Source: Candidatus Caccalectryoclostridium excrementigallinarum
GTDB taxonomy: Bacteria; Bacillota; Clostridia; Christensenellales; UBA3700
Assembly (NCBI GenBank): GCA_018714485.1
Contig: DVNJ01000001.1
Location: 1-64,000 of the forward strand
DNA: 64,000 nucleotides
Reading direction: 5' to 3'
Part shown: positions 1 to 64,000 of the stretch, one piece after another
Layout: every line of letters begins with the position of its first letter
Position numbering within the stretch: the first letter of the stretch is position 1
Translations under genes and position numbers: made by a program
Notes under the pieces: model-generated
The model's database searches: none
What the model was told of the DNA's origin: nothing
Seen by the model: only the letters and a program-made list of their open reading frames with translations

Positions 1-866
1 GCGATGACCTTGGGCAGATACATGGCGTTTGCCGCGCCGTGAATGATGTGACCGCCGCTGAACGCCGCGCCCGTCTTATGCGCCATGGAGTGAACGATGC
101 CGAGCAGCGCGTTGGAGAACGCCATGCCCGCGAGGCATTGCGCGTCATGCATGGTCTTGCGCGCTTCCATGTCGCCCTCATAGGAATTCTTCAAATTCTC
201 GGCTATGAGCTTGATAGCCCAAAGCGCAAGCGGATCGGTATAGTTGCAATGGAGCGTGGAGACGTAAGCTTCAATGGCGTGCGTCATGGCGTCCATGCCC
301 GTATGCGCGGTGAGCTTGGGAGGCATGGTCTCGGCGAGCGCGGGATCGACGATCGCCACGTCGGGAGTGATATTGAAGTCCGCGAGCGGATATTTGATGC
401 CCTTTTGATAATCCGTGATGACGGAGAAAGCCGTGACTTCGGTCGCCGTTCCGGAAGTGGAAGGAATGGCGCAGAACTTGGCTTTGGTGCGCAGCGTGGG
501 GAACGAGAAAGGTTGGATTATCTCTTCGAAGGAAGTTTCGGGATATTCATAGAACACCCACATTGCCTTCGCCGCGTCGATAGGCGAACCGCCGCCCATG
601 GAGATTATCCAATCAGGCTCGAATTCGCGCATGATCGCCGCGCCCTTCATCACCGTTTCCACGGAAGGATCGGGCTCGACGTTTTCGATGAGTTTGACGT
701 CCATGCCGGCTTTGTTGAGATAGGCGACCGCCTTGTCGACAAAACCGAATCTTTTCATGCTGCCGCCGCCCAAAACGAGCACGGCGCGTTTACCTTTAAG
801 GTTAGAGAGTTCTTCAAGCGCCCCTTCGCCGTGATAAAGATCGCGGGGCAAAGTAAAACGTCCCAT
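1..866 (-). CDS. Iron-containing alcohol dehydrogenase, C-terminus cut by window edge
   Basis: This is a partial group III (Fe-dependent) alcohol dehydrogenase, which would interconvert aldehydes and alcohols with NAD(P)H in the cytoplasm. About 288 of the family's usual 380-390 residues are present. The nucleotide-binding GGGSPIDAAK motif is at residues 91-100. The metal-site segment TGMDAMTHAIEAY lies near 185-200, and further His residues are in HSMAHKTGA and GGHIIHGAAN near 255-275. The ATG at 866 follows a good GGAGGT Shine-Dalgarno. It has its own promoter and stands apart from purB, so it is probably monocistronic at this end. The substrate (ethanol, butanol or a diol) cannot be read from the sequence. 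Confidence 0.9.
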   Translation of the reverse strand, partial: MGRFTLPRDLYHGEGALEELSNLKGKRAVLVLGGGSMKRFGFVDKAVAYLNKAGMDVKLIENVEPDPSVETVMKGAAIMREFEPDWIISMGGGSPIDAAKAMWVFYEYPETSFEEIIQPFSFPTLRTKAKFCAIPSTSGTATEVTAFSVITDYQKGIKYPLADFNITPDVAIVDPALAETMPPKLTAHTGMDAMTHAIEAYVSTLHCNYTDPLALWAIKLIAENLKNSYEGDMEARKTMHDAQCLAGMAFSNALLGIVHSMAHKTGAAFSGGHIIHGAANAMYLPKVI

Positions 867-901
867 AAATTACCTCCGTTTGTTATTTTTTTATCAAAAA
901 T

Positions 902-930
902 AATATACCACTTTTGCGGAAAAATTTCAA
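902..930 (-). promoter_or_regulatory. Sigma-A-type promoter of the alcohol dehydrogenase gene
   Basis: Reading on the minus strand, TTGAAA (930-925), a 17-nt spacer and TATATT (907-902) form a good vegetative promoter, with a TGG extended -10 element. The predicted start near 895 leaves a leader of about 28 nt containing the GGAGGT ribosome site. Confidence 0.7.
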
Positions 931-1012
931 TAGTGCGAGAAAAACTTTTTATGATTTTTACATAAAAATCCGCTTTCTCGTCAAAATCGCCAAAAGTTTT
1001 CCGTCAAAAGCC

Positions 1013-1036
1013 TTTTTATTACCTCGGTAATAAAAA
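1013..1036. promoter_or_regulatory. Perfect AT-rich palindrome, possible operator
   Basis: TTTTTATTACC and GGTAATAAAAA form a perfect 11+11 inverted repeat around two bases. It lies between the purB terminator and the adh promoter, about 80 bp upstream of the -35. It lacks the form of a terminator on either strand, so an operator for the dehydrogenase gene is the more likely reading. No known regulator consensus was recognised. Confidence 0.35.
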
Positions 1037-1064
1037 ACGACTGCCCTTTTGCGGCTTTTTGGGC

Positions 1065-1090
1065 AAAAAAACAGCCGCCGAAGCGACTGT
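1065..1090 (-). terminator. Intrinsic terminator of purB
   Basis: On the minus strand an 8-bp stem (ACAGTCGC/GCGGCTGT, one G-T pair) closes a UUCG loop and is followed by seven T. It lies about 20 bp past the purB stop. Confidence 0.85.
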
Positions 1091-1112
1091 TTTCAATATT
1101 GCGGTCTTTATA

Positions 1113-2543
1113 TCAGACGGAGATATGCGACGTAGCGCCGAGGCAGTCCCTGTTCTTTTCCAGCATGGGCTTGACCTCGTCGCGCAGATATTCCAAGGTC
1201 TGCTCTTTTGCCCTGCCGATGAAGTTTTCGGGGGCGAGCAAGCCGTCTATCCTGTCCTTGATGGCGGCAAAGGCGGGATCGGCTTTTATGCGCCCGATGA
1301 GGTCGTTGTCGCCGCCCTGCTCCTTGACCACGCGCGCCGCATCCATGGAGTGCTCGCGAATGAGTTCGTGCAACTCCTGCCTATCCCCGCCCGCCTTGAC
1401 GCATTCCATGAGAATGACCTCGGTGGACATGAACGGAAGCTCCGCCATGATATGCTTTCTGATCGTCTTTTCGTAGACGACGAGTCCGTCCGCCACGTTG
1501 AGATAAAGCTCCAAGATGGCGTCGAGCGAAAGGAAGGTCTGCGCCATGACCAGGCGGCGGTTGGCGGAGTCGTCCAAGGTGCGCTCGAGCCATTGCGTAC
1601 CGGCGGTGACGGCGGCGTTCACGGGCAGAGAGAGCGCGTAGCGCGCCAGAGAGCAAATGCGTTCGCTGCGCATGGGGTTGCGCTTATATGCCATGGCGGA
1701 AGAACCTATCTGCGATTTCTCGAACGGCTCTTCGATCTCTTTCATGTTTTGAAGGAGGCGGATATCGTTTCCGAACTTATAGGCGCTTTGAGCGATTTGC
1801 GAGAGCACGGAAAGGATATTGTAATCATATTTGCGCGTATATGTCTGTCCCGACAGCGCGAACTTGGACTTGAAGCCCATTTTTTCCACGACCATCTCGT
1901 CGAGTTTCTTGACCTTTTCGTGGTCGCCGTCGAACAGCTGCAAAAAGCTCGCCTGCGTGCCCGTCGTGCCCTTGGCGCCGCGAAGGCGGGTGTTTTCTAT
2001 CACATAGTCGAGGTTTTCGAGGTCGAGCATGAGATCTTGTATCCAAAGCCCCGCTCTCTTGCCCACGGTGACCAGCTGCGCGGGCTGCAGGTGCGTAAAG
2101 CCCAAAGTGGGAAGTCCCGCGTATTTTTCCGCGAACTTGGCGAGCGCGGCGATCACGTTGATGACCTTTTTGCGCAGCATGACAAGTCCGTCGTGATAGA
2201 TGATGGCGTCAGAGTTGTCGGTGACGAAGCAGCTCGTCGCGCCCAAATGGATGATGGGCATCGCCGCGGGGCATTGCTGTCCGTAAGCATAGACGTATGC
2301 CATCACGTCGTGACGCACGACTTTTTCTCTTGCGCGCGCGACGTCGAAATTGATGTCGTCGATATGCGCCTTCATCTGCGCGATCTGTTCGTCGGTTATG
2401 TTGAGTCCGAGTTCCTTTTCGCTCTCCGCGAGCGCTACCCAGAGCTTGCGCCAAAGGACCATGCGGTGCTCTTCGCTGAAATTTTCCAACATGGGTTTGG
2501 TCGCGTAGCGCGTGGTAAGCGGATCGGTATAGGTCATTGCCAT
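1113..2543 (-). CDS. purB: Adenylosuccinate lyase
   Basis: This cytosolic lyase of the fumarase/aspartase superfamily cleaves SAICAR to AICAR and adenylosuccinate to AMP in purine synthesis. The superfamily signature appears as SSAMAYKRNP near residues 284-293, with the catalytic Ser in the flexible loop. At 476 aa it is the longer form, with an extended C-terminal region. The ATG at 2543 is preferred because GAGGTGA lies 5 nt before it; a GTG nine bases upstream would sit inside that ribosome site. It follows sirtuin after a 73-bp gap and ends in a strong terminator. It is not next to other pur genes here. Confidence 0.95.
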   Translation of the reverse strand: MAMTYTDPLTTRYATKPMLENFSEEHRMVLWRKLWVALAESEKELGLNITDEQIAQMKAHIDDINFDVARAREKVVRHDVMAYVYAYGQQCPAAMPIIHLGATSCFVTDNSDAIIYHDGLVMLRKKVINVIAALAKFAEKYAGLPTLGFTHLQPAQLVTVGKRAGLWIQDLMLDLENLDYVIENTRLRGAKGTTGTQASFLQLFDGDHEKVKKLDEMVVEKMGFKSKFALSGQTYTRKYDYNILSVLSQIAQSAYKFGNDIRLLQNMKEIEEPFEKSQIGSSAMAYKRNPMRSERICSLARYALSLPVNAAVTAGTQWLERTLDDSANRRLVMAQTFLSLDAILELYLNVADGLVVYEKTIRKHIMAELPFMSTEVILMECVKAGGDRQELHELIREHSMDAARVVKEQGGDNDLIGRIKADPAFAAIKDRIDGLLAPENFIGRAKEQTLEYLRDEVKPMLEKNRDCLGATSHISV

Positions 2544-2625
2544 AAAGTTCACCTCGTAAAAATTCTTCTTATATATATTACCTTATAATAGGTGAAAAAG
2601 CAAGCGCGCAGCGCCCGAAATTGCC

Positions 2626-3357
2626 TCAAAGCACTCTTGCGCAGGCGGAAAAGACGTCGCCGACTTTTTCATGAAAGACGAGGTCGGCTTTTTTGTCGAG
2701 CGGCGTTATGTCGCGGTTGATGAGGACGAGGTTTTCTCCGCCGAAATATTGCGGCATGGCGGCGGCGGGATAGACGGTGAGCGACGTGCCCGCGATGATG
2801 AGCGTTTTCGCCCGCGCCACGGCTGAGATCGCGCCGCGCATGACCTCTTCGCTCAGAGCCTCTTCATATAAGACCACGTCGGGCTTGACAACGCCGCCGC
2901 AGTCGCAGCGCGGAACGCCCGAGGCGTTTTGAATAAATTGCGCGGAAAAACTCTTTCCGCATTTTCGGCAATAGTTACGCATCACCGAGCCATGCAACTC
3001 AAAGACCTTTTTGCTCCCCGCCGCGGCATGAAGCCCGTCGATGTTTTGCGTGACGACGGCGTCCCAAAGCCCTCTCTTCTCCCATTCGGCGCAGAGAATG
3101 TGCGCGGCGTTGGGAGATTTTGACAGACAGATGAGGATCTTTTCGCGGTAAAAGTCGAAAAATTCGCGCGTATGCGTCATGAAAAATGAGTGCGAAAGCA
3201 TAACTTCGGGCGGATAGGCGAATTTTTGCGCATAAAGTCCGTCTTTTGAGCGGAAGTCGGGAATGCCGCTTTCCGTGGACATGCCCGCTCCGCCGAAGAG
3301 AACCACTCCGCCGCGCGCTATCATATGCGCGAGTTTTTCAACGCTTTCTCCGTTCAT
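2626..3357 (-). CDS. cobB: Sir2-family NAD-dependent protein deacylase
   Basis: A 243-aa sirtuin, expected to remove acyl groups from protein lysines using NAD. GAGMSTESGIPDFR (about residues 23-36) is the NAD-binding loop, TQNIDGLH lies near 107, and the catalytic His is in FELHGS. Four zinc Cys are present as CRKC near 128 and CDC near 150. The ATG at 3357 overlaps the stop of the GH30 gene as ATGA, so translation is probably coupled; an upstream-extended reading would run through the GH30 frame and is rejected. Pairing with a secreted glycosidase is unusual. The symbol is by family; whether it deacetylates or desuccinylates is unknown. Confidence 0.9.
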   Translation of the reverse strand: MNGESVEKLAHMIARGGVVLFGGAGMSTESGIPDFRSKDGLYAQKFAYPPEVMLSHSFFMTHTREFFDFYREKILICLSKSPNAAHILCAEWEKRGLWDAVVTQNIDGLHAAAGSKKVFELHGSVMRNYCRKCGKSFSAQFIQNASGVPRCDCGGVVKPDVVLYEEALSEEVMRGAISAVARAKTLIIAGTSLTVYPAAAMPQYFGGENLVLINRDITPLDKKADLVFHEKVGDVFSACARVL

Positions 3358-4916
3358 TGCAAAACGAGCGTAGTCACGCTGTTTTCGCGCAAAGTTATGC
3401 CGCCCTCGAAAGTGAAGGAGTCCTCGACTAAGTTTTCCGCCTGAGTCGTGAAGGTCACTTGCGCAGTCGAGCCGACGAAAGCGTCGAGTCCGTTCAATTT
3501 GAGGCTCTTTTCCTTTCCGTCGTTGATGAAGATCGCCACAACGCTGCCGTCCGGCTTGACAAAGACGCCCGCGTCCACGCCCGCCCAACCGGCAGTGTCG
3601 GAGAGCTTTGCCTCGACGCGCTTGTCGCCGCTATCCAAAAACTTACTTATCTGCGCAAAAGTATAGTAGCGTTTGAGCACATAGACGTCCCCGCTTTCTT
3701 CGTTCCAATAGACGAGTCCGTCGTTATAGCCGCCCTTGGCGACCGAGAGCCACCAACTCCACTCCACCGCGTCTATCATGGTGAGGTCGCGCAAAATGAC
3801 TTTGGCGAGGAACATTCCGCTCTCTATCGTGTTAAATTCTCCCCATTCCATTTCGCAGAACTCGGAAGAAGCTATCTTGAGCTCGGGATAATTCTTGTCT
3901 ATGAACCGGGCGAAGCGCTTGCGGTCGTACTTGCTGTCGTTGGCGCCGTAAGCATGCACGGAGATCTCGTCCAGCTCGGCAAAATAATCGTATTTGCTCA
4001 TCTCGTCCAAATAGTCGCGGATGTCATAGTCGAGATAATAAAGATAATTGCCCGATTCGAAGGCGTCGAGCTTGAAGGAAGTCCCCTTTTCCGCATTGAA
4101 TTTTTGCAGCTGCTCATAGAATACCTCATAAAAAGCCGCCAAGACCTCGGGATCGTAATGGCAGCCCTCTTGCGAAGAGCCTTCGCCGCCCCACTTCCAT
4201 TGCGGCTCGTTGACGGGGCTTATCCAAACCTCGGGAACGGAGGGCAGATCTTTGAGATAGGTCTCGTAAAGATGATTTGTAATTATGAGCAAATACCACG
4301 AATATTCTTCGTAAAACTCCTCTTTGAGGTTGTTTTGATATTCTTCACTCCCCGTGCAAACGCCCGAATGCGTCATCAGATAGTGCGGCGAGTTGGAAAA
4401 GAAGACCACCTTTTCGATGTTCCCGAGCGCAAGCGCCTTTTCGAACATGCCGCGCACGGCGGCGTCGCGCTCGAAGTCATAGTTGCTCTCATCGAGAAAG
4501 TCTGAAGGCTCGGAATAATTCTCCGCCACGAAAAAGCTTTCCGCGCGGCGCAGCTTGTCAAAGCCGGGATTGTTGTAAGGCCAAACGTCGTCGAGCGAGG
4601 CGTCAGCCGACCCGCCGCCGATATTATAGCGGAAAATGCTCAGCTCCAAGCCGCTGTCGCCGTAGAGCATTTCCAAAGCCTCGTCCGCCTGCTCTTCGTG
4701 CTCCGCCTTGCCCAAGTCTTGATAGATCCAGGCGGAAGAAGCGCCGAAGCCCGAGATAGTCTGCTTTTCTTCGGCAAGATCGATATTGAGGCGCAGCGGC
4801 GCAAAGGCGACTAAGGAATAGATGGCGATGCCCAAAATGCAAAGCAAAAGCATGCTTGCGATAACGATAAGCGATATTTTAACGGCTTTTTTGCCCTTTT
4901 GCGAAAGCTCTTTCAA
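3354..4916 (-). CDS. Membrane-anchored glycoside hydrolase family 30-like enzyme
   Basis: A 520-aa predicted extracellular glycosidase with a cytoplasmic start, one hydrophobic segment around residues 12-40 and a TIM-barrel plus beta-domain body. WISPVNEPQW near residue 235 carries the GH30 acid/base Glu, and IASSEFCEMEW near 350 carries the likely nucleophile Glu. The substrate could be a beta-1,6-glucan, xylan or glucosylceramide-like glycan and cannot be decided. The TTG at 4916 is chosen because AGGGG lies just upstream and a consensus promoter starts transcription near 4937; a TTG at 4979 would lie upstream of that promoter. The gene is coupled to the sirtuin. Confidence 0.85.
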   Translation of the reverse strand: MKELSQKGKKAVKISLIVIASMLLLCILGIAIYSLVAFAPLRLNIDLAEEKQTISGFGASSAWIYQDLGKAEHEEQADEALEMLYGDSGLELSIFRYNIGGGSADASLDDVWPYNNPGFDKLRRAESFFVAENYSEPSDFLDESNYDFERDAAVRGMFEKALALGNIEKVVFFSNSPHYLMTHSGVCTGSEEYQNNLKEEFYEEYSWYLLIITNHLYETYLKDLPSVPEVWISPVNEPQWKWGGEGSSQEGCHYDPEVLAAFYEVFYEQLQKFNAEKGTSFKLDAFESGNYLYYLDYDIRDYLDEMSKYDYFAELDEISVHAYGANDSKYDRKRFARFIDKNYPELKIASSEFCEMEWGEFNTIESGMFLAKVILRDLTMIDAVEWSWWLSVAKGGYNDGLVYWNEESGDVYVLKRYYTFAQISKFLDSGDKRVEAKLSDTAGWAGVDAGVFVKPDGSVVAIFINDGKEKSLKLNGLDAFVGSTAQVTFTTQAENLVEDSFTFEGGITLRENSVTTLVLQ

Positions 4917-4943
4917 GATTCCCCTCTCACTTTTGATATTAAA

Positions 4944-4972
4944 ATTATAAGATAAAAAGGGGAAATTGTCAA
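4944..4972 (-). promoter_or_regulatory. Consensus sigma-A promoter of the GH30-sirtuin unit
   Basis: TTGACA (4972-4967), exactly 17 nt, then TATAAT (4949-4944): a full match to both boxes. The predicted start near 4937 gives a roughly 20-nt leader and fixes the TTG start at 4916. Confidence 0.85.
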
Positions 4973-5011
4973 GGCGCAAACTCCCCGCCTTTGCTTATTT
5001 TGGCGCATTGA

Positions 5012-5037
5012 TCAAAAGCGACCCGTTGCGGTCGCTT
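5012..5037 (-). terminator. Intrinsic terminator after spoIVB and its tail
   Basis: AAGCGACC and GGTCGCTT form an 8-bp stem around a 6-nt loop, followed on the minus strand by TTTTGA. It separates the nadK-argR-recN-spoIVB unit, or the small transcript described just upstream, from GH30. Confidence 0.75.
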
Positions 5038-5124
5038 GAACTATGCGGGAATGGTATATATCTTTACATCTTTTAGGGCATCAAATTCAAAGATTATATC
5101 GCTATCTGTAATAACTTTTTCTTT
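5012..5124 (-). ncRNA. Candidate small RNA between spoIVB and GH30
   Basis: A promoter-like TTGACA (5159-5154), 17 nt, TATAAC (5136-5131) directly follows the spoIVB stop, and the intrinsic terminator at 5012-5037 would end a transcript of about 110 nt. No ATG-initiated reading frame of useful length lies inside it. The rival explanation is that this is the in-frame protein tail listed next. Function unknown. Confidence 0.3.
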
Positions 5125-5160
5125 CTCGGCGTTATATATCGCAAAAGCGTTTTTGTCAAC
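5041..5160 (-). other. Open in-frame tail of 39 codons after the spoIVB stop
   Basis: Immediately after the TAA of spoIVB, and in the same frame, 39 sense codons run to a TAG. The encoded peptide looks protein-like (segments such as AFAIYNAEKEKVITDSD and IIFEFDALKDVKIYTIP) but has no start codon of its own. Its codons are more AT-rich than those of its neighbours. It could be a remnant of a lost gene, a former C-terminal extension, stop-codon read-through, or chance. No family was recognised. Confidence 0.3.
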
Positions 5161-6270
5161 TTATCTTCCCATCATCCACTCCGCATAGACGGCGTAACCT
5201 TTGGTGGGGTCGTCGATGAGCACATGCGTTATGGCGCCGACCAATTTCCCGTTCTGAATGACGGGGCTGCCGCTCATGCCCTGAACGATCCCGCCCGTTT
5301 CCGCGAGCAGCTTTCTGTCCGTGACCCTCACGACCATGCTCTTATCCAAGGGGGAATTTTGCCTTTCCGCCTTAATTATCTCTATCTCGTAAAGACGCGG
5401 AGACGTCCCGAAAACGGTGGAATAGATATAAGCCTTGCCCGGTTGAACGCTTTCGCGGGGCGCGACGGCGATCTCGGTGAGTTTTTCGCCGTTGCCGCAA
5501 TATTTGCCGAAAATGCCGAAGATATTGTCAGAATCGATCTCGCCGATGCTGCCCGACTCTTTTGAATAAACGCCTTTGAGTTCACCCGCCTTGCCGCGCT
5601 TACCGGGGACGACGCCCTTGATCGCGGCGGGATAGATATTCCCGCCCTCGGGCTCGATCGTGTTGCCGTGGGCGTCTTTGACGGGGTGACCCAAGGCGCC
5701 GTATCTGCCGCGCCCGTCCACGAAAGTCAGCGTCCCCACGCCCGAAACGCTCTCTTGAAGCATGAGTCCGAGCTTTTTTTGCCCGTTGACCGAATCCTCG
5801 GCGGGCGTGACGAGATAATTTTCCCGCTTTCCCGCATGCTCGATCGTCACGGTGACTTCGCCGTCGTTCTTTTCGAGCAAGCGGGCGATGTCCTCCGCGC
5901 TCCTCACCTGCTCGCCGTTTATCGCGCAAAGCAGGTCGCCTTGATCTATCTCTATCCCCGAAAAGGGAGTGACGACGCCGTTTTTCGTGACGACGCCCAC
6001 CTTAGAAGTGATGATGACTCCCTGCGGACGAATGTCGATGCCGATGGGATAACCGCCCAAAAGGACGGTCTCCTCGCCGCTCATGGCGGGAAGACTCGCC
6101 GTCTCTTCGAGCCGAAGCGAGTTGCTCTCTTTTGCCGCGCCCGCCGCGCAAAGGGCGGCGCCGCCTCTTATGTCCTCTTGAAAAAAGCCGCCCGCTCCCG
6201 CAAGCGCCGCGCATAAAAGCAGGGCGCAGACAAGGGGAACAAGCAGCGTGGAAAAAACTTTTTTGTTCAT
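5161..6270 (-). CDS. spoIVB: SpoIVB peptidase, forespore-to-mother-cell signalling protease
   Basis: A 369-aa S55-family serine peptidase. In spore formers it is made in the forespore, crosses into the intermembrane space and triggers SpoIVFB-dependent pro-sigma-K processing. An N-terminal hydrophobic segment spans residues 7-27, followed by a PDZ domain (about 110-170). The catalytic His is in GALGHPV near 193 and the Ser in GMSGSPV near 333. GGAGAG precedes the ATG. It ends the nadK-argR-recN-spoIVB run, as in Bacillus, but spo0A does not follow. An intact sigK elsewhere in the window fits its role. Confidence 0.95.
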   Translation of the reverse strand: MNKKVFSTLLVPLVCALLLCAALAGAGGFFQEDIRGGAALCAAGAAKESNSLRLEETASLPAMSGEETVLLGGYPIGIDIRPQGVIITSKVGVVTKNGVVTPFSGIEIDQGDLLCAINGEQVRSAEDIARLLEKNDGEVTVTIEHAGKRENYLVTPAEDSVNGQKKLGLMLQESVSGVGTLTFVDGRGRYGALGHPVKDAHGNTIEPEGGNIYPAAIKGVVPGKRGKAGELKGVYSKESGSIGEIDSDNIFGIFGKYCGNGEKLTEIAVAPRESVQPGKAYIYSTVFGTSPRLYEIEIIKAERQNSPLDKSMVVRVTDRKLLAETGGIVQGMSGSPVIQNGKLVGAITHVLIDDPTKGYAVYAEWMMGR

Positions 6271-6306
6271 GCTGCTCTCCTTGCGGATAGTGTAAGGAAA
6301 AAGCGC

Positions 6307-7998
6307 TTATTTATTCATCTCGGCTTTATATTCGTCGGCGTGAGCCTTCATCTCCTCCGCGTGCAAAAGCGCATGCTTGCTGTATTGCGCGCCGCCGATG
6401 AGGCGGGAGATCTCCGAAAGCATGCCCTGCCTGTCGAGCGGGGTGAGCGAGGTGAAAGTGCTGCCCTCTTTGACAAACTTTGAGATGAGATACTGCCTGT
6501 CCGCCATGCTCGCCAGCTGAGGCATGTGGGTGACCGCCAAAACCTGCTTGCCGCGCGAGATGTTATAAAGTTTTTCCGCGACAGTCTGCGCGGTCTCGCC
6601 GCTGATACCCGTGTCTATCTCGTCGAAGATCATCGTCTGAATGCCGAAACCCGAGGGCAGGCAGTTTTTGAGCGCGAGCATAAAGCGGGAAAGCTCGCCA
6701 CCCGAAATTATCTTTGAGAGCGGGCGCGGGGGTTGACCGGAGTTGGCGGAAAAGAGGAATTGCGCCTCGTCGCTCCCCTGCGGAGAGAATTTCGCGCTCT
6801 CTTTTTCGGGAAGAGGGGCAAAGTCCACGACAAAGGCGGCGTTCTTCATTCCCAGCTGTTTAAGCTCGCCCGTCACGCTTTGAGCGAACTTTTCCGCCGC
6901 CGCGCGGCGCAGAGCGGATATTTTTTGCGTATTTTCATAGAGCCTGTCTTCGAGTTCAACGATCTTTTTCTTCAAGATCTCCGCCTCGGCAGAGGCGTCG
7001 TCGAACTTATCTCTCTTTTCTTTGAGCTTTTCGCATTCGTTCAAGATCTCTTGAACGCTCGAGCCGTATTTTCTCTTCAAGGAATTTATCTTGGCGATGC
7101 GCTCTTCGACGTAGCGCGCCTTCCCCTCGTCGAATTCGGAAGCGCTCAAAATGCCGCTCACTTCCGCCGCGATGTCGTCCAATTCTATGCTCACCGCGTC
7201 GAGGCGTTCGATGAGCGCGCCGAGTGCGGGTTCGTCGTCGCTCACGCGCGTAAGCTCCTTCATCGCCGCTGACACATTCTCCACCGCGCCGCCTTCGCCG
7301 CTCAAAGCCTGCTCCGCCGCGGAAAGCGAGGTCAGATAAGCCTCGAAATTGTTCAACTTGCGGCGCAGGGCATGAAGCTCTTCTTCTTCGCCCTCTTTGA
7401 GGCAGGCGTCTTCGATCTCGCTTATGCGAAAGTCGAGATATTCCCGATCCTCGCCGGCTATCTCATCATATTCGGCAATTTTGCGCTTATAGCCATGATA
7501 TTGCGCGCAAAGTTCCTCTTGCTCTTTCAAAGCCTTTTTGAGCGCCTCGCCCGCGAATTCGTCCACGACGTTAAGGTGCTGCTTGGGATCGAGAAGGCTC
7601 ACCGATTCATGCTGCCCGTAAATGTCCGCGAGGAGCGAAGAAAGCTCTTTGAGCATGGAAAGGGTGACTTTTCTGCCGTTGACGCGGCAAACGCTCGCCC
7701 CGTCTTCCGACATGGAGCGGGAGAGCATCAACTCCCCTTCCTCTTCTATCCCGTATTCGTCCAAAAGCTTCTTTATCTCGGGAGTTATCTCGTCGAAATA
7801 GGCAAAGACGCGCGCCGTCTTTTCGCCGTATCTGATCAAACTTTTGTCCGCGCGCGTGCCCAAGACAAAGTTTACGCTGTCGATGATGATGGATTTGCCC
7901 GCGCCCGTCTCGCCGGAGAGAATGTTCAGCCCCTTGCCGAACTCCACTTCCAGCTTGTCTATGAGCGCAATGTTTTCTATCGTTAAAGCGGTAAGCAT
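6307..7998 (-). CDS. recN: DNA repair protein RecN
   Basis: A 563-aa SMC-like ATPase that acts early at double-strand breaks in recombination repair. Walker A is GETGAGKS (residues 29-36); central coiled-coil arms run through about 160-360; the signature SGGELSR and the Walker B/D-loop FDEIDTGISG (near 460) complete the split ATPase head. Full family length. The ATG at 7998 shares one base with the TAA of argR, so the two are coupled. The argR-recN-spoIVB order is conserved in endospore formers. Confidence 0.96.
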   Translation of the reverse strand: MLTALTIENIALIDKLEVEFGKGLNILSGETGAGKSIIIDSVNFVLGTRADKSLIRYGEKTARVFAYFDEITPEIKKLLDEYGIEEEGELMLSRSMSEDGASVCRVNGRKVTLSMLKELSSLLADIYGQHESVSLLDPKQHLNVVDEFAGEALKKALKEQEELCAQYHGYKRKIAEYDEIAGEDREYLDFRISEIEDACLKEGEEEELHALRRKLNNFEAYLTSLSAAEQALSGEGGAVENVSAAMKELTRVSDDEPALGALIERLDAVSIELDDIAAEVSGILSASEFDEGKARYVEERIAKINSLKRKYGSSVQEILNECEKLKEKRDKFDDASAEAEILKKKIVELEDRLYENTQKISALRRAAAEKFAQSVTGELKQLGMKNAAFVVDFAPLPEKESAKFSPQGSDEAQFLFSANSGQPPRPLSKIISGGELSRFMLALKNCLPSGFGIQTMIFDEIDTGISGETAQTVAEKLYNISRGKQVLAVTHMPQLASMADRQYLISKFVKEGSTFTSLTPLDRQGMLSEISRLIGGAQYSKHALLHAEEMKAHADEYKAEMNK

Positions 7999-8450
7999 TA
8001 TTCGAGAGTGTTTTCCAACTGTTTTTTTACTTCTTCGGCGTGTTCCGCCGTGTCGCAGATGATGAGGATCGTGTCGTCGCCCGCAACGCTGCCCAAGACG
8101 TTTTCGTAACTCATGGAATCGACAAAGGCGCCCGCCGTGCCCGCCGTGCCCGTCACCGTGCGGATCACGATCAGGTTGTTGGCGCGGTTTATCGAAACGA
8201 CCGCTTCGCGGAACATGGTCCCGAATTTCCCCATCGTCTGCGGACGCGCGTTTTCCACCAATGAATACTTGTAGCTGCCGCTTATCGTCTGGCTTTTTAT
8301 CAGTCCCAAGTCCTTTATGTCGCGCGAGACGGTCGCCTGCGTGACGTTGAAGCCCGAGCTTTGAAGCAGGGAGACGAGGTCTTCCTGCGTTTCGATGTCG
8401 CGCTCTTTGATAAGCTCGATTATTCTGCGTTGTCTTGCGTTTCTTGTCAT
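7998..8450 (-). CDS. argR: Arginine repressor ArgR/AhrC
   Basis: A 150-aa transcription factor that represses arginine synthesis, and in Bacillus activates catabolism, when bound to arginine. The winged helix-turn-helix contains ATVSRDIK at residues 39-46. The C-terminal oligomerisation and arginine-binding domain contains GSVAGDDTIL near 120, where the paired Asp residues contact arginine. The ATG is one base from the nadK stop. No arginine genes are in the window, so it acts in trans; its position in the recN cluster is ancestral. Confidence 0.95.
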   Translation of the reverse strand: MTRNARQRRIIELIKERDIETQEDLVSLLQSSGFNVTQATVSRDIKDLGLIKSQTISGSYKYSLVENARPQTMGKFGTMFREAVVSINRANNLIVIRTVTGTAGTAGAFVDSMSYENVLGSVAGDDTILIICDTAEHAEEVKKQLENTLE

Positions 8451-8451
8451 A

Positions 8452-9252
8452 TCAACTCCAATTGCTCAGCTTATGCAAAAGCCTGTTATAAAAATTCTGC
8501 TTGCTGAATCTGATAAATTCCGCGTATCTCTCCGCCTTGCTTATTTGCAGCTCCGCGCCGCTTATCCCGCTCTTGACTATGCTCCCGTCAACGACCAAGT
8601 TCAGCCCTTCGCTCGCGCTTTTGAGCGTTATCGCGCTGCCGCTCCCGACCACGATCGGACAGGAATGCAGCGAATGCGGGCAGATGGCGTTGACGATGAA
8701 CGCCTCTATCTCGGGACTGAGAACGGGACCGTTGCAAGCGAGCGAATATGCCGTTGAGCCGGTGGGCGTGCTGACGAGGACTCCGTCCGCGCGCACGTTG
8801 TCGGCGAGAGTTTTGTCTATCTCGACTGTTATTTCCGCAACGCGGCATAACGTCCCCGTCAAAGCCGCCTCATTGAGGGCGAAAAAGCTCTCCGCGCCGC
8901 ATTTTATCTCGAGCATGAGGCGCTTTTCGGTGAAATAATCGCCGCTTATCAGCTTTTTTGCGGCTTGCGCAACGTCTTTGCAGTCCACTTCCGTCAAAAA
9001 TCCGACCTTTCCCAAGTTCACGCCCAAGATGGGAATGCCCTTTTCGGCGCAGACGCCGACCGCGCGCAACATCGTCCCGTCTCCGCCGAAAGCGATGACG
9101 GCGTCGGGGACAAAGGGACAGCTGTCGAGAGAAAAGATCTCCTTGTCGCACAAAAAATATTCCGTTCCCGCCTCTTTGAGGACGCGGCAAAGCTCGATGG
9201 CGAAGCTGCCGTGTACGTCCTTATGGGGATTGCTGTATATACCCAATTTCAT
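8452..9252 (-). CDS. nadK: NAD kinase
   Basis: A 266-aa enzyme that phosphorylates NAD to NADP in the cytosol. GGDGT at residues 56-60 holds the catalytic Asp, and NEAAL plus the glycine-rich PTGSTAYSLA near 160 form the NAD site. It heads the nadK-argR-recN-spoIVB unit and has its own promoter in the 38-bp gap after tlyA. The ATG at 9252 has no Shine-Dalgarno and lies 9 nt from the -10 box, so the mRNA may have almost no leader. Confidence 0.95.
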   Translation of the reverse strand: MKLGIYSNPHKDVHGSFAIELCRVLKEAGTEYFLCDKEIFSLDSCPFVPDAVIAFGGDGTMLRAVGVCAEKGIPILGVNLGKVGFLTEVDCKDVAQAAKKLISGDYFTEKRLMLEIKCGAESFFALNEAALTGTLCRVAEITVEIDKTLADNVRADGVLVSTPTGSTAYSLACNGPVLSPEIEAFIVNAICPHSLHSCPIVVGSGSAITLKSASEGLNLVVDGSIVKSGISGAELQISKAERYAEFIRFSKQNFYNRLLHKLSNWS

Positions 9253-9261
9253 AGCGTGAAT

Positions 9262-9290
9262 ATTATACTATAAAATTTGTAATTATACAA
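9262..9290 (-). promoter_or_regulatory. Sigma-A-type promoter of nadK-argR-recN-spoIVB
   Basis: TTGTAT (9290-9285), 17 nt, TATAAT (9267-9262). Only 9 nt separate the -10 box from the nadK ATG, so a start at the usual distance leaves a leader of roughly 0-4 nt. Confidence 0.7.
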
Positions 9291-10007
9291 TCACTTTTTG
9301 CTTAAAAGTATTAAAAATTCAATATTTTTATTTTGCCTTTGCGGCGCCGACGTAAGGTCGCGTTCGACAAGATCGAGCGCTTTGGCGCTATTGCGTATTT
9401 TTTCGATGCTTTTCTCCCGCTCTTTGGCGTTTGTGACGATCCCGCTCTTGCCAAGAGCCTTTTTTCCCGCTTCGAACTGCGGCTTGATGAGCGCGATGAT
9501 ATAGCCCGAACTTTTCAAAATTTCCTTCGCCGCGGGGAGAATGAGCGTGAGCGAGATAAAGCTCACGTCGATGACGACGAGGTCGCATTCTTCGCCTATG
9601 TCCTCTCTTTTGAGATAGCGCGCGTTGGTCTTGTCTTTGACGACGACGCGCTCGTCCGCCGTCAATTCGGGCGGCAGAGCGCACTCCCCCACGTCCACGG
9701 CGTAAACTTTTTTCGCGCCGTTTTTGATGAGGCATGAGGTGAATCCGCCGTTGGAGGCGCCGAGGTCGGCGCAGACCATGTCTTTCACGGAAAAGTCAAA
9801 ATCTTTCAACGCCTTGGCGAGCTTTTCTCCGCCGAAAGAGGCATATTCGGGCAGTTTTTCCAATTCTATGAGGTCGCCCGCCTTAACTTCGAAGGCGGCT
9901 TTGAGCCTTATTTCCCCGCCCACTCTGACTTCGCCGCGCTCGATGAGCTTGACGGCTTTACTGCGCGAGAGCGCGAATTTTTCCGCAACGGCGAGATCAA
10001 GCCTCAT
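9291..10007 (-). CDS. tlyA: TlyA-family RNA 2'-O-methyltransferase
   Basis: A 238-aa protein with an N-terminal S4 RNA-binding domain (about 1-60) and an FtsJ-like methyltransferase domain. The SAM motif ADLGASNGGFT spans 80-90, the catalytic Asp segment is VVIDVSFIS, and LIKPQFE carries the active-site Lys. Relatives methylate 16S and 23S rRNA; the older name haemolysin is misleading. The ATG at 10007 overlaps the dxs stop as ATGA, which rules out a longer start. The dxs-tlyA-nadK-argR-recN order matches Clostridia and Bacilli. Confidence 0.93.
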   Translation of the reverse strand: MRLDLAVAEKFALSRSKAVKLIERGEVRVGGEIRLKAAFEVKAGDLIELEKLPEYASFGGEKLAKALKDFDFSVKDMVCADLGASNGGFTSCLIKNGAKKVYAVDVGECALPPELTADERVVVKDKTNARYLKREDIGEECDLVVIDVSFISLTLILPAAKEILKSSGYIIALIKPQFEAGKKALGKSGIVTNAKEREKSIEKIRNSAKALDLVERDLTSAPQRQNKNIEFLILLSKK

Positions 10008-11701
10008 TTTTTCTTCAAGTTGTCGATGTCTTCGGAAAGCGCTTCTTCCGTAAAGCCGCAAAGCTCCATCAGGCGCGAGAGCGTGGCGTGTGTGAGCTTG
10101 CTCTCATCGACGGCTTTGCAGATCATCTCGGGGACGCGCATGCCCTTTGACAGATAATATTCCGCAACGCCGCTCCCGAATCCGCCCGAGAGCACGTTGT
10201 CTTCGAGCGTTATTATCTTTTTATCCCTGATCTTGTTCAAGATCTCTTCGTCCATGGGTCTGACAAAGCGGGCGTTGACGATGTCGAATCCGCCTCTTTT
10301 CTCGTGCAGGCTCATCGCCAAGTCGTTCATGACCGCGCCGCAGGCGAGCACGACGACGTCTTCGCCGTCCTTTTTCAGCCATTCCCAGCGCGAAAGCTCG
10401 ATTTTTTCGTGAGTGGAATATTTATGCACGGGCACATATTTGGGGTATCTGATCGCGAGAGGATGCTCAAATCCTGCCGACCATTCCAAAACGGCGTCCA
10501 ATTCTTCGAGATCTTTGGGCGAAAAGATGGTCATTTCCTTCATCGTCCTCAGATAAGAAAGGTCGTAAACGCCCTGGTGCGTCTCCCCGTCGCCGCCGAC
10601 AAAACCCGCCCTGTCTATGCAGAGAGTGACGGCGCAGTCGTTGAGGCAGATGTCGTGAATGAGCTGATCGTACGCCCTTTGCAGGAATGAAGAATAGACG
10701 GCGACGTAAGGCTTCGCTCCGCTCACCGCCATGCCGCTCGCCATGCAGAGCGCATGCTCTTCGGCAATGCCCACGTCCACGAACTGCGACGCAAGCTCGT
10801 CGCGCACGACGCTCAGACCCGTGCCGTCCGCCATGGCGGCGGTTATGGCAAAGATACGCCCGTCTTTTTTGGCGAGTTGAAGCAGTTTTTTGCCCATGCG
10901 CGAGCCGAAGGAATCGCCCGCGGCTTTCGCGGGAGAATAGCTGTGATATTTGTCCGGATATTTCTCCGCCTCGGCATAGCCCTTGCCCTTTTGCGTATGC
11001 ACGTTGATGATGATACTGTTCTTGCTGTCGCGCGCATAGGTGAACGCCTTGATGAGATCTTCGAGGTTATGCCCGTCCACCGAGCCGTAATATTTTATGC
11101 CGTATTCCCTGAACGGCTGGCGCACGGAATCCAGATCGCGCAGATATTCGGCAACGCTGCCCACGTTTTTGGAGATGGACATATCGTTGTTGTTGATGAC
11201 GGCGATGAACTTCTTGCCGATCGTCTTGACGTCGTTGAACGCCTCATAGATAAGCCCGCCCGTCATGGCGCCGTCGCCGATGAGCGCAACGATCTGCGCG
11301 CCGTCATGCCCGTAACGCAGCATGCCGCAGGCAAGCGAGGCGGACGTCGAGGAATGCCCCGTGTCGGCGGCGTCGTAAATGCTCTCCTGCCGCTTGGGAA
11401 AACCGGCTATCCCTCCGTATGAACGCAGAGAGGCAAAATTATCCTTTCTGCCCGTCAAGATCTTATGCGCATAGCATTGATGACCCACGTCTAAGATCAG
11501 CCTGTCCTTGGAAAAATCGAAAACGTAATGGAGCGCAACGGTCAATTCCACGACTCCGAGATTGGAGGAAAGATGTCCGCCCTTTTCGAGCACGACGTCT
11601 AATATGAGTTCGCGTATTTCCGCCGAAAGCCGTTCAAGCTCGGAAAGATCGAACGACTTGATGTCTTTCGGGGAATTGACGTTATTTAGCAGCTTACTCA
11701 T
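10004..11701 (-). CDS. dxs: 1-deoxy-D-xylulose-5-phosphate synthase, short-loop form
   Basis: This thiamine-diphosphate enzyme condenses pyruvate and glyceraldehyde 3-phosphate, the first step of the MEP isoprenoid pathway. GDGAMTGG (142-149) binds the cofactor and Mg, and GIAEEHA near 312 holds the catalytic Glu. At 565 aa it is some 55-65 residues shorter than Escherichia coli or Bacillus Dxs. Most of the loss lies between SISKNVG and YYGSVDGH (about residues 175-205), the mobile loop of other Dxs structures. Active-site motifs are intact, so it is probably active. It overlaps its neighbours by ATGA on both sides. Confidence 0.95.
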   Translation of the reverse strand: MSKLLNNVNSPKDIKSFDLSELERLSAEIRELILDVVLEKGGHLSSNLGVVELTVALHYVFDFSKDRLILDVGHQCYAHKILTGRKDNFASLRSYGGIAGFPKRQESIYDAADTGHSSTSASLACGMLRYGHDGAQIVALIGDGAMTGGLIYEAFNDVKTIGKKFIAVINNNDMSISKNVGSVAEYLRDLDSVRQPFREYGIKYYGSVDGHNLEDLIKAFTYARDSKNSIIINVHTQKGKGYAEAEKYPDKYHSYSPAKAAGDSFGSRMGKKLLQLAKKDGRIFAITAAMADGTGLSVVRDELASQFVDVGIAEEHALCMASGMAVSGAKPYVAVYSSFLQRAYDQLIHDICLNDCAVTLCIDRAGFVGGDGETHQGVYDLSYLRTMKEMTIFSPKDLEELDAVLEWSAGFEHPLAIRYPKYVPVHKYSTHEKIELSRWEWLKKDGEDVVVLACGAVMNDLAMSLHEKRGGFDIVNARFVRPMDEEILNKIRDKKIITLEDNVLSGGFGSGVAEYYLSKGMRVPEMICKAVDESKLTHATLSRLMELCGFTEEALSEDIDNLKKK

Positions 11702-12279
11702 CTATTTTTATCCTTTTTATTCCTTGGCGTATATATGTAAGACAGCAGCGTCGCCGCCGCAGCTATGTATTTATCCGCATTTTTCACGGCTTTCCCTTTC
11801 AGAAAAGCCTTTCCGCCCACCGTGAGCGCCGCGACCGCCGCCGAAGTCAGCGTGGGAAGCCAGCCCGCCCCCGCTCCGCTCCGAACGGAAAGCCCCGCCG
11901 CTATCGCCGCGCCGCAGGCGCCGCTCAGCACGCCGCAGATGTCGCCGATGACGTCTGCGCAGACGTTGTTGACCTTTTCGGCGTTGCGCATCATCCTCAT
12001 TGCTATTTTAGCACGCTTTGCATGAGATTGCAAAAGTTTTTTCACCCGCGCCCGATCGCATGAGGTTATCGCAACGCCCACGCCGTCGAAGATCACCGCC
12101 GTGACCACGAGCAATCCGAGCAGTACGAGCGAAAGGATGATGCCCGTATGCGTGATGACGGTTTGCGCAAGAGCGCCCGACGCCAGCGAGAGCGCGAAGG
12201 TTATCGGCGTGATCTTCGCCGTCCAGATGGAAGAGCGCGAAGTTTCTCTCTTTATTCTCTCCGCTCCGTCTTTTTGCAT
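11698..12279 (-). CDS. Small membrane protein of unknown function
   Basis: A 193-aa protein not assigned with confidence. Hydrophobic segments lie at about 24-43, 46-73, 114-133 and 140-160, with a basic helix between them (78-101) and a Lys-rich C-terminus. The IFDGVGVAITSCD stretch vaguely recalls CNNM/CorB-type membrane domains, but this is only an impression. Its ATGA overlap with dxs and its place after ispA suggest co-expression with isoprenoid genes. In other Clostridia this slot often holds a different small membrane protein. Confidence 0.75.
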   Translation of the reverse strand: MQKDGAERIKRETSRSSIWTAKITPITFALSLASGALAQTVITHTGIILSLVLLGLLVVTAVIFDGVGVAITSCDRARVKKLLQSHAKRAKIAMRMMRNAEKVNNVCADVIGDICGVLSGACGAAIAAGLSVRSGAGAGWLPTLTSAAVAALTVGGKAFLKGKAVKNADKYIAAAATLLSYIYTPRNKKDKNR

Positions 12280-12317
12280 ATATCTATTATATTTGTGCGA
12301 TATATGCGATTATAACA

Positions 12318-13169
12318 TCACTTCACTCTTTTGATCAACTCGTCGGCGAGAGAGATGAGTTTTTCCGCTCTCTCTCCGTAAGGCAAAAGGGCGCTTTTGC
12401 AATTTTCATTCAATTCCTCTGCGCGCGCTTTTGCCCCTTCGACGCCCAAAAGCGACACATAAGTCACTTTTCCGTTCTTAGCATCCTGCCCCGCGGATTT
12501 CCCGAGTACGCTCTCGTCCGCAAGCGCATCCAAAAGATCGTCGACTATCTGAAAAACTTTTCCCAGCTCTTCGGCATAGTTCTCAAGGCTGTGGCAAAGC
12601 TTCTCGTCCGCTCCCGCGTCGATGGCTCCGCCCACGAGCGCGGCGCGAAAGAGCGCCGAAGTTTTCAGGGAGTTTATCTTGTCAAGCCATGCCGCTCCGT
12701 CCACGCCCGCGCCGCCGCTGTTGGCGAGGTCGAGGCATTGCCCTCCGACCATGCCGCGCATGCCGCTCTCTCTTGCGATATATCTTGCCGCTCTGCCCTC
12801 GACATGCTCGAACGCCATATTGAGCAGGGCGTCGCCCGCGAGGACCGCCGTCCCTTCGCCGAAAGCCTTATGAACAGTGGGTCTGCCGCGGCGCAGATCG
12901 TCGTCGTCCATGCAGGGCAGATCGTCGTGAATGAGCGAATAATTGTGAATAAACTCGACCGCGAGCGCAACGCTGTCCGCGTCTTCCGCCCTTCCGCCCG
13001 CTATTTCCGCGCCCATATAGGCGAGCGCGGGGCGCACGCGTTTTCCGCCCGCGCAGACCGCGTAGACGACCGCGTCCCAGACGGGCGAGAGCTTGACGGG
13101 ATAATCCTCGAGCGTTTTTGCGAGCAGCTTTTCAAAGCGCTCCTTGTATGAGGCGAGATCAGTTTTCAC
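12318..13169 (-). CDS. ispA: Farnesyl/geranyl diphosphate synthase
   Basis: A 283-aa class I trans-prenyltransferase that extends DMAPP with IPP to farnesyl diphosphate for undecaprenyl and quinone synthesis. GGKRVRP (41-47) binds IPP, the first Asp-rich motif DDLPCMDDDDLRRG spans 82-95, and the second, QIVDDLLD, lies near 208. The start is GTG at 13169, with AGAGG 9 nt upstream and an 11-nt overlap with xseB. It sits in the usual xseA-xseB-ispA-dxs order. Confidence 0.94.
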   Translation of the reverse strand: MKTDLASYKERFEKLLAKTLEDYPVKLSPVWDAVVYAVCAGGKRVRPALAYMGAEIAGGRAEDADSVALAVEFIHNYSLIHDDLPCMDDDDLRRGRPTVHKAFGEGTAVLAGDALLNMAFEHVEGRAARYIARESGMRGMVGGQCLDLANSGGAGVDGAAWLDKINSLKTSALFRAALVGGAIDAGADEKLCHSLENYAEELGKVFQIVDDLLDALADESVLGKSAGQDAKNGKVTYVSLLGVEGAKARAEELNENCKSALLPYGERAEKLISLADELIKRVK

Positions 13170-13377
13170 CGTTTGTGTCCTCTTTTACGCGCAATTTGTC
13201 GAGTTGAAGCGTGAGTTCGCTGACCTTTCCGCTGCTCTCTTCGAGCTTTTTCATGCATTCGCCGGCGATGCTCACGCCGCGATCGAACAGTTTCAAACCC
13301 TCGTCGAGAGAAGTGTCCTTACTGTCCATCTTCTCGACTATCTCTTCGAGTTTTTTCAGATTTTCTTCAAACGTCAT
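13159..13377 (-). CDS. xseB: Exodeoxyribonuclease VII small subunit
   Basis: A 72-aa helical, acidic protein (TFEENLKKLEEIVEKMDS at the N-terminus) typical of XseB, which binds in several copies to XseA to form the single-strand exonuclease VII. It overlaps both xseA and ispA, so stoichiometry may be set by coupled translation. Confidence 0.93.
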   Translation of the reverse strand: MTFEENLKKLEEIVEKMDSKDTSLDEGLKLFDRGVSIAGECMKKLEESSGKVSELTLQLDKLRVKEDTNGEN

Positions 13378-14551
13378 TTTTCACCTCACGGATCTCGGCT
13401 GCGGCTTGTCCGTCCGCGCCCCTTATGTTTATTATATCTCCCGCCGACAACTCGGCGACACCGCGCAGCTGCTTTTCGCCCTTATGCAAAATGAAATAGC
13501 CTTTGCTCAGCATATTGCGCGGATCGAGCATTTTGAGCTTTATGACGGCGTTCTCGAGCCTGCCGCGCGAACCGTCGCAGAGAGCGCGCGCGGAATAACT
13601 CATCTTCGCTCCCAACGCGAAGATCTCTCCCCTTGCCGAGGCGATGCGCTCTTTCGAGACGGACGACATGCGCATACATACCTCTTGAAGCCGCATACGC
13701 CTTTCGCTTATCTTGTCGAAAAGCGCGCGGCGCCCACGGTCGATCATATCCTCGATATATGCGATGAGCTGCCCCACGTCAAAGGCGAGAAGGTTTCCCG
13801 CCGCGGTGGGCGTGGGCACGCGCTTGTCCGCGACCATGTCGCAGAGCGTAAAATCCGTTTCATGCCCGACGGCGGATATTATCGGCGTTTTTGCCGCATA
13901 TATGGTCTTTACGAGCTTTTCGTCGTTGAACGGCATCAGCTCTTCCATCGAGCCGCCGCCGCGCGCAATGACGATGACATCGTATTCCGCCTTGTCCGCC
14001 GCAGCGATCGCCGCGCAAAGCTTGCCAGCGGCTTCAACGCCCTGAACGGGCGTATCCAAAATGTCGATGTCGGTATAATTATTGACCGCCCGCACCGTGG
14101 TTATGATGTCGCGCTTGACCGCTCCCGCGGCGGAAGTCACCACGCAGACGCGCTTGGGGAATTGCGGCACGGGCTTTTTGTGTCCCTCGTCGAAATAGCC
14201 CTCTTCTCGCAGCCTGTTTTTCAGCTGTTCGAGCCTTATCGCCAACGCGCCCTCGCCGAGCGGCTTGATCGAACGCACGTTGAAAGAGAGCTTCCCCATC
14301 TTGTCCCAATAGCTCACGCTGCCGAAAGCTATGACCGCTTCGCCGTTTTTCGGGATATATGTTTTTGCGCCGAACGCCGCGCAGTTTATCTTGCCGTTTT
14401 CGTCTTTGAGATCGAAAAAGACGTTTGAGGCTCTTTGACTCAAACCGCTCACCTCGCCGCAGACGCAGATGTCGTGCAGCATCTCTTCGGCGTTGAAAAT
14501 AGCCTTTATATAGCCGTTGAGCTGGGTGACGCTTAAAACGTTTTGCATCAT
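13367..14551 (-). CDS. xseA: Exodeoxyribonuclease VII large subunit
   Basis: A 394-aa nuclease subunit that degrades single-stranded DNA from either end. An N-terminal OB-fold (about 1-100, with ICVCGEVSGL and VFFDLKDENG) precedes the catalytic domain with VVTSAAGAVKRDI, ARGGGSMEEL and ISAVGHETDFTL. The ATG at 14551 overlaps the folD stop as ATGA. A longer reading extends antisense-like into folD and is not supported. Confidence 0.94.
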   Translation of the reverse strand: MMQNVLSVTQLNGYIKAIFNAEEMLHDICVCGEVSGLSQRASNVFFDLKDENGKINCAAFGAKTYIPKNGEAVIAFGSVSYWDKMGKLSFNVRSIKPLGEGALAIRLEQLKNRLREEGYFDEGHKKPVPQFPKRVCVVTSAAGAVKRDIITTVRAVNNYTDIDILDTPVQGVEAAGKLCAAIAAADKAEYDVIVIARGGGSMEELMPFNDEKLVKTIYAAKTPIISAVGHETDFTLCDMVADKRVPTPTAAGNLLAFDVGQLIAYIEDMIDRGRRALFDKISERRMRLQEVCMRMSSVSKERIASARGEIFALGAKMSYSARALCDGSRGRLENAVIKLKMLDPRNMLSKGYFILHKGEKQLRGVAELSAGDIINIRGADGQAAAEIREVKNDV

Positions 14552-15393
14552 GAAAGCCTGTTTTGCGCTGCGCTCAAGGTGTTGGCAAGCAGCATGGTTA
14601 TCGTCATGGGACCGACGCCCCCGGGAACGGGAGTGATATATGAGCACTTGGGCGCGACTTGGTCGAAATCCACGTCGCCGACGAGCTTTCCGTCCACTCT
14701 GTTGATGCCTACGTCGATGACGATCGCTCCTTCTTTCACCATGTCGCCTTTGAGGAATTTCGCCCTGCCGATCGCCACGACGATTATGTCTGCGTTTTTC
14801 GTATAAGACGCGAGATCTTTCGTCTTGCTGTGGCAGACGGTGACCGTGCAGTCGGCGTTGATGAGCAGCATCGCCATGGGCTTGCCCACCGTGTTGCTCC
14901 TGCCGATGACGACCGCGTTTTTGCCTTTAAGCTCAACTCCCGTCGAGGCAAGCAGATACATTATCCCCAGCGGCGTGCAAGAGACGGTGTTGGGTCTGTT
15001 CATCGACAAAAGTCCCGTATTCGTCGGCGAAAAGCCGTCGACGTCCTTACTGTCGGGAATGAGCGAAAGCAGGTATTTTTCGTCGTAACCCTTGGGCAGA
15101 GGCAGCTGCACGAGTATGCCGTCCACGCCGTCGTCCGCGGCGAGGTCTTTTATCGTTTGCGCGATCTCTTCCTGCGGCGTTCCGTTTTCGTATTTTTTGC
15201 ATATCGAGCGGAAGCCGACCTCGGCGCAGCCCTTTATCTTGTTGTTCACATAGGTATGCGAGGCGGGATCGTCACCGACGATCAAGACCGCCAACGCGGG
15301 CACTCTGCCAAATTTCTCGGCAAAAAGTTTTGTCTTTTGCGCAAGTTGCGCCCTGATATCCGCCGAAACGGCTTTTCCGCTGATAAGTTCCAT
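14548..15393 (-). CDS. folD: Methylene-THF dehydrogenase / methenyl-THF cyclohydrolase
   Basis: A 281-aa bifunctional enzyme of one-carbon metabolism. YVNNKIKGC carries the catalytic Lys, VQLPLPKG the substrate loop, GRSNTVGKPMA (near 160) the NADP site and TPVPGGVGPMT the C-terminal signature. The ATG at 15393 is chosen because AAGGAG lies 5-6 nt before it; the GTG six bases upstream would sit on the ribosome site. It starts 3 bp after nusB. Confidence 0.95.
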   Translation of the reverse strand: MELISGKAVSADIRAQLAQKTKLFAEKFGRVPALAVLIVGDDPASHTYVNNKIKGCAEVGFRSICKKYENGTPQEEIAQTIKDLAADDGVDGILVQLPLPKGYDEKYLLSLIPDSKDVDGFSPTNTGLLSMNRPNTVSCTPLGIMYLLASTGVELKGKNAVVIGRSNTVGKPMAMLLINADCTVTVCHSKTKDLASYTKNADIIVVAIGRAKFLKGDMVKEGAIVIDVGINRVDGKLVGDVDFDQVAPKCSYITPVPGGVGPMTITMLLANTLSAAQNRLS

Positions 15394-15395
15394 TT

Positions 15396-15803
15396 TCACT
15401 CCTTTTTTAACGATTTATATATGCCCGCGAGCACGCCGTTGACAAATGATGCGCTCTTTTCCGTGGAATAACTTTTGACCAATTCGAGCACTTCGCTCAC
15501 GGAAACGGGCATGGGAATATCGTCCATATATTTCATCTCGTATGCCGCAACGAGCAGCGCGGCGAGATCGGGCTTGAAAATACGCTCGGGGTTAAATCCC
15601 GTCGTATTGCTCGAAATAAGTAAAACAAGTTCGTCGTAATGATCCAAAACGCCGTTGTAAACTCTGTCCACATATTGCTTGTCCGCCGCGGTTATGCTCG
15701 GATCGGCGCAGACGAGATCGTAAGACACGTCGGCGCGTTCGCCGCGGAAAATATATTCGAAAACCAGCTTATAGGCGTAATCTCTGGCAGCTCTTCTGCT
15801 CAT
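15396..15803 (-). CDS. nusB: Transcription antitermination protein NusB
   Basis: A 135-aa all-helical RNA-binding protein that joins NusE (S10) on boxA RNA to prevent termination in rRNA operons. The N-terminus SRRAARDYAYKLVFEY and the C-terminal VNGVLAGIYKSL are typical. It lies in the conserved asp23-nusB-folD-xseA order. An intrinsic terminator ends only about 20 bp before its start, so expression appears to need read-through or an unseen promoter. Confidence 0.92.
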   Translation of the reverse strand: MSRRAARDYAYKLVFEYIFRGERADVSYDLVCADPSITAADKQYVDRVYNGVLDHYDELVLLISSNTTGFNPERIFKPDLAALLVAAYEMKYMDDIPMPVSVSEVLELVKSYSTEKSASFVNGVLAGIYKSLKKE

Positions 15804-15822
15804 CTTTGTTCCTCACAAGTAT

Positions 15823-15851
15823 AAAAAGCCCTCGCCGCCCGGGCGGCGAGG
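15823..15851 (-). terminator. GC-rich palindromic terminator between asp23 and nusB
   Basis: A perfect 22-bp palindrome (CCTCGCCGCCC and its complement, 15830-15851) is followed on the minus strand by GCTTTTTATA. As RNA the innermost pairs must open to form the loop. It ends the asp23 transcript or attenuates transcription into nusB. Confidence 0.75.
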
Positions 15852-15855
15852 TGAT

Positions 15856-16209
15856 TTAATCGTTAAAGACAACGCCCGCAACGAAGACGTTGACGGCTTT
15901 GACTTTATAGTAAGTGGAATTTTCCACCGCATGCTTGATCTTTTCCTGCATATCGCATACCACCTGCGGTATGACATATCCGTAAAAGACATTGACGGCA
16001 ATATCTATGGTCGCGGTATCGTCCGTAAGCGTAACGGAGATAGCGCTCGTCCTCTTTTTCCGCGACGGAGTAAACGCGGGACCGTTATAGCCCACTTCGT
16101 ATGACACGGAAGCCACGCCTTCCACCTGCGAAGCCACGCCGCACGCGATCGAAGATATGACGCCTTTGTAAGTATCTTTATTGGTCAGGTCCTGTTTGCT
16201 GCTACCCAT
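15856..16209 (-). CDS. Asp23/Gls24 family envelope-stress protein
   Basis: A 117-aa Asp23-domain protein (YqhY-like). TYKGVISSIACGVASQVEGV opens the domain, and VNVFYGYVIPQVVCDMQEKI and VKAVNVFVAGVVF close it. In Bacilli the yqhY gene also lies between the spoIIIA/acc region and nusB, and its loss disturbs fatty-acid synthesis control. Here accB and accC are not adjacent. GAGGT precedes the ATG. A TATAAT-like box is present upstream but no convincing -35. Confidence 0.9.
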   Translation of the reverse strand: MGSSKQDLTNKDTYKGVISSIACGVASQVEGVASVSYEVGYNGPAFTPSRKKRTSAISVTLTDDTATIDIAVNVFYGYVIPQVVCDMQEKIKHAVENSTYYKVKAVNVFVAGVVFND

Positions 16210-16299
16210 TTTACCTCTCTACGCATATTATAATTATAAATACGCGCCCTCGTTTGTATTATTCTAACACAAGGCAAAAGAAATTTCAACTGTTTGCGC

Positions 16300-16803
16300 T
16301 TATTCCTCGGTATAAGGTACGACCACGACCTGCGTCGCGTTATACTCCGTCTCTTGCAAGATGACAGACAATATAGCCGAGACCTGCTCGCTCGTCAATT
16401 CGCTCTCGGAGACGACGACGTTGATGTTGTCTTCGCTCATCGTGACCACGCTGTCTTCGAATCCCTGCGCCTTGATCAGTCCTTCGAGCACGAGTTCGCG
16501 TTCGATCATGTCGATGAGTTCGAGCTTTTTCTCGTTTGCCGAGGCGATCAACTCTTCGGTCGAAGTGTCGGAAGTCAGAATGGCTTCAAGCAGGGAAAAC
16601 TCTTCCGCTCTCGCGGTCTCGCGCTCTGCGCGGCAGGACGTGAAGAAGGTCTCCGAAGTCGTGACGACGTCCGTGCCGTCCGTGGGCGACGTGAGCTTGT
16701 CGTTGAGCACGAAATTGAGCGTTCCGGTCACGATCAACAGCGCCACCATTGTGCATAACACCAAAACCTTTTTGGCGTTTGCCGACAGTTTTTTTGCTTT
16801 CAT
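16300..16803 (-). CDS. spoIIIAH: Stage III sporulation protein AH
   Basis: A 167-aa single-pass protein: basic N-terminus, membrane segment about 12-33, and an extracytoplasmic domain rich in Glu and Ser. SpoIIIAH in the mother-cell membrane binds SpoIIQ of the forespore and builds the feeding-tube ring. The C-terminal ring-building fold is seen as the EKKLELIDMIERELVLEGLI and VVVSESELTSEQVSAIL segments. GGAGGT precedes the ATG. It is the last gene of the spoIIIA operon. Confidence 0.9.
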   Translation of the reverse strand: MKAKKLSANAKKVLVLCTMVALLIVTGTLNFVLNDKLTSPTDGTDVVTTSETFFTSCRAERETARAEEFSLLEAILTSDTSTEELIASANEKKLELIDMIERELVLEGLIKAQGFEDSVVTMSEDNINVVVSESELTSEQVSAILSVILQETEYNATQVVVVPYTEE

Positions 16804-16823
16804 ATTGCTACCTCCGTTGGGGT

Positions 16824-17210
16824 TTAATTTGTCTTGTAAACTTTTATCTTTCCGCCGTCCACGTCGAGAAGAGTCCTGATAACCTCGATTATCTTCAATT
16901 TAATCTTCATGTCTCCCGCGCCGCTCGCCGCGACGACCACGCCCTCCGCCTTCTCGTCTTCGCCGTAAGTTATCATCACGCTGCAATCTCCCACGCCGTC
17001 TATGCTTTCGAGAAGATATTCGAGCCGCTCTTCTTCGCTCTCTCCCTGCGTTGCGGAAAAGACGGGCGTTTGACTTTTCTCTTCCCGCTCTCCCACGGCG
17101 AGAAAGACGAGCACGCCGATGCAGATCGCGGCAAGGAGCAATATCAGTTCGATATGCTTCACGGTTTTGAGCTTATCCGTAAACGCCTTCAATTTGTTTC
17201 GCGCCGTCAT
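16824..17210 (-). CDS. spoIIIAG: Stage III sporulation protein AG
   Basis: A 128-aa protein with one membrane segment (about 21-40) and a short periplasmic-side domain ending in a Lys-rich tail. SpoIIIAG forms a large ring of the mother cell-forespore channel. It is shorter than the Bacillus protein (about 230 aa), as in some Clostridia. The ATG at 17210 has GGGAG 7 nt upstream and starts 38 nt inside spoIIIAF. Confidence 0.85.
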   Translation of the reverse strand: MTARNKLKAFTDKLKTVKHIELILLLAAICIGVLVFLAVGEREEKSQTPVFSATQGESEEERLEYLLESIDGVGDCSVMITYGEDEKAEGVVVAASGAGDMKIKLKIIEVIRTLLDVDGGKIKVYKTN

Positions 17211-17559
17211 TTACTTCTCCCGCATGATCATTTTGATGACTGCCTGTAATATATATATTGCGATTTTCGCCGCCTATGCCTGCGCTCGCCTTTTCCGCAG
17301 AGGAATTTTCCTGCTTTTCGCTCATATCGAGCAATTTGTCCAAAAGTTCCTCGTCCGTCTCCACTTCTTTTGCCGCAAAGATCTCCTCGAAAGAAAAAGA
17401 TCCGTCCAAAAGATACGGTAGAGGCGCGATTATCGCCGCCACGATAAAGACAGCCAAAACGCCTTTGATGTATTTAGCCGTTTCGCCCTCGGGCAGCAAT
17501 ATCTCCGCCAGCGCCGTCAAGGCTATCACTCCCGCAATCCCCAATATCCATGCGCTCAT
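17173..17559 (-). CDS. spoIIIAF: Stage III sporulation protein AF
   Basis: A 128-aa protein with two N-terminal membrane segments (about 4-20 and 32-50) and a soluble tail. In the SpoIIIA complex it is one of the ring-building-motif proteins. The start overlaps the spoIIIAE stop as ATGA, and the end overlaps spoIIIAG by 38 nt. Assignment rests on position and membrane layout more than on motifs. Confidence 0.85.
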   Translation of the reverse strand: MSAWILGIAGVIALTALAEILLPEGETAKYIKGVLAVFIVAAIIAPLPYLLDGSFSFEEIFAAKEVETDEELLDKLLDMSEKQENSSAEKASAGIGGENRNIYITGSHQNDHAGEVNDGAKQIEGVYG

Positions 17560-18743
17560 ATGACCCCCGCGTTTGCCGTCGAGATGACGAGCATGACCGT
17601 AATTATGAACATAAACGCCATTCCGGCGATCGCGGCGGTAAGCAGTCCCGTGTTTTTCGACACGCCGTATAAAAGATCGCTTATGCGTTTATCCGAGCAG
17701 ACAGGCTCGCAAAGTCCCGCCACGAGTTTCAGCCCGAGCGTAAAGACCGCCGTCTCTATCACGGGCACGGCGACCGCGGAGAAAAGCAACATGACGCTCA
17801 CTATGCCGAGCGAATTTTTTATCAGTACGATCCCAGCCATCGCCAGATCCATGCCGTCGGACAGATAACCGCCGAGAATGGGAATATAGCTTTGAACGGC
17901 GAATTTTGCCGTTTTGAGCGAGATCGAATCGGCGATCCCGCCGCCAAGTCCCTGAACGGTGAGAAAGGCGGCGAAGAAGGAAAAGACTCCCGCCAAAACG
18001 AACGTAGCCGCGGATTTGAAAAATTTGCTAAGCCGTCCCAATTTTATCCCGTTCGACATGTTGCCCGCCACGCTCAAAACTACGGTGGCGATGAAGCAAG
18101 GCAGCACGATCGAAGAAATGACCGTACCTATCCCCGTCGAAAGCGTCGCCATCAAGGGGTTATATACTCCCGCCGCCGAGACCGAACCGAGCGCCGTCAT
18201 CAGGGTCAAGAGCACGGGAAAGACGCATTGCATGAGCTTGCTCATGCCCTCGACGATCTCGCTTACGGAGAGAACGATGGCGGTTATCCGAACGGAAAGA
18301 ATAACGATTATCGCCGCATAGCAGGCAAAATGCACGATCTCACGCGTATTGTCGCGCAAAAATCCCGATGACAGCCCCTGCATCATGCTCATCATCACGG
18401 CGATGGCGAATATCGCGGCAAAAGCGGGGATACAGCTCACTATCCCGCCCGTCAAAGCGTCGAGAGCCGTTTTTGAAAACTCTTCGAATCCCACGACGGC
18501 GTTCCCGTTCAAGACGTTTTCGACCAGTTTCTTCACTCCGTCCGAAAAAGTATCGCTGTCGCCGTAAGTCTTCGCCCATTCTTCAAGTTCGGAAAAGTCT
18601 ATGGCGTCCAAGCCTTCCTCGACTTTTTCGGTGAGTTCGCGCTCCACTTCGCTGTCGTTCTCTTCCGCAGCCGCGGCGGGAATAAATGCGAGCGAGAGAA
18701 AAAGAGTGCTCAATATCGCCGTGACGACAAGCAGCCTCTTCAT
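17556..18743 (-). CDS. spoIIIAE: Stage III sporulation protein AE
   Basis: A 395-aa polytopic membrane protein with a signal-like N-terminus (cleavage plausible after AAAAE near 24) and about seven or eight hydrophobic segments. It is the largest membrane component of the SpoIIIA channel that sustains late forespore transcription. The ATG at 18743 overlaps the spoIIIAD stop as ATGA, so the upstream extension in this frame is discarded. Confidence 0.92.
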   Translation of the reverse strand: MKRLLVVTAILSTLFLSLAFIPAAAAEENDSEVERELTEKVEEGLDAIDFSELEEWAKTYGDSDTFSDGVKKLVENVLNGNAVVGFEEFSKTALDALTGGIVSCIPAFAAIFAIAVMMSMMQGLSSGFLRDNTREIVHFACYAAIIVILSVRITAIVLSVSEIVEGMSKLMQCVFPVLLTLMTALGSVSAAGVYNPLMATLSTGIGTVISSIVLPCFIATVVLSVAGNMSNGIKLGRLSKFFKSAATFVLAGVFSFFAAFLTVQGLGGGIADSISLKTAKFAVQSYIPILGGYLSDGMDLAMAGIVLIKNSLGIVSVMLLFSAVAVPVIETAVFTLGLKLVAGLCEPVCSDKRISDLLYGVSKNTGLLTAAIAGMAFMFIITVMLVISTANAGVI

Positions 18744-19126
18744 GACACGAGCGCTCCTATGACGCGGATAAGCGCGGTAATGATGGGAAACGCGCTCAAA
18801 AATATGGTTATCTTGCCCGCAAGCGCGATCTTTTTGCCGATCGACGCGCAGTCGAGATCGTTGCAAATGCTCACGGAATATTCGGTCAAATAACCTATAC
18901 CGATGATTTTAAGCAGCGATGAAAAGAGCGAGCGGTCGAGATCGGTCTTGTCGACGATCTCCTCGAAAGCAACGATAACGTCGGATAGGGCGTTGAGCGT
19001 GAGGATAAGGATGACTATGCCCGCGGCTATCACCGCCAACGGCGCATATTCCGAACGAGTGCCGCGCAAAATAAGCGCGGCAACGCCGCCGATTATTCCC
19101 ACTCCTATGACCTTGATTATGTCCAT
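18740..19126 (-). CDS. spoIIIAD: Stage III sporulation protein AD
   Basis: A 128-aa protein of mostly hydrophobic helices (DIIKVIGVGIIGGVAALILR at the start) typical of SpoIIIAD. It is a membrane part of the mother-cell channel complex. Its ATG shares one base with the TGA of spoIIIAC. Confidence 0.9.
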   Translation of the reverse strand: MDIIKVIGVGIIGGVAALILRGTRSEYAPLAVIAAGIVILILTLNALSDVIVAFEEIVDKTDLDRSLFSSLLKIIGIGYLTEYSVSICNDLDCASIGKKIALAGKITIFLSAFPIITALIRVIGALVS

Positions 19127-19323
19127 CAGTATAGATTGAGCAGCGAACGCAGGTCGTCGAACAGCCCCGCGAGCATATCGAGCACCATGACGAGCACGAT
19201 GATCAGTCCCGCCAAAGTGACGAAGGTGGCTATTTCGTCCTTATCGCTTTTTTTCAGAATGATATTTATCACCGCGGTGAGCAAGCCCACGCCGGCAATG
19301 CGGAAAATCGCCTCTACTTCCAT
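19126..19323 (-). CDS. spoIIIAC: Stage III sporulation protein AC
   Basis: A 65-aa two-helix membrane protein (IFRIAGVGLLTAVINIIL, then a KKSDKDE turn and a second helix), of standard SpoIIIAC length. The ATG at 19323 is fixed by a strong GGAGGGG site 2-6 nt upstream; a longer frame to 19515 lies antisense-like within spoIIIAB and is rejected. Confidence 0.92.
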   Translation of the reverse strand: MEVEAIFRIAGVGLLTAVINIILKKSDKDEIATFVTLAGLIIVLVMVLDMLAGLFDDLRSLLNLY

Positions 19324-19331
19324 CTCCCCTC

Positions 19332-19832
19332 CTATGCAGCTAAGATCATTGCGGCGATCCCGAAGACGACGCCGAGTCTGAACGCGAGCGTGCCCGTTGT
19401 CGCATATTTTTTGCGATAAAACTCCAAAGGCGCTTCGGCAACCGCCCTTGCTTTGCGCAAATTGTCTATCTGCGTATCTTCGTCCACCTTTCCCAAGCCG
19501 TAAAAAACCGCGCAAAGCTCCCGTTTTCTCTCCTTGTCGATATAGGGTGAAGAAAACAGCTTTTCAAAATCTTCGCGCCCCATTCTCCCCTCTTCGAGCA
19601 TCTTTGCGTATTCGTTCAATATCTTGATGAACTCCCCCTTTTTCCCTCGGCAATATTCAATCGTGCATTCCGCGAGCGGCGATCGCAAAAAGCCGATATT
19701 CTCTTTGAGATATTCCAAAAAACCGACATATTGCTCAAAAAGTTCCTTTCTGCGGCGATAGTAGGCGCGAATACCCATTCCCGTATAAGCAAAGCAGGCG
19801 AAAAGTACGCCGCCTATCACCAATTCAAGCAT
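19332..19832 (-). CDS. spoIIIAB: Stage III sporulation protein AB
   Basis: A 166-aa protein with a hydrophobic helix at each end and a soluble helical middle with a GspF-like arrangement. SpoIIIAB belongs to the secretion-like SpoIIIA machine. It overlaps the 3' end of spoIIIAA by 16 nt. Confidence 0.9.
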   Translation of the reverse strand: MLELVIGGVLFACFAYTGMGIRAYYRRRKELFEQYVGFLEYLKENIGFLRSPLAECTIEYCRGKKGEFIKILNEYAKMLEEGRMGREDFEKLFSSPYIDKERKRELCAVFYGLGKVDEDTQIDNLRKARAVAEAPLEFYRKKYATTGTLAFRLGVVFGIAAMILAA

Positions 19833-20674
19833 CTGCCGCTCCCCTTGTCGTATAATTTACCCACCTTCCCGACAGCCTCTATGGTCACGAAATATCTCAT
19901 TATTCCGCAAAGCGGACGATAGATCTCGCTCGCAAACACCTGTTCCAACTTTTCCGCATGGAGCGAGGCAAAGACTTTGACGCCGCAGCGGGAAATATCG
20001 CATATCGCCCTCACTTCCCTCTCCCCGAAGACTTCGTCGGTCACGATCACGTCGGGGCGCATGGTGCGCACGAGCGTTTCGTAGGCGATGAGTTTAGGGA
20101 TATTGCTCGCCACGTCGCACATTTGTCCCGTCTCTACGCATATCCTGCCGCCGTCTACGGGAATAAGTTCGCCGCGTTCGTCGAGCACGAGGACGTTGCG
20201 CCGCCGCGAAACAATGCGTGCCGCTTCTCTGAGCATTGTGGTCTTCCCCAGCCCCGGCGGAGAAATGATCAAGGTGTTATCCAAGTTTTCGAAAATGACG
20301 GCTATACTTTCGCAACAGCCTTTTATTTCGTGCGGAACGCGCAGACAGAGCGAAGTGATGTTTTTGAGCGTGAACAATCTCCCTTCTTTCATCACTCCTT
20401 CGCCGCAAAGCCCAATGCGATACCCTTCGCCGCAGACGATATAACCCTTAGCAATACTGTCGTTGACCGCATAGACCGAATGCTTGCTCGCCATGCCTAT
20501 CGTGTGCTCGATGTCGTCATAAGTCACGATAACGCCGTCCGCCGTGAGATATTCTCCTTTTACGGCAAAAGACAGCGGCTTGCCCGCGCGCATACGCAAT
20601 TCGGTCACTTCGCTTTCGCTCCTATCCGCGAATACGGCATTATATATGCTCTCGTTCAACAACTTGTCCAACAT
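19817..20674 (-). CDS. spoIIIAA: Stage III sporulation protein AA, secretion-type ATPase
   Basis: A 285-aa ATPase of the type II/IV secretion family that powers the SpoIIIA channel from the mother-cell cytoplasm. The Walker A PPGLGKTTMLRE lies near residue 140, the Walker B-like RPDVIVTDEVFGEREV near 205, and GVKVFASLHAE is the later His/sensor region. The start is either ATG 20674 or the TTG next to it; AGGA lies very close to the ATG. It is the first gene of the eight-gene operon. I did not find a convincing sigma-E promoter in the short gap upstream. Confidence 0.94.
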   Translation of the reverse strand: MLDKLLNESIYNAVFADRSESEVTELRMRAGKPLSFAVKGEYLTADGVIVTYDDIEHTIGMASKHSVYAVNDSIAKGYIVCGEGYRIGLCGEGVMKEGRLFTLKNITSLCLRVPHEIKGCCESIAVIFENLDNTLIISPPGLGKTTMLREAARIVSRRRNVLVLDERGELIPVDGGRICVETGQMCDVASNIPKLIAYETLVRTMRPDVIVTDEVFGEREVRAICDISRCGVKVFASLHAEKLEQVFASEIYRPLCGIMRYFVTIEAVGKVGKLYDKGSGRCLNW

Positions 20675-20712
20675 ATCCTGTTTTAATATATTTGGACAAG
20701 CCGGCTTATATG

Positions 20713-20997
20713 CTATTTTTTACGCGGGGACAATATCTTGTTCAAGCGCATAAAAAGCGCGTGGCTTTTACCGATCTTTTTATAACAATAAACTGAAAGC
20801 AGTAAAAAAGGCGTCGTGGGCAAAAGCGGCAGGATCACGCCCAGCGATCCGAGCAATAAAAAAAGCGTTCCCAACGCCGTCATGAACAGGCGTTTGACGC
20901 GGCGCGGCGGTGCGGCGTATGTGGCGGCCTTTTTCGTTCGAACATTCTTTTTTTCGCCCTCTTGAACGCAAACGACCGTCGCTCTCACCCGCTTCAT
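20713..20997 (-). CDS. DUF454 (YbaN-like) inner-membrane protein
   Basis: A protein of up to 94 aa whose hydrophobic core LGVILPLLPTTPFLLLSVYC matches the DUF454/YbaN signature. A basic N-terminal stretch precedes two membrane segments. The start is uncertain: ATG 20997 has no clear ribosome site, and a later in-frame Met (near 20883, just before TALGTLF) is possible. It lies between efp and spoIIIAA, the place held by the small membrane gene yqhV in Bacillus. Function unknown. Confidence 0.7.
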   Translation of the reverse strand: MKRVRATVVCVQEGEKKNVRTKKAATYAAPPRRVKRLFMTALGTLFLLLGSLGVILPLLPTTPFLLLSVYCYKKIGKSHALFMRLNKILSPRKK

Positions 20998-21020
20998 ATT
21001 AAAAAATATGTTTTTGCGCA

Positions 21021-21045
21021 AAAAAATATCCGCCCGAAGGCGGAT
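21021..21045 (-). terminator. UUCG-loop terminator of efp
   Basis: A 7-bp stem ATCCGCC/GGCGGAT closes a UUCG loop and is followed by ATTTTTTT on the minus strand. It lies 17 bp past the efp stop and upstream of the DUF454 gene. Confidence 0.85.
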
Positions 21046-21061
21046 AATTATCAAGCGAAAA

Positions 21062-21628
21062 TCAAACTCTCGACATATAAGAACCGGTACGGGTATCGAC
21101 CCTTATCGTGTCGCCCTCATTGACGAAGAGCGGAACGTTGAGCGTGAATCCCGTTTCGAGCGTCGCGGGCTTGGAAGCGCCGGTAGCGGTGTTGCCCTTT
21201 ACGCCAGGCTCGCAATGCGTGATGAGCAGCTCGACGAAGTTGGGCGGCTCGACGGAAAAAGGCGAACCGTTATAGAAGTTGATGGTGACTTCGCCGTTTT
21301 CGGGAACGAATTTAAGCGCGTCTGCGCAGACGTCGCCGTTGAGCGGGACCATATCGAACGTCTCGGGATCCATGAAATAATAAAGATCGCCGTCGCTGTA
21401 AGAATAGGTGTAGGGTTTGCGTTGGATGTGCGCGGTGGGGAACTTGTCCGTAGGGTTAAAAGTCTTTTCGATCACGCCGCCTGAAATCACATTGCGCAGC
21501 TTGGTACGCACGAAAGCCGCACCCTTGCCCGGTTTGACGTGTAAGAAATCCACGATGGTATAGACCTTGCCGTCCATCTCGAACGTAACGCCGTTCCTGA
21601 AATCACCTGCCATTACGAAATCAGCCAT
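21062..21628 (-). CDS. efp: Elongation factor P
   Basis: A 188-aa tRNA-shaped factor that rescues ribosomes stalled on polyproline. The KOW-like domain contains [15 protein letters not shown], so the modified Lys of Bacillus EF-P (GKGAA loop) corresponds to Lys35 here. OB domains II and III follow, ending [21 protein letters not shown] precedes the ATG. It has its own promoter and terminator. pepP-efp upstream of spoIIIA is the Bacillus order. Confidence 0.96.
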
Positions 21629-21644
21629 AAAAAACCTCCGAATA

Positions 21645-22709
21645 TCAATTCTTCCCTATTATAATAAGGGATTTATCCGACTTTGTCAAATTTTCCGCAC
21701 CATCTTGTTCAATTTTTACCATATCTTCTATGCGGACGCCGAAATCACCGTCGAAATAAAGTCCGGGTTCAACGGTTATCACGCTGTTTTCCCGCAAAAG
21801 CCGAGCGTTATAGTTGGGCGATTCGTGAATATCTATGCCCACGCCGTGCCCCAGCGAATGAGTGAAATGCTCGCTCACGCCCGCGTCGGCAAAAAGTTTC
21901 CTTGTCTCATCCTGAACGTTCGCGCCGACGACGCCCGCTTTGAGGCGGGAGATCGCCTTGACGTTTGCCTGCAAGACGAGATCGTATATCTGCGCTCTGC
22001 GCCCCGAGATACTGCCGAAAGCCAACGTGCGCGTCATGTCGCTGCAATACCCCTGCCACTTCGCGCCGAAATCCATAACTATCATATCCCCATCTTTCAG
22101 CTTTCTCTCGCTGCGGTGGGCATGAGGAACAGCGGAGTTTTCGCCGAAAGCCATGATGGTGTCGAAAGCAAGCGCCGCACCCTGCGACTGCATGATATAT
22201 TCCAGCCGTGCGGCAAGCTCGATCTCGCTCACTCCTTCTTTGATGAACGGTTTGAGTTTTGCGAAAGCGTCGTCGGTGATGCTCTGCGCCTTGCGTATAT
22301 GGCAAAGTTCACTCTGCGACTTGACCGCCCGCATGTCTTTGAGCACGGGCGAAATGTCGTGCAGCGCACGGGAAAAGATACCGCGCTTTCCCGTCTTTGC
22401 CGCGGCGAAGTTAAAGAGAGAGTGCGAAAGCTCGAATTCTATACCGATCCTGCGGCAAGGTCGCAAAAGCTCCGCCGCCTGAGCTATACTGCCCTCCCCG
22501 ATGCGCATATAGGCGGGTATTTTTTCTCTCGCCTCGTGAAGATAGCGCTTATCGGTGAAATAAAAAACGCCCTCTTTGGTTATCGCGATCGCCGCCTGAG
22601 TGGACGCATAACCGGACAGATATATCCTGTTCGGCTCGGTAACTATCAGCGCGCCGTCGGTATGCGAATTATCGAGTATTTCTCTGCATTCATCAAGCGT
22701 CAAGCCCAT
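21645..22709 (-). CDS. M24-family Xaa-Pro aminopeptidase
   Basis: A 354-aa metallopeptidase that removes N-terminal residues before proline. A creatinase-like N-domain (1-125) precedes the pita-bread domain. Metal ligands are visible in [22 protein letters not shown] (near 287), TVEPGLY and RIEDM. GAGGT lies just before the ATG. It corresponds to yqhT/pepQ, the usual neighbour of efp, and it overlaps the endonuclease-like gene by 17 nt. Confidence 0.93.
21661..21689 (-). promoter_or_regulatory. Sigma-A-type promoter of efp
   Basis: TTGACA (21689-21684), 17 nt, TATTAT (21666-21661). It lies within the last codons of the peptidase gene; a TATAAT also begins 3 nt further on. The leader would be about 25 nt and carries GGAGG. 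Confidence 0.7.
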
Positions 22710-23544
22710 AATAATACCTCTTCATCGCCTGCGCGTCACGCGTCTGCGTGCCCGCGCTCTCGCAGACTATATAGGGCGAAAGCGCAAATTTCTTGAAGAC
22801 GCGCATGAGCGGCTCGTAGGGCGGACCGTATTTTTCGTCGTCGAAAGTCAGATGTCTCACCTCGCCCTTGGCGGAAAATTCTATCTTGGAAAAATGAACG
22901 TGCATGATCGAGCATTTTTTCTCACCGACGCCTTCGGCGAGGCGTTCGATCACCCGCGCGTAATCGTCGTCGGTGAAGAAGACCCCGCCTTCGCGCGCAT
23001 TGAGATGACCGAAGTCAATGCAGGGGATAAAGCTGTCGTCCACTCCGCACATGCGTATCACCTCCTCGAGCGAGCCGAGCTGCGCGGCTTTGCCCATAGT
23101 CTCAAGGCAAAGATACATGTCGTCATAGCCGAGTTCGTGCTTTAACTCGGCGACCTTTTCCAGCCTTTTCATCAAAAGGTCCATCGCCTGTCCCCTTTCC
23201 GCTTTGAGCGGCGAGCCGGGATGTATCACGCATCTACTGCCGCCGAAGAGCGAGAGCGCGGCAAGCGAATCGAAAATATAGCGGTGATTATTCTCAGCCT
23301 TTTCCTCTTCGAGCGTGGCGAGATTGATAAAATAAGGCGCATGAACGGAGATCTCCGCTCCGCTTGCGGCAAACTCCGCTCCGATCGCCCTCGCCGAACT
23401 CTCGCCGATCCTGACCCCTCTGCCGAAAGAATATTCGAAGCAGTCGAGATCGTGCTCTTTGAGCCATGCGGGAACTTCGATCGTGTGCGCGTGTCCCGCC
23501 GCGGAAAAATCGGCGCAGGTGCCGCTCGGTCCGAATTTAATCAT
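22693..23544 (-). CDS. TIM-barrel endonuclease IV / sugar isomerase-like protein
   Basis: A 283-aa AP endonuclease family 2 (Nfo/xylose isomerase-like) barrel. Probable zinc ligands are in ISVHAPYF, VIHPGS, LETMGK, IDFGHLNAR, MHVHFSK and VCESAG, in the order expected for endonuclease IV. It could repair abasic DNA or be an isomerase-like relative. The ATG at 23544 overlaps ribF by 8 nt and lacks a strong ribosome site; a longer start would lie deep in ribF. Confidence 0.85.
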   Translation of the reverse strand: MIKFGPSGTCADFSAAGHAHTIEVPAWLKEHDLDCFEYSFGRGVRIGESSARAIGAEFAASGAEISVHAPYFINLATLEEEKAENNHRYIFDSLAALSLFGGSRCVIHPGSPLKAERGQAMDLLMKRLEKVAELKHELGYDDMYLCLETMGKAAQLGSLEEVIRMCGVDDSFIPCIDFGHLNAREGGVFFTDDDYARVIERLAEGVGEKKCSIMHVHFSKIEFSAKGEVRHLTFDDEKYGPPYEPLMRVFKKFALSPYIVCESAGTQTRDAQAMKRYYYGLDA

Positions 23545-24448
23545 TTTTCGCTTTCGACAGCGCAACGAGCGAATCTGCTTTGAGCTGCGCCGCTATTTCC
23601 TCCTTTGAATCAAACTTTACAATGTCTCTTATTTTATCCATAAATCTTACGACAAGTTTCTTTCCGTAAAGATCTTTGTCGAAATCCAATATATGCGTTT
23701 CGGCATTGAACGAATAGTCGCCGAAGGTAGGATGAGTACCGATGTTTGTAATACATATTCTGTCCGCTCCGTCCACATAAACGCGCGTATAATATACGCC
23801 GGCGGCGGGAGCGCATTTTTCCTCGGGAATGTTCATGTTCGCGGTGGGAAAACCCATCGCCCTGCCTGCTTCTCTGCCGTGGACGATAGTTCCCATCATT
23901 ATGTAAGGAAGTGGCAAAAAAGTGTTTGCCGAACGCATATCCCCGTTTTTGATAAATTCCTTAATGCGGCGGGAAGCTATCTTTCTGCCCGATGCGTCTT
24001 TTTCCAATTCGATGACGTCAAGTTTGATATCGCGCTTTACGCATTCTTTTTTCAGCTCGTGAACGTTCCCCTCAGCGTCTTTTCCGTAAGTGAAATCGCT
24101 GCCGCAGACTATCCCGACGATGTTGAATCGCTCAAAGAGCATATTCATAAAAAGCGAATGTCCGATGCTTAAAAAATCTGGATCGACATGCGCGACAACG
24201 GCGATATGAACTCCCAATTCGTCCATGCGATAAAGCCGCTCTTCAAGCGTAAATATCTCCTTGTTTTCCGCCGAAGGCTGCCTGTCGAAAGTGAACATTG
24301 CCGCTTTTGCGCCCGCCGTCTTTGCCAGCTCTCTCGCCCGTTGAAGCAACTTTGCGTGTCCCAAATGCAGGCAGTCGAAAAACCCCAAGCAAAGCACGAT
24401 CTCCGTCTTTTTATCTCCGATATTAAAATCGATCGTCCTCACATCCAT
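23537..24448 (-). CDS. ribF: Bifunctional riboflavin kinase / FAD synthetase
   Basis: A 303-aa enzyme that makes FMN and then FAD. The nucleotidyltransferase domain starts with LGFFDCLHLGHAKLL (about 22-36); the flavokinase domain contains GRAMGFPTANMN near 196 and a later THPTFG. The ATG at 24448 overlaps the truB end by 10 nt. The truB-ribF pairing is standard in Firmicutes. Confidence 0.94.
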   Translation of the reverse strand: MDVRTIDFNIGDKKTEIVLCLGFFDCLHLGHAKLLQRARELAKTAGAKAAMFTFDRQPSAENKEIFTLEERLYRMDELGVHIAVVAHVDPDFLSIGHSLFMNMLFERFNIVGIVCGSDFTYGKDAEGNVHELKKECVKRDIKLDVIELEKDASGRKIASRRIKEFIKNGDMRSANTFLPLPYIMMGTIVHGREAGRAMGFPTANMNIPEEKCAPAAGVYYTRVYVDGADRICITNIGTHPTFGDYSFNAETHILDFDKDLYGKKLVVRFMDKIRDIVKFDSKEEIAAQLKADSLVALSKAKND

Positions 24449-25350
24449 AAATTGATCGCCGCCTTCATTTCGCCGTTTTCGCAATGCGCGACGGCATATT
24501 CTCTGCCGTCAATGGTCACGAGCAGATCGCCCTTTCTTTCCGAAGGGACGCTTGCCCCGTTGGTGAAACGCTTGATATATCGCTTGTCAAGCTCTTGAAT
24601 AGGCATGACGCCCTCAAGCGCTTTTGTTATTGGCATGAGATATCCCGACGGCGCGAGCCGCAACTGCTCTATCGAATGAGCCGATTCGAGAGAAAAATTG
24701 CCGCTGTATGTGCGTCTTAAACTCGTCATCGTCGCTAAACTGCCGCATTTTCGCGCAATGTCGCGGCAAAGCGAACGGATATAAGTTCCGCCGCCGCATT
24801 CTACTTTGAGCGAGAGCGTCTTCACTTTCTCATCGTCGTCGGCGTCTTTTTTATCGTTAACGGTCAAGATCTCGATCGTTTTTATCTCGACTTCAACGGG
24901 CTTCACCTGCACGCTTTTGCCCGCACGCGCGAGCTTATACGCCTTAACTCCGTCCACGCTTTTGGCGCTGTATATCGGCGGATATTGCTCGATCCTGCCG
25001 ATAAAAGTTCCGACCGCATCTTTCACGTCGCCGTAAGCAGGAAAAACTTCCGTGCTCTCCGTGACCGCCCCTTCCGAATCAAGCGTATCCGTCTCCTCGC
25101 CGAAAGCCATTGAGCAGACATATCCCTTCGTCTTGCTCATGAGCAGATCGAAAAGGCGCGTCGCCTTACCGACCGCGACCACCAAAACTCCCGTAGCCGC
25201 GGGATCGAGCGTTCCCATATGTCCGATCCTGACCTTTTGCGCGCACGTCTTATAGAACGCGCCTTTCAAGGCGGCGACAACGTCGGCGGACGTCCACCCT
25301 TTCGGCTTATCCACGCAGAGAAACCCGCTTATTCCAGATGATCCCTGCAT
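24439..25350 (-). CDS. truB: tRNA pseudouridine-55 synthase
   Basis: A 303-aa enzyme that makes pseudouridine 55 in the T-loop of tRNA. VDKPKGWTS opens the catalytic domain, the catalytic Asp is D49 in GHMGTLDPAATG, and GGGTYIRSLCRDIA lies in the RNA-binding cleft. A PUA-like tail completes it. The start at 25350 lies 22 nt inside nrnA; the longer frame is not supported by a ribosome site. Confidence 0.94.
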   Translation of the reverse strand: MQGSSGISGFLCVDKPKGWTSADVVAALKGAFYKTCAQKVRIGHMGTLDPAATGVLVVAVGKATRLFDLLMSKTKGYVCSMAFGEETDTLDSEGAVTESTEVFPAYGDVKDAVGTFIGRIEQYPPIYSAKSVDGVKAYKLARAGKSVQVKPVEVEIKTIEILTVNDKKDADDDEKVKTLSLKVECGGGTYIRSLCRDIARKCGSLATMTSLRRTYSGNFSLESAHSIEQLRLAPSGYLMPITKALEGVMPIQELDKRYIKRFTNGASVPSERKGDLLVTIDGREYAVAHCENGEMKAAINLWM

Positions 25351-26297
25351 GCTTTGAGCACCTTTTCCTTGACGTCTTCGAAATAGCCGTACGTTCTGCA
25401 TCCCGCGGCGCGCGCATGCCCGCCGCCGCCGAAAACAGCCGCGATACGATTGGCATCCGCGTGTTCGTCCGTGCGGATACTCACTTTATATTCGTTTTTC
25501 GCCGCCTGAGTTAGCGAAACGGCGATAAAAACGCCTTCAACGTCTCTGATGTTATTTATTATGCCGGTCGTGTCGGACAGATCCGTTCCCGTCGCCTCGA
25601 AATCTTCTTGAGAAAAGATTATCAATCCTATCTTTCCGTCCTCGAAAAATTTGGCTTTATTCAAAACGCGCGTCGCCAACGCGAATACTTCCGGGCGCAC
25701 GTCGCGCATGAAAAATTCGATTATCTTGTCGCCGCGCACGCCGAGATCCAAAAGCTCTCCCGCCATTCGCATCGTCTCGCCCGTCACGGACGAAAACGCG
25801 AAAGCGCCGCTGTCGGTGACAAGCGCCGTATAAAGCAGCTCCGCGATCGTCAAGTCGAGCGCTTTTTCTTTCAAAATAAGCTTTATGAGTTTATAAACCG
25901 GTTGCGCCGCCGCGGCAACTCCGCGTTCGACAAAGGTGAAGTCAGCATAATCGTTGTTGCTGACGTGGTGATCCACGCAGGCGCTGACTCTCGCCTTGCG
26001 CAAAATATAAGCGTGGCTTGCAAGCAAATTGATGTCCGAACAATCGATCGCTATCGCAAGATCGAAAGCCTTGCTCGGAACGTCCGTCCGCACCGATCCC
26101 GCGCCGCTGAGCGTCGCAAGCTTGCCCTTGGGCGCATCCGCGCAAAATATCTCCGCATTCTTGCCCTCCTTTTTCAGGGCGAAAAAGAGCGCAAGCCCCG
26201 AGCCGAGAGTGTCTCCGTCGGGGTTTGCGTGGCATACGAGCGCGATGTCGTTAGCTTTTTTGATAAGTTCGTATATCTTATCTTGTTTACAGATCAT
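25329..26297 (-). CDS. nrnA: DHH-family oligoribonuclease / pAp phosphatase
   Basis: A 322-aa DHH-DHHA1 phosphoesterase that degrades nanoRNA and 3'-phosphoadenosine 5'-phosphate. Motif I is CHANPDGDTLGSG (22-34), the DHH motif is VDHHVSN (near 110), and GGGGHARAAG (near 298) belongs to DHHA1. It sits between rbfA (ATGA overlap) and truB, as in many Clostridia. Confidence 0.93.
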   Translation of the reverse strand: MICKQDKIYELIKKANDIALVCHANPDGDTLGSGLALFFALKKEGKNAEIFCADAPKGKLATLSGAGSVRTDVPSKAFDLAIAIDCSDINLLASHAYILRKARVSACVDHHVSNNDYADFTFVERGVAAAAQPVYKLIKLILKEKALDLTIAELLYTALVTDSGAFAFSSVTGETMRMAGELLDLGVRGDKIIEFFMRDVRPEVFALATRVLNKAKFFEDGKIGLIIFSQEDFEATGTDLSDTTGIINNIRDVEGVFIAVSLTQAAKNEYKVSIRTDEHADANRIAAVFGGGGHARAAGCRTYGYFEDVKEKVLKACRDHLE

Positions 26298-26635
26298 TGT
26301 TCCGTCCTGATTTTTTTGAGCAGATCCTCGATCTCCTGCGAATATTGCGCGCCCCTGTCGAGCACGAATTTGAGCGCGGGCATCGTCCTTATCTCCATAA
26401 GCTCTTTGAGACGAGAACGCAAAAAGCCGGCGGAATGGTTCAATCCATCGACCGCCTGCTCGCCGTCTCCGCCGTAAACGCTGACGGAAACGAGCGCGCG
26501 GGACAGCTCGGGATCCACCCTAACATCGGTTATTCCGACGATACACGCGGAAACGCGCGGATCCCGAACGTTGTCTTTGATGAGCACGGAAAGGCGCTTC
26601 ATGATCTCGGATGCTATCCTTTCAGTCTTGTTCAT
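26294..26635 (-). CDS. rbfA: 30S ribosome-binding factor A
   Basis: A 113-aa single KH-domain protein needed for 16S rRNA 5'-end maturation. The opening TERIASEIMKRLSVLI and RVDPELSRALVSVSVYG are typical. The ATG at 26635 overlaps the infB stop as ATGA. Confidence 0.93.
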   Translation of the reverse strand: MNKTERIASEIMKRLSVLIKDNVRDPRVSACIVGITDVRVDPELSRALVSVSVYGGDGEQAVDGLNHSAGFLRSRLKELMEIRTMPALKFVLDRGAQYSQEIEDLLKKIRTEQ

Positions 26636-29103
26636 GCGTTCACCTGCTTCAAGATAAAGGCTTCGATGGTGTCGCCCTTCTTGATGTCGCCCCACTTTTG
26701 CAGACCTACGCCGCATTCATAGCCGTGAGCGACTTCTTTGGCGTCGTCTTTCTCTCTCTTGAGCGAGTTGAGCACGCCGTTATAGATGATGATATTGTCG
26801 CGCACGAGCCTGATCTTGCAGCCGCGCTGCAACTTGCCGTCCGTAACATAGCAGCCAGCGATATTGCCCACGCCCGTGATCTTGAACACTTCGCGTATCT
26901 CTGCGTGACCGATGATCTCTTCTTCATAGATAGGCTCGACCATGCCGTTGAGAATGTTGGTGACCTCGTCGATAGCGTCGTAGATGACCGAATAGGTACG
27001 GATCTCAACGCCCGTTCTGTCCGCCATCGCGCGCGCTTTGGCGTCCGCTTTGACGTTGAAGCCGACGATCATTGCCCCGGAAGTGTCCGCAAGCATGACA
27101 TCCGATTCGTTGATCGCTCCCGCGGCGCTGTGGATCACGCGGATCTCGATATTCTTCTCCGCCATCTCACTGCCGAGCTTGAGCATCGCCTGCTTGACCG
27201 CTTCGACCGAACCTTGAACGTCGCCCTTGATGATGAGGGAAAGACGCTTGATCTCCGCGCTGTCAGTATTCTTGAACAGCTCTTCGAGCGAACCGCGCTG
27301 TCCCACCGTTTTGAGCGCCTGCGCCGCTTTTTCCTTCGCTATTCTCTCTTCCGCGACCTGCTTTGCCAAGGCGGAATCCTTGACAGCGACCAAATTATCG
27401 CCCGCATTGGGAACATTGGTGAAGCCTTGGATCTGCACGGCGTAAGAAGGTCCCGCTTCTTTGACGCGCCTGCCGTTAAAGTCGGTCATGGCTCTGATCC
27501 TGCCCACGCAAGTTCCCGCGACGACATAATCGGAAACGCGCAGCGTTCCGTTTTGCACAAGGACGGTGGCGACGGGACCGAGTCCCTTATCGAGGCGTGC
27601 TTCGATTATCGAGCCGCTCGCCATGCAGTCTTTGTCCGCCTTCAATTCGAGCACGTCCGCCACGAGCAGCACGCATTCGAGCAATTCGTGAACGCCCGTA
27701 CCCAATTTCGCGCTGACGGGACAGACATAGACGTCGCCGCCCCAATCCTCGGGCACGAGATCGTAGTTGCCGAGCTGCGTCTTTATCTTATCGATATTCG
27801 CTCCCGGCTTGTCTATCTTGTTTACGGCGATGATTATCTGTACGCCCGCATTTTTCGCATGGTTGATCGCCTCGACCGTCTGCGGCATGATACCGTCGTC
27901 CGCCGCGACCACGATTATCGCTATATCCGTGACTTTGGCGCCGCGCTGACGCATTGCGGTGAACGCTTCGTGACCGGGCGTATCGAGGAAAGTTATCGGC
28001 TTTCCGTCGAGATCGATCGTATAAGCGCCTATGTGCTGCGTTATGCCGCCCGCCTCGCCTTTGACAACGTTGCTCTTGCGGATATAGTCGAGCAAGGAAG
28101 TCTTGCCGTGGTCGACGTGTCCCATGATAGCCACGACGGGCGGACGAGGTTCGAGATGAGCGTTCTGCTTTTCTTCAAGTTCAAGCTCGCGCAGCTTGTC
28201 TTCCGCGGTGACGTCGGGCACATAGGTGAGCGTTATGTCGTAATCGATGGCGATCAATTCCGCGGTTTCGAAGTCGATCGCGTCGTTTATAGTGCACATT
28301 TTGCCCATGTCGAAGAGTTTCTTGACGATCTCCGCGGCGCTTTTTCCTATCTTTTCGCTGAACACCTTGATCGGTATTATATCCGTGTTGACTTCGGCAT
28401 GGTCTATCTTAGCCGCAGCGCGCATATTGTCCTCGCGCTGAGATCTGCGCTGTTTTTTGTATCTGACGTCGCCGTCCTCGCCGCTGTCTTCATAGACATA
28501 GCCTTTTTTGATCAGATCGCGCTTGGAGAAAGACTTTTTCTGTTCGTCTTTTTGCGCAAATCCGCTCTTTTTCTTTTTGTTATCGACGCCTTGACCGGAC
28601 ACGGGCGCGGGGGGCGGCGCAACGACCGGTCCCCTTCCCGGTCCGGGACGCCTGTCGGGAGCGGGCTTCGATCCGTCTCTGGGCGGAAATTTTCTCTCTC
28701 CCGTCGGGGCGCCGTCACGGCGTCTTCCCGTATTCAAAAATTCCGGATTGATATAAGTCTTGGGCTTGGCGGGTTCGGGAGCGGGCTGAGCGGGCTTTTC
28801 CTCCGCAACGGGAGGCTTGACCTCTTCGACGCTCTTGCTCTCTTCTTCGGTTTTGGGAGCGGGAGCCTGCTCCGCCTTTTCGGGCGCAGGCGACTCTTTT
28901 TTCTCCGTTACGGCCCTTTCTTCTTCCTCTTTTTTGCGCAGTTTTTCATTGAGATCTCTGATCTTTTCGGAGATCTTATCGTTGAGCGCGGGTATTTTCG
29001 CGCGCTTTTCCTTTATGTCGCGGATAAGCGGAGACACTTTTTCCGTCAATACGGCTTCGATTTCCTTGATCAATTTCGTTATGTCCAAATTCTCGTTACT
29101 CAC
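26632..29103 (-). CDS. infB: Translation initiation factor IF-2
   Basis: An 823-aa GTPase that places initiator tRNA on the 30S subunit. A variable charged and Pro-rich N-terminal part (about 1-240) leads to the IF2_N-like segment, then the G domain: GHVDHGKTS near 331, DTPGHE and NKIDKPG. Domains II-IV follow. The start is GTG at 29103, with GGAGGT 6 nt before it. It belongs to the rimP-nusA-ylxR-ylxQ-infB-rbfA operon. Confidence 0.96.
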
Positions 29104-29419
29104 TTTCTACCTCCGTTATTATGCCCGATTTGTCCGAGCGAAGTATCGCGTCCGCCAATTCATTGCTTGTCAGGGCTATCAGTTTCACGTTCTCTTTATG
29201 AACGGCGCGGGCTATCTCTCCGCTCTTGCATATGAGCAGGGGGATATTCTCGCTTTGCGCTTTTCTGTCCGCTTTACGCGCCGACGATCCGCCCATATCC
29301 GCGTCGCGCATGATCAGATACACGCGCTTTTTTGCGGCAAGCAGTTCGTCCAATCCCCAAATGACCGAACCCGACCTGACGGCAAACCCTATATACGAGT
29401 CAATTTTTCGACTTTGCAT
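29096..29419 (-). CDS. ylxQ: L7Ae-family RNA-binding protein YlxQ
   Basis: A 107-aa L7Ae/L30e-fold protein (SYIGFAVRSGSVIWGLDE, then KRVYLIMRDAD). Relatives bind kink-turn RNA; the cellular role of YlxQ is not settled. The start at 29419 lies 20 nt inside ylxR; GAGGAG is nearly adjacent to the ATG, so the true start could differ by a few codons. Confidence 0.88.
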   Translation of the reverse strand: MQSRKIDSYIGFAVRSGSVIWGLDELLAAKKRVYLIMRDADMGGSSARKADRKAQSENIPLLICKSGEIARAVHKENVKLIALTSNELADAILRSDKSGIITEVESE

Positions 29420-29666
29420 ACTCCTCGGCGATATATTTATATACCTCATCGGATACGGGCGCGTCCAACACCCTTCCGATCAGCTTCTGCCTGACGCATT
29501 TTTCGATGCATTTCGGATCGTCGCATATATACGCGCCTCTACCCGAGGCTTTGCCCGTAAAGTCGAGCTTGATATTTCCGTCCGTGTCGCGCACTATGCG
29601 CAGCATCTCTTTTTTATCTTTTGCCGTGCGGCAGGCGATGCATGTTCTGATGACAGGCTTTTTCAT
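29400..29666 (-). CDS. rnpM: YlxR / RnpM RNA-binding protein
   Basis: An 88-aa DUF448 protein with TCIACRTAKDKKEMLRIVR and the GRGAYICDDPKCIEKC signature. In Bacillus the homologue binds RNase P RNA and modulates the enzyme. It starts 1 nt after nusA ends. Confidence 0.92.
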   Translation of the reverse strand: MKKPVIRTCIACRTAKDKKEMLRIVRDTDGNIKLDFTGKASGRGAYICDDPKCIEKCVRQKLIGRVLDAPVSDEVYKYIAEEYAKSKN

Positions 29667-29667
29667 C

Positions 29668-30744
29668 TCAGTTATCGAAAACGTCGTCGACCATTCCGCT
29701 CACTTCCGAATAAGGCTTGACGTCTATCTTCCATTCGGTGAGCTTCGCCGCGAGCCTCACGTTCTGACCCGCCTTTCCTATCGCAAGCGAAAGTTTGTCG
29801 TCGGGAACGATGGCGATCGCCTTCTTCTCCTCTTCGTTGAGTTGGACCATCATCGCCTTCGCGGGGCTGAGCGCCCTGGCGATGAATTCGCTCGGATCCG
29901 CGCACCATTCGATGACGTCGATCTTCTCTCCGCCCAACTCATGGACGATGTTGTTGATACGCATGCCGCGCGCGCCCACGCAGCTGCCCACGCAGTCGAG
30001 CGAAGGATCGTCGGAGGCGACAGCCATCTTTGTCCTGTATCCCGCCTCTCTGACCATCTTCTTGATCACGACAAGCCCCGACCTGATCTCGGGCACTTCC
30101 ATTTCAAAGAGACGCTTGACGAATCCGACGCAGGCGCGGGAGACCATGACCTGGGAATTTCCCCTCGCCGAGGTGCGCACGTTCTTGACATAGACCTTGA
30201 TGATGTCGTTGACGTTGTATCTCTCGCCGCGGATCTGATCGGAAGGCATCATGATACCTTCCATCTGCGAACCGCTTATCTCCACATAGACGTTGTTGTT
30301 CTCCACTCTGCGGATGATGGCGGTCACTATCTCGCCTTCCTTTTCGTTCATCTCGCTCAAAACAAGGCTCTTGCGCGCGTCGTTGATGCGCTGCATGATG
30401 ACCTGCTTTGCCGTCTGCGCGGCAATGCGCGTGAAGAGCTTGGTCGATATTTCGTCGTCGATAAAATGATCGCCGAGATTGTAAACGGACTTGACCTTGC
30501 GCGCATCTTCGAGAGAGATCTCCTTTTCCTCGTCTTCCACCGTGTTGACAACGATCCTGTAAGCGAAAACTCTTATCGTGCATTTCACGGGATTGAGCTG
30601 AATGTCTATGCCGCGATTGAGACCCGTTTCCTTCTTATATGCGGAAGCGATACCCGCCGCCAGCGATTCGATAAATAAGTCCTTACTTATCTTTTTCTCC
30701 CTTTCAAGCTGATCGAGCGCCTGAAAAAAATCCTTATTGATCAT
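29668..30744 (-). CDS. nusA: Transcription termination/antitermination factor NusA
   Basis: A 358-aa RNA polymerase-associated factor. An N-terminal polymerase-binding domain (1-125), an S1 domain (about 130-195) and two KH domains follow in order; VGARGMRI and AIGKAGQNVRLAAKLT mark KH1 and KH2. There is no C-terminal repeat domain, as usual in Firmicutes. AGGAGG precedes the ATG. It is the second gene of the rimP operon. Confidence 0.96.
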   Translation of the reverse strand: MINKDFFQALDQLEREKKISKDLFIESLAAGIASAYKKETGLNRGIDIQLNPVKCTIRVFAYRIVVNTVEDEEKEISLEDARKVKSVYNLGDHFIDDEISTKLFTRIAAQTAKQVIMQRINDARKSLVLSEMNEKEGEIVTAIIRRVENNNVYVEISGSQMEGIMMPSDQIRGERYNVNDIIKVYVKNVRTSARGNSQVMVSRACVGFVKRLFEMEVPEIRSGLVVIKKMVREAGYRTKMAVASDDPSLDCVGSCVGARGMRINNIVHELGGEKIDVIEWCADPSEFIARALSPAKAMMVQLNEEEKKAIAIVPDDKLSLAIGKAGQNVRLAAKLTEWKIDVKPYSEVSGMVDDVFDN

Positions 30745-30753
30745 CTTATCCTC

Positions 30754-31212
30754 CTAAAATTCGATATACGGCTTTGCCGCCGCAATCTGCTGTAATTGTA
30801 ATTTTACGGTTTTACCGTTATCGTCAATGGTGATTTCCTCGCCGTCGACCGCCGTGAGCGTGGCGACAAATCTCTTTTTGCCCTCCACGGGCGCATAAAG
30901 CGAGACCTCTATCTTTACTCCGATCTTGCGCTCATAGTCGCGCAGCGTCTTGAGCGGACGATCGAGCCCGGGCGAAGAGACGTTGAGATTGTAAGGCTGA
31001 CCGTTCGTGGGATCGAGTTCGTCCATCGGTCCGTCGATGGCTCTGTGGATGAGTTCGCAGTCGTCGAGATCCACGCCGCCTTCCTTGTCGATATAGACGG
31101 TGATGGTCGGAGTTCCGTACAGCCTCTTATATTCCACCTCGACAAGCTCCATGCCGTGAAGCGCGATGATGGGACGGACGAGTTGTTCCGTAGCCTCGGC
31201 AATTTTCGACAT
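30754..31212 (-). CDS. rimP: Ribosome maturation factor RimP
   Basis: A 152-aa protein for 30S subunit maturation, with the N-domain VEVEYKRLYGTPTITVYID and the SH3-like C-domain. It leads the rimP-nusA-ylxR-ylxQ-infB operon and is preceded by GGAGGG. Its leader contains a strong hairpin. Confidence 0.93.
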   Translation of the reverse strand: MSKIAEATEQLVRPIIALHGMELVEVEYKRLYGTPTITVYIDKEGGVDLDDCELIHRAIDGPMDELDPTNGQPYNLNVSSPGLDRPLKTLRDYERKIGVKIEVSLYAPVEGKKRFVATLTAVDGEEITIDDNGKTVKLQLQQIAAAKPYIEF

Positions 31213-31231
31213 ATGCCCTCCTTAGATAGCG

Positions 31232-31261
31232 TTTGAGCGACCGATCTCTCGGTCGCTCAAA
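31232..31261 (-). promoter_or_regulatory. Stable hairpin in the rimP-nusA leader
   Basis: A 13-bp perfect stem closes a GAGA (GNRA) tetraloop in the predicted 5' leader, ending about 20 nt before the rimP ATG. No T-run follows on the minus strand, so it is not a plain terminator. It may set mRNA stability, act as a protein or RNase site, or mark the end of the preceding transcript. Confidence 0.6.
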
Positions 31262-31286
31262 TAAATTTCTTTATTCTTGCACTTAT

Positions 31287-31315
31287 ATTATAGCGTTTAT
31301 TTATGCGATATGCAA
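31287..31315 (-). promoter_or_regulatory. Sigma-A-type promoter of the rimP-nusA-infB operon
   Basis: TTGCAT (31315-31310), 17 nt, TATAAT (31292-31287). The predicted start near 31280 gives a leader of about 68 nt that includes the GNRA hairpin. Confidence 0.75.
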
Positions 31316-31330
31316 CTGTTTTTCCCCGAT

Positions 31331-32863
31331 TTATCTGTTTTTTCTCGCGTCGGCGAATCTGACGAGCGCGGCAAAGAGTTTCGCCGTGGCGATACAATCG
31401 GCATAAGCTCTGTGCGCATCGAGCAGCGGGATATGAAAATATTCGCAAAGATCGCCCAATCTGTGCCTGCCCGGAACATGCAGTTCGTCCGCTATTTCCA
31501 AGGTGTCGATGAGTTCGTTTTTGAGCTCCATGCCCTCGTCTTTGAGTATGCGCGCCAAGATGAGATAATCGTATCCGTTGCCGTTATGCGCTATTATCGG
31601 CGCGTCGCCGATGAATTTCATCATCTGCGGCAAGACGGAACGTATGTCCGGCGCCCCCTTCACGTCGGGGTCGAAGATATTGTTGACGCGGGAAGCGTCT
31701 GCGGGTATGGGTATCCCGGGATCGACAAAAGTGTCGAAATATTCCACGACCCTGCCGTCCGTCATGCGCGCCATACCTATCTCAATGACCTTGCACAAAG
31801 CGGGATTTTTGCCCGTGGTCTCAAAGTCGAGCGCAACATACGTTCTGCCCGATATGCGCGGGTGGCTTTCCGAGAGTATCTGCTCCAAATTGTCCGCCGA
31901 ATCGTTGTAAGGGATAATGGGTACGCTCTCGCACACGGTGCGCTTGGGCTCGCTGTCGTCCACGGCGGAATAATCTATCTTGCAAAGCGAAAGTTCGGAG
32001 ACGATGAACTTCGGCTCGCCGAACGAATGCTCTCCGTCCTCGAAGCTGCCGCGCACCTTGACCGTATTGCCGTTTTCGAGCGCGCCGAGCACTCCGCCCT
32101 TCTTGCGGCGGGTGAATTTTATGCATTCGACCTCCCCGGTCGTGTCGGAGAGCTTGAAAGTGTGATAATGATATTGTTTTTTACTTATTTTGTCTTGAAG
32201 ATCGCTCACCGTCCCCGCAAGACAAACATCACCCTTTTTCGGCGCGCGCGAGATATAGACCGCCGGCTCGCCGATCGTCTCGCCGATAAGCCCCATCTCT
32301 TCGCTCGTCACATGCAGATACTGCTTGACGGTCACCGCTTCGAGCTTGGGCACGGAAGATATATCGTACGCCTTCCCCGAATATTCGACAATTTTTATCT
32401 GCGGCTTGACGCCGTAAAGATCGAAAATGTGTTTTTCGATCGAACTCGGTATTTCGGCGCCGACAAACGCTCCCGCTAAATAATCGGGCAAATTCAGCGT
32501 TATGATCGGCGTGCCGTCCGTTACCGCGGTCTCGATCGCGTTTTCCGCTATCTGCGAACAGTATGCGGCATATTGCTCGGAGATGAATTTTTCCGTAATA
32601 TGCTTTATTATCTCTGCATTATAATACACTTTTTTGAATATAACTTCGACCTCGTAAGTTATGCCTTCGGCGGCAAAAATATCTTTGATCGTCCGCTCGA
32701 TCTGTTTGTCCTCGCCGCTTTTCATCAACTCGTCGCATTTTTCGTAAGGCGCGGAAAGAGAGACGCGCACCCTCTTTTCCGCTTTGAGGATCGTCGCGTC
32801 CTTGAATTTCAAATAGGGATATTTTCCCTCGGTGAGCTGCTCGAATCTGTCTTCTATCCGCAT
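31331..32863 (-). CDS. PolC-like protein: N-domain, OB fold and 3'-5' exonuclease, no polymerase
   Basis: A 510-aa protein in the usual polC position (between ispG and rimP). Residues 1-190 resemble the PolC N-terminal domains, and 200-310 an OB fold (GDVCLAGTVSDLQDK, VKVRGSFEDGE). A DEDDh exonuclease follows with ALDFETTG near 346, AHNGNGYD near 424 and HRAYADC near 486; all catalytic residues are present. The PHP domain and the whole polymerase part of a roughly 1430-aa PolC are missing. Only 118 bp separate it from rimP, so no second half follows. It might serve as a proofreading or repair exonuclease with a separate polymerase. Confidence 0.85.
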   Translation of the reverse strand: MRIEDRFEQLTEGKYPYLKFKDATILKAEKRVRVSLSAPYEKCDELMKSGEDKQIERTIKDIFAAEGITYEVEVIFKKVYYNAEIIKHITEKFISEQYAAYCSQIAENAIETAVTDGTPIITLNLPDYLAGAFVGAEIPSSIEKHIFDLYGVKPQIKIVEYSGKAYDISSVPKLEAVTVKQYLHVTSEEMGLIGETIGEPAVYISRAPKKGDVCLAGTVSDLQDKISKKQYHYHTFKLSDTTGEVECIKFTRRKKGGVLGALENGNTVKVRGSFEDGEHSFGEPKFIVSELSLCKIDYSAVDDSEPKRTVCESVPIIPYNDSADNLEQILSESHPRISGRTYVALDFETTGKNPALCKVIEIGMARMTDGRVVEYFDTFVDPGIPIPADASRVNNIFDPDVKGAPDIRSVLPQMMKFIGDAPIIAHNGNGYDYLILARILKDEGMELKNELIDTLEIADELHVPGRHRLGDLCEYFHIPLLDAHRAYADCIATAKLFAALVRFADARKNR

Positions 32864-32866
32864 TTT

Positions 32867-33898
32867 TTACAATTTATCCACGGCGGCGAGCAATTCTTTC
32901 ATCAAATCCTTGTTCTCGACCGTCTTGATTATTTTTCCGTCTTTGAACAGCGCCGATCTCCCTTCGCCGCCGGCTATACCGATGTCGCAATGAGAGGATT
33001 CGCCGATTCCGTTCACAATGCAGCCCATGACGGCTATCTGCAAATTTTTATGCACTCCGCTTGTATATTCTCTCACCTTTTCGGCAAGCTGGCGAACATT
33101 GATCTTGGTGCGCGCGCAGGTCGGACAGGCGATTATCTCCACATAGGGCTTGTTATATCTGCCCGCGGCTTTGAGTATCTCCGCCGCCGCGTCCACTTCC
33201 TTGACGGGATCGTCGGTGAGCGAGACTCTGATGGTGTCGCCGATGCCGTCGAGCAACAGCGCGCCTATGCCCACGGCGGACTTTACCAAGCCTTGAAGAT
33301 AAAGACCCGCTTCGGTCACACCCAAATGCAGGGGGTAGTCACAGCGTTTTGCCAGCATGCGGTTGCATTCAACCATGTCTTTCACGGAAGAGGATTTCAC
33401 GGAAACGACGATGTCGTCTACGCCGTGTTTTTCCAACATCGCGCAATATTCGAGCGCGCTTTCGCACATGGCTTCTGGCAAAGGCAGCGCGGCGTATTTT
33501 TTGTCGAGCGAGCCGCCGTTGACGCCCACTCTGACGGGTATTTTATGCATTTTCAGGCAATCCGCAACCCGTTTGAGCTTGTCCTCTCCGCCGAGGTTGC
33601 CCGGGTTGATCCTCACCTTTGCCGCACCGTTTTCAATGGCGGCGATCGCCATTTTATAGTCGAAATGAATGTCCGCGACCACGGGAAGAGGCGATTTTTC
33701 GCATATGGTCTTGAAGGCGATCGCGCTCGCCTCGTCGGGAACGGACGCACGGACGATGTCGCAGCCGCGCTCGGCAAGGCGCATTATCTGCGCCAGCGTC
33801 GCTTCCGCGTCGCTCGTGGGCGTGTTCGTCATCGATTGAACGGCTATATCGGCGCCGCCGCCTATGGTCACTTTTCCTATCTTAACTTGCTTACTCAT
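32867..33898 (-). CDS. ispG: 4-hydroxy-3-methylbut-2-enyl diphosphate synthase
   Basis: A 343-aa iron-sulfur enzyme of the MEP pathway (GcpE), making HMBPP. An N-terminal TIM barrel (VQSMTNTPTSD, VRINPGN) is followed by the Fe-S domain with CPTCART near 260 and MGCIVNGIGES near 295, giving three Cys ligands plus Glu. The ATG is 1 nt from the rseP stop. It joins dxr upstream and dxs/ispA elsewhere in the window. Confidence 0.95.
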   Translation of the reverse strand: MSKQVKIGKVTIGGGADIAVQSMTNTPTSDAEATLAQIMRLAERGCDIVRASVPDEASAIAFKTICEKSPLPVVADIHFDYKMAIAAIENGAAKVRINPGNLGGEDKLKRVADCLKMHKIPVRVGVNGGSLDKKYAALPLPEAMCESALEYCAMLEKHGVDDIVVSVKSSSVKDMVECNRMLAKRCDYPLHLGVTEAGLYLQGLVKSAVGIGALLLDGIGDTIRVSLTDDPVKEVDAAAEILKAAGRYNKPYVEIIACPTCARTKINVRQLAEKVREYTSGVHKNLQIAVMGCIVNGIGESSHCDIGIAGGEGRSALFKDGKIIKTVENKDLMKELLAAVDKL

Positions 33899-33899
33899 A

Positions 33900-34991
33900 T
33901 CATCCCAAAAAATGCAGCAGATCCAACACTATCGCCAAAATCAGCATGAGCGCCAGCCCCACCATGTGTATTACGTTTTCTATCTTGCGGTTCACGGGCT
34001 TTCCTCTGATCCATTCGATGAGCGTGAATATGACTTTCGAGCCGTCCAAAGCGGGAAACGGCAGTATATTCATTATGGCGACGGACGCGGAGAGCACGCA
34101 CACCCCATACATTATCGCATAAAAACCCGCTTGTGTCAATTGTGCCAGCGAAGCGACCGCCGTGACCGTTCCGCCGAGCGTTTCGCTCACCTTGGCGTCT
34201 CCCGTGAAAAGCTGCCCTATCGACGTGAAGATGAGTTCTATGACGTCGCCGACGAACACGAAAGAATGCCCTATCGCGGGGAAAAATCCCATTTTATACT
34301 GCGTATAGCCGTATGTGATCCCGAGTCCGTAAGACGCCTGTCCGTCTTCGCCCGCGTAATAGACCTTTTTGACGTTCAGTTCGACTTCTTCCCCGTCACG
34401 CAGAACGACGAGCGTAACGCTCTCTTTGTCCTTCATCGCGTCGGAAAACGCCGTGGCGTCTATGAGCGAATAGACGTCTTCTCCGTCCGCACTCAAAACT
34501 ATATCCCCTTCTTTGAGCGGCTGTTCGGCGGCGATCGTCATCTCCTTGTCGGCATAAACTTCGACCGTTTCCACGACCGTCGGCAAGACGTCTCCGAACG
34601 CCATAAAGAACACGGAGATAACGATGATCGCGCTGAAAAAGTTAAACATTGCGCCCGAGAGCAGGACGATTATCCTCTGCCAGGGCGGCTTTGAATAATA
34701 GCTTCCCTCGCTCGGCGACTGCTTTTCCTCTTCGTCGCCGTCAAAAGCGCAGTATCCGCCGAGCGGTATGCAGCGCAGGGAAAACTGCTCTCCCGTCTTC
34801 TTATTGGTGTGTTTGAAAATGGCGGGACCGAAACCGATGGAAAACTCGTTGATCTTGAACTTGAAGATCTTTCCCGCGACGTAATGTCCGAATTCGTGCA
34901 CCACGATTATGAACATCAGGCATAAAAGCGCCGCCAGAATGTATCCGATCCATTCGAGCACCTCGACAAAGGTGACTGAAAGTAAAAACAT
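33900..34991 (-). CDS. rseP: Site-2 intramembrane metalloprotease RseP/RasP
   Basis: A 363-aa M50 protease that cuts membrane proteins such as anti-sigma factors within the bilayer. HEFGH (32-36) in the first membrane segment and NILPFPALDG near 310 hold the zinc. A single PDZ domain lies between (about 130-215). GGAGGT precedes the ATG. The frr-uppS-cdsA-dxr-rseP-ispG order is common in Firmicutes. Confidence 0.94.
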   Translation of the reverse strand: MFLLSVTFVEVLEWIGYILAALLCLMFIIVVHEFGHYVAGKIFKFKINEFSIGFGPAIFKHTNKKTGEQFSLRCIPLGGYCAFDGDEEEKQSPSEGSYYSKPPWQRIIVLLSGAMFNFFSAIIVISVFFMAFGDVLPTVVETVEVYADKEMTIAAEQPLKEGDIVLSADGEDVYSLIDATAFSDAMKDKESVTLVVLRDGEEVELNVKKVYYAGEDGQASYGLGITYGYTQYKMGFFPAIGHSFVFVGDVIELIFTSIGQLFTGDAKVSETLGGTVTAVASLAQLTQAGFYAIMYGVCVLSASVAIMNILPFPALDGSKVIFTLIEWIRGKPVNRKIENVIHMVGLALMLILAIVLDLLHFLG

Positions 34992-34993
34992 CG

Positions 34994-36130
34994 CTACCTC
35001 CGGGACAGGCAGCCGTCAAGATATTTGCGGCAACGCGCGTCCGTAGAGCGGATAGCTTCGGGCGAACCGTCGAAATCGACGCCCGACAACTCATCAACCG
35101 CCTTACTGATATAATATGGCACGTCGTAAAATTTTATAAGTCCGCGATAAAAATAATCCACGAGCACTTCGTCCGCCGCGTTGAGTATGACGGGAGCGGC
35201 GCCGCCCGCTTTTGCGCACTCAACGGCAATTTTCAGGCAAGGGAACGCCTCGGTGTCCGGCTCTTCGAAGGTGAGCGGCTGCGCCGTCAGATCGGTGGGC
35301 GAAAACTCGATGTTGCCGCGCTCGGGATAACTCAGTGCGACTTGAATGGGAAGTTTCATGTCGGGATAGCCCAGCTGAGCCAAAATGCTGCCGTCGGTGA
35401 ATTTCACCAGCGAATGGACTATGCTCTGCCTGTGGACGAGAACTTTGATGCGCGAAGGGGGCATGGAGAAGAGATGCATCGCCTCGATGACCTCAAAGCC
35501 CTTGTTCATGAGCGTGGCGCTGTCGATAGTGACCTTGACGCCCATGTTCCACGTCGGATGTTTGAGCGCCTGAGCCGCGCTAACCTCTTTTAGCTGCTCT
35601 TTCGAATAGCCTCTGAACGCGCCGCCGCTTGCGGTGAGAATGAGCTCTTTGCATTGCTTTTCGCCTTTCAGGCATTGCCAGATCGCCGAATGTTCGCTGT
35701 CTACGGGCAGCATGGCGACCTTCTTTTCCGCCGCGGCGCGCATGACCGTTTCCCCGCCCGTGACCAAGGTCTCCTTGTTCGCGAGCGCAATGTCGTTGCC
35801 CGCGTTTATCGCCGCCAAGGTAGGCTCCAAGCCGCCGATACCCACGAGCGCATTGAGCGTGACGTCCGCCTTGACGCCCGCCGCTTCGAGCACGCCTTCT
35901 CTGCCCGCGAGAACGGGGACGGAAGTCAAAGCGGCGAGTTCGCGCGCCCGCTCAACGTCTTCCACGGCGACGAATTCGGGACGGAAAAGCTCTATCTGCT
36001 CTTTGAGCAGACGAATGTTTTTCGCGCAGACGAGCGCCTTGACGCGATATTTGTCGGGATAGGCGGCGATGACGTCGAGCGTCTGCGTCCCTATCGAACC
36101 CGTACTTCCGAGAATAATTATCTCTTTCAT
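34994..36130 (-). CDS. dxr: 1-deoxy-D-xylulose-5-phosphate reductoisomerase
   Basis: A 378-aa NADPH enzyme of the MEP pathway and the target of fosmidomycin. GSTGSIG (8-14) binds NADPH; VDSEHSAIWQCL near 143 and TASGGAFRGY hold metal and substrate residues; NAADEVLV lies in the C-terminal part. The ATG at 36130 is 4 nt after the cdsA stop; a longer frame reaches back into cdsA and is not used. Confidence 0.95.
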   Translation of the reverse strand: MKEIIILGSTGSIGTQTLDVIAAYPDKYRVKALVCAKNIRLLKEQIELFRPEFVAVEDVERARELAALTSVPVLAGREGVLEAAGVKADVTLNALVGIGGLEPTLAAINAGNDIALANKETLVTGGETVMRAAAEKKVAMLPVDSEHSAIWQCLKGEKQCKELILTASGGAFRGYSKEQLKEVSAAQALKHPTWNMGVKVTIDSATLMNKGFEVIEAMHLFSMPPSRIKVLVHRQSIVHSLVKFTDGSILAQLGYPDMKLPIQVALSYPERGNIEFSPTDLTAQPLTFEEPDTEAFPCLKIAVECAKAGGAAPVILNAADEVLVDYFYRGLIKFYDVPYYISKAVDELSGVDFDGSPEAIRSTDARCRKYLDGCLSRR

Positions 36131-36134
36131 AAGC

Positions 36135-37034
36135 TCAGACAAAAATAAGCACGAGGTAGACAAGCGGAAGCATGAACAAGATACTGTCGAGCCTGTCCAT
36201 TATTCCGCCGTGACCGGGGAAAAGCTTGCCGAAATCCTTGATCCCCGCCTTGCGCTTGATCCACGAAGCGCAGAGATCTCCCAGCTCGCCCAAGATCCCG
36301 CCGACAAAGCCGAGCGCGAGATAAAGCCCGAGCGAACCGTATAATTTGCCTTTTATGAGTTCGGTCGCGCCCGCATTGGGGAAGACCGCCATGGCGCCCG
36401 AAAAATCAAAGAGGAAAAAGACGATGAGCGCGCCGATCATGCCGCCTAAGACTCCTCCGACCGCGCCCGCGACCGTCTTTTTCGGACTTATCTGCGGGCA
36501 GAGTTTCTTTCCGCCTATCGCCATGCCCGTAAAATAAGCCATCGTGTCCGCCATGACGGGAACGGCAATGATGAGCATGATGCCCAAAAGCCCCGCGTCC
36601 GAATGGTTGACGGGCAGGAAAAGCATAAAGAGGGACATGGGATAGATGGCGATAAAGACGGTGGCGAAAAGATCGTTCAAGCCGTAACCTTTGACTGCGC
36701 TCTCCTCTCCTTCCGCGCTCTCCTTTGCCTCGCCGAGATTATGCTTCAGGGTAAAGACGATGAGCGCCGCCATGACGGTGACCGCCAAGGTTATCATCAC
36801 GCCGTCCGCCATGAGAAAATAAGTGAGCGGGAAACAGGCGATACAGCCGAGAATGAGCGCGGACGGTATGGGGCGCAGTCCCGCCAACCTGAAAGCGTGA
36901 TACATCTCGTAAACGCCCAAAAACATGAGCAGCACGAGAATGTTCGCAAGTTGAAAGTATATCGATCTCAGTCCGAAAATACAACCGAACAAAACGGCGA
37001 GTATACAGACCGCCGTAACTATCCTCTTTAACAT
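36135..37034 (-). CDS. cdsA: Phosphatidate cytidylyltransferase
   Basis: A 299-aa polytopic enzyme that makes CDP-diacylglycerol, the branch point of phospholipid synthesis. About eight membrane segments are visible, and the C-terminal signature region contains GDLCASWIKRKAGIKDFG and PGHGGIMDRLDS. The ATG at 37034 is preferred to the GTG two codons earlier, because GAGGTG gives proper spacing only for the ATG. Confidence 0.94.
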   Translation of the reverse strand: MLKRIVTAVCILAVLFGCIFGLRSIYFQLANILVLLMFLGVYEMYHAFRLAGLRPIPSALILGCIACFPLTYFLMADGVMITLAVTVMAALIVFTLKHNLGEAKESAEGEESAVKGYGLNDLFATVFIAIYPMSLFMLFLPVNHSDAGLLGIMLIIAVPVMADTMAYFTGMAIGGKKLCPQISPKKTVAGAVGGVLGGMIGALIVFFLFDFSGAMAVFPNAGATELIKGKLYGSLGLYLALGFVGGILGELGDLCASWIKRKAGIKDFGKLFPGHGGIMDRLDSILFMLPLVYLVLIFV

Positions 37035-37041
37035 ATGCACC

Positions 37042-37734
37042 TCATTGCAGGGCGCCGAACCTGCGCTGCCTTTTCGAATATTCGGCTATTATCCTCTCCA
37101 CCGTTGCGGCGTCGAAATCGGGCCAGAAATCGTCGATATAGACAAATTCGGAATAAGCGCTCTGCCAAAGCATGAAATTGCTCAGTCTCTTTTCGCCCGC
37201 CGAACGCACGATGACGTCCGGATCGTTCATTCCCGCCGTGTCGAGAGCCAAATTCAGGCTTTCGACCGTAACGGGCTTTTTTTCTTCTATGAGTTTATTA
37301 ACCGCTCTGACTATCTCGTCTCTGCCGCCATAGTTCAAGCCGATGTTGACGACTATGCCCGTGTTGCCCGCCGAAGCGCGAGCGATCTTTTCGAGCGCGG
37401 TTCTCGTCACTTCGGGAAGGCGGTGAAGCTCGCCCATGAAACGCACGCGGTAATTCTTTTCAACGTATTTTTGCAGTTCGTCGTCGGCGAACTTTTTGAC
37501 CATATCGAGCAGCGCGTCTATCTCGTCTTTCGGTCGCGACCAATTTTCGGTCGAGAGCGCATAAAAGGAAACCTCTTTGACTCCCGCTTTTTCGCAGGCG
37601 TCTATCACCCTTTTGAGCGCTTCGACGCCCATCTTATGCCCGAATTTGCGCGGCATAAGACGGCGCTTTGCCCAACGTCCGTTGCCGTCCATGATAAAGG
37701 CGATATGAGTCGGTATTTTACGTTCTTCCTGCAT
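37042..37734 (-). CDS. uppS: Undecaprenyl diphosphate synthase
   Basis: A 230-aa cis-prenyltransferase that supplies the lipid carrier for wall synthesis. FIMDGNGRWAKRR (13-25) holds the catalytic Asp, and VIVRSAGEKRLSNFMLWQ and AYSEFVYID the later conserved segments. The ribosome site is weak (CGGGTC). Two tandem 10-bp repeats and a hairpin occupy the 71-bp gap after frr. Confidence 0.94.
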   Translation of the reverse strand: MQEERKIPTHIAFIMDGNGRWAKRRLMPRKFGHKMGVEALKRVIDACEKAGVKEVSFYALSTENWSRPKDEIDALLDMVKKFADDELQKYVEKNYRVRFMGELHRLPEVTRTALEKIARASAGNTGIVVNIGLNYGGRDEIVRAVNKLIEEKKPVTVESLNLALDTAGMNDPDVIVRSAGEKRLSNFMLWQSAYSEFVYIDDFWPDFDAATVERIIAEYSKRQRRFGALQ

Positions 37735-37739
37735 GACCC

Positions 37740-37759
37740 GTTATTCAAAGTTATTCAAA
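37740..37759. repeat. Two tandem 10-bp repeats before uppS
   Basis: GTTATTCAAA occurs twice in direct tandem just upstream of the uppS start. This is a small perfect duplication; it would lie in the uppS untranslated leader. Confidence 0.6.
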
Positions 37760-37760
37760 T

Positions 37761-37787
37761 GGCAAGTCGGAGAATATCCGACTTGCC
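37761..37787 (-). terminator. Hairpin between frr and uppS, weak terminator
   Basis: An 11-bp perfect stem (GGCAAGTCGGA and complement) around 5 nt, followed on the minus strand by only ATTTGAA. The poor T-run suggests partial termination or an mRNA processing point rather than a full stop. Confidence 0.45.
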
Positions 37788-37805
37788 TAAAAAATCATCT
37801 CGGCG

Positions 37806-38384
37806 TCAGACGCACATGATCTCCGCTTCTTTGTCTTTGACCATCTTTTCCACTTTGGCTATCGTGTCGTTGAGCTTCTTGTCGACATCCTTTTCCAAAG
37901 AGGCGAGATCGTCCTCGGTTATCGCGGAATCTTTCTTCAACTTCTTCAATTCGTCGTTGATGTCGCGCCGGGCGTTACGCAGAGAGACCTTGCAGTTCTC
38001 CGCCAGCGCCTTCATCTGCTTGACATATTCGCGTCTGCGCTCTTCGGTGAGCTCGGGGAACACGAGCCTGATCACCTTGCCGTCGTTGGTGGGAGTGACG
38101 CCGATGTTGGCGGCGAGTATCGCCTTTTCCACGTTTTTGAGCATGCTCACGTCCCAGACGTTGATCACGAGCATTCTCGCTTCGGGCGCGGAAACGTTGC
38201 CCACCTGATTGAGCGGAGTGGCGCAGCCGTAATAATCGACCGTTATCCTGTCGAGCATATGTGGATTGGCTTTACCCGCCTTGATGCCGGCAAATTCATG
38301 CCTGAGTCCTTCGACTCCCTTTTCCAGCCTGCTTTCGTAATCGTCGAAAAGCAATAATACGTCTTCGTTATCGTATGCAGCCAT
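37806..38384 (-). CDS. frr: Ribosome recycling factor
   Basis: A 192-aa factor that, with EF-G, splits post-termination ribosomes. The family core is seen in GKANPHMLDRITVDYYG, QVGNVSAPEARMLVI and RRREYVKQMKALAENCKVSLRNAR. GAGGAGAG precedes the ATG. It has its own promoter despite the adjacent pyrH. Confidence 0.95.
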   Translation of the reverse strand: MAAYDNEDVLLLFDDYESRLEKGVEGLRHEFAGIKAGKANPHMLDRITVDYYGCATPLNQVGNVSAPEARMLVINVWDVSMLKNVEKAILAANIGVTPTNDGKVIRLVFPELTEERRREYVKQMKALAENCKVSLRNARRDINDELKKLKKDSAITEDDLASLEKDVDKKLNDTIAKVEKMVKDKEAEIMCV

Positions 38385-38413
38385 AATTCTCTCCTCTAAG
38401 TCTTTATATATTG

Positions 38414-38442
38414 ATTATAACAGACACGCGCGCGGTAAGCAA
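38414..38442 (-). promoter_or_regulatory. Sigma-A-type promoter of frr-uppS-cdsA-dxr
   Basis: TTGCTT (38442-38437), 17 nt, TATAAT (38419-38414), with a TGT extended -10. It overlaps the 3' end of pyrH only slightly, lying mainly in the 62-bp gap. Confidence 0.75.
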
Positions 38443-38446
38443 TACT

Positions 38447-39148
38447 TTAATGGATGATCGTGCCTATTCTTTCGCCGTTCACGACCCTGACTATGCTGTC
38501 TTTTTCTTTGAGCGCAAAGGCGATTATGGGTATTTTGTTTTCCATGCAGAGGGAAATTGCCGTGGTGTCCATGGCGTGAAGTCCCTTTTGAATGACGTCG
38601 AGATAGCTAAGCTCGTCAAACTTCTTGGCGTTCGGGTTGGTCTTGGGATCGCTGTCGTAAATGCCGTCCACGTTTTTGGCGAGCAAAAGCACTTCGGCAT
38701 TGATCTCCGCGGCGCGCAGCGCAGCGCCCGTATCCGTACTGAAAAAGGGATTGCCCGTGCCGCAAGCGAAGATGACTATCCTGCCCTTTTCGAAATGATG
38801 CAGCGCCTTGCGCAGTATATAAGGCTCGGCAACGCGCGTGATGGTGAGCGCGGTCTGAACTCTCGTGGGTATCCCGTGAGCCTCCAAGGCGTCTTGAAGA
38901 GCGATGGAATTCATGACCGTCGCCAGCATGCCCATATGGTCCGCGGCGGACTTTTCCATATTGAGCGCCTGCCTGCCGCGCCAGAAGTTGCCGCCGCCGA
39001 TGATTATTCCCACCTCGACGTTTTCCTCGCGCACCTTCTTTATCTGTTCGACAATGTATTCGAGCATGGACTCGTCTATTCCGAATCCCTTTTCTCCCGC
39101 CAGCGCTTCGCCGCTGAGCTTGATGATAACTCTCTTATAGATCGCCAT
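38447..39148 (-). CDS. pyrH: UMP kinase
   Basis: A 233-aa amino-acid-kinase-fold enzyme that makes [14 protein letters not shown] opens the ATP site, [10 protein letters not shown] binds UMP, and the [18 protein letters not shown] loop is typical. GGAGGG lies 5-6 nt before the ATG at 39148. A strong terminator separates it from tsf although the rpsB-tsf-pyrH-frr order is conserved. Confidence 0.95.
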
Positions 39149-39163
39149 TTTTCCCTCCTCTTG

Positions 39164-39192
39164 AAAAAAAGGGAAACGCAAAAGCGCTTCCC
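39164..39192 (-). terminator. Intrinsic terminator between tsf and pyrH
   Basis: A 9-bp stem (GGGAAGCGC/GCGTTTCCC, one G-T pair) with a TTTT loop is followed by seven T on the minus strand, only 15 nt before the pyrH start. Confidence 0.8.
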
Positions 39193-39202
39193 TCGGCTTT
39201 TA

Positions 39203-40087
39203 TCAGTTGCCCGACTTGGCTTTGTTTATCTGAGCTTCGACTTCCGCCGCCAGGTCTTCTTCCTTCTTTTCCAAACCTTCGCCCATGGTGTAACGGGTGA
39301 ACCTGACAACGTTCACGCCGCCGTTTTCTTTAAGCAGCTGCTTGACGGCTTTGTCCGCGTCCTTAACGAAAGGCTGCTCCACAAGGCAAACTTCCTTATA
39401 GAACTTATTGATCCTACCCTCGACCATCTTTTCGATGATGTTGATGGGCTTGGGCTTAGGCTCATTGAGCGCCTGCGCCTTGAGGATCTCCTTCTCGTGC
39501 TCGATCTCTTCCGCGGGAACTTCGGCGGAAGTGACGTATTTGGGATTAGCCGCGGCGATCTGCAAAGCCACGTCGTGAATGAGTTCGTCGCTCGCGGCGG
39601 CGTCCATCTCCACGAGCACGCCTATCTTGCCGCCCATATGGATATAAGAATCGACCTTATGCGCGCCGTCGGTCACATATTTGACAAAGCGCCTGATCTC
39701 TATCTTCTCGCCTATCTTGGCGATCGTCTCATGCAACAGATCCTGATTGGCAGCCACGACCGCGGCAACGTCTTCCACGTCGTTGTCGGCGATATACGCG
39801 GCGATCTTGCCCACGAATTCGTTGAACTGATCTCCCCTTGCGACAAAGTCGGATTCGCAGTTCACTTCCACGAGCACGCCCACGCTGCCTTTGATGCAGG
39901 CGCTGACCACGCCCTGGGAAGCCACTTTGTCCGCTCTCTTGGCGCTGGTCGCCATGCCCTTTTTGCGGAGTATCTCCACAGCCTGCTCCATGTCGCCGTC
40001 CGCTTCGACGAGCGCCTTTTTGCAGTCCATCATGCCCACGCCTGTCTGCTCGCGCAGTTTCATAACGTCTTTAGCCGTAAAACTCAT
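39203..40087 (-). CDS. tsf: Elongation factor Ts
   Basis: A 294-aa nucleotide-exchange factor for EF-Tu. The UBA-like N-domain contains LREQTGVGMMDCKKAL; ESDFVAR and the two core repeats follow. GGAG precedes the ATG, 11 bp after rpsB. Confidence 0.96.
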   Translation of the reverse strand: MSFTAKDVMKLREQTGVGMMDCKKALVEADGDMEQAVEILRKKGMATSAKRADKVASQGVVSACIKGSVGVLVEVNCESDFVARGDQFNEFVGKIAAYIADNDVEDVAAVVAANQDLLHETIAKIGEKIEIRRFVKYVTDGAHKVDSYIHMGGKIGVLVEMDAAASDELIHDVALQIAAANPKYVTSAEVPAEEIEHEKEILKAQALNEPKPKPINIIEKMVEGRINKFYKEVCLVEQPFVKDADKAVKQLLKENGGVNVVRFTRYTMGEGLEKKEEDLAAEVEAQINKAKSGN

Positions 40088-40098
40088 TGTCCTTCTCC

Positions 40099-40866
40099 TT
40101 ATTCTTCGCTCGTAGCGCTTTCCTCGGCGCTCTCCGCCGCAGGCTCTTCGGCGCTCTCTTCTTCCTCATCGACGGAATAAGCCACGCCTTCTTTTGCTTC
40201 GATGACCGCGTTGGCGATAATGCCGGCGATCAGCTTGATCGCTCTGATCGCGTCGTCGTTGCCGGGGATAACGTAATCGACCATGTCGGGATCGCAGTTG
40301 GTGTCGACAAGTCCCACGACGGGAATGCCGAGCTTGCGCGCTTCCTTGACGGCGATCTCTTCGTTCTTGATGTCCACGACGAACATGACGCCGGGAAGCG
40401 AGGTCATGTTCTTGATGCCGCCCAAGTTGGCGTCGAGCTTAGCCCTTTCGGCTTTGAGCGCGGCGACTTCCTTCTTGGGAAGTAGATCGAACTCGCCGAT
40501 TATCTCCATCTGATTGATCTTGTTCAGGCGGTCGATACGCGAACGAATGGTCTTAAAGTTGGTCAAAGTGCCGCCCAGCCAACGCTGATTGATATAGAAC
40601 ATGCCGCATCTTTGCGCCTCTTCCTTGATCGCGTCCTGAGCCTGCTTCTTGGTTCCCACGAACAAAACGGACTTGCCCGCCTTGACCGAATCGCGCACGA
40701 AAGCATAAGCCTTCTCCACTTCCTGCACGGAAACTTCCAGATTGATGATGTGGATGTCGTTGCGCGCCTGATAGATGTACTTCTTCATCTTGGGATTCCA
40801 CTTTTTGGTCTGGTGACCGAAGTGGACGCCTGCTTCGAGCAGGTTTTTCATCGTTACTACTGCCAT
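40099..40866 (-). CDS. rpsB: 30S ribosomal protein S2
   Basis: A 255-aa S2 protein ([44 protein letters not shown]) with an acidic Glu/Ala-rich tail of about 30 residues. AAAGGAG precedes the ATG at 40866. It leads the rpsB-tsf unit from a promoter with a structured leader. Confidence 0.96.
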
Positions 40867-40890
40867 AATAAAAACTCCTTTTGTTTTATT

Positions 40891-40958
40891 CACCCCCGCC
40901 GTTTTGACGCCCGAGGCAACTGCGTGAGCAGCAACTACCTGAGGCTATACGTCGGGTG
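40891..40958 (-). promoter_or_regulatory. Structured leader of rpsB, probable S2 autoregulatory site
   Basis: In the roughly 100-nt leader, CACCC and GGGTG close an outer stem (40958-40954 with 40895-40891), with GACG/CGTC and inner CTGC/GCAG pairings between. S2 represses its own operon in other bacteria through such leaders; whether this fold is that element is an inference. Confidence 0.45.
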
Positions 40959-40974
40959 TTTATTTTCTTGTGTG

Positions 40975-41004
40975 ATTATAACACGATATTGCGCGCAAAA
41001 TCAA
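40975..41004 (-). promoter_or_regulatory. Sigma-A-type promoter of rpsB-tsf
   Basis: TTGATT (41004-40999), 18 nt, TATAAT (40980-40975). The predicted start near 40968 gives a leader of about 100 nt. Confidence 0.7.
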
Positions 41005-41054
41005 ACGTTTTCACGCACAATATCCGCCATTTTACCGTTTTTTATCGGGAAAAC

Positions 41055-41417
41055 TTACTTTTTATCCCCTTTCTTGCTCTCGCTGCGATGATCGCAGTCG
41101 TGATCGCAGCAATCGCAGTCGTCCTCGCAGGCTCCCGCCTCTTCGAGATAGACGTCGTAAACGCCCTGCAAGGTCTCCTCGTCTTCGACGGGAATAAACA
41201 GGTCGTTGCCGTCGCTGTCCGTGCCTATCTTGAAGATGAACATTTCGTCCTCGTCCATGTCGTCTTCGAGCACGACGGGCTGAAGCAGGATATACCATTC
41301 GTCCTTATAGTCGAGCGTGGCGATATGCTCGAACTCGACCTCTTTGCCGTCCTCATCTACGAGCACGAGGGTCTCGTCTTCTTCTTCGAATCCTTCGTTC
41401 ATTTTTTCGTCTGCCAT
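41055..41417 (-). CDS. DUF1292 protein with Cys/His-rich tail
   Basis: A 120-aa acidic protein. Residues 13-92 form a DUF1292 (YrzB-like) domain: ETLVLVDEDGKEVEFEHIAT, then WYILLQPV and ETLQGVYDVYLE. Residues 97-110 add five Cys and two His among Asp residues, a likely metal-binding tail. In Firmicutes yrzB lies beside yrrK (ruvX), as here. AGAGGTG lies 6 nt before the ATG at 41417. Function unknown. Confidence 0.88.
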   Translation of the reverse strand: MADEKMNEGFEEEDETLVLVDEDGKEVEFEHIATLDYKDEWYILLQPVVLEDDMDEDEMFIFKIGTDSDGNDLFIPVEDEETLQGVYDVYLEEAGACEDDCDCCDHDCDHRSESKKGDKK

Positions 41418-41497
41418 ATTAAACACCTCTCTGCCCCGATCGGGCATTCCTATCATATTATAAAGTCGAAGGCGCCGTCAAGCGCTTTTACCCTCTC

Positions 41498-41929
41498 TTA
41501 AAGGGGTATTTTGCAAGGATTGTCGAGATATGTCTGCAAGATTATCGTCGCAGCCACTCTGTCGATGACTCCCTTGCGCTTTTCCCGCCTCATGCCCGAC
41601 TCTATCAGTACTCTTTCTGACGAGACGGTCGTCAAGCGTTCGTCCTGAAAAACAATTTTTGCATTCGTGCGCTCGGCAAGTGCGTCTCCCCATTCCCGCG
41701 CCATCTGCGCGCGAGGTCCGCTGCTCCCGTCCATGTTGAGCGGCAGTCCCACCACCACGACGCCCACGTTCTGCTCTTCAATGAGCTTGCAGATGTGTTG
41801 CAGGTCCGCCTCATCTTCCTGTCTGCGGTATGTTTCGAGCGCGCCGGCGACGATCCCCATGATGTCGCTCACGGCGATCCCCACGCGCACGTCGCCGAGA
41901 TCTATGCCCATATATCTTTTTCCCGTCAT
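41498..41929 (-). CDS. ruvX: RuvX/YqgF Holliday-junction resolvase-like protein
   Basis: A 143-aa RNase H-fold nuclease linked to pre-16S rRNA processing and recombination. MGIDLGDVRVGIAVSD carries the first Asp, VVGLPLNMDGS and FQDERLTTV the middle motifs, and IDRVAATIILQTYL the C-terminal Asp. It follows the ABC permease by 10 bp and precedes the DUF1292 gene. Confidence 0.93.
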   Translation of the reverse strand: MTGKRYMGIDLGDVRVGIAVSDIMGIVAGALETYRRQEDEADLQHICKLIEEQNVGVVVVGLPLNMDGSSGPRAQMAREWGDALAERTNAKIVFQDERLTTVSSERVLIESGMRREKRKGVIDRVAATIILQTYLDNPCKIPL

Positions 41930-41939
41930 GATTCTCCTC

Positions 41940-43658
41940 CTAATCCATCGCGTCCAGAGCCGCGCTCATGCGCTTTATGCATCTGAAACCGAAGACGCCG
42001 CAGACCGCGGCGCATATGACCGCCATGACGCCCCAGACGACGCCCGAAAGCGCATAGCCGGTAAGCCCCGCCGACGGCAGCAGCATATATAAAAGCATGC
42101 CCGCGACCGCCACAGTCATGGCGATGAGCAGCGACGACAGGGTCTTGGACGACGACTTGATGAGTTCTTTATAATTGATATAATTGAAATTGGGATTTTT
42201 TATGTCGCGCAGTAAGCCGTAAGAATTCAAGCCCAGCCCGAGCAGCGTAAAACATATTATCGAGCCGAAAAAGTCGAGCACGTTGAAGGTCCCGAGCGCG
42301 ATCAATATCACCGCGTCTATGACGACGGACAAAAAGGTGAATATATCGGCAAGCAAAAGCTTCGAGATCACGATGTCCCTGCTCGATATGGGCATAAAGC
42401 GCGCGATCTTGAAGCTCTTTCCCTCGCGCGAAACGGCGACGGACGCCAAAACATTGGCGGCGCTCATCGCACACATAAGGCAGAGCGACGTCCCCGCGAG
42501 CATGGACGGATACATTTCGTCCGTGCCCTCGGCGGCGCCCATGGGCAAAAGCAGATTGAACGCAAGCAACATGACGGGCGCGAGGATGAGCGAGGAAAAA
42601 GACTGAAACGCGAGCTGCGGCTCACGCATTATCCCGACAAGATCTTTTTTGATCAGCGCCGCTCTCACTCCCGCGGTCTTCAATCTGACTGTTTTTTCTC
42701 CGCCGCGCCGCGAAGCGTGCACCGCCCGCGTGTCCGCCAGAGAGAAAAACGCCCTGCTGCCGACAAGCGCCGCGGCGCCTAAGACGAGAATGACCGCCGC
42801 GTAGATAAGCGAGCTCTGCCAATCTCCGCACATGCCGCGCGCCGCCCAGATCGAGGGATAGATATGCTGCGTGTAGCCGCAAAGGCTCGCGAGCATCTTG
42901 TCGAGCACGGCAAAAGCGTCTTCCGTGCCGTCGAAAACCATCTCCCCCATGCTGTTTTGCAGATAAAACATGCCCACATAGAGCGCGGCGAACAGCGCGC
43001 CGTAAACGACTATCATTATCACCGTTTTAAGCACGGAGGACTGTTTTAAGTAAGAGATCACCTTCATTATCGGGAAGGAAACCGCCGCCATGACAAACAG
43101 CGGGATCACGGGCAGAGTCAGCGCCGTGAAGAACATCATCAGGTAATAATCCGCGCTACCGTAGACATATGCCTGCGGCGAAAGTTCGAGCGCTCCCTGA
43201 GCTATCGCCTGAGCGTAATCTTCCACCGCCGCCGCGCTCCCCGCCGCGATCACCGCGCCGCCTGCTATCGTGACGACGAAGCTTATCATTACCGTGTTGA
43301 GATACATCACGAGCATGCGCGAGAGAAAGACCGCGCTCGGCGAAACGGGCATGGCGGCGAGCAGCTGCCTGTCCTTGGAAAACCAGACGCTGTTGACATA
43401 TGAAGGCGTAAAAAAGACGAGTATCATGAGCTGAACGCCGGCGAAGATGAGGTTGAGTATCTCGTCGAGATAGCTGCCGAAGACCGCCGCCTGCGCCAGA
43501 TAATAAAGCATGATAAAGACAAAAGCGAGGGGCACGGCAAAGGCTATGAGCAGCAAAACGAGAAGCCCGAGGCGTTTGAGCGCGGTCTTTTTGTCCTTGT
43601 AAAGAGCGAGAAAATTCAGCCTCAGATCGAGCGAAAAAATACTTTTGAAGTTTGTCAT
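41940..43658 (-). CDS. ABC-2-type exporter permease
   Basis: A 572-aa membrane protein with about twelve hydrophobic segments in two halves, separated by a soluble loop (about residues 300-350). It overlaps the ATPase gene by 4 nt, so they form one transporter. Substrate unknown. The layout resembles large permeases of lipid, peptide or antibiotic exporters in Clostridia. Confidence 0.85.
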   Translation of the reverse strand: MTNFKSIFSLDLRLNFLALYKDKKTALKRLGLLVLLLIAFAVPLAFVFIMLYYLAQAAVFGSYLDEILNLIFAGVQLMILVFFTPSYVNSVWFSKDRQLLAAMPVSPSAVFLSRMLVMYLNTVMISFVVTIAGGAVIAAGSAAAVEDYAQAIAQGALELSPQAYVYGSADYYLMMFFTALTLPVIPLFVMAAVSFPIMKVISYLKQSSVLKTVIMIVVYGALFAALYVGMFYLQNSMGEMVFDGTEDAFAVLDKMLASLCGYTQHIYPSIWAARGMCGDWQSSLIYAAVILVLGAAALVGSRAFFSLADTRAVHASRRGGEKTVRLKTAGVRAALIKKDLVGIMREPQLAFQSFSSLILAPVMLLAFNLLLPMGAAEGTDEMYPSMLAGTSLCLMCAMSAANVLASVAVSREGKSFKIARFMPISSRDIVISKLLLADIFTFLSVVIDAVILIALGTFNVLDFFGSIICFTLLGLGLNSYGLLRDIKNPNFNYINYKELIKSSSKTLSSLLIAMTVAVAGMLLYMLLPSAGLTGYALSGVVWGVMAVICAAVCGVFGFRCIKRMSAALDAMD

Positions 43659-44404
43659 ACGCCCTCTCCGACGTCGCTCCCGCCCGTGACCGAGAGAAAG
43701 AATTCTTCGAGAGACACGTCCTCTTTTCTGTTTCTCAACTCGTCCATGCTCATGACCTCGATTATTTTACCGCGATTTATTATCGCCAGCCTGTCGCAAA
43801 GCTTTTCCACGACTTCGAGCACATGCGAAGAGAAAAACACGCTGTTGCCCTCGTCGCAATGCCTGCGCATGAGTTCTTTGAGCACATGCGCCGAACGCGG
43901 ATCCAACCCCGTCATAGGTTCGTCGAGTATCCAAAGCTTGGGACGATGAACGAGCGCGGCGATGATGCAGATCTTCTGCTTCATGCCGTGAGAATAACCG
44001 TTGATCTGCTTGTCGAGCGCCGCTTCCAGCTCCAACTGCCGCGCGAGTTCCTCTATCCTGCTCTTGCGCTCTTTGAGCGGCACGCGATAGACGTTACAAA
44101 CGAAGTTGAGATAATCCGAACCGGTGAGATTTTCATAGGTGGCATGGTCGTCGGAAACGTAACCTATGTTCATTTTCGCGCCTATCGGATCTTTTTTGAG
44201 GTCGCAGCCGCAAACCGTGACGCTGCCCGAATCATAAGGGTGAATGCCCGTTATGCATTTGAGCGCGGTGGATTTTCCCGCTCCGTTGGGACCGAGAAAC
44301 GCCATGATCTCCCCCTCGTTTATCTGCAACGAGACGTTTTCGATGGCGGGGGACGGCTGTCCCTTGTAAGTTTTTGTCAGGTTTTGCACTTCAAGCATTG
44401 CCAT
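43655..44404 (-). CDS. ABC transporter ATP-binding protein
   Basis: A 249-aa ATPase. Walker A is GPNGAGKS (38-45), the ABC signature YSHGMKQKI near 138, and Walker B LWILDEPMTGLD near 157, with the switch His in FFSSH. It energises the permease encoded next. AAGGGG lies 8 nt before the ATG. It starts 4 bp after rarA and probably shares its promoters. Confidence 0.93.
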   Translation of the reverse strand: MAMLEVQNLTKTYKGQPSPAIENVSLQINEGEIMAFLGPNGAGKSTALKCITGIHPYDSGSVTVCGCDLKKDPIGAKMNIGYVSDDHATYENLTGSDYLNFVCNVYRVPLKERKSRIEELARQLELEAALDKQINGYSHGMKQKICIIAALVHRPKLWILDEPMTGLDPRSAHVLKELMRRHCDEGNSVFFSSHVLEVVEKLCDRLAIINRGKIIEVMSMDELRNRKEDVSLEEFFLSVTGGSDVGEGV

Positions 44405-44408
44405 AAAG

Positions 44409-45701
44409 TTACCCCTTGTTCCTTTTTATCTTTTTCGCTCTCACGAGCAATTTTTCGGATCCGTTCGACGAAGGCGTGTAAAACTCTTCGTCTTTGAGCT
44501 TGTCGGGCAGATACTGCTGCTCCACCCAGCCGCCGTAGTCGTGCGGATACTTATATCCGCCCGCGTGAACGCCCGCATAATGGCTGTCACGCAGATAGGG
44601 CGGGACGTTGTCATCCTTGACCTTTTCCACCGCCCGCGCCGCTTTTTCCATCGCCGTCACGACGGAATTGGACTTTGAGGCTTCGCAGACGTAAATTATC
44701 GCGTTGCAAAGAGGGATCTTTCCCTCGGGCATGCCGATATGCTCAAAGGCATACATCGCCGAAGTCGCGACCACGAGCGCCTGCGGATCCGCCATACCCA
44801 CGTCCTCGGAGGCGTGAACGACCAGCCTGCGCAAGATGAGCATGGGATCGCAGCCCGCCGCGAGAAGGCGCTCCGACCAATAGAGCGCCGCGTCGCTGTC
44901 GCTTCCGCGGAGCGACTTGCAAAAGGCGCTGAGCATGTCGTAATACATATTTTCGTCCACGCCGAGCGACTTTTTCTGAATGGACTGCTCTGCCGTTTTC
45001 AAGTCGATATGCACCACGCCGTCGCTCCCCGCTTCCGTGGTCAAAAAGGCAAGCTCCAAGGCGTTGAGCGCCGTGCGCACGTCGCCGTCGCTCGCCCATA
45101 TGAGATGATCGAGCGCGTCTTTATCTAACTTGACCTTATATCTTCCGAGCCCGTTTGTCTTGTCCGTGAGCGCATGGCAGATCGCGTCCTGCATATCGCT
45201 CTTTTCAAGCTTACGAAACTCGAAAATGCGGCAGCGCGAGACTATTGCTTTCGTCATAGCGATAAAGGGATTTTCCGTCGTCGAACCGATAAAAATTATG
45301 TATCCCTCTTCTATCGCCGAGAGAACGCAGTCGCTCTGCGCCTTGTTCCAACGATGGCATTCGTCGAGCAGCAGATAGGTTTTTATCCCTTCCGTGAGCT
45401 TGCGCCGCTTCGCTTCGTCGATCACTCTTTTGGCGTCGGCAACGCCGCTCGTCACGGCGTTGAGCTTGACGAACGCTCCGCCCGTCGTGTTGGCGATGAT
45501 GTTGGCGAGCGTCGTCTTACCGCAGCCGGGAGGTCCGTAAAATATACAGCTTCCCAACGTGTCGGTCTTGATCGCCCTGCGCAAGAGCGTGCCTTCGCCG
45601 ACGATATGGCTTTGACCGTAAAAATCGTCGAGCGAAGTCGGTCTCATTCTTTCGGCAAGCGGCTTGTTTGCCCGATCGCCCATTTCAAACAGACTTTCCA
45701 T
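44409..45701 (-). CDS. rarA: RarA/MgsA replication-associated recombination AAA+ ATPase
   Basis: A 430-aa clamp-loader-like ATPase acting at stalled forks. KPLAERMRPTSLDDFYGQ opens the protein, Walker A is GPPGCGKTT (56-64), Walker B LLLDECHRWN near 112, and TTENPF is sensor 1. The C-terminal tetramerisation part is present. The ATG at 45701 matches the family N-terminus (ESLFEMG) but has no ribosome site and lies 6 nt from a -10 box, so the proximal transcript would be leaderless. Two promoters lie upstream. Confidence 0.93.
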   Translation of the reverse strand: MESLFEMGDRANKPLAERMRPTSLDDFYGQSHIVGEGTLLRRAIKTDTLGSCIFYGPPGCGKTTLANIIANTTGGAFVKLNAVTSGVADAKRVIDEAKRRKLTEGIKTYLLLDECHRWNKAQSDCVLSAIEEGYIIFIGSTTENPFIAMTKAIVSRCRIFEFRKLEKSDMQDAICHALTDKTNGLGRYKVKLDKDALDHLIWASDGDVRTALNALELAFLTTEAGSDGVVHIDLKTAEQSIQKKSLGVDENMYYDMLSAFCKSLRGSDSDAALYWSERLLAAGCDPMLILRRLVVHASEDVGMADPQALVVATSAMYAFEHIGMPEGKIPLCNAIIYVCEASKSNSVVTAMEKAARAVEKVKDDNVPPYLRDSHYAGVHAGGYKYPHDYGGWVEQQYLPDKLKDEEFYTPSSNGSEKLLVRAKKIKRNKG

Positions 45702-45707
45702 GCGCAC

Positions 45708-45737
45708 ATTATCGCATACACACGCATTAATTGTCAA
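45708..45737 (-). promoter_or_regulatory. Proximal sigma-A-type promoter of rarA
   Basis: TTGACA (45737-45732), 18 nt, GATAAT (45713-45708), with a TGC extended -10. The usual initiation distance puts +1 at or next to the A of the rarA ATG. Confidence 0.7.
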
Positions 45738-45761
45738 ATGCGTAAGAGCGGTTGCGTTTTT

Positions 45762-45790
45762 ATGATACTCTTCTTTCCCCCCCCCGTCAA
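45762..45790 (-). promoter_or_regulatory. Distal rarA promoter with G9 tract in its spacer
   Basis: TTGACG (45790-45785), 17 nt, TATCAT (45767-45762). Nine consecutive G (45785-45777) form the last base of the -35 and the first eight bases of the spacer. Gain or loss of one G would shift the spacing to 18 or 16 nt. The -10 TATCAT is identical to that of the rnpB promoter. Confidence 0.6.
45777..45785. repeat. Homopolymeric G/C tract of nine bases
   Basis: Nine C on the plus strand, nine G on the minus strand, in the gap between the glucan synthase stop and rarA. I noticed no other run this long in the window. Confidence 0.9.
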
Positions 45791-45813
45791 GTTTTTGAGC
45801 GCCTAATTTTGAC

Positions 45814-48800
45814 TTATTCGTCTTTCTTGAACAAAAAGGTAAGCTCGTATTCTCCCGGCGGTCTTTTCGTGTCTATCCTCACTCCCCTCATGTTTATCCC
45901 GTTTTCGCGCACGCCTTCCTCCTCGTCGAAAGCAAAGCGCACGTTGAACACGGCTTTGCCGCGCCTATACAGCACGACTATCTTTTCCGCGTCGGCGGCA
46001 AGCGGTCTTTTGCATTCGATCGCGCCGTTTTCGATGCGGAAACCGATATAATCTTCAAGATAAGTTTTGAAGTACCACGCCGCACTGCCCGTATACCAGC
46101 TCCAACCCATTCGCCCCTTTATTTCGGGCGCGTAATAGACGTCCGCGGCGATGACATAAGGCTCTCCCTTATAGCGGGCATTTCCTTCCCCTTGACAGGC
46201 ATAGATCGGATCGAGCATGCGCGCAAGTTTCCTCGCGTATTCAACGTCGCCGAGCAGGCAAAACGCCTTGAAAAGCCAGACTGCGGCATGCGTATACTGA
46301 CCGCCGTTCTCGCGTACGCCCTCGGGATAAGCCGAGATATAGCCGCAATAGTTTTGCTTGTCGAAAGCGGGCGCGAGCAGGCGCACGACGCCACTGCGCT
46401 CGTCAATGAGCGTTTTGGCGCTTTCGAGCGCCGAGCGGGCTTTTTCACCTTCCGCAACGCGCGCGATCACCGCCCAAGCCTGCGAAATTATGTCGATTTT
46501 GCAGCAAGGCGAATCTTCTCTGCCCAGCCAGACGCCTTCGTCTGTAAAGGCGCGCGCATATCTGCCGTCGAAAAACGCCGCATTTATGCCCCGCTTCAAC
46601 TTGTCGGCAAGGTCGAGATAGCGTCCTCTTTTTTCCGCGGGGATATAGGGCGCCGTCTTCATGATGACGTCATAGGCGAATTCACTCAGCCAAACGCTTT
46701 CGCCCCTGCCCTTTGAGCCAATCTCGTTGAGCGCGTCGTTCCAATCTCCGCCGCCTATCTTCACGAGCGAGTGCTCGCCCAATTCACAAGCGCTGTCGAT
46801 CGCGCGCAAAATGTGTTCGAGCAGGCTGCCTTTTTCCGCGCTCTCGCGCCCCTGCTCCATGCGCGAATCTTCGCCGCGGCTCAGCGGCTTTGAGCAAAGA
46901 TAGGGGATTTTTCTCTCCAATATGCTCTTATCTCCCGTATGACGAATATATTCCGCCGTGACATATCCCAAGAACAACCTGTCGTCGACAATGCGTGTGC
47001 GCACTCCGAGCATGGGCGGATGCCACCAATGCATGACGTCGCCCTCTTCGTATTGATGCGCCGCACAGTCAGCTATCATATCGGCGACGAATTTTTCGTC
47101 GGCATAGATGTGCGCGAGGCAATCCTGAAGCTGATCGCGGAAGCCTATGGCGCCGCCCGCCTGATAAAAGCCGCATCTTCCTTTGAGACGCGAGGAATAG
47201 ACCTGATAAGGCAGCGCGCGCATGAGCGCTCTTTCTTCCTCGGGAACGCCGAAAAGTTCGACACCGGACTCAAATTCAAATGTTTTCAATCCCTCTTCAA
47301 TCATATATCCGATATTTTCTTCGTTACATTCATCAAAGACCTCTTCGCTTGAACATATGAGAAAATAAATTTCAAGGCTGCCCTCGGCGCAAAGCGAGAT
47401 ATTTTTCCTCAATTCGGCGCAAGGAGCATATGCGCCGCAGGAGCGCTTTTTCCCTTTGACCTTTGCCACATCTTTTCTGCATACGACCTCGCAGCCGCCG
47501 AGACATTTGACAAAGGCGGCATTGCCCGTCAAAACGTTGACCGCCTTCAATCCCTCTTTGAAGGGCGAAATTTTAACGGAAAAAGGCTCGTATACCCTCG
47601 AAAGCTGCAACAGAAGAAACAATTCAAGCGTCACCGAGCGGGAAAACTTTTCGCGGTTTTGCAATCGCAGGCGATAAACTTTTCCCTCGCCGCGGCGGAT
47701 CAAACCGAGCGTGAGACGATAAGAAACTCCTTCGGCTCGACCGCAAAATACGCTTTGTCCTCTGCCGTGAAGGACATAGCCGCCCGGATCGAGCTTGTTG
47801 ACTCTCAGCCTTTTGCCGTCAATGACCGCAAAAAGCCTTTCGGACGGCGTATCCTCGACGGGATCGGCGCTCCAAAAAGTCGCCTTGTTTTCGCAGGAAT
47901 TGTCGAAGAAAGTGAATCCCCCGCCGTTTTGAGTGAGGACAAAGCCGCCCTTGTCTCCCGCAATGACGTTGGAATAAGGAAGCTTGCAGGGCTTGTCTAC
48001 GACATAGCCGCCGCCAGTAAAATATCCGCAGCCGCTCACGATCATCTTAGGCGGTTTTTCGATATGTTCGCAGACGGCTCTTGGCTCTTTCGAGTCGGGT
48101 GCGTCCTGCCTGCTCTCGGCAGATCCGTCGCTAATTGAGAAAGCGCTTTGACTTTTTGAGCTCAACGCTTTTGAAAGAGGCGTAAACGCGCCGAACCTGT
48201 TTTTGCATTCAAAATTGTCTATTATGTGCACTATGCCCAGCGAGGATATATCGCCCGCTTTGCCCTTTGTCACTCTTTCGCTCTTTTGTGAAAAATCCTT
48301 ATCGCTCCTGTCTATCACCACATATAACGAGCATTTCAAACCGCATAAATTGAGATATAAGGCGGCGAAAATCGCGCTTTCAAGCAGATAAAAGTCCTTT
48401 TCGTAATCGATAAGCAGGCATTTTTCACCGCTTGAATAGCGAACGAATTGTATGTTTTGTGCATTCTCAGTCGGATAAAGTAATTGCGGCGCTATCTTGT
48501 CGATGAGCATATTGGTCGCAATATCGCCGCGATATTTCCAAGTGCGCAAAGTAGGCATATCGGCAAATTTTTCGCAATAACCGAAAAATCCCTCCTTATC
48601 GATGTCGAAGACGTTCTTTTTTAAAAGCGACAAATCGCTCGAAAACGCCTTCATCAGATATATCTGCGCGCTCTTTTGCGGAGAGATATCGACTCTTCCG
48701 CAAATGCGGATCTCGGGGTAAAGTACGCTCCCGAGAGAACTGCTTATCTCGCTGCCGTCTTCTTTGCGGGCGTTGCCGCTCAGGCTTATCCCCTTCACGC

Positions 48801-51800
48801 CTGTCATCATCGCCGCGCAGAACTTATCCCCGCCCCTGCTCTTTGACGACTTTTTCAAAAACAGCGTCTCGCGTTCGCTGAATGCCGAAACGAACATATC
48901 CGCATAAACGGGATGGGAAAGGTATTCCTCTTCCGAGGCAAAGGCAATGCGCTCGCTGTATGTCACGAGATAGCTTTTGACGCTGTCGCTCTTGTTGGTT
49001 ATCGTGAGTTTTCTCAATTCGCCGTCCATTCCCGGGAGCATCATCACTTCGAGCGAGCAATCCTTGGACAGATTGTCATATTTTACCTTTTGACAGCTAT
49101 ACTCGAACGTGTAGCGGCAATTTGCGTCTTTAAGCGGGAAAAACGTGGGCGAAAAAGTCTCCTTTTGTTCCCTGATGACGAAAAATCCGCCGTCGGGCAA
49201 ACTCCTTATCCTTCTTCTCCTGCTCACCGTCTCTCCGCCGTAGATGGTATAACCTCCGCCACATTCGTCAAGTACCGCTGAACAGCGCCCTTCGCCGATG
49301 ATCGCAACATGTTCGCCGTCATATACGTCGTATTTCGCGAAAAAGTCAAGCCCTTTCGCCTTTTCGTATTTCCTCTCTTTGACGGGAAGCGCCGAACAGC
49401 GGCCGCGAGGCGTTTTTTCTTCGAGCATGCTCATTCCGCCCTTTATGAGCGGGTCCGAGCAAAACAATTTTTGCAAGACGTCCTCTTTCAATTCGTTCGT
49501 TATCGCCGCAAGGATCATTCCCTGATGATGCGTCATGAAAGCGCCGACCGCTTTTCCGACGTTGAGATCCAGCGCTTCGCAAAACCCGAACTTCGCGTAA
49601 ACGCCGCGTTTTTTCAGCTTTTGCAGATTGACGACCGCCCTATGTTTGATATATCTCAACATCAGGGCGGATGCGTAAGGACTTATGACGCGCCCGTCCG
49701 TCCCCGTCGTCAGGCTCAGGCAAGACTCGCCGAACTGCTTATAGACATAGTTTCCGCAGTCGTCGAATTCATAGCAGCCGCTCTCGCTTTTGCCGAACAC
49801 TCCGCTCTCTTTTTTCTTTGACATGATAAGGCTTGCTTTTTTGCATGAGGAAGAGATGAAGGCGTAGGGAGCGTCGGGGAAAAACAGCTGCGGCATCAGA
49901 TACTCAAACGCCGTGCCCGCCCAGGCAACGAGCATATTGCCCTTGCGCGCTATCATCTCGCGCTTTGCCCCGAGCCAAACGCGCGTATCGTTAAGACGGC
50001 AGGAGACGATATAAGCCGCAGTGCGCGCTTCAGAGGCGAGCATATCGTAATGACCGACGAAACGGTTGTCCTCTTCGTTGTAACCGATATACAGTCTGCC
50101 GCAGCTCTCGTCGACGAGCGCCTCCAAGCGCGTGTTTTCGATGAGTGCGCTCACCTTTTGCGTATCCGCGCCCGCATTTTTCAGAAACGCGCGCACGCAG
50201 ATGAGGCAGGCGAGGAAATTCCCGCTGTCCACGCTCGAAACAAAGCGCGGCGACAAAACCTTTCCGTCCGTATCATACCAATTATAGAGATTGCCGCGCC
50301 ACTTTTTCAGCTTTTTCGCCTTGGCGATATCTTCTTCGAGCCGCACCGTCGCCTCCGCCTCGGAGATCACTCCGCATTCGCATGCGCAGACATGCGCAAG
50401 CATCGCCATTCCAATGTCGGTCGGCGAAGTCATTTTCGCGGAGCGCGTGCGCGGTTCGAAAGCAAGATTATCCGTGATATAAGTCGATCTTTCCCTCATT
50501 TCGGCAAAATACGCATATGTCCTCATTGCGATCGAGCGCAAGATATCTTTATCCTCTTTGTCGAGCTTTTTTGCCTTGCCTACCTTGATCCCGCCCAAAG
50601 CGAGCAAGCACATATAAAGCGCGCAAGCCGCCGCGTAAACGGGCGCCGCCAACGACACGACCGCAGTCGCCGAAAGCAAGGCGCATAACAGCAATGCGGG
50701 CAAGATAGCCGCAATATGCGCGCGAGCGGGTCTTTCCCGCATACTGACTGCAAAAGTCTTCCATTCGAGAAGGTCGCCGCCGAAAATCAATTTTCGGATA
50801 GTTTTTGCCATCACCGTTATGCTGCCCGCGGCTTCTGCGGGCAGGGAAAATATTTCCGCGAATGCGCCGCCGATGGCGGAAAGGGCTCCGCGCAAGGCAT
50901 AGCGGTATCGCACCCCGTTGCCCGCGGAATCCAATTCGAATCCCGCCCGCGCAAGCGGCATGGCAAAAACGAGCAAGGCGAAAACGATCAAAAGCGCGAC
51001 TTCTTTCAGGCAAAGCGCGGCGATAACGGCGGCAAGCAAGGCGCACGGACGCAATATTTCGAAAAAATTGCGCAAAACGACGCCGCGATAAAGCGGGTGT
51101 ATCGCCCTTGAAGAAAACGCCAGCGGAAGCAGCAAGAGATCTCCCCTCTGCCATCTCCTCTTTCTGCTCACATCCGCCGCATAAGTCGGCGGCACGTCTT
51201 CGTAAACGCACTCGCCCGCGCTCGCCGTGTGCGTGAGCGCCCCTTCGGCGATGTCGTGGCTCAAAACTCTCCCTTCGGGCAACGCCCCGCGCAGTTTTTC
51301 GGAAAAACTTTTCAACCTATATATGCCTTTGCCGCAAAAGACGCTCCTGCCGCACAGATCGTAATAAAAGTCGTCCGAGGCGCAATATCTCTCCTCGCCG
51401 CTCTCGTTCAAAAAGGCTCGCCCGTGCAATGTGATCACGGTCGACACCTTATAGCGGCAGGTAAAAGCCATGAGATCGACGCTCGCGGCGAGAGGATGCA
51501 TCATGGCGGCAACGGCGCGCTTTATCCCTCCCGGCGCGATAATCGAATCCGCGTCGAGAAGCACGACATATTCGGGTGTTTCGGGCACCGCGCTCATATA
51601 GAGGAAATTTTCACTTCCGCCGCCAAGCAGCAAGGCGTTCATATCTTCGATCGCGCCGCGCTTTCGCTCGCGTCCGCGCCATATCTTGCCGCATTTGCTT
51701 CTGCGGCGCACAAGCACGAATACGCGTTCAAGCCCTTCCGCGCGTTTGAGCGCCCGAACGATATTTTCGTCCTCTGTTTGCGTCTCGCTCGCGCTTTCGG

Positions 51801-53211
51801 GAAGGTCTGCGAGCAAAACAAACGCCGCGTTTTCTTCGTCGTTACCGCTTTTCAGGGCAATAAGCCCGTCGAGCGCGGAATTTGCCTGCTCGACGTCTTT
51901 GACGAGCACGCTCACCGCCGCGATCGTCCTGCCCTTTTCCGGTATGCTTTCGAGTTTGAGGCGCGGCACGGGTCTCGACGGTAAAAAGCGGGACGCAATG
52001 CGGGCGAGCAGATAATCTATAGGTCTTTGCGCGGCGACGAAGACGAGGAAAAATGCCGCCGCGGCAAGCCCCGCCGTCGGCATCAAAACGGCGGCGATGA
52101 CGGCAAAAAGCGCCGCAAAGACGAATATCGCGGAAAAATGCAACGCAGCGCGCGCCTTACCGCCGTCAGAACGGATCTCGTCGGGCTTGCCTTTCAACGC
52201 CCTTATCAGCCGCGCTCTTTCCTCAAAGAGAAATTTTCCGAAATGCACCTCTTCCCTTGCGCCGAGTTGAAGCGCCTTTTCCGCCGCCGCACGCTCGGAC
52301 ACCCGCGCGAGTTTTGCCGTCTTCGCCACCGCGGCGGTGTAAGCCATGCGCGAGGCGTCGTCCATGGCGCGATAAGTCTCCTCTTCGCTCATCCTTTCGT
52401 CCGTGACGGAAAAGGACAAAAGCCTTTGCGCGGTTAATATCTCACCGACGCTTTTGAAGGATTTGAGGCATTGCGCGATGGTCATATTGATTTCGGTCAG
52501 AGCCGCTCCGAAGGTTATCTCGACCTTTTCCGCACCTACACGGGAATATTCGTTTTGCGCATCTTGACCGGAAATTTTGCGAAAATAGGCGTAACCGAGC
52601 AAGTTTTCGCGGCGAGAAGAATATATCTTGTCCTTGCTTGCGTATCTGCGCGAGCGATCTATCTCGATCATGCGCTCGCACATCGCGCTCAAACGCCGCA
52701 GCAGCACATATTCCGCCGCCGCGGGCAACGCAAAAACTTCTTCGTTGTCGAGCGGCGCATATTTGTTGAATGTTTTGACGCCTGCACCGAATTTTTCTCC
52801 GTCGAGTTCCCATGCGTTCAGCGACAAAAGCAGGCGCGCCAAGGCAACTACTCTGATCCTGCCCTTGCTTCGCGGCAACGCATCGAGCGCGTAAAGAGAG
52901 CGAATATGCATGCGCGCAAGCAGTGACGCCCCGTTTTCGTAAAGGCGCTTTTCGCATTCGAGCAGATCTTCGTCCGCTCTTTTGCACACAAGCCGATAGG
53001 CACGTCTTATCTTTCGTATTGTCGCATAAAGGGGCAGACCCACGCCCGTCCTGTCTCGCGCGGTCATTTCGAGCGCGAGTTCCGCGGCGTTGCGGCGCAC
53101 TTCCTCTTCATCCGCCCTGACCGCCATGGCAAAGCGATGACGGCGTTCGAGCAAGGCGAGCGCGGGGATAAAACTCAATATCAATGCGGCGATGACGATA
53201 TAATAGATCAT
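45814..53211 (-). CDS. Cyclic beta-1,2-glucan synthase-like protein (NdvB type)
   Basis: A 2465-aa membrane enzyme. Order: N-terminal membrane helix and helical region (1-340), membrane helices near 360-400, a GT84-like transferase with LLDADSII near 550 and RKRRWQRGD near 687, further helices (about 700-770 and 840-890), a glycoamylase-like domain (SPTDIGMAML near 930, MTHHQGM near 1230), then a GH94-like phosphorylase part with the catalytic Asp segment GGGDWNDALN near 2155 and TGSAAWYFK near 2375. NdvB makes, trims and cyclises beta-1,2-glucan. GAGGT precedes the ATG. It stands alone between rnpB and rarA. The product may be linear or cyclic. Confidence 0.88.
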   Translation of the reverse strand: MIYYIVIAALILSFIPALALLERRHRFAMAVRADEEEVRRNAAELALEMTARDRTGVGLPLYATIRKIRRAYRLVCKRADEDLLECEKRLYENGASLLARMHIRSLYALDALPRSKGRIRVVALARLLLSLNAWELDGEKFGAGVKTFNKYAPLDNEEVFALPAAAEYVLLRRLSAMCERMIEIDRSRRYASKDKIYSSRRENLLGYAYFRKISGQDAQNEYSRVGAEKVEITFGAALTEINMTIAQCLKSFKSVGEILTAQRLLSFSVTDERMSEEETYRAMDDASRMAYTAAVAKTAKLARVSERAAAEKALQLGAREEVHFGKFLFEERARLIRALKGKPDEIRSDGGKARAALHFSAIFVFAALFAVIAAVLMPTAGLAAAAFFLVFVAAQRPIDYLLARIASRFLPSRPVPRLKLESIPEKGRTIAAVSVLVKDVEQANSALDGLIALKSGNDEENAAFVLLADLPESASETQTEDENIVRALKRAEGLERVFVLVRRRSKCGKIWRGRERKRGAIEDMNALLLGGGSENFLYMSAVPETPEYVVLLDADSIIAPGGIKRAVAAMMHPLAASVDLMAFTCRYKVSTVITLHGRAFLNESGEERYCASDDFYYDLCGRSVFCGKGIYRLKSFSEKLRGALPEGRVLSHDIAEGALTHTASAGECVYEDVPPTYAADVSRKRRWQRGDLLLLPLAFSSRAIHPLYRGVVLRNFFEILRPCALLAAVIAALCLKEVALLIVFALLVFAMPLARAGFELDSAGNGVRYRYALRGALSAIGGAFAEIFSLPAEAAGSITVMAKTIRKLIFGGDLLEWKTFAVSMRERPARAHIAAILPALLLCALLSATAVVSLAAPVYAAACALYMCLLALGGIKVGKAKKLDKEDKDILRSIAMRTYAYFAEMRERSTYITDNLAFEPRTRSAKMTSPTDIGMAMLAHVCACECGVISEAEATVRLEEDIAKAKKLKKWRGNLYNWYDTDGKVLSPRFVSSVDSGNFLACLICVRAFLKNAGADTQKVSALIENTRLEALVDESCGRLYIGYNEEDNRFVGHYDMLASEARTAAYIVSCRLNDTRVWLGAKREMIARKGNMLVAWAGTAFEYLMPQLFFPDAPYAFISSSCKKASLIMSKKKESGVFGKSESGCYEFDDCGNYVYKQFGESCLSLTTGTDGRVISPYASALMLRYIKHRAVVNLQKLKKRGVYAKFGFCEALDLNVGKAVGAFMTHHQGMILAAITNELKEDVLQKLFCSDPLIKGGMSMLEEKTPRGRCSALPVKERKYEKAKGLDFFAKYDVYDGEHVAIIGEGRCSAVLDECGGGYTIYGGETVSRRRRIRSLPDGGFFVIREQKETFSPTFFPLKDANCRYTFEYSCQKVKYDNLSKDCSLEVMMLPGMDGELRKLTITNKSDSVKSYLVTYSERIAFASEEEYLSHPVYADMFVSAFSERETLFLKKSSKSRGGDKFCAAMMTGVKGISLSGNARKEDGSEISSSLGSVLYPEIRICGRVDISPQKSAQIYLMKAFSSDLSLLKKNVFDIDKEGFFGYCEKFADMPTLRTWKYRGDIATNMLIDKIAPQLLYPTENAQNIQFVRYSSGEKCLLIDYEKDFYLLESAIFAALYLNLCGLKCSLYVVIDRSDKDFSQKSERVTKGKAGDISSLGIVHIIDNFECKNRFGAFTPLSKALSSKSQSAFSISDGSAESRQDAPDSKEPRAVCEHIEKPPKMIVSGCGYFTGGGYVVDKPCKLPYSNVIAGDKGGFVLTQNGGGFTFFDNSCENKATFWSADPVEDTPSERLFAVIDGKRLRVNKLDPGGYVLHGRGQSVFCGRAEGVSYRLTLGLIRRGEGKVYRLRLQNREKFSRSVTLELFLLLQLSRVYEPFSVKISPFKEGLKAVNVLTGNAAFVKCLGGCEVVCRKDVAKVKGKKRSCGAYAPCAELRKNISLCAEGSLEIYFLICSSEEVFDECNEENIGYMIEEGLKTFEFESGVELFGVPEEERALMRALPYQVYSSRLKGRCGFYQAGGAIGFRDQLQDCLAHIYADEKFVADMIADCAAHQYEEGDVMHWWHPPMLGVRTRIVDDRLFLGYVTAEYIRHTGDKSILERKIPYLCSKPLSRGEDSRMEQGRESAEKGSLLEHILRAIDSACELGEHSLVKIGGGDWNDALNEIGSKGRGESVWLSEFAYDVIMKTAPYIPAEKRGRYLDLADKLKRGINAAFFDGRYARAFTDEGVWLGREDSPCCKIDIISQAWAVIARVAEGEKARSALESAKTLIDERSGVVRLLAPAFDKQNYCGYISAYPEGVRENGGQYTHAAVWLFKAFCLLGDVEYARKLARMLDPIYACQGEGNARYKGEPYVIAADVYYAPEIKGRMGWSWYTGSAAWYFKTYLEDYIGFRIENGAIECKRPLAADAEKIVVLYRRGKAVFNVRFAFDEEEGVRENGINMRGVRIDTKRPPGEYELTFLFKKDE

Positions 53212-53283
53212 GATTACCTCTTGGCAATTATTGACCTACGCCGAACGATTATTCCGTCAAAAAAGATCCGCCCCGACTTGGGC

Positions 53284-53309
53284 GAAAAAAAGACGGCGAC
53301 GCCGTCTTT
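53284..53309 (-). terminator. Intrinsic terminator of rnpB
   Basis: An AAGACGGC/GCCGTCTT stem with a 3-nt loop is followed by seven T on the minus strand, directly after the P1 helix of the RNase P RNA. Confidence 0.85.
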
Positions 53310-53632
53310 CCCAAACGATCCGTAAGCCGGATTCTGTTTACGATGACCATCTATCCAGGCGCCGCGTTACCGCGGCGCTCAAGCGATTTTCCGACGCGAC
53401 AGGCTGCCGCATATGTCGTTTTCTCTTGCACCGAGTGGGGTTTACAGGGCATCCCGCGTCGCCGCAGGATCGGTGAGCTCTTACCTCGCCTTTCCATCCT
53501 TACCCGCTTGCGCGGGCGGTTTATTTCTGTTGCACTTTCCTTTAAGTCGCCTTAACCGGTAGTTAGCCGGCACTCTGCCTTGCGGTGTCCGGACTTTCCT
53601 CACTTTCGTGCGGTCATCCGATCGTTTGGGAC
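53310..53632 (-). ncRNA. rnpB: RNase P RNA (type A-like)
   Basis: The catalytic RNA of RNase P, which trims tRNA 5' ends. The conserved 5' segment GAGGAAAGTCCGGACACC and the core AGAGAAAACGACATATGCGG are present, as is the 3' ACAGAATCCGGCTTA. The ends pair as P1 (CCCAAACGAT with ATCGTTTGGG). At about 320 nt it is rather compact. Its promoter overlaps the 3' end of sigK. Confidence 0.95.
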
Positions 53633-53635
53633 TTT

Positions 53636-53664
53636 ATGATAACATTCGCGCGCTCAAAAGTCAA
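53636..53664 (-). promoter_or_regulatory. Sigma-A-type promoter of rnpB
   Basis: TTGACT (53664-53659), 17 nt, TATCAT (53641-53636). The -35 lies within the last codons of sigK, and +1 falls next to the P1 strand. Confidence 0.75.
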
Positions 53665-54352
53665 GCCCGCGGCTCTTGATATATTCGCGGAGTTTGCCGA
53701 TTGCCTTCTTTTCGATACGCGAGATATAAGAGCGCGAGATGCCGAATTTCTCCGCGACTTGCAGCTGCGTGTGCGCGGGCGTGTCGTCTAAACCGTAACG
53801 CATGCGGATTATCTCGTATTCGCGTTTGTCGAGCGCGGCTTTGACGACCTGCCCCAATTTTTCCCTGACGATCGCATTTTCGACCTCGCCGATGACGTCC
53901 GAATCGTCTTCGAGCAAGTCCATGAGCGTTATTTCGTTGCCGTCCTTGTCGCTGCTCACAGGCTCGAAAATCGAGCGCGTTCCGCGGTATTTTTTACTCG
54001 CGCGCAAGGTCATGAGTATCTCGTTTTCTATGCATCTGCTCGCATATGTCGCAAATTGCGTACCCTTGCCCGCGGAATAAGTGTTCACCGCCTTGATCAA
54101 CCCGATCGAGCCGACCGAGATCAGTTCGTCATTGTCGTTATATCCCGAATACTTTTTCACGATATGGACGACAAGGCGCATGTTGTGGTCGATGAGTTCG
54201 TCCCGCGCGCTCTTGTCTCCCTTCCACATTCGCTCGATGAGCTGCTTTTCCCGCTCGGGATCGAGCGGCAGAGGGAAACTGCTCTTGTTCTTGACATAAG
54301 AAGTGAGAAAAAATACGTTGCCCAGCAAGGCAAAAATTCCGCTCAATAACAT
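53654..54352 (-). CDS. sigK: Sporulation sigma factor K (pro-sigma-K)
   Basis: A 232-aa sigma factor of the late mother cell. The N-terminal hydrophobic pro-sequence SGIFALLGNVFFLTSYVKN matches pro-sigma-K. Region 2 ([47 protein letters not shown]) and region 4 (VAEKFGISRSYISRIEKKAI) are intact. The gene is not split by a skin element. Processing by SpoIVFB would follow the SpoIVB signal. AAGGCGG lies before the ATG. Confidence 0.94.
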   Translation of the reverse strand: MLLSGIFALLGNVFFLTSYVKNKSSFPLPLDPEREKQLIERMWKGDKSARDELIDHNMRLVVHIVKKYSGYNDNDELISVGSIGLIKAVNTYSAGKGTQFATYASRCIENEILMTLRASKKYRGTRSIFEPVSSDKDGNEITLMDLLEDDSDVIGEVENAIVREKLGQVVKAALDKREYEIIRMRYGLDDTPAHTQLQVAEKFGISRSYISRIEKKAIGKLREYIKSRGLDF

Positions 54353-54416
54353 ATCGCACCGCCTTTTTCTTTCTGAGAAAGTTTATGAGGCAGACGGCTT
54401 GTACAATGCGGAAAAT

Positions 54417-54440
54417 AAAAAAATCCCGCCCGAAGGCGGA
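54417..54440 (-). terminator. UUCG-loop terminator of nrdR
   Basis: TTCCGCC/GGCGGGA (one G-T pair) closes a UUCG loop and is followed by seven T on the minus strand. Confidence 0.8.
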
Positions 54441-54444
54441 ATTA

Positions 54445-54909
54445 TCACTTATGCGACTTTTTCTTGACTATCTCGTTGATCTCGTCCAACCAGCTGTTTA
54501 TATCCTTGAACTGTCTGTGGACCGCGGCGAACCTGACGTAAGCGACGTCGTCTATTTCTTTAAGTCCGTCCATGACCATATTGCCTATCTCGTCCGAGGT
54601 TATCTCTTGATCGAGATGATTGGCGACGCGCTTTTCGATGTCGGAAACGAGATTGTCTATCCGCTGCATCGCCACGGGACGCTTTTCGCACGCTTTCAAT
54701 ATGCCCTGCTTGACCTTTTGAGCGGAAAAAGCCTGCCTGCAACCGTTCTTCTTGACGACCATGACGGGCGCGAACTCCACCGTTTCGTAAGTCGTGAAGC
54801 GTTTTCCGCACGCCGTGCATTCGCGCCTGCGGCGAATGGACGTTCCGTCCTCGTTCACCCTCGAATCGATCACCTTGCTGTCCATGCAGCCGCAATAGAT
54901 GCATTTCAT
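54445..54909 (-). CDS. nrdR: Ribonucleotide reductase repressor NrdR
   Basis: A 154-aa repressor with a zinc ribbon (CIYCG at residues 3-7 and CTACG at 32-36) and an ATP-cone domain (VVKKNGCRQAFSAQKVKQGI). It senses ATP/dATP and represses nrd genes. The promoter region has a 13-bp inverted repeat around the -10 box, which may serve a repressor. AGAGG precedes the ATG. Confidence 0.95.
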   Translation of the reverse strand: MKCIYCGCMDSKVIDSRVNEDGTSIRRRRECTACGKRFTTYETVEFAPVMVVKKNGCRQAFSAQKVKQGILKACEKRPVAMQRIDNLVSDIEKRVANHLDQEITSDEIGNMVMDGLKEIDDVAYVRFAAVHRQFKDINSWLDEINEIVKKKSHK

Positions 54910-54911
54910 AA

Positions 54912-54953
54912 CGATACCTCTGTGTTTTTTTATATTATATCACAAAGGTATCG
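54912..54953. promoter_or_regulatory. Inverted repeat flanking the nrdR -10 box
   Basis: CGATACCTCTGTG (54912-54924) and the inverse of CGATACCTTTGTG (54941-54953) match at 12 of 13 positions, 16 nt apart, with TATAAT between. One arm lies upstream of the expected start site, so it cannot be an RNA hairpin in this transcript; a DNA operator is the likely reading. Confidence 0.5.
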
Positions 54954-54962
54954 CTTGCGCAA
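54934..54962 (-). promoter_or_regulatory. Sigma-A-type promoter of nrdR
   Basis: TTGCGC (54962-54957), 17 nt, TATAAT (54939-54934), with a TGA extended -10. Confidence 0.7.
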
Positions 54963-54968
54963 ACGTTT

Positions 54969-55244
54969 TCAGCAATCACAGGGCGGCGGACAGATAACGC
55001 CCATCTCTCCGAGCTGAACGAGAATGGCGTCTTCGCCTATCTTGACGATGTTTTTCCACGGCACGAAAATGCTCTCGTCGCCCGAGATATTCTTGAAAAA
55101 CTTCTTTTCTCCCGGAACTATCAGCCCCTTGATCGTGCCGTTGGACGTAAATGCCATGTCGAGAATACGCCCGAGTTTTTTGCCGTCGGCGATGTTCACC
55201 GCCTCTTTTTCCCTCAGTTCGCAAAACGTAAGATCTGCTATCAT
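54969..55244 (-). CDS. ylmC: YlmC/YmxH-family PRC-barrel sporulation protein
   Basis: A 91-aa PRC-barrel protein (DGKKLGRILDMAFTSNGTIK, FVPWKNIVKIGEDAILV) with a short Cys-rich end CPPPCDC. Found next to sigG in spore formers; its molecular role is unclear. GGAGGG lies before the ATG. Confidence 0.9.
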   Translation of the reverse strand: MIADLTFCELREKEAVNIADGKKLGRILDMAFTSNGTIKGLIVPGEKKFFKNISGDESIFVPWKNIVKIGEDAILVQLGEMGVICPPPCDC

Positions 55245-55286
55245 AGCGCCCTCCGCCTTTATTCTATGCGGACTTTTTGCCGATGA

Positions 55287-56054
55287 TTACGGTTCGACGA
55301 ATTCTCTTATATAAGCGAGCGCTCCCTTTTCCAGCCTGCTTACCTGAGCCTGGGAAATACCCATTATGCGTGAGATCTCCGTCTGCGTCCGCCCTTTGTA
55401 ATAGCGCAGCAGGATTATCTTCCTCTCTCTTTCGGGAAGTTCGCTCAACGCGGACTTGATAGAGATATCGTCTATCCACTTATCTTCGCAGCAGCGCTTG
55501 TCGCCCAGCTGATCGATAAGGCTGACATTGTCGTCGCCGTCACCGTAAACGTATTCTTGAAGCGAAATAGGCTCGCTGACGGCGTCGAGCGCGGTCACGA
55601 CGTCCTTATAGGGGACGTCTATTTCCGCCGCAACTTCCATGAGCGACGGCTCGCTCCTGCCCACCGACATCTCCTCGCGCGCTTTGAGCGTTTTATAGGC
55701 GATGTCGCGCATGCTTCTGCTGACTTTGATAGAAGTTTCTTCCTTGATGAACCGCCTGATCTCGCCGATTATCATCGGCACGGCATAAGTGGAAAAGCGC
55801 ACGTTGAACGAGCGGTCAAAGCCGTCTATCGCCTTCATCAGTCCGACAACGCCGACTTGGAACAGGTCGTCGCTGCTCGCTTTGCCCCTGAATCGTCCGA
55901 TCACTGAAAGGACGAGGCGGACGTTCGCCATCACGAGCTGCTCTCGGGCGCTTGTATCTCCGCCCGCAACTCTTTCGAGGAGCTTTTCGCATTCCTCCGC
56001 GCTCAGACGCGGGAGAGTCCCCGTGTCGTAATTGCATAAATTCACCTTTTGCAT
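55287..56054 (-). CDS. sigG: Sporulation sigma factor G
   Basis: A 255-aa forespore sigma factor. The N-terminus QKVNLCNYDTGTLPRL is characteristic of sigma-G, with regions 2 (VGLMKAIDGFDRSFNVRFSTYAVP), 3 and 4 (RIMGISQAQVSRLEKGAL). AAGGAGG precedes the ATG. Order spoIIGA-sigE-sigG is conserved. A sigma-G-like promoter lies upstream, consistent with autoregulation. Confidence 0.96.
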   Translation of the reverse strand: MQKVNLCNYDTGTLPRLSAEECEKLLERVAGGDTSAREQLVMANVRLVLSVIGRFRGKASSDDLFQVGVVGLMKAIDGFDRSFNVRFSTYAVPMIIGEIRRFIKEETSIKVSRSMRDIAYKTLKAREEMSVGRSEPSLMEVAAEIDVPYKDVVTALDAVSEPISLQEYVYGDGDDNVSLIDQLGDKRCCEDKWIDDISIKSALSELPERERKIILLRYYKGRTQTEISRIMGISQAQVSRLEKGALAYIREFVEP

Positions 56055-56082
56055 ACATCCTCCTTATGTACCCTTTAAGAGG

Positions 56083-56111
56083 AATTATGCGCAGGAAAAG
56101 AGCTGTCATAC
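56083..56111 (-). promoter_or_regulatory. Candidate sigma-G/F promoter of sigG
   Basis: GTATG (56111-56107), 17 nt, CATAATT (56089-56083). This fits the sigma-G type pattern (GHATR, CATNHTA) with one mismatch. It lies 30-57 nt before the sigG start. Confidence 0.4.
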
Positions 56112-56143
56112 GCGCAAGATATGCGTTATTGCCCGCCCTAATA

Positions 56144-56845
56144 TTATGCTAATTTCGAGATCTCCTTTTTCAGTTTCTTCATCACCTTCTTTTCCAGACG
56201 CGATATATAAGACTGAGAAATGCCCATTATGTCGGCGATCTCCTTTTGAGTTTTCTTTTCCGTGCCGAAAAGACCGAAGCGCATCTTTATTATCTCTTTT
56301 TCGCGCGGCGCGAGCTTTTCGAAGGATAAAAACAGCATATCCCGCTCAGCCTCGCTTTCCACGTCTTTATAGATGACGTCGCTGTCCGTTCCGAGCACGT
56401 CCGAAAGCAAAAGCACGTTCCCCTCCCAATCCACGTTGAGCGGCTCGTCGAGCGACATCTCGCTCTTGCGCTTGGAGGTTTTGCGCAAAAACATCAAGAT
56501 CTCGTTTTCGATGCATCTGCTCGCATAAGTCGCCATCTTGATCTTTTTTTGCGGATCGAAGGAATTGACGGCTTTGATGAGTCCGATCGTCCCCACCGAG
56601 ATCAGATCCTCAATGTCGCTCCCCGTGTTGTCGAATTTCTTCGCTATATAGACGACGAGGCGCAAATTGCGCTCTATGAGTTCGTTTTTCGCCTCTTCGT
56701 CATTTTCCGCAAGGCGAAGGACAAGCTCTTTTTCCTCCTCGGGAGTGAGCGGAGAAGGAAGCGCTTCGCCGCCGCCGATGAAGTCCGCGCGCTCATCGAA
56801 CAGATCGAGCGCCTTTAATATTTTTGCCAAAAGTCTTTTTATCAT
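56144..56845 (-). CDS. sigE: Sporulation sigma factor E (pro-sigma-E)
   Basis: A 233-aa early mother-cell sigma factor with a pro-region of about 27-30 residues. Region 2 includes [20 protein letters not shown] and [22 protein letters not shown]; region 4 has [26 protein letters not shown] precedes the ATG, 8 bp after spoIIGA, its processing protease. Confidence 0.96.
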
Positions 56846-56853
56846 ACTTCACC

Positions 56854-57633
56854 TCAAATGCCCGCAGGAAGGATAACGCGAAAGTCTTTGAGCGCGGTCT
56901 GCGAGATCGCGGCGGTCACGTCGTAAACGCGCCTGCCCTTCTCCTGAGGAAAGGCGACCGACCTCAAGGCGATGGTGGGGAGATAACATTCCCCCGAGAC
57001 AGTCTTGACCCAAATGCCGCCCGTTCGCGTTGCGCCTTTTTTGACGAGTTTTTGCGCAAGTTTGCCGTCGATGACGATGACGCCCTTACCGCCCTTTAAA
57101 AGCGTATTGCCCGTGTCGATCAAACCCTCGCAAGCCACTTCGCCGCATTGAACTTCGAGTATGACTTTGCATTCCCTGCTGCCCGTGCGGCGCTTGTTGA
57201 CCGTATAGCCGACCGCCTGTCTTATCGCGTAAAGCAGGACGATTGCTCCAGTGGCGATATAAGCGCCCGTGAGATCTCCGGGATAATACATCGCGGAAAT
57301 AAAGTCGCTCAAAGAAAGATTGCGTATCATCAAAACAAGTCCGCCGAGCGCCGCCGTATAGACAAAATATAAAAGCGTTGCCAAGAGAAACTGCCGAAAT
57401 CGCGTGTATTTGCTCATAACGGCGGTCATTAAAAGCAGCATCAAAACTTTGACCGCGCCCGCGGCGGGAAAATTTATGTAAGGAACTGCGGCGGCAAACG
57501 CGGCGCCGAACGCGCTCGCAAGGCATATGCGCAGACGTGAAGCGCGCATACGCAGGCTGACCAAAGTCAAATAGGCAACGAAAGCGTCGATGAGAAAATT
57601 ACTCAGCAGCACATATTCGATATATACGACCAT
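56854..57633 (-). CDS. spoIIGA: Sigma-E processing aspartic protease SpoIIGA
   Basis: A 259-aa protein: five membrane helices (about 1-150) and a C-terminal aspartic-protease domain with the single catalytic Asp in GLIDTGNTL near 169; it works as a dimer and cuts pro-sigma-E when signalled by SpoIIR. The ATG at 57633 lies 6 nt from TATAAT and has no ribosome site, so the mRNA may be leaderless. Confidence 0.94.
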   Translation of the reverse strand: MVVYIEYVLLSNFLIDAFVAYLTLVSLRMRASRLRICLASAFGAAFAAAVPYINFPAAGAVKVLMLLLMTAVMSKYTRFRQFLLATLLYFVYTAALGGLVLMIRNLSLSDFISAMYYPGDLTGAYIATGAIVLLYAIRQAVGYTVNKRRTGSRECKVILEVQCGEVACEGLIDTGNTLLKGGKGVIVIDGKLAQKLVKKGATRTGGIWVKTVSGECYLPTIALRSVAFPQEKGRRVYDVTAAISQTALKDFRVILPAGI

Positions 57634-57639
57634 ATGAGC

Positions 57640-57645
57640 ATTATA
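57640..57645 (-). promoter_or_regulatory. -10 box of spoIIGA without a clear -35
   Basis: TATAAT (57645-57640), six bases before the ATG. No good -35 at 16-18 nt is visible, which would suit an activator-dependent promoter such as Spo0A-controlled spoIIG; no clear 0A box was found. Confidence 0.5.
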
Positions 57646-57690
57646 GCCTTTCCGCCGTGCGGAAAAGTTCCGAATATGTCGCCCGAAGAT

Positions 57691-57716
57691 AAAAAAATAT
57701 CCGCCGAAGCGGATAT
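57691..57716 (-). terminator. UUCG-loop terminator of ftsZ
   Basis: An 8-bp stem ATATCCGC/GCGGATAT closes a UUCG loop and is followed by a T-run on the minus strand, between ftsZ and spoIIGA. Confidence 0.85.
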
Positions 57717-57739
57717 CTTTCTATCGTTACCGATTAAAG

Positions 57740-59119
57740 TTATCTGTTGTCGTCATCGTCGTTACGCATCCTGCGCAAACGCTCCAAAAATCCCGGCATA
57801 CCACGCTTTTCACCGCGCTCTTCCTGCGGCGGGACCTCTCTGCGGGGTTCGGGACGGGCAAAGCCCGAGGGCGGATAGACGGGGCGTTCGTCTCTGTAAC
57901 GGTTGTCGCCGTAACCGCCGCGGTAAGCGTCGCCGTAATTGTCGTCGCGCCTTTCGGGACGTGCGTACGACTCGCTCCTCTCGCGCGGAGCATATTCGCG
58001 CGTGCCGAAGTCGGGCGCATTGTAATTGGGCATGGACGAAGAGCGCGTAGGCTCTTTTTCGCGCTGACGTCCGACGACGCCGTCTTTCGCGCCGCGCTCG
58101 AAATCATTTATCCTGTCCATGACATGATTATAGCTCGAACGCTCGCCCTTGATATTACCGCTCTCTTCGCCTTCTTTATCGTTGAATCCCGTGGCGATTA
58201 TCGTCACCTGGACCTTGTTCTTCTGCGATTCGTCCACGCCCGCGCCCCAGATGATGTTCGCGTCGGGATCGGCGATCGACTGGACGAGCTTGCAGGCGTA
58301 CGTCATCTCGTTGAGCGTCATATCCGTTCCGCCCTGGAAGTTGATTATCACATTTTTTGCGCCCTCTATGTTCGTTTCAAGCAAAGGTGAGGCAACGGCA
58401 AGACGCATGGCTTTGATCGCCTTTTCCTGCCCGCTCGCCTCGCCGATACCCATATGCGCCATGCCCTTGTCACGCATGATCGTGTTCACGTCGGCAAAGT
58501 CGAGATTGATGAGCGAAGGCGTGGCGATCAGATCGCTTATCGACTGCACCGCCTTGCGCAGCACTTCGTCCGCTTCCATGAACGCCTTCAAAACGGGCGT
58601 GTCCTGAGGCAATATCTCGGTGAGCTTTTCGTTGGGGATCACAAGCAGCGTATCCACGCTCTTCTTCAAATTTTCCAAGCAGAGCATGGCGTTGATCATG
58701 CGCTTTTTCCCCTCGAAAGCAAAAGGAGTCGTGACGACCGCAACGGTCAAAATGCCCTCGCTTTTCGCAAGAGACGCGATCACGGGCGCGGCGCCCGTTC
58801 CCGTACCGCCGCCCATACCGGCAGTGATAAACAGCATATCTACGCCTTTGAGTTCGCTTTCGATGTCGCCTCTGGATTCGAGCGCAGCCTTTTCTCCCTT
58901 GTCCGGCTCTGCGCCCGCGCCGAGTCCCTTGGTGAGATTCGCGCCAATTTGCAGTTTCGTGGGCGCAAGCGATGCCATGAGCGCCTGCTTGTCCGTATTC
59001 ACGGCGACAAATTCCGCGCTCTTGATGCCCGATTTCACCATTTGATTCACGGCATTGCAACCGCCGCCGCCCACTCCGATGACCTTTATTTTCGCAGCTC
59101 CGGTTATCAGATCCGCCAT
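57740..59119 (-). CDS. ftsZ: Cell division protein FtsZ
   Basis: A 459-aa tubulin-like GTPase forming the division ring. GGGGCNAVNQ (17-26), GGGTGTGAAPVIA near 106 (tubulin signature), and the T7-loop NLDFADVNTIM are present. A long Arg/Tyr/Gly-rich linker (about 325-440) leads to MPGFLERLRRM, a conserved C-terminal peptide that would bind FtsA or SepF-type partners. The ATG at 59119 is preferred over the GTG two codons earlier because AGGAGG is correctly spaced only for the ATG. Confidence 0.96.
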   Translation of the reverse strand: MADLITGAAKIKVIGVGGGGCNAVNQMVKSGIKSAEFVAVNTDKQALMASLAPTKLQIGANLTKGLGAGAEPDKGEKAALESRGDIESELKGVDMLFITAGMGGGTGTGAAPVIASLAKSEGILTVAVVTTPFAFEGKKRMINAMLCLENLKKSVDTLLVIPNEKLTEILPQDTPVLKAFMEADEVLRKAVQSISDLIATPSLINLDFADVNTIMRDKGMAHMGIGEASGQEKAIKAMRLAVASPLLETNIEGAKNVIINFQGGTDMTLNEMTYACKLVQSIADPDANIIWGAGVDESQKNKVQVTIIATGFNDKEGEESGNIKGERSSYNHVMDRINDFERGAKDGVVGRQREKEPTRSSSMPNYNAPDFGTREYAPRERSESYARPERRDDNYGDAYRGGYGDNRYRDERPVYPPSGFARPEPRREVPPQEERGEKRGMPGFLERLRRMRNDDDDNR

Positions 59120-59121
59120 TT

Positions 59122-60273
59122 TCACACCCTCCTGAGTTTATTGATCATACGGCTCAATAAGCCCTTGTCGCTCTGTCTCAGCTGCGCCTGACGCAACAGC
59201 GAGATGAGCGACGAATATTCTGTTCTGTCGTATCCCGGCAGGTTCGGGGCAAGCGGAGTCACCGCTTTCCCCATGCTTTTTGCCAAATATTTTATCGCAC
59301 CTCTCATGCTGAAAAATGCGTCGCCCGTGGCGAATATGCGCCTGCAAGACTCTTCGTCGGCGACCTTTGCGATCGCGCCGTTTATTTTACAGGCAACTTC
59401 TCTTAAACAGCCGCGTACGATCTCGTTTACCTCTGCGGCGCGATATTTGAGCACGTCTCCGTCCTTAGGCACGCTGTAAAATGAGACCTGTTCGAATTCG
59501 TCCGAGAGATCGATCTGCCCCGCGAGCGTTAGCGCCGCATAAAAATCTATGTCGAGCCTGTCCGTAAGTTCGGCGGCGACGACCGCAGCGCCCGTCGTCT
59601 CGGACGCAAGCCCCTGCAATCCCTCTCCGCGCACGCCCGCGAGCGCGCATTCGAGAAAGCCCAGATCGACGAGCACTTCCCCGCCCGTGCGATAAGAATA
59701 ATCCAAAAGCGTCATTCCTTCGGCATACATAACGGGGATATATTCCACAGAGGAAAAGCCGAGCGCCGACGCTATCTTGTCCACCGCGGCAGAAAAGTTG
59801 CCGTTGCAGGAGATATATGTGTTGTAAGTTTCCAAGCTCGCTCCCGACATGCCTACGGGATCGTAGACCACTTCGCCGCCGTCCACTCTGAACCCTATCG
59901 GGCAATTTTGAATGACGTCACGGCTGTGCCGCAGCGGAGCCAGCCCCGCACGAGCGGAATTGTCGACCATGCGTCGGGTTATGACGCTGCCCTCGCCGAT
60001 CGCCGTCACGTTCACGTCCGCATAAAAATCGCAGAACGCCGCGGGCACTCCCACATAGAGCGTGTCGAACGAGCCGTGAGAAGGAAGTTTGTTGTATGCT
60101 TTTACGACTGCGTCTTCAAGCGACGCCGTATTCAGCCATTGACCGTCGAAATATCCGTCGTAATTTTCGCTCGTCATGCCGTCGAGCCCGACCATGCCCC
60201 TGCCCGAACCCGAGCCGAAAGCCATGGTGACCGCGTTCGATCTGACGTCGAGCACGCAAACATCCTTTCCCAT
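59122..60273 (-). CDS. Divergent FtsA-like actin-fold protein
   Basis: A 383-aa protein in the ftsA position. The actin-like segments VCVLDVRSNAVTMAFGSG (phosphate 1) and GGEVLVDLGFLECALAGV (phosphate 2) are recognisable, but the usual DIGT/S and GGGTT residues are lost. The C-terminal GLLSRMINKLRRV forms an amphipathic helix as in FtsA membrane anchors. It ends 3 nt past the start of ftsZ. ATG 60273 lies 7 nt from a perfect -10 box; a GTG at codon 7 with GGAAAGG upstream is an alternative. It may tether FtsZ to the membrane with little or no ATPase activity. Confidence 0.75.
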   Translation of the reverse strand: MGKDVCVLDVRSNAVTMAFGSGSGRGMVGLDGMTSENYDGYFDGQWLNTASLEDAVVKAYNKLPSHGSFDTLYVGVPAAFCDFYADVNVTAIGEGSVITRRMVDNSARAGLAPLRHSRDVIQNCPIGFRVDGGEVVYDPVGMSGASLETYNTYISCNGNFSAAVDKIASALGFSSVEYIPVMYAEGMTLLDYSYRTGGEVLVDLGFLECALAGVRGEGLQGLASETTGAAVVAAELTDRLDIDFYAALTLAGQIDLSDEFEQVSFYSVPKDGDVLKYRAAEVNEIVRGCLREVACKINGAIAKVADEESCRRIFATGDAFFSMRGAIKYLAKSMGKAVTPLAPNLPGYDRTEYSSLISLLRQAQLRQSDKGLLSRMINKLRRV

Positions 60274-60280
60274 ACTTTAC

Positions 60281-60309
60281 ATTATAAAGCATGTTGCGGG
60301 TTCTGTCAA
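60281..60309 (-). promoter_or_regulatory. Consensus sigma-A promoter of ftsA-like/ftsZ
   Basis: TTGACA (60309-60304), 17 nt, TATAAT (60286-60281): full consensus. It lies within the 90-bp AT-rich gap after ftsQ. The -10 is 7 nt from the ATG. Confidence 0.85.
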
Positions 60310-60363
60310 TATATTCACATAAAATATTATAATATAATTAACGCGCGCGGCGCGTGCGCGTGA

Positions 60364-61143
60364 TCAAACGGCAAAACCGCTCGGTAAAGTCGGGGAATAA
60401 TCGATCCTGACGGAGCCGTCCGCGATCACATTGGGATAAAAATAGCCCTCCTCAGCGGCGGCGCCGCCCTCATTAAACAGCACGGTGAGATAACGCTTGT
60501 AAAGCGCGGAAAACATATAACCTATCGCCCCTTCGTCATAGATGAGCAGGCTTGCTCCCGTGTTCGTTACCGCTTGAATGAAAGGCTTTTCACCGCCGTG
60601 ATAGACTATCGACGTGAGGAAATAAGAGAGCTTAACGTCCATGAAATAGTTGTTTTCGCCGCCCTCGATGATAGCTTTGAGCCACTCTATGTCGGCGAAC
60701 GCCCCAAGTTCGGAAGAAGAAAGCGTATAACCGCTCACTATCGTATATCCCGACGTCGGCGCCGTTCCCACGACGTCTAAAACTTTGAGTTCTCTGTCCA
60801 AAAGCGCAAAGCCGCCTTGAGCGGGCACGCAGATCCAGGGCGAACGCAGCGTGCAGTTGATGGAAACCGTCCCGGGAAAACTCCTCTCGACGGTGATGAC
60901 TTTTATCTGCGGATATGCCGATTCGACGTTGGAAATGACCGCCTCTTCGTCCACGGAGAAAATGCTGCCGCCCGACTTTATTCCCGCAGCTTCGATCACG
61001 CCCGCCGTCGTCTCCTCGTCCAAAAGAGTGTCCGTTGCGGCGACGACGCGCACTTCGCCTATGGCGAAAATGCTGCACGCAAGCACGATCACCACGACCG
61101 CGACCGCAAGCGAGATCATCAAAACGAGCGCTCTTTTGTTCAT
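60364..61143 (-). CDS. ftsQ: Cell division protein FtsQ/DivIB
   Basis: A 259-aa single-pass protein with a membrane helix at about 7-28, then a POTRA-like domain (IGEVRVVAATDTLLDEE, KVITVERSFPGTVSINC) and a beta domain. It works with FtsL and DivIC at the septum. The ATG at 61143 overlaps the murA stop as TGATG. A GC-rich hairpin lies just past its end (60341-60361). Confidence 0.88.
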   Translation of the reverse strand: MNKRALVLMISLAVAVVVIVLACSIFAIGEVRVVAATDTLLDEETTAGVIEAAGIKSGGSIFSVDEEAVISNVESAYPQIKVITVERSFPGTVSINCTLRSPWICVPAQGGFALLDRELKVLDVVGTAPTSGYTIVSGYTLSSSELGAFADIEWLKAIIEGGENNYFMDVKLSYFLTSIVYHGGEKPFIQAVTNTGASLLIYDEGAIGYMFSALYKRYLTVLFNEGGAAAEEGYFYPNVIADGSVRIDYSPTLPSGFAV

Positions 61144-62399
61144 CAAACCACCCTGTTTATATCCGCGCCCAGCTCGGAAAGCACGGGCGCCATATCCTCG
61201 TATCCTCTGTCGATATGATAAATATCTTTGACTTCCGTCCTGCCTTCGGCGGCAAGTCCCGCGAGCACGAGCGACGCTCCCCCGCGCAGATCGGTGGCGC
61301 AGACTTGCGCCCCGTGCAGTTTCGCCACGCCCTTGACCACGGCGGTTCTGTCGCGGACGGTTATGTCCGCGCCCATTTTTATCAGCTGCGGCACGGTCTT
61401 GAATCGCGTTTCAAAGATATTTTCCGCGATGACCGACGTTCCTCTCGAGATCGTCTGCAACGCCATCATCTGCGTTTGAAGATCGGTGGGAAACCCCGGA
61501 TAATACATGGTATCGATCCTCTCGAGCGACTTCGATCTGCCTTTGCTTCTTACGATTATTTTATCATTTTTACAGGTGATTTTGCAAGCGGTTTTGGATA
61601 ATTTGGCTGTCAGCGACGAGATATGTTCGGGGATCGCGCCTTCTATGGTCACAAACCCGCCGCACATCGCCGTCGCTATCATATACGTTCCCGCGATTAT
61701 CCTGTCGGGAATGGGCGTGTAGGCGACTCCGTGCAGCTTTGTCACCCCTTCTATCGTTATCATGCTGCTCCCCGCCCCCGACACTCTCGCGCCCATGGCG
61801 TTGAGAAAGTTTTGAAGATCGGCTATCTCCGGCTCTTTCGCGCAGTTTCGCAAGACCGTGACGCCGGGAGTGAACACGCTCGCCATCATCAGGTTTTCCG
61901 TCGCCCCCACGCTGGGAAGATCCAAAAGTATCTGCGCCGCCCGCGCTCCCGTGGCGTCGCAGTCGAGATAGCCGCTCTCCTCGTCTATGGTTATCCCCAT
62001 CTCCCTCAATCCCGCCAAGTGTATGTCGATGGGACGCATGCCTATCTCGCAGCCGCCGGGATAAGATATTTTCGCCCTCTTCATGCGCGAAAGCATGGGA
62101 CCCATAAGAAAAACGGAAGATCTCAGTTCCTTGGCGAGAACGCAAGGTATCTGCTCGCAATATATGTCGCGGGAGTCTATGGCGATATTGCCTCTGTCGT
62201 CGCGCTCGATCGCGCAGCCGATACCCGCCAAAATTTTCAGCATGTTTTTAATGTCGGAAATTTCGGGACAATTTCTCAAAACGACCTTCTCTTCCGTCAG
62301 TATGCTCGCCGCAAGCAGGGGCAGAACGCTGTTCTTTGCCGCCTTCACCCGCAGGCAGCCCTCCAAAGGTCTGCCGCCCTCTATTATGTATCTGCTCAT
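61143..62399 (-). CDS. murA: UDP-N-acetylglucosamine 1-carboxyvinyltransferase
   Basis: A 418-aa enzyme for the first committed step of peptidoglycan synthesis. KAAKNSVLPLLAAS binds UDP-GlcNAc, and YPGGCEIGMRPIDIHL near 113-128 contains the catalytic Cys attacked by fosfomycin. GGAGAG precedes the ATG at 62399. It follows ftsW directly; murG, often between them, is absent here. Confidence 0.95.
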   Translation of the reverse strand: MSRYIIEGGRPLEGCLRVKAAKNSVLPLLAASILTEEKVVLRNCPEISDIKNMLKILAGIGCAIERDDRGNIAIDSRDIYCEQIPCVLAKELRSSVFLMGPMLSRMKRAKISYPGGCEIGMRPIDIHLAGLREMGITIDEESGYLDCDATGARAAQILLDLPSVGATENLMMASVFTPGVTVLRNCAKEPEIADLQNFLNAMGARVSGAGSSMITIEGVTKLHGVAYTPIPDRIIAGTYMIATAMCGGFVTIEGAIPEHISSLTAKLSKTACKITCKNDKIIVRSKGRSKSLERIDTMYYPGFPTDLQTQMMALQTISRGTSVIAENIFETRFKTVPQLIKMGADITVRDRTAVVKGVAKLHGAQVCATDLRGGASLVLAGLAAEGRTEVKDIYHIDRGYEDMAPVLSELGADINRVV

Positions 62400-62439
62400 A
62401 TTTTCTCTCCACACCGTAGCGGCATTCGCCGTTATGTAC

Positions 62440-63558
62440 TCAATACATTTTATGGCGGGCAAGCGGGGTTTGTGATTTTGCCGCGATCCGCTCCAACACC
62501 GCCACGGAACAGACGAACATGAGCAGCGACGTGCCGCCGAAACTCACGAACGGAAGCGGCAGCCCCGTCGGCGGGATACTGCCCGTCACCACGGCGACGT
62601 TCAAAAGCGTCTGAACGCCGATAACGGCGGTGATGCCCGCGGCGAGATAGCAATCGAACCTGTTTTCGGCGCGCATGGCTATGATAAGTCCGCGCCATAC
62701 GATCGTCCCGAAGACGGCGAGCACGATGACGCAGCCGACAAATCCCAGCTCTTCTCCGATCACGGAAAAGATGAAGTCGCTTTCGGCAAAGGGCAGAAAG
62801 AGATATTTCTGACGCGAGTTGAACAGCCCCACACCGAACAATCCTCCCGCGCCGAGCGCATAATATGACTGAATGAGCTGATAGCCCTCCCCGAGCGGAG
62901 AGGACCACGGATCCAAAAAGGCGGCTATGCGTTTCAAGCGGTAAGGCTCCACCGCGATGAGCGCGATGACGAGCGCCAAGGCGGGTATTCCCAAAAGCGC
63001 AAAGTGCCTTGCCTTCGCTCCGCCCAAAAAGAGCATTATCAGCGTCACCAGCCCCACGCACACGGTGACGGACATGTTCGGCTCCGCCATTATCAGCGCA
63101 CAGGTCGCGCCACAGGCGACAAGCACTGACGCCATGGACGCAAAAGTCACGCTGCTTCTTTTCGCCAGACAGCCCGACACAAAGACGACCAAGGTGAATT
63201 TGGCGATGTCGGAAGGCTGAAAGGTGATGAAACCGAGGTCTATCCAGCGCGTCGCGCCGTAATTTTCCGCGCCGACGCCCGGGATAAGCACGACGGAAAG
63301 CAGGACAAGTCCGAGGGCGAGCAGCAGATAGCGCAGCTTGAACAATATCGCCGTATCCGCCCTGAAAACGAACGGATAGAGCGCGCAGGAAAAGGCGAGA
63401 GCCGCTGCCTGCCTTTTGACATAGAAAAAGGCGTCCCCCGTGCGGGTAAGCGCGGAATAACTGCTCGCGCTGTATTGCATGAGCAGTCCGAAAAGCGCCA
63501 GCCCGAGAACGCATGCCAAAAGTATCTTGTCGGGAACATATTTTCCCTTTCTGCTCAT
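62440..63558 (-). CDS. ftsW: Peptidoglycan glycosyltransferase FtsW
   Basis: A 372-aa SEDS-family polymerase with about ten membrane segments. Signatures are AESDFIFSVIGEELGFVG, and SIPPTGLPLPFVSFGGTS near the C-terminus, with the catalytic Asp region DPWSSPLGEGYQLIQS. It polymerises lipid II at the septum with a class B PBP. The ATG at 63558 overlaps the murD stop as ATGA. Confidence 0.94.
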   Translation of the reverse strand: MSRKGKYVPDKILLACVLGLALFGLLMQYSASSYSALTRTGDAFFYVKRQAAALAFSCALYPFVFRADTAILFKLRYLLLALGLVLLSVVLIPGVGAENYGATRWIDLGFITFQPSDIAKFTLVVFVSGCLAKRSSVTFASMASVLVACGATCALIMAEPNMSVTVCVGLVTLIMLFLGGAKARHFALLGIPALALVIALIAVEPYRLKRIAAFLDPWSSPLGEGYQLIQSYYALGAGGLFGVGLFNSRQKYLFLPFAESDFIFSVIGEELGFVGCVIVLAVFGTIVWRGLIIAMRAENRFDCYLAAGITAVIGVQTLLNVAVVTGSIPPTGLPLPFVSFGGTSLLMFVCSVAVLERIAAKSQTPLARHKMY

Positions 63559-64000
63559 ACTCTGCCGCATCCGAGCGCCCCGACTATGCAATCGAACGCC
63601 TCTCCGCGCTCTTCGAAATCCGCATATCTGTCAAAGCTCGACGTGGACGGCGAAAAGAGAACTATCTCCTCTTCTCCCGAACATGCCCTCTGCGCGGCGT
63701 CGAAAAGCGAGGGCGTTATCTCAAAGGAAAAATCCCGCTCGGGCGGCAGTCCGTCTTTTATGCTTTGGGCGTTATCGCCCGTGACTATCACTCTTTTCAC
63801 CGTGCGCGGCAGGCGGGCGAAGAAATTTTCGTAAGATATACCCTTGTCATAGCCGCCCATAATGAGGACCGTACTGCCCTTCATCGCCCGACAGGCTTTG
63901 AGCGTGGAATCGATGTTTGTCGCCTTGCTGTCGTTATAGACCTTTTTCCCGTTCACTTCGCCCGTATACTGCAAGCGAAAGCGCGGCGCGGAAAACCTCC
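63555..64000 (-). CDS. murD: UDP-N-acetylmuramoylalanine-D-glutamate ligase, C-terminal part
   Basis: The last roughly 148 codons of MurD, running off the window. RLQYTGEVNGKKVYNDSKATN is the start of the C-terminal ligase domain with the conserved Asn-Asp-Ser-Lys-Ala-Thr segment; VLIMGGYDKG and LFSPSTSSFDRYADFEERGE follow. It adds D-glutamate to UDP-MurNAc-alanine. murD-ftsW is the usual order. Confidence 0.93.
   Translation of the reverse strand, partial: RFSAPRFRLQYTGEVNGKKVYNDSKATNIDSTLKACRAMKGSTVLIMGGYDKGISYENFFARLPRTVKRVIVTGDNAQSIKDGLPPERDFSFEITPSLFDAAQRACSGEEEIVLFSPSTSSFDRYADFEERGEAFDCIVGALGCGRV

Follow-up and report, generated by a model that had tools for sequence, protein, structure and literature searches.

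Comparison across the genus identifies an element upstream of rarA, here named P1, as a real and genus-specific promoter maintained by selection; the run of G residues in its spacer makes it a plausible candidate for phase variation. P1 stands ahead of a second promoter, P2, that lies closer to the gene.

P1 was read from a window of 64,000 nucleotides – the whole stretch of DNA analysed – from a 1.43-Mb assembly (G000) that was compared with its congeners at one genome per species. It is a sigma-70-like promoter on the minus strand (45790-45762; TTGACGGGGGGGGGAAAGAAGAGTATCAT), with hexamers TTGACG and TATCAT that match the consensus at 10 of 12 positions and are separated by the 17-nt spacer GGGGGGGGAAAGAAGAG. 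The original prediction had described these hexamers, their spacing and the nine G at the -35 edge and in the spacer, and a reading of the minus strand bears out each part: the tract (45785-45777) is exactly nine long, its opening G doubling as the final base of the -35 box and the other eight forming the first eight bases of the spacer. The features of the locus are as follows.

45785..45790, minus strand: P1 -35 box TTGACG; TTGAC also in congeners G001, G002 and G004
45777..45785, minus strand: G9 tract of the P1 spacer; orthologous G9, G8 and G7 in three congeners
45762..45767, minus strand: P1 -10 box TATCAT; congeners read TATGATA
45732..45737, minus strand: P2 -35 box TTGACA, from the consensus scan and congeners
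45708..45713, minus strand: P2 -10 box GATAAT, TATAAT in congeners; predicted leaderless start
44409..45701, minus strand: rarA/mgsA, RarA-type AAA+ ATPase of 430 aa (MgsA_C PF12002, E 8e-60), no Shine-Dalgarno
43655..44404, minus strand: ABC exporter ATPase, DrrA/GldA-like (ABC_tran, E 4e-30), SD-like AAGGGG upstream
41940..43658, minus strand: probable ABC-2-type permease of 572 aa, from its position and hydrophobic sequence
41498..41929, minus strand: ruvX, the next gene in the conserved cluster (PF03652, E 8e-44)
45814..53211, minus strand: upstream GH94/glucan-synthase-like gene of 2465 aa (PF17167, E 8e-70)

P1 thus sits between the stop of the GH94/glucan-synthase-like gene (45814), 23 nt before it, and rarA, whose ATG (45701) is 60 nt from the -10 box. 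The order rarA-ABC ATPase-permease-ruvX is operon-like, with a gap of 4 nt between rarA and the ATPase gene in the window, and a consensus scan of 44500-45800 returned no minus-strand terminator. This order is kept in the genus, and a similar rarA-ABC-ABC-ruvX order is found in most of the family and at several more distant loci. The ATPase has drrA as its best NCBIfam match, under the cut-off; the permease has no match in Pfam or NCBIfam.

Within the window the tract is an outlier, since the 23 remaining runs of at least five G or C are all five or six long. Dinucleotide shuffles set a more lenient standard: overlapping G8 matches averaged 0.94 per window; two were observed, a number reached by 24 of 100 shuffles. 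The consensus hexamer scan returned 3 promoter sites in 3 kb against 1.6 +/- 1.3 expected and is not significant alone, which is what one would anticipate were P1 a chance promoter-like string around a homopolymer, or an artefact of assembly. Such an origin is hardly credible, because the same element precedes rarA in three further species; the assemblies of all four, which are independent, share the orthologous site, and reversed controls returned zero.

Upstream of the orthologous rarA the element reads TTGAC plus G9 in G001, plus G8 in G004 and plus G7 in G002, followed by eight bases and TATGATA. TTGAC with G7 to G9 is therefore orthologous in four of the five genus members having rarA of this type, the window included, and the check that had been asked for, conservation of the tract in relatives, is upheld. 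P1 is absent from G005, the most distant congener, and from all other genera examined. A search of 46 family genomes with TTGACGGGGGGG (TTGACG7) gave five matches, four of them ahead of rarA, and none with the reversed pattern. The four species that carry P1 are far apart: fourfold-degenerate sites of rarA differ by 47-57% between them, and of 154 such columns just 32 (21%) are the same in all four. The probability that drift would keep the 12 bases of TTGAC plus seven G is ~6e-9, a rough figure in which sites are treated as independent. That these bases have been kept while the fourfold sites of rarA are near saturation argues for P1 as a selected element.

P2 has a wider distribution. It consists of TTGACA-18-GATAAT on the minus strand (45737-45708) and leaves 6 nt between its -10 box and the rarA ATG, which in the window has no Shine-Dalgarno. 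The order supplied 75 distinct rarA loci; at 63 of them a TATAAT-like box lies 3-12 nt upstream of the ATG, against 4-15 of 75 in shifted control windows; at 41 of the 75 the distance is exactly 6 nt, and a Shine-Dalgarno motif is present at 4. The rarA P2 thus combines a -10 box within ~10 nt of the start, absence of a Shine-Dalgarno and conservation, the features of leaderless genes, and rarA appears to be transcribed leaderless throughout the order. By this comparison P2 is the older promoter, and P1 would have been added later, ahead of the rarA operon, in one genus. The nearer promoter that had been suggested as a source of basal expression accordingly exists, and is conserved across the order.

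Other roles for the region around the two promoters were considered. Hairpins in the leader between P1 and P2 are no better than those of shuffled sequences (z -0.4 to -1.6), which leaves an attenuator or riboswitch there unsupported, and none of seven loci with promoters of the tract type matched an RNA family in Rfam. A G-quadruplex at P1 was dropped, there being a single long G run only. Phage records contained nothing resembling the P1 tract promoter.

A central issue is the relation between the length of the tract and the spacing of the promoter. Spacers from TTGACG to TATNAT are 17 nt in G000, 16 in G001, 15 in G004 and 14 in G002, with tracts of G9, G9, G8 and G7, respectively. In all three species with TATGATA the non-G part of the spacer is eight bases long, so that the entire difference in spacing among them is the G run; between species, then, spacing changes with tract length and is uncompensated elsewhere, as is characteristic of spacer-slippage promoters. 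Spacing that tracks the G run in this way is what one would expect to see if a tract that slips had been sampled a single time in each species. For Neisseria phasomes the PhasomeIt criterion is a poly-G of at least nine (PMC5953494). The G9 of the window reaches that length between -35 and -10, and its first base also belongs to the -35 box; the tracts of G004 (G8) and G002 (G7) fall under it.

These data lead us to propose that P1 is a sigma-A-type promoter, confined to one genus, whose spacing is set by a slipping G tract and whose activity is graded, with P2 remaining steady; this could well be so, and our confidence in it falls a little short of even. Each G gained or lost would shift P1 spacing by one and so alter P1 activity in a graded and heritable manner. 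The spacer of 17 in this assembly would lie near the P1 optimum, and since one slip from G9 gives a spacer of 16 or 18 nt, a graded effect is to be expected, not an on/off switch. P2 would supply a steady leaderless rarA mRNA, while the transcript from P1 would carry a ~54-nt leader without a Shine-Dalgarno ahead of the rarA ATG. Because rarA has no Shine-Dalgarno and the ATPase gene has an SD-like site, P1 would probably help the exporter more than RarA: its output would go chiefly to raise expression of the exporter genes, and it would interfere with P2. We infer slippage within populations, and likewise infer, from the layout of the locus, that P1 would be transcribed and would have this effect on exporter versus RarA. 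The original prediction, in which P1 varies transcription of rarA and the exporter together, is thus sustained in part: the shared operon-like layout favours it, but rarA has its own predicted leaderless P2 and no Shine-Dalgarno, which makes tuning of the exporter likelier.

A different account holds that P1 is a fixed promoter, its G-rich spacer a normal, selected feature of the genus and its differences in length the product of slow divergence, with no switching from cell to cell; variants of it take the G residues to be part of an extended TTGAC[AG]GGG edge or of a site bound by a regulator. This is a real possibility, to which we give tentative credence appreciably below even. The pattern TTGACRGGG-N10-14-TANNAT matches 14 times in six congeners, two of these matches overlapping each other, compared with 1 match for the reversed control, and an interrupted version of the element, TTGACGGGGGAGGGTAGCAATGGTACAAT, occurs on contig C14 of G000; both favour a fixed promoter. 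(A count of spacer base composition was excluded, many of its loci having been chosen by GGG patterns.) The tract has, moreover, been held at 7-9 across near-saturated neutral divergence, which fits a fixed G-rich design too, and mutS1 and mutL are found in G001, G002, G004 and G005, so that mismatch repair would slow slippage in the tract-bearing congeners. Also telling against a slipping tract are the nature of the operon – housekeeping repair and export being an atypical target of phase variation – and the fact that the tract lengths come from species, not clones. In addition, TATGATA overlaps a second -10 register (GATAAT, GATAAA or GATATA, three bases downstream), and the two registers might buffer changes in length. 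A fixed promoter should nonetheless have constant spacing, yet the spacing runs from 14 to 17 without compensation, and spacers of 14 and 15 nt are poor for sigma-A.

Those short spacers, found in two species, would be less puzzling if P1 were minor or decaying, with leaderless P2 running the operon and changes in tract length inconsequential. The conservation of P2 across the order, set beside the lack of P1 in G005 and other genera, agrees with this. We judge it improbable, given that TTGAC, G7 and TATNATA have been retained while neutral sites are near saturation. As to the state of mismatch repair in G000 itself, its loss was set aside as a proposed driver of slippage. G000 and G003 are without the entire sigF-miaB-mutS-mutL-miaA-lexA stretch that is present in four congeners, through either a gap or a deletion; because the flanking sigF, miaB, miaA, an aluminium-resistance-like gene and lexA are missing from G000 as well, an assembly gap explains the absence of mutS and mutL equally.

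Further poly-G tracts occur in the genus. A pattern search found five places in G000 with at least eight consecutive G, two of them in promoter-like spacers: P1 and a G9 on contig C20 (72248-72256), in TTGACATCTCG9TGATAATAT, which follows a spore-germination-like gene at the end of its contig; the gene downstream of it is unassembled. A third, on contig C5 (31916-31924), is shared with contig C17 of G002 (9412-9420); in both species this G9 is an in-frame part of the signal-peptide coding sequence of a putatively secreted protein that carries a GLUG motif, and the gene is a candidate for translational phase variation. Of the other two, one comes after a stop codon and one is at a contig end where the sequence is poor. 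Contig C11 of G002 (34837-34850) has the promoter-like TTGACG9TAGTATGTTACACT ahead of an ORF that starts like a secreted or lipoprotein precursor, and contig C8 of G001 (51448-51456, opposite strand) has C9 among the opening codons of a putative lipoprotein gene. An unexplained element – AAGTTAT, G10 or G9, TAA and a C-rich stretch – is shared by G001 (contig C5, 50944) and G004 (contig C9, 13269). The interrupted TTGACGGGGGAGGGTAGCAATGGTACAAT of G000 (contig C14, 73334-73362) is accompanied by a good ribosome-binding site and a short ORF, and a second RarA paralogue is encoded ~4 kb from it (77723-78997). A run of 20 G in G005 (contig C93, 3063-3082) is possibly a sequencing artefact. The genus thus has a small set of tracts, several of them placed where slippage would matter; the G9 promoter-like sites on C20 of G000 and C11 of G002 count in favour of a slipping P1. 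A broader proposal can be built on this set, in which the two stacked promoters act as a phase-variable dimmer – poly-G P1 setting the exporter and P2 steadying RarA – within what would be a small phasome of poly-G tracts in the genus; taken as a whole we consider it rather unlikely.

A literature search brought up no report of phase variation in Christensenella or affecting rarA. Comparison with known systems is nonetheless instructive. P2 resembles the leaderless genes of a published survey, in which the Pribnow box lies ~10 nt before the start (PMC3160421), in having its -10 box 6 nt from an ATG without a Shine-Dalgarno; among Firmicutes that survey found leaderless genes concentrated in Lactobacillales and Mycoplasma, whereas here one gene, rarA, holds the layout across a clostridial order. 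In fetA of Neisseria gonorrhoeae a homopolymer between -10 and -35 changes both spacing and expression (PMC5320596); fetA differs from P1 in that its target is in the outer membrane, its tract is poly-C and its effect is supported by expression data, while the tract of P1 is poly-G on the coding strand. The closest parallel is with porA of Neisseria meningitidis, likewise a sigma-70 type promoter with a poly-G spacer, tract lengths of ~9-11, spacing that follows the tract and a graded effect: relative to 11 G, 10 G halves expression and 9 G cuts it 13-fold (PMC3639595). P1, in contrast, belongs to Clostridia, precedes genes for RarA and an exporter, is followed by a second promoter predicted to be leaderless, and is a candidate drawn from comparison between species. 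Spacer-slippage promoters are known mainly from host-adapted Gram-negative pathogens and from genes for surface components; should our reading of P1 prove true, the mechanism would extend to commensal, uncultured gut Clostridia and to a core operon encoding a fork-repair ATPase and an exporter.
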